This document shows positions 1 through 37,758 of a stretch of 37,758 bases of DNA, one piece after another; the first letter of the stretch is position 1, and each line of letters begins with the position of its first letter. The DNA lies in assembly GCA_019058015.1 (NCBI GenBank), contig JAHLWH010000019.1, positions 1 to 37,758 of the forward strand, written 5' to 3'. Origin of the DNA: Promethearchaeota archaeon (GTDB lineage: Archaea > Asgardarchaeota > Lokiarchaeia > Sigyniarchaeales > SOKP01). Under the pieces are notes generated by a model. It searched no databases. It was not told where the DNA came from and worked only from the letters and a program-made list of their open reading frames with translations. The position numbers and the translations under genes are program-made.

Positions 1-1
1 T

Positions 2-265
2 AAAAATGAAGATGGGTACTGGCAATTAAAAAATGTGAATAAACATTGCTACTTTTTTGATGAAAAAACCAAATTATGCAGTATTTATGAGTTCCGTCCT
101 GAAGGATGTAGGTATTATCCTTTAATTTATCTTGAAGATATTAAGATGTGCTCTCTTGATACCGATTGTCCAAGATGCGACAAGTTTTATCAGGATTGGA
201 GAGAACGTAGAGTAGCAACACAAAATTTGATGCAATATTTAAAAAATTACAATTTTATTGAATGA
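2..265 (+). CDS. YkgJ-family cysteine-cluster (Zn/Fe-chelating) protein, 5'-truncated by window edge
   Basis: Frame is open to the left edge (KNEDGYWQLKNVNKHCYFF...); Cys pattern C..(x)C-x-IYExRPxxCRxYP and late CPRC typical of the YkgJ/UPF0153 family. Confidence 0.7.
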   Translation, partial: KNEDGYWQLKNVNKHCYFFDEKTKLCSIYEFRPEGCRYYPLIYLEDIKMCSLDTDCPRCDKFYQDWRERRVATQNLMQYLKNYNFIE

Positions 266-483
266 ATGGAAAATGTAATAAAAAACATGAGTTTAATGAA
301 TTTTTTTTAATTCTTATATTATTTTTTTCTTTAAGTTCATGGGGATCCAGATTTTTTTTAACACCAAAACTGTTTGGAATATTTTGAAATCTAATATGAG
401 AATAGATTATACTTTTTTCATAATTATCTTCTGTATTCTAATGGTTTCATTTACTTTTTAATAGATTAATGATATATGAAGAT

Positions 484-1374
484 ATGGATGATTCCTTTTA
501 TTTATTAGGAGTTTTATTAGCAATACTAACAGGAGTAGTAAATAATTTTGGAACTGTATTGCAAAAGAAAGTTGTAAATGATCTCCGAGAAGATTCAAAA
601 TTTATGAGGAGTTTGATTAAGAGACCATTATGGCTTCTAGGATTAGTTATGGGGCTAGGTCTCGGTACATCTTTTTTTCTAACAGCTCAAATATTTATTG
701 GACCAGCACTCATCCCAGGTCTCATGGCTTCAGGTTTAATTGTTCTAGCTCTGGGTTCAATTAAAATTGTAGGGGAGAAATTAAAGAGAGAAGAAATAAT
801 AGGAATTATATTGATGATTCTAGGTATATTTTTATTGGGCATTAGCGAATTATCAATTAATATCGCTGAAACAAATTTATTAGAAGTAGGTTTTCTTATT
901 AGAACAATAATTTTCACCATCCTTTTAACTATATTTGCTGCATTTTGCGGAATTTTTCAAAAAAAAAAAGAAAAATATAAAGGAATATTATTAGCAATTT
1001 TTTCAGGTTTTATGTTCGCACTTTCAAATTTTTGGATAAGCCCATTAATGGGTGTTATTTCTCATATTTTTGGAGGCATGTATAACTTAGGTGAACTTAT
1101 ACTATTTATTTCCTCATCGATAATTTTAGTTTTAACTAATATGATTGGTATAATGACAATTCAACAGTCTTTTAGAGTAGATCAAGCAAGTAATATGATT
1201 CCTATTCAACAAGTGCCGATACAAACAACACCGATAATAGTATATTTTTTAGTATTTTTATTAGCTGCTCCTAATGTCTATTCTATTTTTTATTTAATTG
1301 TTGGTGTCATTTTAATTCTTTTTAGTTCATTTTTATTAGGAAAAAAACAAGCTCAATTAGAAGAAATCAAATAA
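484..1374 (+). CDS. DMT-superfamily / NIPA-like multi-spanning membrane protein (copy 1)
   Basis: Hydrophobic ~9-10 TM protein; motifs VNNFGTVLQKKVVN, GPALIPGLMASGLI, QASNMIPIQQVPIQ; start likely MDDSFY at 484 by alignment with the paralog at 8170-9063. Confidence 0.7.
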   Translation: MDDSFYLLGVLLAILTGVVNNFGTVLQKKVVNDLREDSKFMRSLIKRPLWLLGLVMGLGLGTSFFLTAQIFIGPALIPGLMASGLIVLALGSIKIVGEKLKREEIIGIILMILGIFLLGISELSINIAETNLLEVGFLIRTIIFTILLTIFAAFCGIFQKKKEKYKGILLAIFSGFMFALSNFWISPLMGVISHIFGGMYNLGELILFISSSIILVLTNMIGIMTIQQSFRVDQASNMIPIQQVPIQTTPIIVYFLVFLLAAPNVYSIFYLIVGVILILFSSFLLGKKQAQLEEIK

Positions 1375-1454
1375 AATTATTAAAAGGTTAAGATAATTGG
1401 TAATTAGAATTGAATTGTCTTAGAGTTAAAAAAAAATTTTTTTCTGAATGAAAT

Positions 1455-2252
1455 ATGGCAAAAATGATTTTCTTTCAAGCACATCCAGATGATTTGGAGC
1501 ATAAATGCGGGCATATAATGCATTATCTTGCCACAAAAAGTAATAATAAGTATATTATTAAAATTGCTTCAATGACTAAAGGTGAATTTGGCCTTCCAGG
1601 TGCTCAGTATGATAAGTTTAAAGGCGATTTCCTTGCAAAAGTCAGAATGCGCGAACTATTTAATGCTGAAAGTATTCATGGTATCCCTCCTGAAAATATC
1701 GAATTTTTTGGTTATATAGATGGTTTTGTAAAATTCAATAAAGAATTTATTAAAAAAATTACTGTTTATCTCACACGAGAAAAACCAGATATAATATTTG
1801 CCCCAGAAGCGCTTTACACTTGGTATTATCATATGGATCATGTCAATACTGGTAGAGCAATATTTTATATAATTCACAATAAATTAATTGATTTTACTCC
1901 TATTCTATATTTCTATACTTCATTAAGCCCGAATTTTTTCTTTGGGTTTAAAAAAGAAGATCTTGCATTAACATATCAATTACTTGCATGTCATAAAACG
2001 CAAAATTGGTTACTTAATTATACAACAATTCCTTATAAATTTACGAGTAGATTTGCTGGAAGAAAAATCAGAGGTTGGAAGTACGCAGAACCTTTTCGAC
2101 GTGTTTATTTTAATAAAATCAATTTACAAAAGAATAAACCATCGTTAATAGTGCGAATTTTTACTCATTTTTTTTCCAAACTACCATGGTTCAAGGCAAA
2201 ATATCCTCAAGACATATTGTTAGAACTTAAAAAGAAAAAAGGCAGAAAATAA
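1455..2252 (+). CDS. PIG-L family (LmbE-like) deacetylase
   Basis: N-terminal FFQAHPDDLE motif, TKGEFG, and YYHMDHV (HxxH) typical of PIG-L Zn-dependent N-deacetylases. Confidence 0.85.
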   Translation: MAKMIFFQAHPDDLEHKCGHIMHYLATKSNNKYIIKIASMTKGEFGLPGAQYDKFKGDFLAKVRMRELFNAESIHGIPPENIEFFGYIDGFVKFNKEFIKKITVYLTREKPDIIFAPEALYTWYYHMDHVNTGRAIFYIIHNKLIDFTPILYFYTSLSPNFFFGFKKEDLALTYQLLACHKTQNWLLNYTTIPYKFTSRFAGRKIRGWKYAEPFRRVYFNKINLQKNKPSLIVRIFTHFFSKLPWFKAKYPQDILLELKKKKGRK

Positions 2253-2314
2253 TGTTATAAAATAAAGAAAAATTTAAGAAAAAAATCAAATCATATTATA
2301 TATAGGTATAAAAA

Positions 2315-3091
2315 ATGAGAGTAAAGGGTAAAATTGTTGTATTGACCGGAGCAGCTTCTGGAATTGGAAGATCTACCGCAATTTTATTTGCTAAAGAAGG
2401 TGCAATACAAGTTCTTTCGGATATAAATGAAGAAGGTTTAAAAAAAACATATGAAATGATAGAAGAAGGTAAAGATAGAACCACTATAATGAAAGTAGAT
2501 GTGAAAAATCCTGAAGAAGTTAAGAACATGATTGATATAACAATAGAAAAACATAGAAGAATAGATGTTTTAATTGTTAATGCAGGTGTAGTACGAGTGG
2601 GACAGGTTGAGACTTTTCCTGATGAAGATTATGATCTATTAATTGATGTTAATCTAAAGGGAACACATTATACATGTAAATACGCAGTTCCTTATTTTAA
2701 AAAACAAAAATCGGGTTCAATAATCACACTAGCTTCTGTTGCGGCTCATATTGGACAAGTTGCACACGCAAATTATTGCTCCACAAAAGCAGGTGTGTTG
2801 GGTTATACTAGAGCTTTAGCTTTGGATTTAGCTCCCTATAATGTTCGAGTTAACAGTGTTTCACCAGGAGCAACCGATACACCTATGTTACAAAGTGATG
2901 TAGCGAAACAAGCTAGAGATAGAGGTGTTACATACGAAGAAATTAAAAAAGAATTTGAACAGGAGGGTGTCATGGGACGGTGGGCAACCCCAGAAGAAAT
3001 AGCTTCAGGTATTCTTTTTTTGGCAACTGAAGAATCTTCCTATATGACAGGGGCTGATATACGCTTAGATGGCGGGTGGACAACTCAGTAA
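2315..3091 (+). CDS. SDR-family oxidoreductase
   Basis: TGAASGIG cofactor motif, NAG, YCSTKAG (YxxxK), C-terminal GADIRLDGGW. Confidence 0.92.
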   Translation: MRVKGKIVVLTGAASGIGRSTAILFAKEGAIQVLSDINEEGLKKTYEMIEEGKDRTTIMKVDVKNPEEVKNMIDITIEKHRRIDVLIVNAGVVRVGQVETFPDEDYDLLIDVNLKGTHYTCKYAVPYFKKQKSGSIITLASVAAHIGQVAHANYCSTKAGVLGYTRALALDLAPYNVRVNSVSPGATDTPMLQSDVAKQARDRGVTYEEIKKEFEQEGVMGRWATPEEIASGILFLATEESSYMTGADIRLDGGWTTQ

Positions 3092-3180
3092 AAATTTTTT
3101 ATTAAAAATTATGAAACACGGTCTTATAGGATCTTACATCTGAAAAACTTTATTTTTAGAACAAAACTAATTAAATTAAA

Positions 3181-5103
3181 ATGGCATTAAAAATTAAAAA
3201 AGAATGGTTTATTGATGAAAAAGGTCGAATAGTATTATTGAGAGGAGTGAATTTAGGAGGGAGTTCAAAAGTTCCTGTGACTCCTAATGGAGCAACTCAT
3301 ATCAAAACAGATTTTAGTGATTATAGGGATGTTTCTTTTGTAGGTCATCCTTTTCCAATAAAGGAAGCAGATGAACATTATAAACGATTAAAACATTGGG
3401 GTTTCAATTGCTTGAGATTTCTAGTAACTTGGGAAGCAATCGAACACCAAGGGCCTAAGCAATACGATAAAGAATATTTAGATTATGTTGAAGAGTTATT
3501 AAAAATTGCTGAGAGCTATGGGTTTTATACATACATTGATCCACACCAAGATGTTTGGAGCAGAATGACGGGTGGAGATGGAGCCCCTAGCTGGACTTTT
3601 GAAAAGGTCGGTTTAGATTATACGAAGTTTGACGCTTCTGAGGCTGCTTTTATAATGCAATATCGATATGATCCTGAAGATCCGAAAAAATACCCTCCAA
3701 TGTATTGGGTTGGGAATACTTATAGATTTGCAAACGGATCGATGTGGACACTTTTCTTTGGTGGAAACGATTTTGCGCCATCGTTAAAAATAGAAGGTGT
3801 TAATGTTCAAGATTACTTGCAAAATCACTTTTTTGACGCAATTAAACAAGTAGCGTTAAGAGTAAAAGATAATCCCTATGTAATTGGATTTGAAACGTTA
3901 AATGAACCTAATGAAGGATGGATAGGGAAATATGTTGATGGAAGCGAATGGAAGGGCATTTCTGAAGTATTAGGATATGCATTTACCCCAAAAAATGCAA
4001 TGCTTACGGGAGCAGGATATCCTAGAACAGTTGGTTATAGAGAAGTTAAAAGATTTGGCGTTAAAGAAACCAGAAGAGACGAATTAAATAGAGACAAAAA
4101 TTCATGTTGGTTGGAAGGGTTAGAGGATATTTGGAAAAAGGAGGGTGTTTGGGATTTAGACGATAATGGCAATCCAATTGTTTTAAATAACGATTACTTT
4201 GTAATTAAGAACGGGAAAAAGATCGATTTCTGTCACGACTATTTATCTCCTTTTATAAAGAGATATACTGAAGCTGTCCGAAGTGTTATCACTAATGCAA
4301 TAATTTTTTTTGAGTGTTCATCGGAAAGTATGATGAAAGGGGAACCTTTACATTTAGATTTACCGAATAATATTGTGAATGCTGCACATTGGTATGATGT
4401 GGCTACGATAGGTACAAAACGAGCAATGATCAAGGCAAATTTCAATATCATCACGGGAAAACCAGTCGTTGGAAAAAAAAATGTCCAAAATATGTTTAAT
4501 TCACAACTTGAAAACATTAGAAGTTTCTCTAAATCGATACATGGAGGAATTCCAACTTTAATAGGAGAATTTGGGCTAACTTATGATATCAATAAAAAAG
4601 AAGCGTATGAAATATTTAAAACCGAGCCAAATCAAGCTTGGAAAACTCATGTAAAAGCACTTAATTTGTATTACAACGCTTTGGATATTAACCTCTTAAG
4701 TTCTACTCAATGGAATTATACTGCTGATAATAATAACGTGTGGGGAGACTTATGGAACTTGGAGGATTTATCAATCTTTAGCAAGGATCAACAGATCGAT
4801 CCAGCTGATATAAATAGCGGAGGAAGGGCAATTAATGGTTTCTGTCGTCCACATTTCATTCGTTGTGCTGGTATTCCATTAAAAATGGAGTTTAACATTA
4901 AGGATGGAACATTTAATTTTGAATTTGATGGAAAAACTTCAATTCAGGCGCCAACAATTATTTATATTCCAAAAATTCATTATCCGAATGGCTATGAAAT
5001 AAATGTTTCTGAAGGAGAAATTAAGAAAGAAGAAGATATACAATTAGTTTTGGTAAAAATAAAAGAGGATGGAGTTCATACCATAAATATTACAAGAATT
5101 TAA
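3181..5103 (+). CDS. Glycoside hydrolase family 5, GH5_12-like (steryl-beta-glucosidase / endoglycoceramidase-related)
   Basis: GVNLGGSSKVP, NCLRFLVTWEAIEHQGPKQYD, DPHQDVWSRMTGGDGAPSWT, ETLNEPNEGW (acid/base), LIGEFGL (nucleophile), QWNYTADNNNVWGDLWN; no signal peptide visible. Confidence 0.85.
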   Translation: MALKIKKEWFIDEKGRIVLLRGVNLGGSSKVPVTPNGATHIKTDFSDYRDVSFVGHPFPIKEADEHYKRLKHWGFNCLRFLVTWEAIEHQGPKQYDKEYLDYVEELLKIAESYGFYTYIDPHQDVWSRMTGGDGAPSWTFEKVGLDYTKFDASEAAFIMQYRYDPEDPKKYPPMYWVGNTYRFANGSMWTLFFGGNDFAPSLKIEGVNVQDYLQNHFFDAIKQVALRVKDNPYVIGFETLNEPNEGWIGKYVDGSEWKGISEVLGYAFTPKNAMLTGAGYPRTVGYREVKRFGVKETRRDELNRDKNSCWLEGLEDIWKKEGVWDLDDNGNPIVLNNDYFVIKNGKKIDFCHDYLSPFIKRYTEAVRSVITNAIIFFECSSESMMKGEPLHLDLPNNIVNAAHWYDVATIGTKRAMIKANFNIITGKPVVGKKNVQNMFNSQLENIRSFSKSIHGGIPTLIGEFGLTYDINKKEAYEIFKTEPNQAWKTHVKALNLYYNALDINLLSSTQWNYTADNNNVWGDLWNLEDLSIFSKDQQIDPADINSGGRAINGFCRPHFIRCAGIPLKMEFNIKDGTFNFEFDGKTSIQAPTIIYIPKIHYPNGYEINVSEGEIKKEEDIQLVLVKIKEDGVHTINITRI

Positions 5104-5196
5104 TAAATATTTTTTTCCTTATTATTGTTATTATTATTATTTTAACTAGTTAATTTGGATTAATTTATAATAAAAAAAAATGCAAAAATAAAATAA

Positions 5197-6330
5197 TTAT
5201 TCCCATTTCAAATTTCCATAATTTTTTTGCATTACCTCTTCTAAACCATCTAAAATGCTTTTTGTACCCATGGTTTTATAAGTTTTCATTAATTCATCCA
5301 TCGTTGTGATGGTCCCTTTTTTAGCAGAAAGATAAGAAAGAAGTACTACAGCAACACCTTGTTTTGCTTGTTCGGGAGTAAATTCTGGCTCCTTATCTTC
5401 TAGAATGCATTCGGCAAAATAAGCATCTTCATGTCCCATGGATATTTTATAATATTTTGGAAATGAACCGTGTTCAATTGAGGGGCTATAAAACTCTCCC
5501 TTTTTTTCTGCATCTGGATGTGAAGAAAGAATTTGAACGGGTTTTTCCCAGGAATGATCTTCAAGAATAGTACCTTTGGTTCCATGCAACTCCGTTCTAT
5601 TGGTGGGAGGATGAACTGTATTAGAAGAAATATCAACAGTTATTATAGCTCCACTTTTATATCGTAAGAGAACAATTGCAGTATCTTCTCCTTTATTAGG
5701 GGGAGAATTCATAGTTTTTCCCAGCCAGCATTGTGCAGAATCGACCTCTCCAAGAAACCAATTTAACATGGTAAATTTATGAACTCCTTGATCAGCAACA
5801 ACCCCACCACCTCCCCTATCATAAGTAAATGACCAAGAATCTGGATTGAGAAATTGATCAGGGCTAACATAGGCACCCTCATAAGTTCGACCAAGAAAAA
5901 CATCTCCAATAAAACCGCAATCTATAGCATCCTTTATAAATTGATGGGCAGGAAGAAAGCGATGATTTTCTGCAATCATGAATTTCACGTTTGCTTTTTT
6001 AGTTGCTGCTATCATTTCATCGCATTCTTCAAGCGTGGTTGCCATCGGTTTTTCGCAAATAACGTGTTTCCCTGATTCAGCTGCAGCAACAACCATATCT
6101 TTATGAAGATAATGAGGGACCATGATGAGTACAGCATCAATATCGCTCTTAAAAAAATTATCTAAATTTAAATAAGTCTCTAGTTTAGAATATTTGGTAA
6201 CACTGTTTAGTTTTTTCTCGTCGATATCATATGCAGTAACGAACTTTATTTTCGAATTATTTTTGGAGCCAAGCTTATGAAAACGCCATACCGCCCCCGT
6301 CCCAATTATACCAAATTTAACAAAATCCAT
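5197..6330 (-). CDS. Gfo/Idh/MocA-family oxidoreductase (copy 1)
   Basis: N-terminal FGIIGTGAVW, CEKPMATTLEECDEMI, GVVADQGVHKF; strong paralogy to 9896-11041. Confidence 0.93.
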   Translation of the reverse strand: MDFVKFGIIGTGAVWRFHKLGSKNNSKIKFVTAYDIDEKKLNSVTKYSKLETYLNLDNFFKSDIDAVLIMVPHYLHKDMVVAAAESGKHVICEKPMATTLEECDEMIAATKKANVKFMIAENHRFLPAHQFIKDAIDCGFIGDVFLGRTYEGAYVSPDQFLNPDSWSFTYDRGGGGVVADQGVHKFTMLNWFLGEVDSAQCWLGKTMNSPPNKGEDTAIVLLRYKSGAIITVDISSNTVHPPTNRTELHGTKGTILEDHSWEKPVQILSSHPDAEKKGEFYSPSIEHGSFPKYYKISMGHEDAYFAECILEDKEPEFTPEQAKQGVAVVLLSYLSAKKGTITTMDELMKTYKTMGTKSILDGLEEVMQKNYGNLKWE

Positions 6331-6432
6331 AAAATCATACCTCTAACATTTTATAATTTCGTGAATGAATTTCTTAAGTTTTTGCACGAATATTAGAAAT
6401 AAATAAATATTATTCTCATTTTTTATTCGACT

Positions 6433-7557
6433 TTATTTAACAAAAATGTTTTTATCTAAACTTGAAAGCCTTTCACAACCAGATTTGGTAATCCTATAGC
6501 AATCTTCTACCCCAATCAAACCCTGATTTTTGAAATTTTGCCAAATTTCAATATCAAGAACCATATTCTCTTCAAACGGAATATCAAGGGTCTTCATTGG
6601 ACTGAACAAATGAGTTTCCTCACATTCTAATCCAATGCTATGACCTGTAATGAAACACCTTCCTCGCCTTGCAAGAGATTTATGATAATTTTTAGCATTA
6701 TTGTATAATTCTTTCATGTTTAAACCAGGTTTAATGTTCTTTACGCAATATTCTTGTACCTTAATTATTCGATCCATAACTTCTTCAGCACCATCAGGTA
6801 TTTCTCCTATTACTAGTTCCCTACTAACATCTGATACATATCCTTTCCAAATGGTTCCAATATCAAATCTATTAAGATCCCCGGATTTCATGGTGGTTCC
6901 TATTCCTGGTGCTTCGGGATCAGAGGGTCCCAAGTTCATTGTAAGATGATCCCATCCTTCTGCACCTTCATCAACTATAGTTCTTCTAGCGATTTGTAAT
7001 AATTCATTATCTGTTATTCCTTCATGAGCCGCATCAATCATGGCTTTTATTGCCTTTTCAGAAATTTCCGTAGACTTTCTTATGCGTTTCACTTCCTCTT
7101 CTGATTTAATTAACCGCATGTCCAAAAAAGCTTGATCGCCATTAGCAAAGGTCGCATTTGGAAATTTATTTCTTAAATATTCAGATTGATAAGAGGGCAT
7201 TAGAGATTCATATCCGATATTTTTTTCTGATAACCCCCATTTTTCAATTCTATCTGATACTTCTACCATTGCTGCTTTAGGAGACCCAATTCCACTTACA
7301 TCCTTAACCCAAGAAAATTTATCTACACTACTGTATGTAATCCAAGTTATTAAACTTTCCTCTCCATCCCTCCGTACTAAAGATAAACTTGGATATTGAT
7401 TATATAAGACATATAAAATAGGATTGGGAGCCACATGTAACGTTGGTAAGCCAGTTGTATAAAATACATTTACCGGAATAGAAGCAACCAACACATCAAT
7501 ATCATGTTTTTCCAAAATGTTGCGCGCTTTTTCTTTACTAAAACCAATTGGTTCCAT
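6433..7557 (-). CDS. M24-family metallopeptidase (Xaa-Pro dipeptidase/creatinase-like)
   Basis: Metal ligands apparent: DIGTIWKGYVSDVSR (D,D), GHSIGLECEETH (H), LDIEIW (E), GVEDC (E). Confidence 0.88.
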   Translation of the reverse strand: MEPIGFSKEKARNILEKHDIDVLVASIPVNVFYTTGLPTLHVAPNPILYVLYNQYPSLSLVRRDGEESLITWITYSSVDKFSWVKDVSGIGSPKAAMVEVSDRIEKWGLSEKNIGYESLMPSYQSEYLRNKFPNATFANGDQAFLDMRLIKSEEEVKRIRKSTEISEKAIKAMIDAAHEGITDNELLQIARRTIVDEGAEGWDHLTMNLGPSDPEAPGIGTTMKSGDLNRFDIGTIWKGYVSDVSRELVIGEIPDGAEEVMDRIIKVQEYCVKNIKPGLNMKELYNNAKNYHKSLARRGRCFITGHSIGLECEETHLFSPMKTLDIPFEENMVLDIEIWQNFKNQGLIGVEDCYRITKSGCERLSSLDKNIFVK

Positions 7558-7646
7558 TTTATATCAAATCATTAATTATTAATTTAGTTGTAATTTTCAA
7601 AATCTTTTTCAATTAAAGAAAAAAAATAAATAGAAGCTTAAAATTT

Positions 7647-7997
7647 CTAATCTATATCCATAAATATCTCTAATTTTTGTAGACTTCCCATATCTCCTTT
7701 GGTTTTAAGTTCTCCCTCCATAAATGCTTCCATTGGATCTTCTTCTCCAGTGGCAATACCAATAAAGACATCTGAGTTAACTTCTAAACCCATTACTGCA
7801 TTTTCGTCAAAACCATCCTCTATTCTTGCTTTTTTATTCTCAAAAATCATTTTTAGTTTATAATCAATATCAGGAAATTCGAATTGCATTATTTTATTAA
7901 ATCCCTCAAATTCATCTGCGATTTCTGGATCGTCTAACATTTTGACCCATCTATTTAGAGCATCTTTAATTTCTTCGGCAGTAGCCATTAAATACAC
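7647..7997 (-). CDS. SCP2 sterol-binding domain protein
   Basis: Small single-domain protein with SCP2-like core FDENAVMGLEVNSDVFIGIATGEEDPMEAFMEGELKTKGDMGSLQKLEIF. Confidence 0.78.
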   Translation of the reverse strand: MYLMATAEEIKDALNRWVKMLDDPEIADEFEGFNKIMQFEFPDIDYKLKMIFENKKARIEDGFDENAVMGLEVNSDVFIGIATGEEDPMEAFMEGELKTKGDMGSLQKLEIFMDID

Positions 7998-8169
7998 CTT
8001 TCAATTATTTTTTTAATTACATTTTTATCTTTTTTTATTAAAACTTTTATTTTTAATTAAGAAATGTTTTGTTTTTGTAATTTATATAATTTTTTATACA
8101 TATTTTGTGGATTTAGCAATTCCTTAACGATGTTTTCAAATTTTTTTGCATCTATTAGATTTTCCCTTA

Positions 8170-9063
8170 TTATTTTATTGCTTCTAATTGCGCTTGCCTT
8201 TTTGCTAGTAAAAACGAACTTATTATGATAATAATAACACCAACACTCATGTAGATAATAGAAAGGAAGCTAGGAGGAGTTAACATAAATACTATAAAGT
8301 AAAATAATACTGGCGTCACTTGTATGGGAACTTGTTGAATCGGAATCATGTTTGATGCCTGAGCAACTTGAAAAGCTTGCGTAATTTTCATGATTCCAAT
8401 AATACTACCTACAATTAAAATTGCTACACAACAAAGAAATAAAATAAGTTCTCCTAAACTAGAAGTACCTCCGAAGACATGAGCGATGACGCCCATCAAT
8501 GGTGCAATCCAGAAGTTCGTGAGTGAAAATTGGAATCCTGAAGAAATAGCTAATAAAATCCCTTTAAACTTTTTACTTTTTCTTTGAAGAATTTCACATA
8601 AACCGGATCCTATAAATAAAACTACTGTAAAAATAGCCATTCTAAAAACAAGAGCTATTTCTAATAAATCTATATTAGAGATATCAATTGACAATTCACT
8701 AATACCGAGTAAGAAAATCGCAAGTATCATTAATAATATTCCCGTTATTTCTTCTTTTTTTAAGGTTTCACTAACAATTTTGACAGACCCGATAGCAAGA
8801 AAAATTAAACCAAAAGCCATTAATCCCGGAATTAATGCTGGACCAATATATAACTGAGCCAACATGAAAAATATTGATCCTATTGCTAGTTCCATCAATA
8901 AACCCATTATCCAAAGCGGTTTTTTCACTAAATTACGGAAAAATTTCTCCTCCTCTGCAACAACTTCATTAACTACTTTTTTCTGGAAAACTAACCCGAT
9001 ATTATTCACGCTTCCCGAAGTAATTGCTAGGAAGACCCCAAGCCAATATAAAGAAGCATCCAT
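8170..9063 (-). CDS. DMT-superfamily / NIPA-like membrane protein (copy 2)
   Basis: Full-length paralog of 484-1374: GPALIPGLMAFGLIFLA, QASNMIPIQQVPIQVTP, LLAKRQAQLEAIK. Confidence 0.7.
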   Translation of the reverse strand: MDASLYWLGVFLAITSGSVNNIGLVFQKKVVNEVVAEEEKFFRNLVKKPLWIMGLLMELAIGSIFFMLAQLYIGPALIPGLMAFGLIFLAIGSVKIVSETLKKEEITGILLMILAIFLLGISELSIDISNIDLLEIALVFRMAIFTVVLFIGSGLCEILQRKSKKFKGILLAISSGFQFSLTNFWIAPLMGVIAHVFGGTSSLGELILFLCCVAILIVGSIIGIMKITQAFQVAQASNMIPIQQVPIQVTPVLFYFIVFMLTPPSFLSIIYMSVGVIIIIISSFLLAKRQAQLEAIK

Positions 9064-9317
9064 TTCTTTCAGCTCATCTATTTTTTCTTTTTTATAAAAT
9101 ATATAATCATTAATTGGTTTAATCAGTTAATAAATCTTTTTTCGAAAAAGTCGAATTGTTCGTAATAATTTATGCATGGGAAAAAAAAAGCTGTTAAAGT
9201 TAATTTAAATTTTACTTCTTCTTTTAGCAATTTAACTAAAATATGTTATAAAATTAATCCTCTACCTCAATAAATCTAAAAACTTTTGAAAATCTTCAAT
9301 CTATGTATTATATCTAT

Positions 9318-9728
9318 TTAGACCGTCATGCCACCATCAATAGACAAGCTTATTCCAGTGCAAAATTTATTGAGAGCAAGAAATAGCACACCTTCTGCAA
9401 TTTCTTCGGGTGATCCTAACCTTCCCAAAAGTTGGCGTGCAATAAATTGACTTCTTGGTTCCTCAGGATGTTCAAATTTTGCTAATCGTTTAGCTAGAGA
9501 AGGTGTATCAGTTGTACCTGGGCAAATACAGTTTACTCTTATTCGATCTTCGATATAATCAATAGCCATAGCTCTCGTCATGGATAACACTGTACCTTTA
9601 GATGCAGTATACGCAGTTCTTTCCTTAACTCCTTTAAATGCAACAGATGAAGCATTATTTATTATTGTTCCTTTAGTTTTTTTCAAATAATGAATAGCAT
9701 ATTTTGATACTAAATAAATAAATCTATT
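9318..9728 (-). pseudogene. Truncated SDR paralog (C-terminal half only)
   Basis: Close copy of the 3' ~400 bp of the SDR at 11096-11842 from IYL(V/I)SKYAI onward; lacks TGxxxGIG cofactor motif; similarity stops at ~9719; the ORF extension to 9770 has no SDR similarity. Confidence 0.85.
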
Positions 9729-9863
9729 AATCAGATGATTATTTATATTGAAGTTTGGCAAAATTTTCAAAATTTTGGCTTACTTGGAATTGAAGATTGT
9801 ATTACAATTATCAATACTGATTGCGAAAGGCTTTCGAGCCTTGACAAGAATATTTTTATTTAA
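9726..9863 (+). pseudogene. 3' remnant of an M24 peptidase gene, opposite strand
   Basis: + strand translation NQMIIYIEVWQNFQNFGLLGIEDCITIINTDCERLSSLDKNIFI* aligns to C-terminus of 6433-7557: ENMVLDIEIWQNFKNQGLIGVEDCYRITKSGCERLSSLDKNIFVK*. Confidence 0.88.
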
Positions 9864-9895
9864 TAAAATTCTAAATTTAGAAAGTTAATTTTAAT

Positions 9896-11041
9896 TTATC
9901 CAGAATAATTATTCTGAATTACATGTTCTAAGCCTTCTATTATGCTCTTAGTTCCTTTTGTTTGATAAATTTCCATTAAGTCTTCAATATTAGCAGTTTT
10001 TCCCATTTTTGCAGATAAATAACCAAGAAGTATAGTGGAGATTGCCGATCTCGCTTGTTCAGGAGTAAATTCAGGCTCTTTATCTTCTAGAATACAATTA
10101 ATGAAATGTGAATCTTCAATTCGAGAAGAAATTTCATAATATTTAGGATAAGGTCCATGTTCAATTTTAGGTTCATACCAAATTCCAGAGTTTTTTCTGA
10201 AATCTTCATGAGTTGAATTAATTTTAACTGGATTTTTCCAAGCATGATTTTCTAAAATTGTTCCTTTTGTTCCATATATTTCTAAACTATTAGTTGGAGG
10301 AGTAACAACACAAAAGCTAACGACTGTTTCTGCGATTACTTTATTTTTATATTTTAAAAAAATCATTGCATTATCTTCTGCTTTTTCATTAAGGCTCGTA
10401 CATTGTTTTGTTAACCAGCAATAAGCAGATTCTACTTCATCATTCAATATCCAATTCATTGTAGCAAATTTATGAGCTCCCATATCCATTAAGCAACCTC
10501 CACCAGCCATAATTAGATGACCTTTCCAAGATTTAGGATCTAAAAGTGCTGGAATTTCATTAACGCCTTCATAAGAACGAACCAAAAACACATTTCCAAT
10601 CAATCCGTTCTGAACTGCTTCCATTATATATTTATGAGCAGGTAAAAATCTATGGTTCTCTGCAATCATAAATTTAACACTTGCTTTTTTAGTCGCCTTA
10701 ATCATTTTGTCACAACCTTCTAATGTTGTAGCCATTGGTTTTTCACAAAGAATATGTTTTCCAGCTTCAGCAGCAGTTATTACCATTTTTTCGTGAAGAT
10801 AGTGCGGCATCATTAAAAGAATTGCATCAATATCGCTATTAAGAAATTTTTCATAAGTTGGGAATGCAGTTAATTTAAATTTTTTAGCGTTTATTTTCGA
10901 TTTCTTCTTATCAGCGTCATAAATTGACATTAATTTAATTTTCGGGTTGCTTTTACAAGCATTACTATGAATTCTCCATGCTTCACCACATCCAACAATA
11001 CCTAATTTAACAAAATCCATAATATTTTCCTTTAAAAACAT
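9896..11041 (-). CDS. Gfo/Idh/MocA-family oxidoreductase (copy 2)
   Basis: LGIVGCGEAW, LCEKPMATTLEGCDKMI, FMIAENHRFLPAHKYI; start probably MDFVKLGIVG at ~11020. Confidence 0.92.
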   Translation of the reverse strand: MFLKENIMDFVKLGIVGCGEAWRIHSNACKSNPKIKLMSIYDADKKKSKINAKKFKLTAFPTYEKFLNSDIDAILLMMPHYLHEKMVITAAEAGKHILCEKPMATTLEGCDKMIKATKKASVKFMIAENHRFLPAHKYIMEAVQNGLIGNVFLVRSYEGVNEIPALLDPKSWKGHLIMAGGGCLMDMGAHKFATMNWILNDEVESAYCWLTKQCTSLNEKAEDNAMIFLKYKNKVIAETVVSFCVVTPPTNSLEIYGTKGTILENHAWKNPVKINSTHEDFRKNSGIWYEPKIEHGPYPKYYEISSRIEDSHFINCILEDKEPEFTPEQARSAISTILLGYLSAKMGKTANIEDLMEIYQTKGTKSIIEGLEHVIQNNYSG

Positions 11042-11095
11042 TCATATTCAAAAATAAATTTAATTAAAAATTATTTCTAGTTTTATAGTATCTCT

Positions 11096-11842
11096 TTAAA
11101 TTATCATGCCACCATCAACAGACAGGCTTATTCCAGTGCAAAATTCATTGAGAACAAGAAATAACACACCCTTCGCAATTTCTTCGGGTTTTCCTAGCCT
11201 TCCTAAAGGTTGGCGTGCAATGAATTGGCGTCTTGCTTCTTCAGGATCATCAAATTTTGCTAATCGTTTAGCCAGAGAAGAAGTATCAGTTGTACCTGGG
11301 CAAATACAATTTACTCTTATTCGATCTTCGATATAATCAATAGCCATGGCTCTCGTCATGGATAATACTGCACCTTTAGATGCGGTGTATGCAGCTCTTT
11401 CCTTGACTCCTTTTAATGCAACGGATGAAGCATTATTTACTATTGTTCCTTTAGTTTTTTTTAAATAAGGAATAGCATATTTCGATATTAAATAAATCCC
11501 ACGTACATTTACAGCCATTGTTTTATCCCAATCTTCAGTAGAAATATTGTCTATTCTCCCTGGAAGTACAATACCTGCATTATTAAAAAGAATATCAATT
11601 TTTCCATATTTTTCAATTGTTTTTATTATAATTCTCTTAGCATCTTCTTCTTTCGAAACATCCCCTTGAATAAAAATAGCATCACCACCCGAACTTTTAA
11701 TGGTATTCACAACTTTTAAAGAAGACTCAGATAAAGAGTTGCAACAAACTTTGGATCCTTCTTTAGCAAATAAGACAGCTGTTGCCCTTCCAATGCCCGC
11801 TCCCGCTCCAGTAATAATAGATACTTTTCCTTCCAATTTCAT
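11096..11842 (-). CDS. SDR-family oxidoreductase
   Basis: TGAGAGIGRATA, NNAGIV, YTASKGA, CPGTTDT, SVDGGM. Confidence 0.93.
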   Translation of the reverse strand: MKLEGKVSIITGAGAGIGRATAVLFAKEGSKVCCNSLSESSLKVVNTIKSSGGDAIFIQGDVSKEEDAKRIIIKTIEKYGKIDILFNNAGIVLPGRIDNISTEDWDKTMAVNVRGIYLISKYAIPYLKKTKGTIVNNASSVALKGVKERAAYTASKGAVLSMTRAMAIDYIEDRIRVNCICPGTTDTSSLAKRLAKFDDPEEARRQFIARQPLGRLGKPEEIAKGVLFLVLNEFCTGISLSVDGGMII

Positions 11843-11874
11843 TATTTTCCCTCCTGTTATTAAAAATAGATTAA

Positions 11875-12687
11875 TTATAACTCAATAATTTTTCGCGCTT
11901 CAGAAGGATCAGCTACATCACGGCCCATTTCTTTACAAATTCTCACCATTCGAGCTACTAATTCCGCATTATTTTTTGCGGGAACTTCTTTCCTTATGAA
12001 AGGATAATCTTCAGTTCCAACACGAACATTCCCACCATGTGAAATAGCTAAGGTGGCGATTTTTGTTTGTTTTTCTCCCATAACACTAATAGTATGTAAG
12101 CAATTTTCTGGCATATATTTTATCCGATGTAAATATTCATCAGCTGTAGGAGGAGACCATGTGCCGCCAGCCCAGTTAAAAAATAATGTTAAGACATGAG
12201 GACTTTCAATTAAACCTTTCTCTATTAAATAGTTCAAATTCCAATATGATCCCGTGTGCCATACTTCCCACTCAGGTTTAATGTTAAACTCTCTACATTT
12301 TATACAATATTCTTCCAATTCTTCTAGAGAGTGAATTCGATTCAAGTTCACTTGGGTAAAATGTTCATCATGATGATTCAATATAATAGAAAGCATATCT
12401 GGTCTTGCTTCAAAATCTCCTTTTCTATCAGGGATAATATCACTAGACATACCTCCTTGAATTATTACATCACATTGTTCTCTAATTTTATTTACAATTT
12501 CAACCTCTTCTCCTCTAGGAAGATGTACATGAGCTATAGCAGCACCTGCCTCATAGCATTCTACTACATCTTGGATTAATGCATCAGTAGTTTCAGCCCA
12601 ATTTTTAACGTTTGGATAAATCCAAGAATTTGCAGTTGTAGCAGTTAAAATTAATTTTTCATATTCTTTCATTACTTTATCACCCAA
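11875..12687 (-). CDS. BKACE family (DUF849) beta-keto acid cleavage enzyme-like protein
   Basis: LILTATTANSWIYPNVKNWAETTDALIQD, AGAAIAHVHLP (HxH), EVWHTGSYWN, SHGGNVRVGTEDYPF typical of DUF849/Kce-type enzymes. Confidence 0.85.
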   Translation of the reverse strand: MGDKVMKEYEKLILTATTANSWIYPNVKNWAETTDALIQDVVECYEAGAAIAHVHLPRGEEVEIVNKIREQCDVIIQGGMSSDIIPDRKGDFEARPDMLSIILNHHDEHFTQVNLNRIHSLEELEEYCIKCREFNIKPEWEVWHTGSYWNLNYLIEKGLIESPHVLTLFFNWAGGTWSPPTADEYLHRIKYMPENCLHTISVMGEKQTKIATLAISHGGNVRVGTEDYPFIRKEVPAKNNAELVARMVRICKEMGRDVADPSEARKIIEL

Positions 12688-13363
12688 TTTTTTGTTTTTT
12701 GAATTTTTTAATTAATGCTAATGTTCTAGCTATATTTCCTTCGATTTTTTCCCAATTTTCGGATTCAATATACTCTTTCGTTATTAATTTAGAGCCAATA
12801 CCAAGTGCAATGACTCCTGCATCAAACCATGCAATAATATTTTCTTCGTTTATATCAACTCCTCCAGTTGGCATTAATTTTAGCCAAGGCATTGGTGCTA
12901 ATATGGCTTTAGCAAATTTTGGGCCACCTAATTCACCAGCTGGAAAAATTTTAATTATTTCACATCCCAACTCCTCTGCTTTTGATATTTCAGAAGGTGT
13001 TCCGCAACCTGGACAATAGGGAATTCTTCTTCTATTACAAAGTTTGGCGATAGATGGATTTAATAATGGACCTACTACAAAGCTGGCTCCGTTGTTAATA
13101 TAAAGAGCAGCAGTATAAGGTTCAATAACCGATCCAACTCCAAAAATTAACTGTGGTTTTTCTTTTTCAAAATATTTAACAAGTTTTGTGAAAACATCAT
13201 AAGCAAAATCACCTCTATTTGTAAATTCAACAATCTTCCCACCACCTTTTGCAATACTCTCAACTATTTTTCGAGCAATGTCAAAATTCTTATTATAAAA
13301 TACTGGTACAAGACCTTGCTCAACAATTGTGTTATATACTTCCAAACTTGAAAATCTTGCCAA
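12680..13363 (-). CDS. eda: KDPG/KHG aldolase family protein
   Basis: VEFTNRGD, GVGSV, CPGCGTPSEISKAEELGCEIIKIFPAGELGG (Schiff-base Lys), PTGGVD. Confidence 0.9.
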   Translation of the reverse strand: MARFSSLEVYNTIVEQGLVPVFYNKNFDIARKIVESIAKGGGKIVEFTNRGDFAYDVFTKLVKYFEKEKPQLIFGVGSVIEPYTAALYINNGASFVVGPLLNPSIAKLCNRRRIPYCPGCGTPSEISKAEELGCEIIKIFPAGELGGPKFAKAILAPMPWLKLMPTGGVDINEENIIAWFDAGVIALGIGSKLITKEYIESENWEKIEGNIARTLALIKKFKKQKIG

Positions 13364-13385
13364 AATTAATCACATTTTTAATTAA

Positions 13386-14423
13386 TTATCTAGAGACACG
13401 CCCAGAAGTGTCTCCTCCCATCAATTTAAGAACTTCATCAATAGACACTAAATTAAAATCTCCATATATTGTATGTTTTAAACATGACGCTGATACTGCA
13501 AAATTTAATATTTTTTGATAATCATCTTTATACTTTAGAAATCCAAAGATTATACCTGCAGCGAAGGAATCGCCTCCACCAACTCGGTCTACTATTTGAG
13601 TTATGTCATATTTTGGTCCAATATATAATCTGTCTCCATTAAAAAGACCACCTGACCAAGTATTATGACTCGCAGATATTGAACCTCGTAAAGTTATTGC
13701 TATATTTTTCAAATTTGGAAATTTTTTCATCAATTGTTCTCCTACAAATTTATATTTTTGTGCATTTATTTTCCCAGAGGATATGTCAGTTTCTGGTGTC
13801 TTAATACTAAAGACTTTATCTGCATCCTCTTCATTCCCAATTGCAAGGTCGCAGTAATTAACAAGTTCTGACATAATATCAGATGGTTTTTTTCCATATT
13901 TCCATAATTTACTTCTATAATTTAAATCACAAGAAATAAAAACTCCTTTATTTTTTGCTACTTTTACTGCTTCGAGACAAATATCTGCTAAATTTTGTGA
14001 AATTGCTGGAGTAATCCCTGTCCAATGAAACCAATTTATTTCTTCAAAAATTTTATCCCATTCAAACATACCAATTTTAGCAGTTGAAATAGATGAATTC
14101 GCTCGATCATAAATCACCTTACTTCCTCGGGTTGAGGCTCCTTTCTCAAGATAATATATACCAAGCCGATCTCCACCCCTTATAATTTTATTAGTATTAA
14201 CACCATACTGACGTAAAAATTGAATACATGCATCTCCAATTTCATTTTGAGGCAATCTTGTCACATAATATACGGGGATGCCAAAATTCGCCAATGATAC
14301 AGCTACATTAGCTTCTCCTCCGCCATAGATTACTTCAAATGATCTAGCTTGTATAAAACGCAAATAACTTGGAGGTGAAAGTCTAAGCATTATTTCTCCA
14401 AAAGTAACAACTTTTTCATTCAC
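13386..14423 (-). CDS. kdgK: PfkB-family sugar kinase, probable 2-keto-3-deoxygluconate kinase
   Basis: TFGEIMLRLSPP, GGGEANVAVSLANFG, DLNYRSKLW, VDRVGGGDSFAAG; adjacent to KDPG aldolase. Confidence 0.87.
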   Translation of the reverse strand: MNEKVVTFGEIMLRLSPPSYLRFIQARSFEVIYGGGEANVAVSLANFGIPVYYVTRLPQNEIGDACIQFLRQYGVNTNKIIRGGDRLGIYYLEKGASTRGSKVIYDRANSSISTAKIGMFEWDKIFEEINWFHWTGITPAISQNLADICLEAVKVAKNKGVFISCDLNYRSKLWKYGKKPSDIMSELVNYCDLAIGNEEDADKVFSIKTPETDISSGKINAQKYKFVGEQLMKKFPNLKNIAITLRGSISASHNTWSGGLFNGDRLYIGPKYDITQIVDRVGGGDSFAAGIIFGFLKYKDDYQKILNFAVSASCLKHTIYGDFNLVSIDEVLKLMGGDTSGRVSR

Positions 14424-14807
14424 ATTAATTCTCTCTTTGATGGTTTGATCTTTAAATTAATGGTTTTTTTAAATTGCTTTAATATATTTTAATGACATTT
14501 TGAAATATTAAATCCTTTTATTTAAATTTTTAATAAAAGATAAAAAAAGTAAAAATGATCGATTCTATCTTACATTAACTTAACAAAATTAACAGTATGA
14601 ACGTAATAACGGTATCTTCTGATTCTTTTGCTATCCTTAAAAATTCATTTGCTTTATATTGCTTAAATCCTTTTTACAAATAAAATTTTTAAAATATTCT
14701 TAAATAGAAATATAAAATAATGAAGGAAAACAAATACTCATTTTTGATATATTAAAAAAAAAAAAACAATAAAATAAGAAATATAAAAATTAAATTTTTC
14801 CAAAAAA

Positions 14808-15086
14808 TTAAGAATCTAATTGCTTTTGGAGATCAATATAAATCGGAATTTCTTTCCCTTTCTCTTCTACAACTACCTTTAATAATCCATCCTCAATGGC
14901 TGTACTAATTGGAACAATAGGGGCTTTTTTCTTTTCAGATTTCGTTCCCTTTGCGAGCATTCCCTTATTAGCTAAACAGGTATGCTCTTCATCATAAAGG
15001 TAACATTTTGAACAACAGAATCCAACAGGCATATGTCCTACTATTGAACATTTATCGTAATTATCACAATTACAATTATTACACAT
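14808..15086 (-). CDS. Small Cys-rich metal-binding-like protein (copy A)
   Basis: MCNNCNCDNYDKCSIVGHMPVGFCCSKCYLYDEEHTC; paralog of the adjacent ORF 15173-15343. Confidence 0.65.
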   Translation of the reverse strand: MCNNCNCDNYDKCSIVGHMPVGFCCSKCYLYDEEHTCLANKGMLAKGTKSEKKKAPIVPISTAIEDGLLKVVVEEKGKEIPIYIDLQKQLDS

Positions 15087-15172
15087 TTTTTTTACTCCTC
15101 TTTTACTTATGATGAATTTCTCTTATTTTTTCTGTTCCTTTAGTACGTATTTCCCTGCTCAAGATAAATTGT

Positions 15173-15343
15173 TTAAGACTCGAAAATGTCTAGAAATTGA
15201 TCTACTGTTTTCTCGATTCCTCTTGAACATTTCGAAGGAAGTGTTGCATCGTAACAAACGCATAAGTTGCAACAAAATCCATAAGGTTGGTAACCGACTA
15301 CGGAACATTTTTCTTGATTTTCACAATAACAATTATTACACAT
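15173..15343 (-). CDS. 56-aa Cys-rich small protein (copy B), absent from the supplied ORF track
   Basis: Translation MCNNCYCENQEKCSVVGYQPYGFCCNLCVCYDATLPSKCSRGIEKTVDQFLDIFES*; Cys at positions 2,5,7,13,24,25,28 match copy A. Confidence 0.7.
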   Translation of the reverse strand: MCNNCYCENQEKCSVVGYQPYGFCCNLCVCYDATLPSKCSRGIEKTVDQFLDIFES

Positions 15344-15905
15344 TTTTACATCATTTTTAAAATTTTTTTTGTTGTGATATTAAAATCAAAATTTTTCACT
15401 AATGATATATTACGATAAATGAGTATTTAAATATGATCATTTTTTGCAATTTCTTTAAATAAGAATTTCATTCTCCTACTTTTTGTCACTTCTTATTATT
15501 GTCTAAGATCAAAATAAAATATTTCGAATTTATATCTAAATTTAATATTCTGGATCACAAACTTTTAAGAATTCTGATTAATAAATTAATCATTTCTTGT
15601 TAAATTAAGATATCTTCATAATAAAATGATCGAAATAGATCAAATATTAAACATGAATTAAAAGAATTCATAATAAAAATGGAAAATGGCTGTAAGATAA
15701 TATAAAATTTAATGAAAAAATTATAAGGAAATTTAATAAGAGAGAAATGAATACGCAATAAATTGAATATTAATTTTACAATTCCCTCTATCGATTATCA
15801 AATTTAAAATTTCTCCTTAATTTAATAGTCTTTAATGAAGTGATTGTGTGAAAAGTAGAAAATAAATATCAATTAATATGAAAAAAAAGTTAAAAAATCG
15901 AATTT

Positions 15906-16490
15906 TTAATTAAGTTTTTTTAACAGCCAAGCCATATTTTTCCCTAAATTCTCAAAAGTTTTTTTACCTTCTTTATCATCCTCTACTTCACCTGGTTCTA
16001 ATCCGAAACCCATGTTCCAATAGCTTGAACCTGGCACTATCATTTGGTTTATTAAAAAGAAGTAGTTAATTGCGCTCATAACCTGAGTTGCTCCGGCTCT
16101 TCTTACGGCAATAACAGCTGCACCCACTTTTCTTTTAAGCATATCACCATTTACCTTAGCTACTAGCCCTGCTCTGTCAATTAAAGCTTTTATTGGAGCT
16201 GTTACATTACTGAAAAATGTTGGAGACCCCATAATAATTCCATCTGCATCAAGCATCTTAGCAATATATTCGTTCATTTTATCGTCCTCAATACTACACC
16301 TTTTATTTTGATTTTCATCGCAAAGATAACACTCCCTACATTGGCTCAATTTCTCCATACCAATCCAAATTAACTCACACTTAATTTGTTCTTGCTCGAG
16401 CTCGTTCATCACCATTCGAAGGCAGTGATAAGTGTTTCCCTTTTCTCGAGGGCTTCCATTAAACAATACAACCTTTATTGCCTTTTCCAT
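15906..16490 (-). CDS. Flavodoxin-fold NAD(P)H-dependent FMN reductase-like protein
   Basis: VVLFNGSPREKGNTYHCLRMV, CRECYLCDENQNKRCSIEDDM, ADGIIMGSPTFFSNVTAPIKALIDRAG. Confidence 0.88.
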   Translation of the reverse strand: MEKAIKVVLFNGSPREKGNTYHCLRMVMNELEQEQIKCELIWIGMEKLSQCRECYLCDENQNKRCSIEDDKMNEYIAKMLDADGIIMGSPTFFSNVTAPIKALIDRAGLVAKVNGDMLKRKVGAAVIAVRRAGATQVMSAINYFFLINQMIVPGSSYWNMGFGLEPGEVEDDKEGKKTFENLGKNMAWLLKKLN

Positions 16491-16620
16491 ATAATCACCT
16501 TTTTCAATTACTTTATTCTATCATAGATAATTAAATTATATTTCGGTTTAAATTTCAAAACAAATTTATTAATGCGAATAATATAAATAATAATACAGCC
16601 ATTTACCTTCTTGAAGAAAT

Positions 16621-16788
16621 ATGACCGATATCTAATTTTCTGTATCTGAGGAATTATTAAAAAGGATGAAAAAATATCCCGAAATTAAATGGGATACTAT
16701 TGTGCAGGCTGCTGTAAAATATTATCTCGAAAAATTAGAAATTGCGGATAATAATAAAGAAATTGAATCGATGACAAAATTATCATGA
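16621..16788 (+). pseudogene. VapB-like ribbon-helix-helix antitoxin remnant with in-frame stop
   Basis: Frame 16621-16788 reads MTDI*FSVSEELLKRMKKYPEIKWDTIVQAAVKYYLEKLEIADNNKEIESMTKLS*; TAA at 16633-16635 interrupts the N-terminus. Confidence 0.6.
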
Positions 16789-16835
16789 GTCATCTGAATC
16801 ATCTTAGAACGCATCAATTGAAAAAAAATTAATAA

Positions 16836-17162
16836 TTATACTACTAAATTTTTTTTATATTTTTTTAAAATTTTTACGATTTCTAATTCCGCTTCGGAGA
16901 TTCTATATTTTAAAGCAATATTTCTTTTTTTAAGTTCATCGATTATTTGCCATATTGATATACCCGCTATTTCCGCTGCTTTTCCCAAAGAAATTTTTTC
17001 ATCTATATAATCTTTAAGAGCATATTCAAGTTTTTCTTGAGCAATACTTTTCCATAATAATCGTCTTATCAATGAAGATTGCTCTTCTTTAAATAAATTT
17101 CGTAAATCATCAATTTCTTTTTTCAAATCATCAGGTATTACAATTGATATTTTATCTCCCAT
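16836..17162 (-). CDS. UPF0175-like / RHH-HTH antitoxin
   Basis: MGDKISIVIPDDLKKEIDDLRNLFKEEQSSLIRRLLWKSIAQEKLEYALKDYIDEKISLGKAAEIAGISIWQIIDELKKRNI; overlaps the 3' end of the toxin gene by 11 bp. Confidence 0.75.
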   Translation of the reverse strand: MGDKISIVIPDDLKKEIDDLRNLFKEEQSSLIRRLLWKSIAQEKLEYALKDYIDEKISLGKAAEIAGISIWQIIDELKKRNIALKYRISEAELEIVKILKKYKKNLVV

Positions 17163-17649
17163 ATTTTTCACCTTTTTCAATATATTCTTGAAGAATATCT
17201 GCTGATACCCAACTATCTTCAGCATAATTTTTTATATTTGATTTATATTCGAATAAATCAAACTTTTTTGAAATTAATAATTCGAACATCGTCGCAATAG
17301 TAGTTTGGAAGTTAATTCTTAATATTTGCGCAACATTTCGAGCTTTCTTGTCATCAATAATTAGAAGTCTATTCTGTTGTTTTGCTAATTCAAGCGCTTC
17401 TGTTTCACCTTTACCTAAATGTGGATATTGTGATTTTTCAAAATCCTTTAAATTTATCACAATTATTTTTTCCTCATTAATATATTTTTCAATAATATAA
17501 GATTCTGAGTAATTATTTTCTTTACCTTCAATAACCAATTCATTATAAACAGCCTTAGGAATTAAAATCTCATTAAAATGATCGATTACATAACCAATTT
17601 TGCCTAATTTTGTTAAATGAATTAATGGACTTGAATTTGAAATTACCAT
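17152..17649 (-). CDS. PIN-like DUF3368-family toxin
   Basis: MVISNSSPLIHLTKLGKIG, LGKGETEALELAKQQNRLLIIDDKKAR, ATIATMFELL arrangement typical of DUF3368/PIN proteins paired with UPF0175. Confidence 0.78.
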   Translation of the reverse strand: MVISNSSPLIHLTKLGKIGYVIDHFNEILIPKAVYNELVIEGKENNYSESYIIEKYINEEKIIVINLKDFEKSQYPHLGKGETEALELAKQQNRLLIIDDKKARNVAQILRINFQTTIATMFELLISKKFDLFEYKSNIKNYAEDSWVSADILQEYIEKGEKYGR

Positions 17650-17828
17650 ATTATATTATATGAAATTATCATATAAAAATATGATTATATAAGAAATCCT
17701 CCCCCATATAATTTTATTTATATTTTATAAAGATATTATGGAAAAAAAAAGATATCCCAATTCTTTCTAATACAGTTAGATTAGCCAAATATTAGATAAT
17801 TTCTCAAAAAACGGGGTTTTAATCCTTT

Positions 17829-17993
17829 TTATTGATTTTTTTGTTTTTTTAAATATTGCACAGTTCGAAAAAGATGTAATTCAAAAAGCATCTCATCATC
17901 AGGAAATTCCATTCTTACTTCTCGAATTATTTTTTCTTTTTCTTCCTCTGATAAATTTAATTCCTTTAACAAAATTTCTATATCATATAACAT
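17829..17993 (-). CDS. Small putative antitoxin (54 aa)
   Basis: MLYDIEILLKELNLSEEEKEKIIREVRMEFPDDEMLFELHLFRTVQYLKKQKNQ; 10 bp downstream of a PIN-domain gene. Confidence 0.5.
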   Translation of the reverse strand: MLYDIEILLKELNLSEEEKEKIIREVRMEFPDDEMLFELHLFRTVQYLKKQKNQ

Positions 17994-18003
17994 TTTTATC
18001 CCT

Positions 18004-18456
18004 CTATAATTCTGGTGGAGCAAGAATTTCAATAGATCTATAACCTTCTTTTAAATTAATTAAATTGACTCCAATTCGAGTTTTTCTCTTTACAATATGT
18101 TTAAAATTCCAACTGATTAAAATGTCTATGGAATAAACTGTTGTCAAAGCTATATGTATAGCATCATTTTCATATTTTTTTGGAATAATCCCTTCTTTAA
18201 TGTAAATTTCTGTTAATTCCTTTACTTCTGGTGTAAATTTAATTTTTGTTCCATTTTTCAGAAGGTATTTCAATTTATTTTTTAATTCTTGATTTGTAAT
18301 ACCATTAATTTCATCAAGATTTATATCAGAAAAGAAAAGTTCATAATTTTTTATGAAATTCCAAAAGTTTTCTGTTTGTTTTTGACGATTCAAATTTCTC
18401 TTATCATATAATGCACTATATACCGATGTATCAAGATATATTTTTAATTTCTTCAT
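18004..18456 (-). CDS. PIN-domain protein (VapC-like toxin)
   Basis: KIYLDTSVYSALYD N-terminal acidic motif, ENDAIHIALTTVYSIDILISWNFKHIV. Confidence 0.8.
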   Translation of the reverse strand: MKKLKIYLDTSVYSALYDKRNLNRQKQTENFWNFIKNYELFFSDINLDEINGITNQELKNKLKYLLKNGTKIKFTPEVKELTEIYIKEGIIPKKYENDAIHIALTTVYSIDILISWNFKHIVKRKTRIGVNLINLKEGYRSIEILAPPEL

Positions 18457-18643
18457 TTATCTTCTTTTTTTTTTGATAAAAATCTTTAATTTATCTTAAT
18501 ATCTGTTCTCTAACAATGTTAATATTATTTAAATATTAATATTTAACTTGGCCATTGTACTATTATATAATTCCTTCTTTTTATGATATTAAAATTAATC
18601 ATCATGAATTAAGTTGAATAAATATAATATAAATTGACTAACC

Positions 18644-19438
18644 ATGAAAAAAAGCAATAAAGAATTTGATTTTGTTAAGGGAATATTAACAGATATAGAT
18701 GGAACACTTTATTTTAAAGGAGTTCCAATTCCAGGAGCAATAGAAACTGTTTCTAGACTTCGTGATGTTGGTATTAAACTTATTTTTTTAACGAATACAG
18801 ACAGTAAATCACCACGAACAGTAATAAGAACCCTTCAGGAATATGGGTTTAATATTAAAGATGAAGAAGTTTTTACGCCCATTATTGCCTTAAAAGAATT
18901 TTTATCAAATTATCCCAATAAAAAATCTTATTTGGTGACTACCAAAGAGGTTAAAATGGAATTTCATGGTATTGCTCAGGTTAAAGGCTCTGAAAAAGCT
19001 GATTTTGTTATCATAAGCGACTTTCATGATGATTGGAACGTTAATCGCCTCAATAAAGCATTTAAATATATATTAAAGGGTGCAAAACTTCTGGGAACGC
19101 AGGGAAATCGATATTATCTTGATCGTAATGGTGAGCCAGTTATTGATACAGGTTCTTTCGTACAAATGCTAGCTAGTGCAGCTAATGTAACTCCAAGGAT
19201 ATTTGGGAAACCCTCAGCAGATTATTTCAGTAATTCTTTAAAAAAAATTAATCTTACTGCAAATGAAACTATTGTCATTGGTGATGACCTTGAATCTGAT
19301 ATCCAAGGAGCAAACAACGCCGGTATTAAAGGTGTGTTAGTAAAAACTGGGAAAGGACAATTTATAAAACCTTCAGAAATGTTAATAAAACCTTATAAGA
19401 TCATTAATTCCTTTAGTTCTATTTTTGAATTTTTTTAA
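18644..19438 (+). CDS. HAD-IIA family hydrolase (NagD/HDHD2-like)
   Basis: GILTDIDGTLYFKG, FLTNTDSKSPRTV, FGKPSADYF, VIGDDLESDIQGANNAG. Confidence 0.9.
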   Translation: MKKSNKEFDFVKGILTDIDGTLYFKGVPIPGAIETVSRLRDVGIKLIFLTNTDSKSPRTVIRTLQEYGFNIKDEEVFTPIIALKEFLSNYPNKKSYLVTTKEVKMEFHGIAQVKGSEKADFVIISDFHDDWNVNRLNKAFKYILKGAKLLGTQGNRYYLDRNGEPVIDTGSFVQMLASAANVTPRIFGKPSADYFSNSLKKINLTANETIVIGDDLESDIQGANNAGIKGVLVKTGKGQFIKPSEMLIKPYKIINSFSSIFEFF

Positions 19439-19499
19439 AATTTATATATCACTCTTCTTATCAGATTATATTATATATTCTTGATTGAAAAATCGAATT

Positions 19500-21284
19500 C
19501 TAAAATCTTAATTTTCCTTCTTTTATTTTTTGATATGCAGAATTGTCGAGCGGCATATATTGTTTCTTATTTGAATTCCAGAAAAAAAGTGGATCTTTAA
19601 TTATTTTAATATTATATGCTTCTTTTCGGAGATCTGTTTTTTTTATTTTTTCTGGTCCAGTAGTCTCAAGTTCATCACATAACCTAAAAAACCTGGGGAT
19701 AGAATAACCAGGTAATACTTCGACAATAAATCGAGAAAAATCATCAATTTCAAATTTAATTGACGGATTTAATTTGATAGCTGCCATGCCCGCCTTCCCT
19801 TCTGTATTGGGAATTACAACACCATAAACAGCAGACATATATATTGCTTTATAGGAATTTAAAATTGCTTCAACCTCTAAAGTGGAAATATTTTCCCCTT
19901 TCCATCGAAATGTATCTCCAAATCTATCAGCGAAAGACACCCAGAGATCTTCATGGAGCTTTAACATATCACTTGTATTGAAATACTTGTCATTATTTTT
20001 AAAAACGTCACATAATATTTTCTTTTGAGTTTTTTCTTTATCTTTATATCCCGTAAAAAAGGTTTTTTTGTCTATCTTAATCAAAGCCATTCCAATGTCT
20101 TCAGGTTTGCATTTTAAACAAAAACCCCTTTCATTTTTATAGAGTTCACCTGTTTCTGGGTCAACTTTCGCTAATTCAAGCCCTCCTTGATTATTTCGTC
20201 CAATCATTCCTGGGATTTCCTCAACATTATATAATGATCGATGACCCTCAGTTAAACCATAGAATTCATAAATATGTTCAATTTGGAAACGAGACTGAAA
20301 TTGTTCCCAAATTTCCTTTCGAAATCCTAGTCCCAGCATTTTTTTAAGTGTTTTTCTCTGCTTTTGAATCATTTCATATTCAGATGGAGGTTGATTGAGA
20401 AGGTATCGAGGCATTTCTCCTACATATGTTGTAAAAGTCACTTGATATTTTTGAATATCTTTCCAGAATTCAGATGCAGAAAATCGTTTTCTTAATGCCG
20501 TTGCTGCACCTGCAAGAATTGCTGTCATCCAAGCGATTCCTATTGGAACATTGTGATATAAAGGCATTGCAATATAGACGATGTCATGAGAATCTACTTG
20601 AGCCAAAGCGAAGCCTAATATATACCCTTGAGTATATAACTTGAAACCTTGCATAATTACTGCTTTAGGTAATCCTGTTGTGCCTGAGGTAAACATATAA
20701 TATACAGTTTCTCGAACAATTGAGTTAAAGGTAGTATTAGGATTATTTTTAGAAATTGATTCAAGTTCTTTTGGCAACTCTATAAAATCATGTTTAATAT
20801 TTTGAGCATTATTAACAACAAAAATTTGGTTATTCTTATAAGGAAGCTTATCGACTATCTCATTAAATGACGATAAGCTATCTCCATCAATAATAATCCA
20901 CTTTGGTTCAACAATATTAAATGCATGAGTTAAGGCTTGCTTTTTTTGATTAACATTGATTAATGCACTAATTCCTTGAATTTTATTTATCCCAGTTGCA
21001 AAGAATAGATATTCAGGAGTATTTTCCAACATAATTGCGACGGTATCGTAGTGTTTTAACCCTAAATTTAGAAAATAATTAGCGATTCTATTGCTCTCCT
21101 TATTAAAATCTTGCCAAGTCCAAGAATTATCCTGAAAATATAAGGCTATATCTTTCGGTTTCTCCTTCGCTAATTGTTCAATGCGGATACCAATACTGTG
21201 TTTTGGATTTTGATGAACTTGTGTCATTTTTTTCGTAAATCGATTTAAAAATTCCACTTCTCTAAGAGTCATTGTTTTTACCAT
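19500..21284 (-). CDS. Acyl-CoA synthetase of the FATP/SLC27 (very-long-chain) type
   Basis: AMP-binding YYMFTSGTTGLPKAVIM, YEFYGLTEG, DTFRWKGENISTLEVEAIL (FATP-type signature). Confidence 0.85.
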   Translation of the reverse strand: MVKTMTLREVEFLNRFTKKMTQVHQNPKHSIGIRIEQLAKEKPKDIALYFQDNSWTWQDFNKESNRIANYFLNLGLKHYDTVAIMLENTPEYLFFATGINKIQGISALINVNQKKQALTHAFNIVEPKWIIIDGDSLSSFNEIVDKLPYKNNQIFVVNNAQNIKHDFIELPKELESISKNNPNTTFNSIVRETVYYMFTSGTTGLPKAVIMQGFKLYTQGYILGFALAQVDSHDIVYIAMPLYHNVPIGIAWMTAILAGAATALRKRFSASEFWKDIQKYQVTFTTYVGEMPRYLLNQPPSEYEMIQKQRKTLKKMLGLGFRKEIWEQFQSRFQIEHIYEFYGLTEGHRSLYNVEEIPGMIGRNNQGGLELAKVDPETGELYKNERGFCLKCKPEDIGMALIKIDKKTFFTGYKDKEKTQKKILCDVFKNNDKYFNTSDMLKLHEDLWVSFADRFGDTFRWKGENISTLEVEAILNSYKAIYMSAVYGVVIPNTEGKAGMAAIKLNPSIKFEIDDFSRFIVEVLPGYSIPRFFRLCDELETTGPEKIKKTDLRKEAYNIKIIKDPLFFWNSNKKQYMPLDNSAYQKIKEGKLRF

Positions 21285-21403
21285 AGAATTTCCTCTTAAT
21301 CACTTAATTTTTTAAAAATTTTTGAGATGAGTATAATTTAATTAGATTTAATTAATTAAACTTTTTTTTTACAAAATAGGAAAAAAAATAGAATTTGGGT
21401 TAT

Positions 21404-22279
21404 TTATGCTTTAAGTCTTCTAGGATTCTTAAAGAGGTCGAGTTCTTCTTTATCTGGGCTGAATTTATAATCAGATTTAGGGTCATCAAATTTTTTAAAA
21501 AGTTCTTTTACTGTTTTTTCAGCAACCTCTAAAAATTTGCAAGCACATGCAAATAAAGTGAGAATTTTAGTGAAAGTTTTATTTTTGCTTAATTCTTCAT
21601 CAAGAATTTCAATCTCCCATTTCCCGCCGAGATTAAGCTTTTTTCCATCAATGTCAGCGATCTTTCTTTCTTTTTCAGTGACTTCGAAATCAAGACCCAA
21701 CCCAACTTTCCCTTTAATTTCAAAAACTCTTAATGACTCATTATCTTTCTCTGGAAGTAACGGGAAAGCAAATTTCCATCCTTTTAATCTTCTGGATCTT
21801 ATAATTCTATATAAATTTTTATTCTGAGGTAAATTAACAATTAAAATAACGCCTGGATCACCTTTTATGTGATATGATTGGATCAAGGATTCTGTTGTAC
21901 TGATTTCAATTCCGCCTGTAAAATTTCCACCTTTATCATCTTTAATAGGGGTAAATGTTCTTATCTTTAAATCACGGTCTGCTAAATTTTTTTCTTTCCA
22001 AGACTTCTCATTATATGCAATTACTTGTCTTTTATCTGTATCTCCATCAATAGTAATATCTCCTTCGATTTCAAATCTTTTTGTAAAATATCTAGATTTA
22101 GCCGAATATTTTATACTTTTATGGAGTCCTAACTCGCTCATATGAGCAGAAGTTCTCCAAAAGTCGACTTCAATACGCTTGTAAACCTTATCTGAAGTTT
22201 TTTTGGTTTCAACCTTTTTTTCTTTTTTCTCTTTCTTTCTTTCTTTCTTGGTTTCTTTTTCTTTTTTCTTCTTAGCCAT
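21404..22279 (-). CDS. Uncharacterized protein with Lys/Glu-rich N-terminal tail
   Basis: Uninterrupted 291-aa ORF, tail MAKKKKEKETKKERKKEKKEKKVETKK; no family recognised. Confidence 0.6.
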   Translation of the reverse strand: MAKKKKEKETKKERKKEKKEKKVETKKTSDKVYKRIEVDFWRTSAHMSELGLHKSIKYSAKSRYFTKRFEIEGDITIDGDTDKRQVIAYNEKSWKEKNLADRDLKIRTFTPIKDDKGGNFTGGIEISTTESLIQSYHIKGDPGVILIVNLPQNKNLYRIIRSRRLKGWKFAFPLLPEKDNESLRVFEIKGKVGLGLDFEVTEKERKIADIDGKKLNLGGKWEIEILDEELSKNKTFTKILTLFACACKFLEVAEKTVKELFKKFDDPKSDYKFSPDKEELDLFKNPRRLKA

Positions 22280-22432
22280 AGAATTTCAACTTATAAATTT
22301 TTAATTTAAAAAATTTACTAAGGATATTATAAAAAATTAATCTATTAAATCCTTTATTTTATTTAAAAGAATAATAAATCAATTTATAAAATATTTTCCA
22401 AGATTTTTAATCTTAAAAAAAGTTTTTATTAA

Positions 22433-22936
22433 ATGGAAAGGATGTCGCAACTAAACTTTATGGATATTTATAAATTTTTACCAAAAACTAATTGTAAGGA
22501 ATGTGATTTGCCTACATGTATGGCATTTGCCTTAGCATTGGTTAAGGGTGAGAAACAGCCAAAAGATTGTCCTCCACTTCTCGAACCTAAGTATAAACAA
22601 AGTTTAGATAAATTAAATGAGTTATTTGAAGGGGTAGGAGTGGGGGGAAAAGACTTACATATTGATATTGATAATGAAAAATGTGATGGGTGCGGCGTAT
22701 GTGTGATTGTTTGTCCTGTTAATGCTCGATATTGTCCTAATTCTTTAAGTGGAAAATTACCAGATTTCCCTCCCAATGAATATCAATTATTTCAAATAAA
22801 AAACGGAAAATCAGAACTTTTAAATTTGGAATATTGTAGAAGATTAGAAGCAGAAGGACGAGAGCGTGAATGCCGAGTATGTGAAGTATATTGTCCACGG
22901 GATTCAATAGAAATTAAGTATTATACAGCCAAATAA
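22433..22936 (+). CDS. Fe-S protein: PF04060-type 4Fe-4S N-domain plus ferredoxin-like domain, first gene of divergent fwd' operon
   Basis: LPKTNCKECDLPTCMAFALALVKGEKQPKDCPPL; CDGCGVCVIVCPVNARYCP; CRVCEVYCPRDSI. Confidence 0.8.
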   Translation: MERMSQLNFMDIYKFLPKTNCKECDLPTCMAFALALVKGEKQPKDCPPLLEPKYKQSLDKLNELFEGVGVGGKDLHIDIDNEKCDGCGVCVIVCPVNARYCPNSLSGKLPDFPPNEYQLFQIKNGKSELLNLEYCRRLEAEGRERECRVCEVYCPRDSIEIKYYTAK

Positions 22937-22986
22937 CATCTTCAAATTAAATAATAATTATAACTTAAATTAATGGAATGATATAA

Positions 22987-24321
22987 ATGACTCAAAGTAC
23001 AAAAAATCAAGAAAGAATCCAGAGATTTGTGTGTCCTGGATGTTCATTATATTGCGACGATAATCAAGTCATATATTCCGAAAATAATGAAATTATCGAG
23101 ACTTATGGTTTATGCTTAAAGGGTTATAAAAAATTAAATGAAATTAATTCAAAAAATCGCATCAAAAAACCCTTAATTCGCAAGAATGGTGAGTTAAAAG
23201 AAGTATCATTAGATAAGGCACTAAATAAAGTTAAAGAAATTATTAACTCTTCCCAAAAATCCCTCCTATATGGTTTTGTTAATACAACTTGTGAAGCACA
23301 AATAAATGGAATATGGCTTGCCAAGAAAATAAATGGATTCATTGAGTCTAATGCATCAATTTGTCATGGTCAAACTTATTCGAATGCTATCGAGAGTGGA
23401 TTCCATTCTACTACATTAAATGAATGTATTAATAAAGCTGACGTATTTATATTTTGGGGTTCTAACGCTGCAGAGTCCAACCCGAAATTTTTAACAAAAA
23501 CAATTTTTTCAAGAGGTAAATTTAGAATAACGGGAAGAGAAATAAAAACATTAATTTTAGTTGATCCTCGAAAAACCGCGACTTATGGAGTTGCTGGAGT
23601 TCGGGATTTGTATATTCCTTTAAAACCTGGCAAAGATTTGGAGCTAATTCAATTTTTAAAAGATATGATTTTAAAGGAAAAATCCGAAGTACCAGCTGAT
23701 GGTTTTGTTGGTGTTGATAAACAGGATTTAAATCGTCTCATCCTAAATTTGAAAGGTTCAGAAAATGGTGTAATCCTTTTTGGACAAGGAGTAATTAATT
23801 CCAATCCTAATGGAAATGTTATAAAGGCTTTAATTGAATTGGTGGATTTGATTAATGAAACTTCTAAGAGAAGTCGTTTTTCAATTATTCCTATGACCGG
23901 GCATAATATGAATGGTTTTATCCAAGTTTCTTTATCTTTATTGGGAAAAATGGACCAAATAGAATTTTCTGATAACCAACTTATCGAATCAAATAAAGAC
24001 TTAATTTCTAAAATAAAGGATGACGAATTTGACATGTCCATTATCGTTGCTTCGGATCCAATATCTAATTTACCGATAACCCTAAGCTCCAAATTAGCAA
24101 AAAAACCCATAATTGCAATTGATTGCTTTATTACCCCTACAACAAAATTAGCTGATGTTATATTGCCCGTGGCAATTACAGGAATAGAAACTGATGGACT
24201 TGTGTATAGAATGGATAATATTCCTATGAATTTGCAAAAAATAATCGATCCACCAGCTAATCTGCCTTCTGATGAGCAGATTTTGCTGAAAATAATACAA
24301 AAAATGGAGGAAAAAAGATGA
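22987..24321 (+). CDS. Divergent formylmethanofuran dehydrogenase subunit B paralog (FwdB')
   Basis: CPGCSLYCDD FeS motif, ASICHGQT, FWGSNAAESNPK, VDPRKTATYG; aligns to FwdB at 28851-30167; MRGH -> MTGH. Confidence 0.85.
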   Translation: MTQSTKNQERIQRFVCPGCSLYCDDNQVIYSENNEIIETYGLCLKGYKKLNEINSKNRIKKPLIRKNGELKEVSLDKALNKVKEIINSSQKSLLYGFVNTTCEAQINGIWLAKKINGFIESNASICHGQTYSNAIESGFHSTTLNECINKADVFIFWGSNAAESNPKFLTKTIFSRGKFRITGREIKTLILVDPRKTATYGVAGVRDLYIPLKPGKDLELIQFLKDMILKEKSEVPADGFVGVDKQDLNRLILNLKGSENGVILFGQGVINSNPNGNVIKALIELVDLINETSKRSRFSIIPMTGHNMNGFIQVSLSLLGKMDQIEFSDNQLIESNKDLISKIKDDEFDMSIIVASDPISNLPITLSSKLAKKPIIAIDCFITPTTKLADVILPVAITGIETDGLVYRMDNIPMNLQKIIDPPANLPSDEQILLKIIQKMEEKR

Positions 24322-24692
24322 AATTACTGTTAAGTACAATACGCGAGTTAAAATATGATCAAAAAATCCTTATTAATGAATTATCTGAGAAAGAGCTCAA
24401 AGATAATGTAGCTATCTGCTTAATTCATCCAGAAACATACAATAAAATTGTGTCAAAATCTGGAGTAAATTTAAAATTAACAACCAGTTATGGTTCAGTT
24501 GTTTTAAAGCCAGTTTGGGATGAATCTATTCCCTTAGAAATGATTTACATAAATAAATCAATTTGGGCTAATCAAATCACCGGGGATTTTAAGCAAAAAA
24601 TTCTTTTTAAAAATTTAGAGGTTGAAATTGAGCCAACGGAAGAGGATGTTCCAGAAATCTCTAATCTATTAGAAAAACTGAAAAATTTCTAA
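24318..24692 (+). CDS. Divergent formylmethanofuran dehydrogenase subunit D paralog (FwdD')
   Basis: Overlaps fwdB' by 4 bp; similar size and layout to FwdD at 30183 (INKSIWANQIT vs IPMGPWANAVI); GTGMPSYKG motif not recognisable. Confidence 0.75.
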   Translation: MKLLLSTIRELKYDQKILINELSEKELKDNVAICLIHPETYNKIVSKSGVNLKLTTSYGSVVLKPVWDESIPLEMIYINKSIWANQITGDFKQKILFKNLEVEIEPTEEDVPEISNLLEKLKNF

Positions 24693-24708
24693 GAGAGGAA
24701 TTAAAATA

Positions 24709-26385
24709 ATGTCCAATTTAATTATAAAAAATGGGATTGTTTTTGATCCGATAAATAATATTTCTGGTGAAAAGAAGGATTTATTAATTGAAGCAGGAAA
24801 AATTGTTGATAAATTCAAACACACTAATCCAAAAGATGCAAAATCTATAGATGCCAGTGGTAAAACAGTCATCCCAGGCGCAATAGATATTCACACGCAT
24901 ATTGCCTCACAACAAACTAATAATATCCGATTATTGGGCTCAAAAAATAAAGAAGTTCTACAATTTTGGAATGGGCTTACACTGGATTACTTAACAAAAG
25001 AATATGTTCAAAAGGGGTATACTTTTATTGTTGAGGCAAATGTATTCCCATCCTTAGCCAAACAAACTATTTTTAATTTTGGTCAAATTCCAATTTTAGA
25101 TAAAGCAATGCTGATTAATGCCAGCAATTTATGGTCTCTTGAATTGGAATATCAGAAGGGAGATATTGAAAAATTGTCAATATTTATCTCTGACTTCTTG
25201 GATTTAATCAAAGGTTTTGGAATAAAGATATATAATCCTTTTGAAGCAGAAGAATGGGATTTTAAAGAAATCAGAGATGATATAACGACAAATGGTCGAC
25301 TTTATAATTTTAATGCACTGGACGTTTTCAGAAATATGACTAAAACAATTGAGCAAATTGGATTACCCCATTCCATCCATGCTCATATTGACGGATATGA
25401 ATCAAAGATCGGGGAGTTAAATGCCATAAAAGTATTAGAGGATATTAAAACTCAAGGACTCACACCAAATCAATCAAGTCAAACAAAAATTAAACGTTCT
25501 CAAATATTCCATTTAGCTCATGCATCTGCTTATTCTTTTAACGACGATACTAAATTGATTAATTTTTTCAATTCAAATGACAATTTTGACCTTGATTTAG
25601 GTTTTATAAGTTTCAATCCTATAAATCCCCTAATTACATCGGATAGAAGGTTAATTAATAAATATTTGGATAAGAAAAAAGCTCCTAAGAAGTACCCCAT
25701 AATTAAAGGTGCAATTGAATCTGAAGGGGATCATTTTGAAACTTTCAGGACACTAAAAAAAGATAATTCGGAGTATTGCATGCTCTGGTCAAATGCTTTA
25801 AATTTAGCTTTAAGGATAAAAGATAAATGGAAACTTCAATTTTCAATAAATTTTCCCAATTATGCCCATTTAACTGACATTCCAGAAATTATCTCATGGT
25901 TATTGAATAAAAATTCTAGGACCACTTTTATGGAAAATATGAATAATGAATTTAAACAAGACAATCCAATCTTTAATATAGAAGATACTTTTTCCATTAA
26001 TGATTTAATAATCATAACACGAGCAAGTCCAGCTAAATCTTTGGGCTTGGGAGATATAAAAGGAAATTTGGGTATTGGAGCCGATGCAGATATTAATATT
26101 TTAAATATAAATCTTCAAGAAAAAGACTCAGCTTCTCAAATAGATGAGATTAAGAAAGCTTTTTCTGATATAGATACCGTGATTAAGAATGGAATTATTG
26201 TAAAACAGGGTGAAAAGATAAATCTAAATCATAAAGGTTCACTTTATTGGTCAAAAGGCACAGTTAATACCCAAAATTATGAAAAAATTATGGATAAAAA
26301 AAAGGAATTTTATAAAAAATATAGCTCAATCTTCTATGAATCATTGAAACCAAATACTGATAAAATTAAGTTAATTAAAATATAA
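24709..26385 (+). CDS. Divergent formylmethanofuran dehydrogenase subunit A paralog (FwdA'), amidohydrolase fold
   Basis: DIHTHIAS, GIKIYNPFEAEEW (carboxylysine position), SIHAHIDGYES, FHLAHASAYSF, SPAKSLGLGDIKGNLGIGADADINI; catalytic TDHPNGG replaced by INFPNYA. Confidence 0.85.
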   Translation: MSNLIIKNGIVFDPINNISGEKKDLLIEAGKIVDKFKHTNPKDAKSIDASGKTVIPGAIDIHTHIASQQTNNIRLLGSKNKEVLQFWNGLTLDYLTKEYVQKGYTFIVEANVFPSLAKQTIFNFGQIPILDKAMLINASNLWSLELEYQKGDIEKLSIFISDFLDLIKGFGIKIYNPFEAEEWDFKEIRDDITTNGRLYNFNALDVFRNMTKTIEQIGLPHSIHAHIDGYESKIGELNAIKVLEDIKTQGLTPNQSSQTKIKRSQIFHLAHASAYSFNDDTKLINFFNSNDNFDLDLGFISFNPINPLITSDRRLINKYLDKKKAPKKYPIIKGAIESEGDHFETFRTLKKDNSEYCMLWSNALNLALRIKDKWKLQFSINFPNYAHLTDIPEIISWLLNKNSRTTFMENMNNEFKQDNPIFNIEDTFSINDLIIITRASPAKSLGLGDIKGNLGIGADADINILNINLQEKDSASQIDEIKKAFSDIDTVIKNGIIVKQGEKINLNHKGSLYWSKGTVNTQNYEKIMDKKKEFYKKYSSIFYESLKPNTDKIKLIKI

Positions 26386-26407
26386 AATTGTTTAATTTTT
26401 GATAAAC

Positions 26408-26752
26408 TCACTCAAAAAGAAAAGATAGCATCTGTTCTACATCTTGAGGGGATAAATAAGCATATAATTCTTTATTTATTTCAAGATTATGCACAATTTT
26501 TTTATTTGGAAAAAATTTGCTAAAACAAATACAGCAGGGTATTCCAACTATTATTTTTTCATCAAAATTTTTTGATTGCTTCATTAGATTTAACAATTTT
26601 TTCTTAAGATTTATCGAATCGAGATCTTTTTTAAAATAAAAATCCAATAAATGACTTTTCTGAATTTTATTTTTACAAATCGGACATTTTGAATAGAATT
26701 CTAAAAATTCATTAAGTGTTTTTTTTTCATTATCAGTAAGTTTTCGGTTCAT
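26408..26752 (-). CDS. Uncharacterized small protein with putative zinc-ribbon Cys pairs
   Basis: MNRKLTDNEKKTLNEF...CPICKNK...CCICFSKF; start reassigned to 26752, avoiding overlap with the upstream gene. Confidence 0.55.
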   Translation of the reverse strand: MNRKLTDNEKKTLNEFLEFYSKCPICKNKIQKSHLLDFYFKKDLDSINLKKKLLNLMKQSKNFDEKIIVGIPCCICFSKFFPNKKIVHNLEINKELYAYLSPQDVEQMLSFLFE

Positions 26753-26768
26753 CTTAATCAAAAAAAAG

Positions 26769-27875
26769 TTAATGGTGGTGAATAGCATTTTCTATAATAT
26801 AGATTCCTCGTTTTTTGAGTTCTTTTATCATTTTAGTAATATTTAGATCTGGACAACCTTCAGGTGGAAATACACCGGGAGTCATTATCTCTTTCTCAAC
26901 GATCATCTGGCTTGCTATAGAAGCGGGTGTCGAGGTTAATTTTGCTACAGCCCCTACAGTTGCATAAGACAATCTGATATTCTTCTGTTGTTTTTGGCCT
27001 ATTATTTCACTACTGAAAGCAGAAATTATTTCTCTTTTCTCAATCTCACCAGTTAGAAGAGGTAAAATCTTTAGAAAGAATTTACAGATCAGCTTCATAA
27101 TTAAAATATTTTTAATAGGAATGAGCTTATCCATGGTTCGTGTTAATTGCACATTCGACTCAGGGAGTATTCCACCTTTACATACAGCCTCATTTGTATT
27201 GATAAAACGCGGAATAGTTACTGGTTCGGGGTGTCCAACAAAATAAAGCGGAATTAACCCGCAAGGATCTGGGAATTTAATAACTTCGCGTTCTGATAAA
27301 GCTTTTACTTTTAACCATTCTCCATCTCTATAAATAGGAATTTTTCCCATAGCGATATGAGCCCAGTGCATCATTTGTCCAAGACCAATTGTTTCCCCAG
27401 TATCTTCAAACCATAAAACACGCACTGAACTTACCTTATCCAGCTTCTCTGCACCCATTTTTGCCATTATATTCGTTAAACCAGGCGATGCACCGAAATT
27501 TATGAGATAGGTTAATCCTTCCCGCTCCACACTTTTATTCATATTTAGAAGTGTCAATGTCACATCATGGTCATCGCATATATCAGCGTAGTTTATCCCT
27601 GCTTGGAGAGCGGCTCTGGGGATCCAATCACCAAACTCAAAGTATGGCCCAATATTATTGATAACTAGTTTATAATTTTTAAGAACCTCTATCAAAGTAT
27701 CAAAATGCCGAATGTCTAGTCTCTGAAAGGAAGCTCTTTTCCCTAATCGCTTTGCAAGTTGTTCTCCTTCAATTTCCCTTAAGTCAGCTATTGTAACATC
27801 AAAACCGCTTCTAACGAGATCATCTGCAATAAATCTACCAATCTCTCCGCAACCACCCAAAATTATAATATTCAT
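26769..27875 (-). CDS. Saccharopine dehydrogenase-like family protein
   Basis: MNIIILGGCGEIGRFIADDLVRSGFDVTIADL, INNIGPYFEFG, INYADICDDHD, GASPGLTNIMA. Confidence 0.87.
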   Translation of the reverse strand: MNIIILGGCGEIGRFIADDLVRSGFDVTIADLREIEGEQLAKRLGKRASFQRLDIRHFDTLIEVLKNYKLVINNIGPYFEFGDWIPRAALQAGINYADICDDHDVTLTLLNMNKSVEREGLTYLINFGASPGLTNIMAKMGAEKLDKVSSVRVLWFEDTGETIGLGQMMHWAHIAMGKIPIYRDGEWLKVKALSEREVIKFPDPCGLIPLYFVGHPEPVTIPRFINTNEAVCKGGILPESNVQLTRTMDKLIPIKNILIMKLICKFFLKILPLLTGEIEKREIISAFSSEIIGQKQQKNIRLSYATVGAVAKLTSTPASIASQMIVEKEIMTPGVFPPEGCPDLNITKMIKELKKRGIYIIENAIHHH

Positions 27876-28033
27876 TTAATTACCTCCATTCAGCATTAAA
27901 ACAAGGTTATTAAAAAATATTTTGATTATGAATTTCAAAATTATAAAAGAGAATGAAAGTAAAGGCTCTTATAATTTAACTTGAGAAAGTATTAAATTAA
28001 TGAGATAATGATAAAAAGAGAATATAAAGAAAA

Positions 28034-28858
28034 CTACCTCGCTACATATAATCTTCCTTTAGTTTTTGCACTTGTTGCATGATCTCCACTATATTCAATA
28101 AACTTACCTGAGATCTTTTCACCGTCTGGCAATTCGATTTCTGAAACTTCTCCAATTTTTTTAAAGGATGGCATTATCCTGCCGATTTTTCCTTTCACTA
28201 CGACGAATCCACGCGCTTGATCGGCAGCAACTCGAGCTTCCGCATTACCTTCACAAATAATTATACCTCCGTGATTATGAAGGCCGAAAAACTGACCTGC
28301 AGAACCACAGATTAATTTTGGGAACCTTTTTTTTGGAGTAGAACCTCGAGCCCAAATCATTGATTCATATCCAACACTTCCTTTAACTTTTATCACTCCA
28401 TTTGTCATACCTTCCCAATTCCCTCTATATGCAGCACCTACATAATTCCCCGCATTCCCTGTAATTTCTAATTCGCCTCCTTCCATCATTGCTCCTGCCC
28501 AATCCGCAGCATTACCATTCACTACAATTTTTCCTCCATTCATTGTATTTCCTACGTGCATTCCCACATCTCCATTAATTGTAATTGCCCCACCGGACAT
28601 TTTTTCCCCGATTCTTTTTACTTTTGACAAATTTCCATTTATCACAATTTCAATATCATCTAAATTATTACCAGCCGTGCCTTTAATATCAAAATAATCT
28701 TTAAGTGAAAGTTTTTCATTACCATGAAATATTATTAGATTCGCTATGTCTTTTTGTGTTTTACCTTTGAAGTTATCAGGGGTTATGGATTCTGCTTCAA
28801 GAGAAAAAGTGGGTTCCTTCTTTAAAGTTAATTCAATCTTTCCCATTCTTCTACTCAC
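28034..28858 (-). CDS. fwdC: Formylmethanofuran dehydrogenase subunit C
   Basis: GXGXG repeat domain: INGDVGMHVGNTMNGGKIVVNGNAADWAGAMMEGGELEITGNAGNYVG. Confidence 0.93.
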   Translation of the reverse strand: MSRRMGKIELTLKKEPTFSLEAESITPDNFKGKTQKDIANLIIFHGNEKLSLKDYFDIKGTAGNNLDDIEIVINGNLSKVKRIGEKMSGGAITINGDVGMHVGNTMNGGKIVVNGNAADWAGAMMEGGELEITGNAGNYVGAAYRGNWEGMTNGVIKVKGSVGYESMIWARGSTPKKRFPKLICGSAGQFFGLHNHGGIIICEGNAEARVAADQARGFVVVKGKIGRIMPSFKKIGEVSEIELPDGEKISGKFIEYSGDHATSAKTKGRLYVAR

Positions 28859-30167
28859 CTTTTAACTCCTTTACTTTTTCAATTAATTTTTCTATAATCT
28901 CATAATCTGCCATACAATCTTCGGGAGCATTTTTCACTTTTCTCAATCTAATTGGCACTTTATCCATACGATATGCCGTTCCTTCACATTCAATCCCGGC
29001 AATTGCTGGAGGGAGAATTATATCTGCCATTTCAGAAGTCGGCGTTTTATGGGGCTCAACGGATATTAAAGGTTTTTTTAGCATATTGATTACAGCATCT
29101 TTTGGAAAATTTGAAGCGGGGTCTGAGGCCACAATCAAGGTAACATCAAAATCGTTTCTTTTTAATATATCTACTGCTGAAAACTCACCTGGATTATAGC
29201 GGGGATAATCTCTTGAAAAATCTATGGAATATGGGTAACCAGTTGTCCATGTAAATACAATATTTGCTCCTGAAACATTATAATGACCTCTCATTGGAGT
29301 TAAATTAAATTTAGTATGCTCATTCAATTCCCTGATAAGACTTATTCCTGCATCTACATTTCTATGCTTGCCTTTTGACATAGTTAAGCCAAGACCAAAA
29401 AATAATACACCGAACTTACAAGATTTAAGGATTTCAACAAGCTCTTTAATTTGCTTGATAGGAACTCCTGCTACTTCTTTAACATCTAATTCTACACCAC
29501 GACACATAGCTCTAATAGCATTAAACAATTCATAATCTTCGCCAGGATTTAATCTAATATGCATATCTGCCATTTGGGCGGTATGAGTTGTTCTAGGATC
29601 TACAACAATTATTGTTCGGTCAAGATGGCCATCTACTCTGAAATAACCGCGAATAAAATCACTATATCGACTCATATGCCTTGGATGAGCATGAACTGGA
29701 TTGGAGCCCCAAAATAAAACTAAATCTGCCCGATTTTTATATTCACCCAAAGTACTTGTTGGGCAACCAACATCTTGAATAGCGAGAAGTGAAGGTCCGT
29801 GACAAACAGATGCGGTATTATCAAGAACTCCACCACAAATTTCCATTAATTCAACAGCCTTTCGCTGCGCATCACATTCGGTTGAACTCCATCCATATGA
29901 TAATGGTCTCTTTGCATTTGCTAATAGCTCAGCGGCTTTATTTAATGCTTCATCCCAAGTAACTTTCTCTAATTTGTCATTATTTCTCATCATAGGTTTT
30001 GTATATCTGTGCTCTGACACATTCGATGAGAAAAATTTTGCAGTTCCTATAGCACAAGCATTATCTACTTCAATAATCTTATTATCTTCTAAAATAATTT
30101 TTAAATCATCACAAAGCGTCCCACAGAAAGGACAAACTACATCTTCAAAATTTTTAAATTTTTTCAT
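28851..30167 (-). CDS. fwdB: Formylmethanofuran dehydrogenase subunit B (canonical)
   Basis: VCPFCGTLCDD, TASVCHGPS (metal-ligand Cys + His), FWGSNPVHAHPRH, PMRGHYNVSGAN (catalytic Arg). Confidence 0.95.
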   Translation of the reverse strand: MKKFKNFEDVVCPFCGTLCDDLKIILEDNKIIEVDNACAIGTAKFFSSNVSEHRYTKPMMRNNDKLEKVTWDEALNKAAELLANAKRPLSYGWSSTECDAQRKAVELMEICGGVLDNTASVCHGPSLLAIQDVGCPTSTLGEYKNRADLVLFWGSNPVHAHPRHMSRYSDFIRGYFRVDGHLDRTIIVVDPRTTHTAQMADMHIRLNPGEDYELFNAIRAMCRGVELDVKEVAGVPIKQIKELVEILKSCKFGVLFFGLGLTMSKGKHRNVDAGISLIRELNEHTKFNLTPMRGHYNVSGANIVFTWTTGYPYSIDFSRDYPRYNPGEFSAVDILKRNDFDVTLIVASDPASNFPKDAVINMLKKPLISVEPHKTPTSEMADIILPPAIAGIECEGTAYRMDKVPIRLRKVKNAPEDCMADYEIIEKLIEKVKELKGE

Positions 30168-30182
30168 TTACTTTGCCTCTTT

Positions 30183-30563
30183 CTATTTATAACTTTTAAT
30201 TATTTCTAATGCTGTAAGAATCCTTCCACTTTTTACTACTTCAACCTCTGCTTCCGTTCCTTTGTATGAGGGCATACCGGTGCCATATGTTTCGGAATTA
30301 ATAACAGCATTTGCCCAAGGACCCATTGGAATAAAGATAATGCCAGGATGGGGTCCTTGTTCTGAAATTTGAGAATATACAACCACTTCCCCAAATTTTG
30401 TAGTGACCTTGACAGGTGTTCCAATCATACAATCCAATTTTGCAAAATCGTCTTTATCAAATTCACAAATTGCACAAGCTTTTATATTTTCCCTTCCTAG
30501 CTTTTGACCTTCAAGGGCAACTCCCTGGTCTATGGTTCGACCGGTGGTTAGAAAAAACTTCAT
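30183..30563 (-). CDS. fwdD: Formylmethanofuran dehydrogenase subunit D
   Basis: MKFFLTTGRTIDQG, IGTPVKVTTKFGEVVV, IPMGPWANAVINSETYGTGMPSYKG; start reassigned to 30563. Confidence 0.92.
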   Translation of the reverse strand: MKFFLTTGRTIDQGVALEGQKLGRENIKACAICEFDKDDFAKLDCMIGTPVKVTTKFGEVVVYSQISEQGPHPGIIFIPMGPWANAVINSETYGTGMPSYKGTEAEVEVVKSGRILTALEIIKSYK

Positions 30564-31273
30564 TTTATTCCTTTCCACCCCCTTCTCATTATTTTCAATC
30601 GTTCAACCATATCTGGCCAAAACGGCTCGTTATAATCACCAGAATATTTTACTTCAGTAATTTCAAGCTTTATTGCACCTGTTGGACAAGCATTATCACA
30701 AGTTCCACAATATATGCATTTTTTATCATCAAGCTCAATCTTAGGAGATTTTTCCCAACCAGGTGTTTCTTTTTGTTTTTCTGGAAGCGTTATAGCTCCC
30801 GTGGGGCAAACATCAACGCAAGTAGAACAACCACCTGCACATTCTTCTATAACAATACTGATCTTCCCTTCAACATACTGTTTAGCTTGACGGCCAATTT
30901 TTTCACAATCTTTTAATTCAAATTCTAATTTAGGTAGTGCTTTCTTTTGAACTAATGGTAAATCAATAGATTCTACTTTCTCATCATTATAATAAATTGA
31001 GAGCGCAAAGAATGGGCACATATAGACACAAACTCCACAAAAACTGCATTTATTCGGGTCATATATGTTTGGAACAAGATCTTCAGTAGATAACTTTATT
31101 GTTGCACCTATTGGTCCTCTAGATACAGCTTCCATAGGACAGACTTTGGAACATACTCCGCAACCCACACATTTTGTTTTATCCAAATCAAGCTGAGTAC
31201 TTTCAATCAAATATTTTACTCGAACACTTTCCATTTCTTTTGTTATTGTCCTTGATATTTTTGGAAATGACAT
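30560..31273 (-). CDS. fwdF: FwdF-like polyferredoxin
   Basis: Four 4Fe-4S motifs: CVGCGVCSKVCP, CSFCGVCVYMCP, CAGGCSTCVDVCP, CIYCGTCDNACP. Confidence 0.85.
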   Translation of the reverse strand: MSFPKISRTITKEMESVRVKYLIESTQLDLDKTKCVGCGVCSKVCPMEAVSRGPIGATIKLSTEDLVPNIYDPNKCSFCGVCVYMCPFFALSIYYNDEKVESIDLPLVQKKALPKLEFELKDCEKIGRQAKQYVEGKISIVIEECAGGCSTCVDVCPTGAITLPEKQKETPGWEKSPKIELDDKKCIYCGTCDNACPTGAIKLEITEVKYSGDYNEPFWPDMVERLKIMRRGWKGIK

Positions 31274-31327
31274 CTTTATTTCTCAACTTCTAATTATTAA
31301 TAATCTTTTTAATTTCTTTAATTAAAA

Positions 31328-31594
31328 TTATTTGATTTCTAACATTTGAACTATTTTTATATTAATTGCCTTTTGCGGGCAAATTTCAACACAAACTCCA
31401 CAACCGGTACAATTTATAGTTCTATTCTCCTCATATATTTCATTTGCATAGCCATTTTTAACTAAAATAACTGCGTTTTTATCATTTAAATAACCTTTTT
31501 CTTTTAATTGATCAAAATTTACAGGACATGAAACCACGCAATCGTTGCATCCTGTGCACAAAACCTTATTTACTTCAATTCTATAAACTTTCAT
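31328..31594 (-). CDS. fwdG: FwdG-like 2x[4Fe-4S] ferredoxin subunit
   Basis: CTGCNDCVVSCP and CTGCGVCVEICP; position within the fwd cluster. Confidence 0.8.
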   Translation of the reverse strand: MKVYRIEVNKVLCTGCNDCVVSCPVNFDQLKEKGYLNDKNAVILVKNGYANEIYEENRTINCTGCGVCVEICPQKAINIKIVQMLEIK

Positions 31595-31597
31595 TAT

Positions 31598-32026
31598 CTA
31601 TTCCTCCATTCTTAATGGATTTGGTCCAATTTCTTTTAATTCTTTAACAAATTCCTTTACAATTTCTGTTAATTCTGCACCTTCGCTTGCAGAAACTTGT
31701 GTGTATTTGACCCTTTTTGGATTAACTCCAAATTGTTCAAGCATTTTTATAAATAATGGCATCTTTCGAAATGTTTTAAGATTCCCTTCTACATAATGAC
31801 AATCACCGACATGACAATGACTTACAAGAACACCATCCGCACCATTTTTTAATGCTTGAATTACCATTAGTGGTTCCATCCGCCCCCCACACATAACTCT
31901 TAAAATTCTTAAATTTGCAGGTCTTTGCATACGGCTCGTACCTGCTTGGTCTGCACCAGCATATGTACACCAATTACAGCAAATTCCTAAAATATAAGGG
32001 TCAAAATCTTCTTTCACTTTAGCCAT
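31598..32026 (-). CDS. mvhD: MvhD/FrhD-like hydrogenase iron-sulfur (delta) subunit
   Basis: ILGICCNWCTYAGADQAGTSR, VMCGGRMEP, LVSHCHVGDCHYVEGN; adjacent to hdrA. Confidence 0.92.
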   Translation of the reverse strand: MAKVKEDFDPYILGICCNWCTYAGADQAGTSRMQRPANLRILRVMCGGRMEPLMVIQALKNGADGVLVSHCHVGDCHYVEGNLKTFRKMPLFIKMLEQFGVNPKRVKYTQVSASEGAELTEIVKEFVKELKEIGPNPLRMEE

Positions 32027-32027
32027 T

Positions 32028-34034
32028 TTATTTACTCCCATTTTCTGTTTTTGCTAGTGGTGGAATGGCTGTATTGATCATAGCAAAAATTTGATCATCT
32101 GAAAAGTGATTCTGGACAATAGCATCTGATGGACAAGCCGCAGCGCATGTTCCGCAGCCTTTACAAAGAGCTTTATTGATAACTGCAATATTTTTAAATA
32201 CATCAAAACTTATTGCATTAAATGGACATAAGCTTTGACATGATTTACATCCGCTACATTTATACTCCAGAACTACAGAATAATATGGTTCGATTGCAAA
32301 TTCTCCCATTGCCATTAACGAAGCGGCACCAGAAGCTGCTCCTTTAGCTTGTGCTACAGCATCAGGTATATCCTTGGGTCCTTGAGCTACACCTGCAACA
32401 AATATACCATCTGTTAATGTGTCAACTGGACGAAGTTTCGGATGTGCTTCCATGAAGAACCCATCTGCAGAGCGTTGAATTGTCAATATTGAAGCAATCT
32501 GATCTGCATCATATCGGGCTACTAAACCGCATGATAAAACCAACATATCCAACTTAATTTCTATCTGCTTTTGAAGTAAAGTATCTTCAGCACGAACTAT
32601 AATGCTGTGATCTTCATCCTCATAAACTTCACCTATTCTGCCGCGAATATATTTTATTCCGAAATTTCTTCCAGCGGATTCATAAAATTCTTCATACCCC
32701 TTGCCAAACGCACGAATGTCCATATAAAAAATATAAATAGATGCTTCTGGATGCTTTTCTTTGTACTGTCTTGCTTGTTTGGTTGCATACATACAACAAA
32801 CACGGGAACAGTAATTATTTCCACCAGGGCGGAAGTTTCTACTCCCTACACATTGTAAAAACCCTATACTATGAGGTGGTTCTAAATCTGAAGGCCTTGC
32901 TGGTTTCCCTTCAAGAGGCCCAAACGAACTCAATAACCTTTCCATCTCTAACCCATTAATAACATTCGGATATTTACCGTATCCATACTGTTTTAATTCG
33001 GTAGGATCATATAAATCCCAACCGGTTGCAACAATTATTGTTCCTACTTTAATCTCGACATATTCAAGTTTATCATCAAACCTTATGGCATCCGGCTCAC
33101 AAACTTCCGGAGTTGCACAAATACCGCATTTTATACATTTTGTCATATCAATTGTAAATTCTCCTGGAACTGCTTGCGGGAATGGAATATAAATAGCCTT
33201 TCTTATTCCCAATCCCACCTCAAATTCATTAGCACATATAACAGGACATTCTATAGCGCATAAACCGCAACCCGTACATGCTTCTTGATCAACATAATGA
33301 GGTTTTTTCTTAATGGTTACATCAAAATTTCCTACATATCCATCTACCTTCTCAACTTCGGAATATGTCATAAGATGGATTTTTTCTTCCCTGCCAACAT
33401 CAACCATTCTTGGAGTTAAAATACATGCACTACAATCCATTGTCGGAAAGGTTTTATCTAATTGAGCCATATGCCCCCCTATAGTTGCCGTCCTTTCCAC
33501 CAAATAAACATCATATCCTTCTTTAGCTAAATCAATAGAAGCATTCATCCCAGCAATTCCAGCACCAATCACTAAACAAGCAGGCTCTACTTTTACTCGC
33601 TCAACTTCTAACGGTTTTAATTCACTTAATTTAGCAACAGCCATCCTAACGTGATCTTTAGCAATTTTAAACGCCCCTTCAGGATCATCTAAATTTACCC
33701 ATGTTGCATGCTCACGAATATTTGCCATCTCAAATAGAAATTCATTTACTCCTACCTCTTTAACCACCATTCTAAATGTTGGTTCATGCATTCGAGGACT
33801 ACATGCAGCAACAATCACACGATTTATTAATCCAGCTTCTATATCTTCCTTAATCATCTCTTGCCCTATACTGCTGCATATGAATTTATATTCCTTCGCA
33901 AGAGCAACATTTGGTAAAGTCTTCGCATATTCAGTAAGAGCAGGTACATCTATTACTCCAGCAATATTGATGCCACAATGGCATACGTAAACACCAATCT
34001 TTATTTCTTCATCATTTCTTAATGAATTAGACAT
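32028..34034 (-). CDS. hdrA: Heterodisulfide reductase-type subunit A
   Basis: GVYVCHCGINIAGVIDV, VIGAGIAGMNASIDLA, DKTFPTMDCSACILTPRMV, CTGCGLCAIECP, CSGCKSCQSLCP, CKGCGTCAAACP. Confidence 0.96.
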   Translation of the reverse strand: MSNSLRNDEEIKIGVYVCHCGINIAGVIDVPALTEYAKTLPNVALAKEYKFICSSIGQEMIKEDIEAGLINRVIVAACSPRMHEPTFRMVVKEVGVNEFLFEMANIREHATWVNLDDPEGAFKIAKDHVRMAVAKLSELKPLEVERVKVEPACLVIGAGIAGMNASIDLAKEGYDVYLVERTATIGGHMAQLDKTFPTMDCSACILTPRMVDVGREEKIHLMTYSEVEKVDGYVGNFDVTIKKKPHYVDQEACTGCGLCAIECPVICANEFEVGLGIRKAIYIPFPQAVPGEFTIDMTKCIKCGICATPEVCEPDAIRFDDKLEYVEIKVGTIIVATGWDLYDPTELKQYGYGKYPNVINGLEMERLLSSFGPLEGKPARPSDLEPPHSIGFLQCVGSRNFRPGGNNYCSRVCCMYATKQARQYKEKHPEASIYIFYMDIRAFGKGYEEFYESAGRNFGIKYIRGRIGEVYEDEDHSIIVRAEDTLLQKQIEIKLDMLVLSCGLVARYDADQIASILTIQRSADGFFMEAHPKLRPVDTLTDGIFVAGVAQGPKDIPDAVAQAKGAASGAASLMAMGEFAIEPYYSVVLEYKCSGCKSCQSLCPFNAISFDVFKNIAVINKALCKGCGTCAAACPSDAIVQNHFSDDQIFAMINTAIPPLAKTENGSK

Positions 34035-34049
34035 TTATTTTCCACACCT

Positions 34050-34998
34050 TTATATCATTTGCTCTTTTATTTTTTGTATTAATGGTTGAATTGAAATAAA
34101 TGGGGGAACTCCTTTCAAATCATGACCAGCCACAAGCCCTAAATCTCCCGGGTTCATACCCATTGCTAATCCTAATAATTGATTGTAATAAATAATGGGA
34201 ATTTTATATGACTCGCCTATAATATCTTTAAATTTATCATTTACTTGCATTTGACCAAGATCCATTTGTAAATGACAAAATGGGCAACAAACTATACAAC
34301 AATCCACATTAACTTTTCGCATATTTTCAAGTTTTTCCCTTGTAAAATCAAGAGAAACCTCTAATGATGCTGTTCGGACGGCTCCTCCAGCACCACAGCA
34401 CATAATCTTATCTTTATAATCGATGCTTTTTGCACCCGTTATCTCAACCAATTCATCAAAGAATCTCGGTTCTTCATATTCCCCTCCCCAAGGCCTATTG
34501 GATGAATCTTTAAGAATATGGCAACCATAATGCACGCCAACTCTTAAATCTGGAAACTTAATCTTGATATAATCTTTAAGTTTATCAATACCAAAATCAT
34601 AATATAATACTTCAATTAGATGTTTAACCTCAATTGTTCCTTTGAATTCCCTCCCAATTTTCGCAAGATGTTTATTAACCATATCCCGTTTTTTCTTATC
34701 ATGCTTTAATAGATGATTTACTTCAAGTAGAGTTCCATAGCAACCGTTGCATCCCAGTGTAATATCTGCTTCATTCTCTTCGGCTATTGAAATATTTCGT
34801 GCTCCAATAACGAGCCAAGTTGTGATATCAAAACCCCTAAAAACCCCAGGAGCTGGACAGCAACTCGCACCTTGCATATCTACTAATTCAATTCCCAATT
34901 CTTTAAAGGTATTGCGAATGGATTGTTCAATAAAAGGGTATCTATTGGGAATAACACATCCTAGATATAATGAATATCTTAAGTTTTTTTCAGACATA
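34050..34998 (-). CDS. hdrB: Heterodisulfide reductase-type subunit B
   Basis: SLYLGCVIPNRYPF, GASCCPAPGVF, LGCNGCYG, HYGCH...MCCGAGG...CPFCH (CCG domains); start likely MSEKNLRYS near 34998. Confidence 0.93.
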
Positions 34999-35132
34999 AT
35001 GGTTTTTCTTTCTTTGATTAAATTGGGGTAAAACACATTCTCTGAACTTAAGTAATTAATTATTCAATTTGTATTAAAATTTTAGATTAAAAGATATACA
35101 AAATTGTGGAGGAAAGGTTATATTTTAAAATA

Positions 35133-36383
35133 TTATTTTAGATCATCTTCTTTTTGCATTTTTATGAACTGTATCGGAATAATTGAGCTCAGGGTAAGTA
35201 TTCCTACGACAACAAGTAGAATACCAGTATCTATGAATCCAGAAAGAAAAGTACCTAATGGTCCGAAAATAAGCATAGAAATAATTACCATTAGTGCAAG
35301 CATCTGATATTTATAGCTAAATTTATTTCCTGCAAACTCCATCATTAAAGAAACAAATGCAATATAGGCTATTGCATTTGGAATTAATACAAACATTCCT
35401 AATATGATTAAAGTCCAAAGATCCATCAGTGGAATACACATATCAAATAAACCAACAATAATTATTGAAAAATAAAGAATTTTCTTTCTATTACTATATT
35501 TCAACGCGATATTTATTAAGAGGTATCCAATAATATTAATGAAAGGCGCAAAAATCAGAAAGAACAAAAATATTTCAAAACATTCTTGACCAAACCTTTC
35601 CACTAACCATGGTTCGTAGGGAACTTGCACAAGTGCTTCTGAGAAGAAAAGGAGCAAAAATACACTTATACAAATGAAACTAAGTTTTAAATATGATTGA
35701 TCTAATGTTTTCATACTTTTCTTTTTAGAGATTTCTTGCTTTATACCTTTTTCTTCAAGGCTTTCTTGTCTATTTCCTTCATTAATAGTTTTATTATATA
35801 TAAAATAAGAAAGAATTATTAATGGAAATAGTGTGATTAATTGGAAAGTAAAGAGATTATTCCATTCGTTTATGTTATAAATATTATTAATAATTAAAAT
35901 ATAGGATAAATAAGCTAAAATATTACCCAATGAATTTCCAATTTGTATTAAGACAATTTTCCTTTTTTTCGTTTGAATATTAGGTGAAGTATCGATAATA
36001 TCTCCATCAATTGCAACATCGATTATTGATATGCAGAAATAGTTTATACTCCAAAAAATACCAAAAATAATCATAATTTGAATTGAAATAATCATCAACA
36101 GAAAACTGATAAATAGGCCAATACTACCCAAAAATATGTAAATTTTCCTTTTAGGATGTTGACCAGTTTTTTCAAAGGTTTTATCGGATATTAGTGCGAA
36201 TATCGGTTTAATTAAAAATGCTGAATATGAAATTAACTGAGCAAAAGCAATTTCTAATTCAGGAATTCCCAAAACCGTAATTAGTAGAACAGGTAAAAAA
36301 GTATTGAAAAACACTAAAAGGAGTCCTTGGACTAAATATCCAAAAAGATATGTTAGGCTATTTACTATTTTCATTTTATTCAC
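35133..36383 (-). CDS. MFS-fold transporter (GPH-like or related), within the fwd-hdr cluster
   Basis: ~12 hydrophobic segments; loop ALISDKTFEKTGQHPKRKIYIFLG after TM2 as in MFS/GPH proteins. Confidence 0.7.
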   Translation of the reverse strand: MNKMKIVNSLTYLFGYLVQGLLLVFFNTFLPVLLITVLGIPELEIAFAQLISYSAFLIKPIFALISDKTFEKTGQHPKRKIYIFLGSIGLFISFLLMIISIQIMIIFGIFWSINYFCISIIDVAIDGDIIDTSPNIQTKKRKIVLIQIGNSLGNILAYLSYILIINNIYNINEWNNLFTFQLITLFPLIILSYFIYNKTINEGNRQESLEEKGIKQEISKKKSMKTLDQSYLKLSFICISVFLLLFFSEALVQVPYEPWLVERFGQECFEIFLFFLIFAPFINIIGYLLINIALKYSNRKKILYFSIIIVGLFDMCIPLMDLWTLIILGMFVLIPNAIAYIAFVSLMMEFAGNKFSYKYQMLALMVIISMLIFGPLGTFLSGFIDTGILLVVVGILTLSSIIPIQFIKMQKEDDLK

Positions 36384-36501
36384 TTAAATTAGGATAGGTG
36401 GTCAATGTATTTAATATTAATATCCAGTACAAAGAATTCTTTTTTGTTTTTTATTAAAAAGAAGAAAAGAATGCCCTTTAAAGAAATATTTAAAGTATAA
36501 T

Positions 36502-37062
36502 TTACTTTTTTTCCGCTTTTTCTTCTTTTTTAGCGTATTTTCCCCAAGCAATAGTTTTATCAAAGCCCACACTACTAATTAATTCTTGCACTTCTTTAAC
36601 GTATTTAGGATCCGTATGGACTGTTGGAGGAACTCTGTTTACACCATAGGATTCTCTCATAATGTTCCATTTTTCATCATTAATGGGAACCCCATGACCT
36701 GTATCATAGAACATCCTACATAAATTGAGATGATTTGGCAAAATATACCCTCTTTGAACCGCTAAATTTCTTAAGAATATAATCATATCTGTAATCGGCA
36801 GATTACGCGGACATCTTTCAAAACAAGTATAGCAAGTAGTACAGAGCCAGAGTTCTTTATCTGAGAGAACTTCTTCAAGTCCTAAAATCGCTTTTCTAAT
36901 TATCGAGCGTGTTCTCAATGCAGTCCTTCTTCCGGAGGGACAACCGGCTGTGCAATTACCGCACTGAATGCAAGCACCAATTTCCGCATATCCTGCTTTT
37001 CTAAGTTCATTAGAGATATCATCTTTAATCTCTAAGATTCGATCAGATTTTAAATCTTCCAT
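36502..37062 (-). CDS. hdrC: Heterodisulfide reductase-type subunit C
   Basis: CIQCGNCTAGCPSGRRTALRTRSIIRKAILG, CTTCYTCFERCPRNLPITDMI. Confidence 0.94.
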   Translation of the reverse strand: MEDLKSDRILEIKDDISNELRKAGYAEIGACIQCGNCTAGCPSGRRTALRTRSIIRKAILGLEEVLSDKELWLCTTCYTCFERCPRNLPITDMIIFLRNLAVQRGYILPNHLNLCRMFYDTGHGVPINDEKWNIMRESYGVNRVPPTVHTDPKYVKEVQELISSVGFDKTIAWGKYAKKEEKAEKK

Positions 37063-37073
37063 TTTAATCCTCC

Positions 37074-37757
37074 TTAAGTGAGTGTAGTAATAATTTTTTG
37101 TTTAGGAAGATATGCTTCTTGAACGGGATAATTATTAAAATTAATTGAATAATGGTCTCTCCATTTCTCTTTTATATCTTGTATTACAGATTTCATGAGA
37201 TCATCACTTACACTTGCTTTTGTCCAAATGGTATTACCAAGTGGTGTGGCTACAACCTTTCCATCTATTACAACGATTTTTCCATCTTTTATTGTGTAAG
37301 ATGCATTTGTGAATGCTTTTTCGATTTCAATTCCTTTATGTCGATTATCAGGATTGAATTTATATAGGCAAACATCAGCTTGAGCACCTACTCCAAGATG
37401 ACCTTTCTCCGCAAAACCTAGGCATTTAGCTGTTCCAGAGCGAGTACATTGGGCTAATTCATAAAGTGTTAATTCGGTATCCAAATTTTCTAGTTCTGTA
37501 GCTGAGCTTGCTTTGGGTGATAATTCTTCCTTAAGCAAGATATCTCTGGATTTCTTATCCATAAGCCATTTTATAATTCTTGGATAAAACGTAAAAGGTC
37601 CACCATTGGGGTGGTCGGTCGTCAACAGTACTTGCTCTTTATTTTTCACAGATAACAACAATTCCAATCCAATAGCCCATTGAATTGCATTCACGGCAAC
37701 CTTTGGGCTAAATATATATGGCACAAGTCCGGAGCCGCATTCTGCCTCTACTTGACC
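37074..37757 (-). CDS. fwdA: Formylmethanofuran dehydrogenase subunit A (canonical), truncated by window edge
   Basis: Open to right edge (GQVEAECGSGLVPYIFSPK...); LLTTDHPNGGPFTFYPRIIKWLM catalytic motif; CTRSGTAKCLGFAEKGHLGVGAQADV. Confidence 0.93.
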   Translation of the reverse strand, partial: GQVEAECGSGLVPYIFSPKVAVNAIQWAIGLELLLSVKNKEQVLLTTDHPNGGPFTFYPRIIKWLMDKKSRDILLKEELSPKASSATELENLDTELTLYELAQCTRSGTAKCLGFAEKGHLGVGAQADVCLYKFNPDNRHKGIEIEKAFTNASYTIKDGKIVVIDGKVVATPLGNTIWTKASVSDDLMKSVIQDIKEKWRDHYSINFNNYPVQEAYLPKQKIITTLT

Positions 37758-37758
37758 A

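Follow-up and report, generated by a model that had tools for sequence, protein, structure and literature searches.

The window, by which we mean the whole stretch of 37,758 nucleotides that was analysed, carries an intact four-gene operon on the forward strand (22433-26385). It encodes an Fe-S protein (FeS) followed by paralogues of three formylmethanofuran dehydrogenase subunits, here called B', D' and A' (Table 1). As the preliminary description had it, these are four closely spaced Fwd-like genes on one strand: the gap between FeS and B' is 50 bp, B' and D' overlap by 4 bp and D' is followed by A' after 16 bp. In profile searches B' passes the cut-off of TIGR03129 (358.5 bits against 327.8), A' scores 302 bits with TIGR03121 and stays under its cut-off of 392.75, and D' matches FwdD with an E-value of 1e-12. 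The first gene product matches PF04060 and Fer4, so the operon indeed starts with a PF04060/ferredoxin-type protein.

Table 1. Positions in the window of the paralogous operon genes and of the canonical genes used for comparison.
Feature	Position	Strand	Remarks
FeS protein (FwdG')	22433..22936	+	167 aa; AcsC/CdhE-type PF04060 [4Fe-4S] domain N-terminal, then FwdG-like ferredoxin
FwdB'	22987..24321	+	444 aa; MopB fold; Arg288 to Thr
FwdD'	24318..24692	+	124 aa; W-A-N motif kept
FwdA'	24709..26385	+	558 aa; amidohydrolase fold; Asp385 to Asn, Lys64 to Gln
Canonical FwdC-B-D-F	28034..31273	-	intact HGP and PMRGH motifs; for comparison, outside the paralogous operon
FwdC-B-D-F with MvhD-HdrA-HdrB and HdrC	28034..37062	-	
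Canonical FwdA, 3' part	37074..37757	-	Asp385 motif TTDHPN intact; remainder on contig C105

Neither FwdC nor FwdF is encoded in the operon, although canonical copies of both lie elsewhere in the window. The earlier statement that the operon lacks these partners thus stands, but its extension to FwdG was wrong because the FeS protein is itself FwdG-like. The best fold match of its predicted model is FwdG (5t5i_G, TMt 0.81), with the AcsC corrinoid protein's N-terminal domain as runner-up. We therefore regard it as a subunit that resembles FwdG and carries an extra cluster domain of the AcsC type, a ferredoxin partner of the kind found in Fwd/Fmd. Since confidence in this model is middling (pLDDT 78, pTM 0.50), only its FwdG-like and AcsC-like parts were used. 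Twelve cysteines are invariant in the family (C21, 24, 29, 46; 84, 87, 90, 94; 135, 147, 150, 154), which is consistent with three [4Fe-4S] clusters. In D' the W-x-N motif is kept, and the canonical TGRTIxQG and GTGMPxxKG segments are altered or missing.

A canonical fwd set on the opposite strand of the same contig had also been noted, and FwdC, B, D and F are found there with intact motifs; FwdA runs off the end of the contig. The part of the split FwdA on contig C105 (28153-29085) follows a hydrogenase small-subunit-like ORF.

Homologous operons were sought in related genomes. Within the Lokiarchaeal family of the window (f1; 66 genomes, draft MAGs) orthologues of A' occur in 53 genomes at 48-94% identity, 51 of them free of internal stops, and the gene order is identical at every locus read. 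Among close relatives the dN/dS values of the four genes range from 0.10 to 0.27 (NG86/YN00), similar to those of the canonical fwd genes (0.02-0.27). The operon is conserved and under purifying selection. A decaying duplicate might explain the lost catalytic residues, but the intact orthologues, the low dN/dS and the fixed order rule it out for all practical purposes. Repurposing instead of decay, as proposed earlier, is supported by the occurrence in 53 of 66 genomes, by the dN/dS values and by 48 alignment columns that are newly invariant in Lokiarchaeal A'; the idea of a single-genome oddity or recent duplication did not hold. A scan of viral contigs for viral carriage yielded no relative.

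Active-site residues of A' and B' are given in M. wolfei numbering. Canonical FwdB carries Cys118 (or Sec), His119, Arg288 and His290 at its CO2-reducing site, all four being present in 24 of 24 sequences sampled. This site is incomplete in B': Arg288 is lost in all 23 family sequences compared (Gly in 22, Thr in the window copy), and His119, the proposed gate of formate dehydrogenases (PMC11656701), is replaced by Gln in 21 of the 23, the window copy retaining His. Cys118 and His290 are kept in all 23, as are the N-terminal 4Fe-4S cysteines and the dinucleotide motifs, with invariant Asp/Trp positions. The loss of catalytic residues from both A and B, with intact reading frames and with the A' fold, Fe-S and metal-ligand residues preserved, was described correctly, as was the departure of all three paralogues from canonical motifs.

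In A' the changes concern Asp385, which is Asn in 36 of 36 sequences, and Lys64, which is Gln. The former residue is the proposed base of the A subunit (PMC11656701) and the latter the proposed formate gate. The metal-ligand residues His57, 59, 229, 231 and 271 and Lys178 are kept, so that of the binuclear site of FwdA (four His, carboxy-Lys, Asp385) the His and Lys are present and Asp385 is changed. The predicted fold matches FwdA well (pLDDT 90, TM 0.90-0.91). Of the columns invariant in canonical FwdA (n = 66; 21-22 sequences sampled), 29 are retained and 22 wholly lost, and a single branch with support 100/100 separates A' from FwdA. Replacement of Asp385 by Asn normally disables amidohydrolase chemistry. 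This speaks against a bifunctional enzyme that would convert a different small carbonyl or sulfur compound and tunnel its product from B' to A', as does the lack of a nearby A' in methanosarcinal and bathyarchaeal members. Such an enzyme would fit the invariance of both metal-site ligand sets in Lokiarchaea, the joint change of both gates (His119 and Lys64, each to Gln) in most members and the FTR-beta disulfide-reductase-like gene adjoining Methanosarcina members, but we consider it doubtful.

Genes of the A' type are found in the Loki, Borr, Jord, Baldr, f20 and f4 lineages. Asp385 is retained in Borrarchaeum, f20 and f4, and is Asn in Loki and Jord. We conclude that the shared change in B' came first and that A' lost its residues afterwards, in ways that differ from lineage to lineage, the order of B' losses per branch being read off alignments only. 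In the A' of Baldrarchaeum (L090, 2.2-3.7 kb) Asp385 is kept but Lys178 and two of the metal histidines are gone, a third route of site loss.

These different degenerations of A' in Loki, Jord and Baldr would suit a pure pseudo-enzyme scaffold, in which B' has its 4Fe-4S cluster only, like NuoG in complex I, A' and D' are structural and no catalytic Mo/W site exists. The same can be said of six Asgard families (f3, f4, f5, f7, f18 and f28) that have lost Cys118 as well but still possess the 4Fe-4S motif and the FeS partner. On the other hand, Cys118 and the Asp/Trp dinucleotide positions are invariant in Lokiarchaea and in nearly all methanogen members, His290 is invariant in Lokiarchaea and found in 9 of 13 Methanosarcinia sequences, and D' is maintained with its W-x-N motif, which makes the scaffold somewhat unlikely.

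Relatives of the operon extend well beyond Lokiarchaea. When genome contigs were scanned with the B' lineage, FeS-B(-D) sets turned up in Borrarchaeum, Sifarchaeum, Jordarchaeum, Baldrarchaeum, Helarchaeota, Bathyarchaeota, Methanosarcina, Methanothrix, Methanococcoides and Methanoperedens; outside the Asgards this was one pattern-limited scan, on which, together with draft MAGs, the survey of neighbouring genes also rests. Of 232 Asgard genomes, about 100 encode a full-length FeS protein, in almost every case as a single copy. Every FeS-linked FwdB sampled lacks Arg288, whereas canonical FwdB without an FeS gene always has it (24/24), and in the tree one branch separates the two groups with support 100/98. 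The operon shares the features of this group, namely a PF04060 and Fer4 protein with 12 cysteines beside a non-canonical FwdB without Arg288. B' is thus part of an old monophyletic family of FwdB paralogues found in Asgards, Bathyarchaeia and Methanosarcinales. A literature search returned no paper describing the four-gene set.

The family probably includes fwdG2B2D2 of Methanosarcina, the M. acetivorans match being drawn from gene order and name and not from a comparison of sequences. That cluster is apparently annotated as a W-type formylmethanofuran dehydrogenase, and its fwdB2 is reported to be constitutively transcribed (PMC2838876). The annotation, the retained fold and the score of B' above the NCBI FwdB equivalog cut-off would agree with a working alternative isoform of the enzyme, metal- or condition-specific. 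Given an operon without FwdC, the loss of Arg288, Asp385 and Lys64, the separate clade and an intact canonical set on the same contig, this is very improbable.

Beyond the Loki family the usual neighbours of FeS-B(-D) are a polyferredoxin gene and one for HdrA(-MvhD), the HdrA being about 790 aa long. Both are found in Borr-, Baldr- and Bathyarchaeota, in f10, f18, f28 and f29 and in Methanosarcina; in f2, f3 and f4 the polyferredoxin stands alone. This adjacency, usual but not universal, is absent at Loki-family loci, where the homologues are unlinked elsewhere in the genome. A polyferredoxin orthologue is present, once per genome, in 62 of the 66 family genomes, and the genome of the window has a long HdrA-MvhD-like protein. 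Operon linkage of the Lokiarchaeal polyferredoxin was rejected: it sits among unrelated genes, e.g. for an AAA ATPase and an ArsR-like protein, both recognised by inspecting the sequence.

Several further neighbours were seen at individual loci. An FTR-beta-like gene, recognised by inspecting the sequence, lies just upstream of FeS-B'-D' in Methanosarcinaceae (L105, L107, L128) and is fused to thioredoxin in Methanococcoides. In Methanothrix (L125, L126, L137) the set is near genes for a membrane protein and an HdrD-like protein. D'-A' stands beside PTPS/QueD-like and DUF366 genes at L053 and L057, with a QueE-like gene in Jordarchaeia. Outside the window, four contigs of the same genome (C125, C237, C134, C143) have HdrA-like frames with in-frame TGA, probable selenocysteine HdrA/MvhD proteins.

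A NifX-MinD-MinD cluster lies within about 7 kb of the operon in 18 Loki-family genomes (hand count from two position lists), often contiguous and on the same strand; at L036, L038, L046, L052 and L067, all Lokiarchaeal, it is contiguous and upstream. Together with the report that MrpORP hands Fe-S clusters to ORP proteins (PMC6345978), this could point to metal or cluster trafficking, where the complex and an ORP-type NifX-MinD-MinD system would load or store Mo/W or Fe-S clusters. The cluster is, however, not adjacent in the genus of the window and most other genera and is absent near non-Loki members, and MinD1 finds nothing at E<=1e-70 in 19 of the 66 genomes, several of which have the operon. 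NifX-MinD as obligate partner is therefore ruled out, and a trafficking role is improbable.

Taken together, repurposing of the operon is well supported and a CO2-fixing role unlikely. In our best reading, to which we assign a probability of roughly 0.5, the operon encodes an electron-transfer module working with the Hdr/polyferredoxin system, having in Lokiarchaea an altered redox site and an A' without hydrolytic activity, and not a CO2-fixing Fwd. The products would assemble into a FwdG'-B'-D'-A' complex of their own that has given up both the synthesis and the cleavage of formylmethanofuran. FwdG'-B' may conduct electrons or act as a redox unit attached to the Hdr/polyferredoxin flavin system, a wiring that for Lokiarchaea we infer from relatives because the HdrA and polyferredoxin genes are not adjacent there. 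The Mo/W-pterin site of Lokiarchaeal B'D' would still be loaded and act on a substrate other than CO2 or formate. A', with Asp385 replaced by Asn, may hold metal and a ligand without hydrolysis, capping or sensing what used to be the formate cavity. Besides the missing adjacency, two observations count against the electron module: the Cys118 loss in the six Asgard families, which would fit a scaffold free of a redox site, and the persistence of the polyferredoxin in some Lokiarchaea without the operon (e.g. G135). More tentatively, the family as a whole may be a Mo/W-pterin redox enzyme for a non-C1 substrate, widespread among Asgards and methanogens and coupled to Hdr-type electron bifurcation, with the Lokiarchaeal amidohydrolase turned into a non-hydrolytic, ligand-holding subunit.

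Since B' passes the NCBI cut-off for FwdB, automatic annotation would call it a formylmethanofuran dehydrogenase, and where FwdB is used to count the capacity for CO2 fixation or the Wood-Ljungdahl pathway among Asgards and Methanosarcinales, the numbers are likely inflated. All sequences sampled can be assigned to true FwdB or to B' by the C-H-G and P-M-R-G-H motifs. The family would also present a CO2-reducing module that loses its chemistry stepwise while still linked to electron-transfer partners, in relatives of the ancestor of eukaryotes.

The closest known systems compare as follows. NuoG of complex I has the MopB fold and was retained for electron transfer once its substrate chemistry had gone; its partners differ, and Lokiarchaeal B' keeps the Mo/W ligand. 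Fhc, the formyltransferase/hydrolase complex of methylotrophs (6S6Y), likewise combines a degenerate FwdB-side paralogue with a FwdA-type subunit, and its A subunit keeps hydrolysis. In contrast, the Lokiarchaeal operon retains D' and Cys118, has lost Asp385 in A' and encodes neither FhcC nor FhcD; Fhc itself has lost the D subunit and the pterin (PMC11656701). With canonical W/Mo Fwd/Fmd (5T5I, 7BKB, 8RJA) the operon shares the folds of A', B' and D', the FwdG-like ferredoxin and the metal-ligand and 4Fe-4S residues, but it lacks FwdC and FwdF as well as Arg288, Asp385 and Lys64 and falls into separate clades. The Methanosarcina loci matched to fwdG2B2D2 have the same FeS-B'-D' order, a B' of the same clade and the same loss of Arg288; they differ (L105, L106, L107) in having no nearby A' and in adjoining HdrA and polyferredoxin, often with the FTR-beta-like gene. 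Because this genus is genetically tractable, the function can be tested there directly.

Follow-up and report, generated by a model that had tools for sequence, protein, structure and literature searches.

A second FwdB family of Asgard archaea lacks the active-site arginine and may have exchanged formate handling for electron transfer

Asgard archaea, the relatives of eukaryotes, harbour a family of FwdB paralogues whose active-site arginine appears to have been lost in the family's common ancestor, leaving Thr in the genus described here and Gly, Ala, Ile or Ser in its relatives. On balance, we think that this paralogue, FwdB', serves as B subunit in a second complex, specific to Asgard archaea and descended from formylmethanofuran dehydrogenase (FMD), which would have given up the handling of formate and would work mainly by passing electrons between carriers of ferredoxin type and an Hdr-type module. 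The main argument is not the Thr alone but the joint absence of three independent formate-handling elements: Arg288 of FwdB, Lys64 of FwdA and the FwdC subunit. The paralogue is a variant of FMD and no categorically new system, and no earlier description of the family was found in literature searches that took in few subscription papers.

The window, as we call the whole stretch of DNA analysed, is a complete contig of 37,758 bases from a Lokiarchaeia genome, and it carries two Fwd clusters (Table 1). The second operon, on the plus strand, is ordered FeS protein - FwdB' - FwdD' - FwdA' and is without FwdC; the canonical Hdr-Fwd cluster, on the minus strand, consists of a FwdA fragment, HdrC, HdrB, HdrA, MvhD, a small ferredoxin, FwdF, FwdD, FwdB and FwdC. 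The Hdr genes of the window are part of this canonical cluster and lie about 5 kb from the FeS-B'-D'-A' operon. An MFS transporter gene (35133-36383, minus strand) sits between the HdrB- and HdrC-like genes, and the stretch between the two clusters (26408-27875, minus strand) holds a saccharopine-dehydrogenase-like gene and a small CxxC protein, both kept in L034 and not there in L035.

Table 1. Features of the two Fwd clusters in the window
Feature	Position	Strand	Basis
FeS partner: PF04060 domain + 4Fe-4S ferredoxin, 167 aa	22433..22936	+	Pfam; 55-98% identity to orthologues
FwdB', FwdB paralogue, 444 aa	22987..24321	+	TIGR03129 358 bits; alignments; model vs 5t5i_B
ACC = Thr304, at the active-site Arg position (R288 FwdB / R333 FdhF)	23896..23898	+	alignments
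FwdD', molybdopterin dinucleotide-binding domain, 124 aa	24318..24692	+	PF01568; NF042908; alignment
FwdA', amidohydrolase, 558 aa	24709..26385	+	TIGR03121 302 bits, below cut-off 392.75; alignments
Canonical FwdC	28034..28858	-	TIGR03122 242.7 bits
Canonical FwdB; C, H, R, H all kept	28851..30167	-	TIGR03129 617 bits
Canonical FwdD	30183..30578	-	NF042908 111.5 bits; PF01568
FwdF-like polyferredoxin	30560..31273	-	NF042909 116 bits, best family
Small two-cluster ferredoxin, FwdG-like by position	31328..31594	-	ORF
MvhD/FlpD-like subunit	31598..32041	-	PF02662
HdrA	32028..34034	-	NF040770 873 bits
HdrB-like, CCG domains	34050..35036	-	PF02754
HdrC-like	36502..37062	-	4Fe-4S dicluster domains; position
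Canonical FwdA, C-terminal part, cut at contig end; D385 present	37074..37724	-	PF07969; alignment

By sequence FwdB' belongs to the FwdB family, scoring 358.5 bits on TIGR03129 against a curated cut-off of 327.8; its nearest named relatives are proteins of Lokiarchaeota/Lokiarchaeia MAGs, 89-95% identical over the protein, and the N-terminal 4Fe-4S cysteines are present. The initial annotation had reported a Thr in place of the Arg of the MRGH motif and had equated that Arg with Arg333 of E. coli FdhF. Both statements hold: the ACC codon encodes residue 304, which pairs with R288 of M. wolfei FwdB, as C126 does with C118, both in a phmmer comparison with 5t5i_B and in a MAFFT alignment, and an HMM-HMM alignment to FdhF places T304 and the canonical R288 alike on R333 and C126 on Sec140. 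The other correspondences are H127 to H119 and H306 to H290 (M. wolfei numbering, used from here on), and the peptides quoted for the two window proteins, including ICHGQ and VCHGP, are correct. A structural model of FwdB' built from a 48-row alignment (pLDDT 90, pTM 0.89) superseded a first AlphaFold model from 19 rows, in which the active-site loops fell below pLDDT 50; it matches FwdB structures at Z 46-47 (5t5i_B: Z 46.6, 35% identity), FhcB at Z 32 and chain 8rvu_D of ElpA at Z 29.

Assembly or sequencing error and a pseudogene were considered and ruled out, as the same Thr occurs in four genomes (the window and three of its genus) and dN/dS within the genus is 0.12-0.19 for FwdB'. The corresponding values of 0.15-0.17 for FwdA' and 0.10-0.13 for canonical FwdB likewise indicate purifying selection. 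A change private to the window was ruled out too, Arg being absent across Loki and other Asgard paralogues.

The reach of the paralogue family was gauged in a survey confined to Asgard genomes. A contig scan with the single FwdB' protein returned only three Loki records. Position 288 is Arg in 43/43 canonical FwdBs and in none of 82 paralogues of the final alignment, where the column is less surely placed in the fully degenerate families f2, f4, f18 and f28, whose neighbouring residues have changed too. Paralogues instead carry Gly (48), Ala (9), Phe (7), Thr (6), Ile (4), Ser (3) or others. Within the Loki family (f1) the residue is Gly in nearly all members, Thr in the window's genus and Ser once; Ala is found in f9, f19 and f20, Ile in f26 and f29, and in f7 a related FwdB (L169) combines Ser with an intact Cys-His-His. 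Canonical FwdBs from the same genomes, taken as controls, show C-H-R-H throughout. An Arg at this site in homologues of related genomes, which the annotation had named as the finding that would speak against it, was thus looked for and occurs in no paralogue. Its further statement that the Cys-His pair is retained stands for the Cys, which along with Gly289, His290 and Asn292 is kept in 53/53 Loki FwdB', and fails for the His beyond the window's genus, position 119 being Gln in the other Loki paralogues and once Leu. Cys118 itself is gone in f18, f28, f2 and f4.

A tree computed without the active-site columns separates, by one branch with SH-aLRT 94, 31 Arg-bearing rows (M. wolfei among them) from 43 others; L134, whose sequence looks frame-disturbed, was excluded. 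It implies one change of the Arg and about four of C118. A single origin of the Arg loss is well supported but not final, since the tree was computed quickly, has some long branches and relies on SH-aLRT as its only support measure.

The paralogue is accompanied by a specific [4Fe-4S] protein. This FeS protein, encoded upstream of FwdB', consists in order of a PF04060 domain, a 4Fe-4S ferredoxin and a Cys-rich tail, and is the best conserved subunit of the operon; PF04060 also occurs in RnfB and in the gamma subunit of the corrinoid/iron-sulfur protein. A profile search found its gene in 102/227 Asgard genomes. In two families, second copies of FwdB are confined to genomes that have the FeS gene (18/20 with it vs 0/14 without, p 9e-8; 46/50 vs 0/10, p 1e-8). 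The FeS gene directly adjoins the FwdB paralogue in 19/20 loci fetched from families other than f1, many of which also have HdrA, a polyferredoxin and FwdD beside the pair and sometimes a FwdA-like gene. In the Loki family the four genes FeS-B'-D'-A' stand together wherever the contig permits. The four N-terminal [4Fe-4S] cysteines of FwdB (9, 12, 16 and 35) are present in every complete paralogue, even those without Cys118, and hdrA adjoins the pair in many Asgard families, while the operon of the window is without an hdrA of its own.

Around this pair the gene neighbourhoods vary. In f28 (L135, L136, L137, L145) FeS-FwdB'', its metal-ligand Cys gone, is immediately followed by the genes for a CooC-type ATPase and cdhABCD, that is, a CODH/ACS operon, a setting with which the likeness of the FeS protein to the N-terminal 4Fe-4S domain of the corrinoid/iron-sulfur protein gamma subunit (PDB 4c1n, 2h9a) is in keeping; CooC is also near the pair in f18 and f10. 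In f2 and f4 (L070, L071, L072, L107, L108, L109) the FeS gene and a Cys118-less FwdB'' are without FwdA or FwdD nearby, and in f4 distant HdrB- and HdrC-like genes flank the pair. A DUF2099 gene (PF09872) adjoins it in f26 (L133 10286-11149, L141 9826-10689). In many Loki genera (L036, L044-L048, L117, L119, L123) a NifX-domain protein and two MinD-type ATPases with an inserted ferredoxin are encoded upstream of FeS-B'-D'-A', and in other Loki genera the neighbour is an ATPase of NBP35/NUBPL type.

The formate of canonical FMD travels along an internal cavity, which FwdC stabilises, to the binuclear site of FwdA, where Lys64 is the proposed formate gate and an Asp assists condensation (PMC11656701). 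Elements of this route have changed in the partner subunits of FwdB'. In the window, FwdA' keeps the HxH and Lys178 ligands and has D385 changed to N, K64 to Q and L235 to Y; across Loki FwdA' each of these three substitutions is found in 28/28, with the ligands H57, H59, K178, H231 and H271 likewise in 28/28 and H229 in 27/28. Lys64 is lost in all paralogue FwdA partners examined (Gln in the Loki proteins; Thr, Ile or Gly elsewhere), as against its presence in 8/8 canonical FwdAs, where Asp385 is found in the 7/7 that cover the position; the FwdA partner in f26 keeps D385, and several Asgard lineages have no FwdA gene near the FeS-FwdB pair. The segment of FwdD' that matches YGTGMP of the window's canonical FwdD is shortened or lost. 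FwdC was not found in the FeS-B'-D'-A' operons of the Loki family, and it is possible that the paralogue complex borrows the canonical FwdC.

With Arg288 and Lys64 lost, Asp385 lost as well in Lokiarchaeia and FwdC gone from the operon, the complex would no longer make, channel or condense formate. Electrons would instead pass between the FeS protein and the cluster of FwdB', and from there to or from an Hdr/polyferredoxin module. Its core role is accordingly most likely to connect carriers of ferredoxin type with a bifurcating or redox module of Hdr type through the transfer of electrons, a reading suggested by the [4Fe-4S] site that every lineage keeps in FwdB beside a dedicated double-Fe-S protein, often with HdrA and polyferredoxin genes nearby, and for which ElpA offers an experimental precedent. 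The initial annotation identified the Arg correctly and predicted altered CO2/formate chemistry from its absence; we rate that prediction as less likely than loss of formate handling, given the phylum-wide loss, the FwdA changes and missing FwdC, the later losses of the Cys and the universal [4Fe-4S] site with its Hdr-type neighbours. A broader proposal, which we hold only tentatively, is that of a retired FMD linked to Hdr across the phylum: formate binding would have been lost ancestrally, the tungsten site would have become dispensable and been lost several times, and the Fe-S wiring would have been kept to link an Hdr-type bifurcation module to CODH/ACS or to corrinoid-protein reactivation. 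If so, the paralogue would be a Mo/W-family electron-transfer subunit of an origin independent of NuoG and ElpA.

What counts against an electron wire is the strict retention, in Lokiarchaeia, of C118 and most metal ligands of FwdA', for which a pure wire would have no need; that the window's FeS-B'-D'-A' operon is without an hdrA of its own also counts against it. From the retained ligands it would follow that the pterin and binuclear metal sites of the Loki complex are probably still occupied, and they may run a reaction other than CO2/formate interconversion. Taken to its full extent this becomes a re-specialised Mo/W enzyme, in which Loki FwdB' binds bis-PGD via Cys118 and converts another small substrate, FwdA' binds a second substrate without hydrolysing it, and the Thr of this genus would resemble that of periplasmic nitrate reductase (NapA). 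The invariance of C118, G289, H290 and N292 is as such an enzyme would have it, and the uniform K64Q, L235Y and D385N look like a fixed new specificity. There is also precedent for the residue itself: Arg587 of R. capsulatus FDH, the equivalent Arg, is the proposed binding site of azide, CO2 and formate, nitrate reductase has Thr at that position (PMC10385643, PMC9804402), and in our alignment NapA has T-G-Q where FdhF has R-G-Q; FDH acquired the activity of a nitrate reductase through the changes H387M/R587T together with an additional Arg (PMC10385643). Yet Thr is limited to one genus whose relatives have Gly, the Met of NapA is absent, and other families have lost C118 and still keep the FeS partner, so that chemistry at the metal is not a function shared by the whole family; we regard a re-specialised enzyme as unlikely. 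That the complex is still a CO2/formate FMD, with the role of the Arg taken by another residue such as R206 in a three-residue insertion, strikes us as improbable. The TIGR03129 score, a modelled fold identical to that of FwdB, and the presence of R206 in 53/53 Loki paralogues, where nearly all canonical FwdBs have Ala, speak for it, but R206 is not conserved in other paralogues, an Arg-bearing canonical FwdB is encoded alongside, and K64 and D385 of FwdA have changed too.

Two scaffold roles fare worse. FwdB' might merely hold an amidohydrolase FwdA' that deformylates a carrier, after the precedent of FhcB (PMC10100899, PMC11656701), and the loss of C118 in some Asgard lineages and the retained D385 of f26 would suit such a role; with Asn for the catalytic Asp in every Loki FwdA', L235 lost, no FwdA gene near the pair in several lineages, and C118 and the 4Fe-4S site kept in FwdB' where FhcB keeps neither, we find it very improbable. 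The ATPases and NifX-domain proteins encoded nearby, MinD-type with inserted ferredoxin in many Loki genera, NBP35/NUBPL-type in others and CooC in f28, f18 and f10, would lend themselves to a scaffold for the assembly of metal cofactors or Fe-S clusters in the manner of NifEN; but such genes are absent beside the operon in the window's genus and the kind of ATPase varies by lineage, and it is to this reading that we give the least credence.

Asgard FwdB homologues are commonly taken as a sign of CO2 reduction via the archaeal Wood-Ljungdahl pathway, and because the Arg-less second family passes the standard annotation cut-off, counts of FwdB overstate the capacity for it. Should the paralogue prove to be an Hdr-linked electron module near CODH/ACS, it would matter for how energy metabolism is understood in the archaea from which eukaryotes descend. 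The natural series of intact, Arg-less and Cys-less forms is useful, too, for the debated role of the Arg in CO2/formate catalysis.

Among characterised systems, M. wolfei FwdB (PDB 5T5I) shares with FwdB' its fold, the four N-terminal Fe-S cysteines, Cys118, His290 and partners FwdD and FwdA, together with His119 in this genus; FwdB' differs in having no Arg288, a FwdA partner without K64 and D385, an operon without FwdC, and a dedicated FeS protein. Of the features of a catalytic FMD, FwdB' thus retains the Cys and both His, whereas Arg288, the Asp385 and Lys64 of FwdA and an operon-encoded FwdC are missing. Periplasmic nitrate reductase NapA has in common with it the Cys ligand and, in the window's genus alone, Thr at the FDH Arg position, but is periplasmic and only distant kin, and has Met for the His that FwdB' keeps. 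FhcB from methylotrophic bacteria (PDB 6S6Y) contains no pterin and has been described as a scaffold (PMC10100899); like FwdB', it descends from FwdB and has a degraded active site, but it has lost the pterin site and FwdD, whereas the Loki paralogue retains Cys118 (C126 in the window), FwdD' and the 4Fe-4S cysteines. In the Elp-Hdr complex (PDB 8RVU), ElpA is a paralogue of FdhA that has no pterin and feeds electrons into Hdr (PMC12350162). It too is a Mo/W-family subunit removed from formate chemistry and linked to Hdr, but descends from FdhA, has no MopB domain and pairs with ElpB/ElpC, whereas the present subunit descends from FwdB, has the FeS partner and often keeps the metal ligand; in the window both this Cys and FwdD' are retained, and C118 is lost in other Asgard lineages. 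As FhcB and ElpA show, Mo/W-family subunits repeatedly leave catalysis yet stay in redox complexes.
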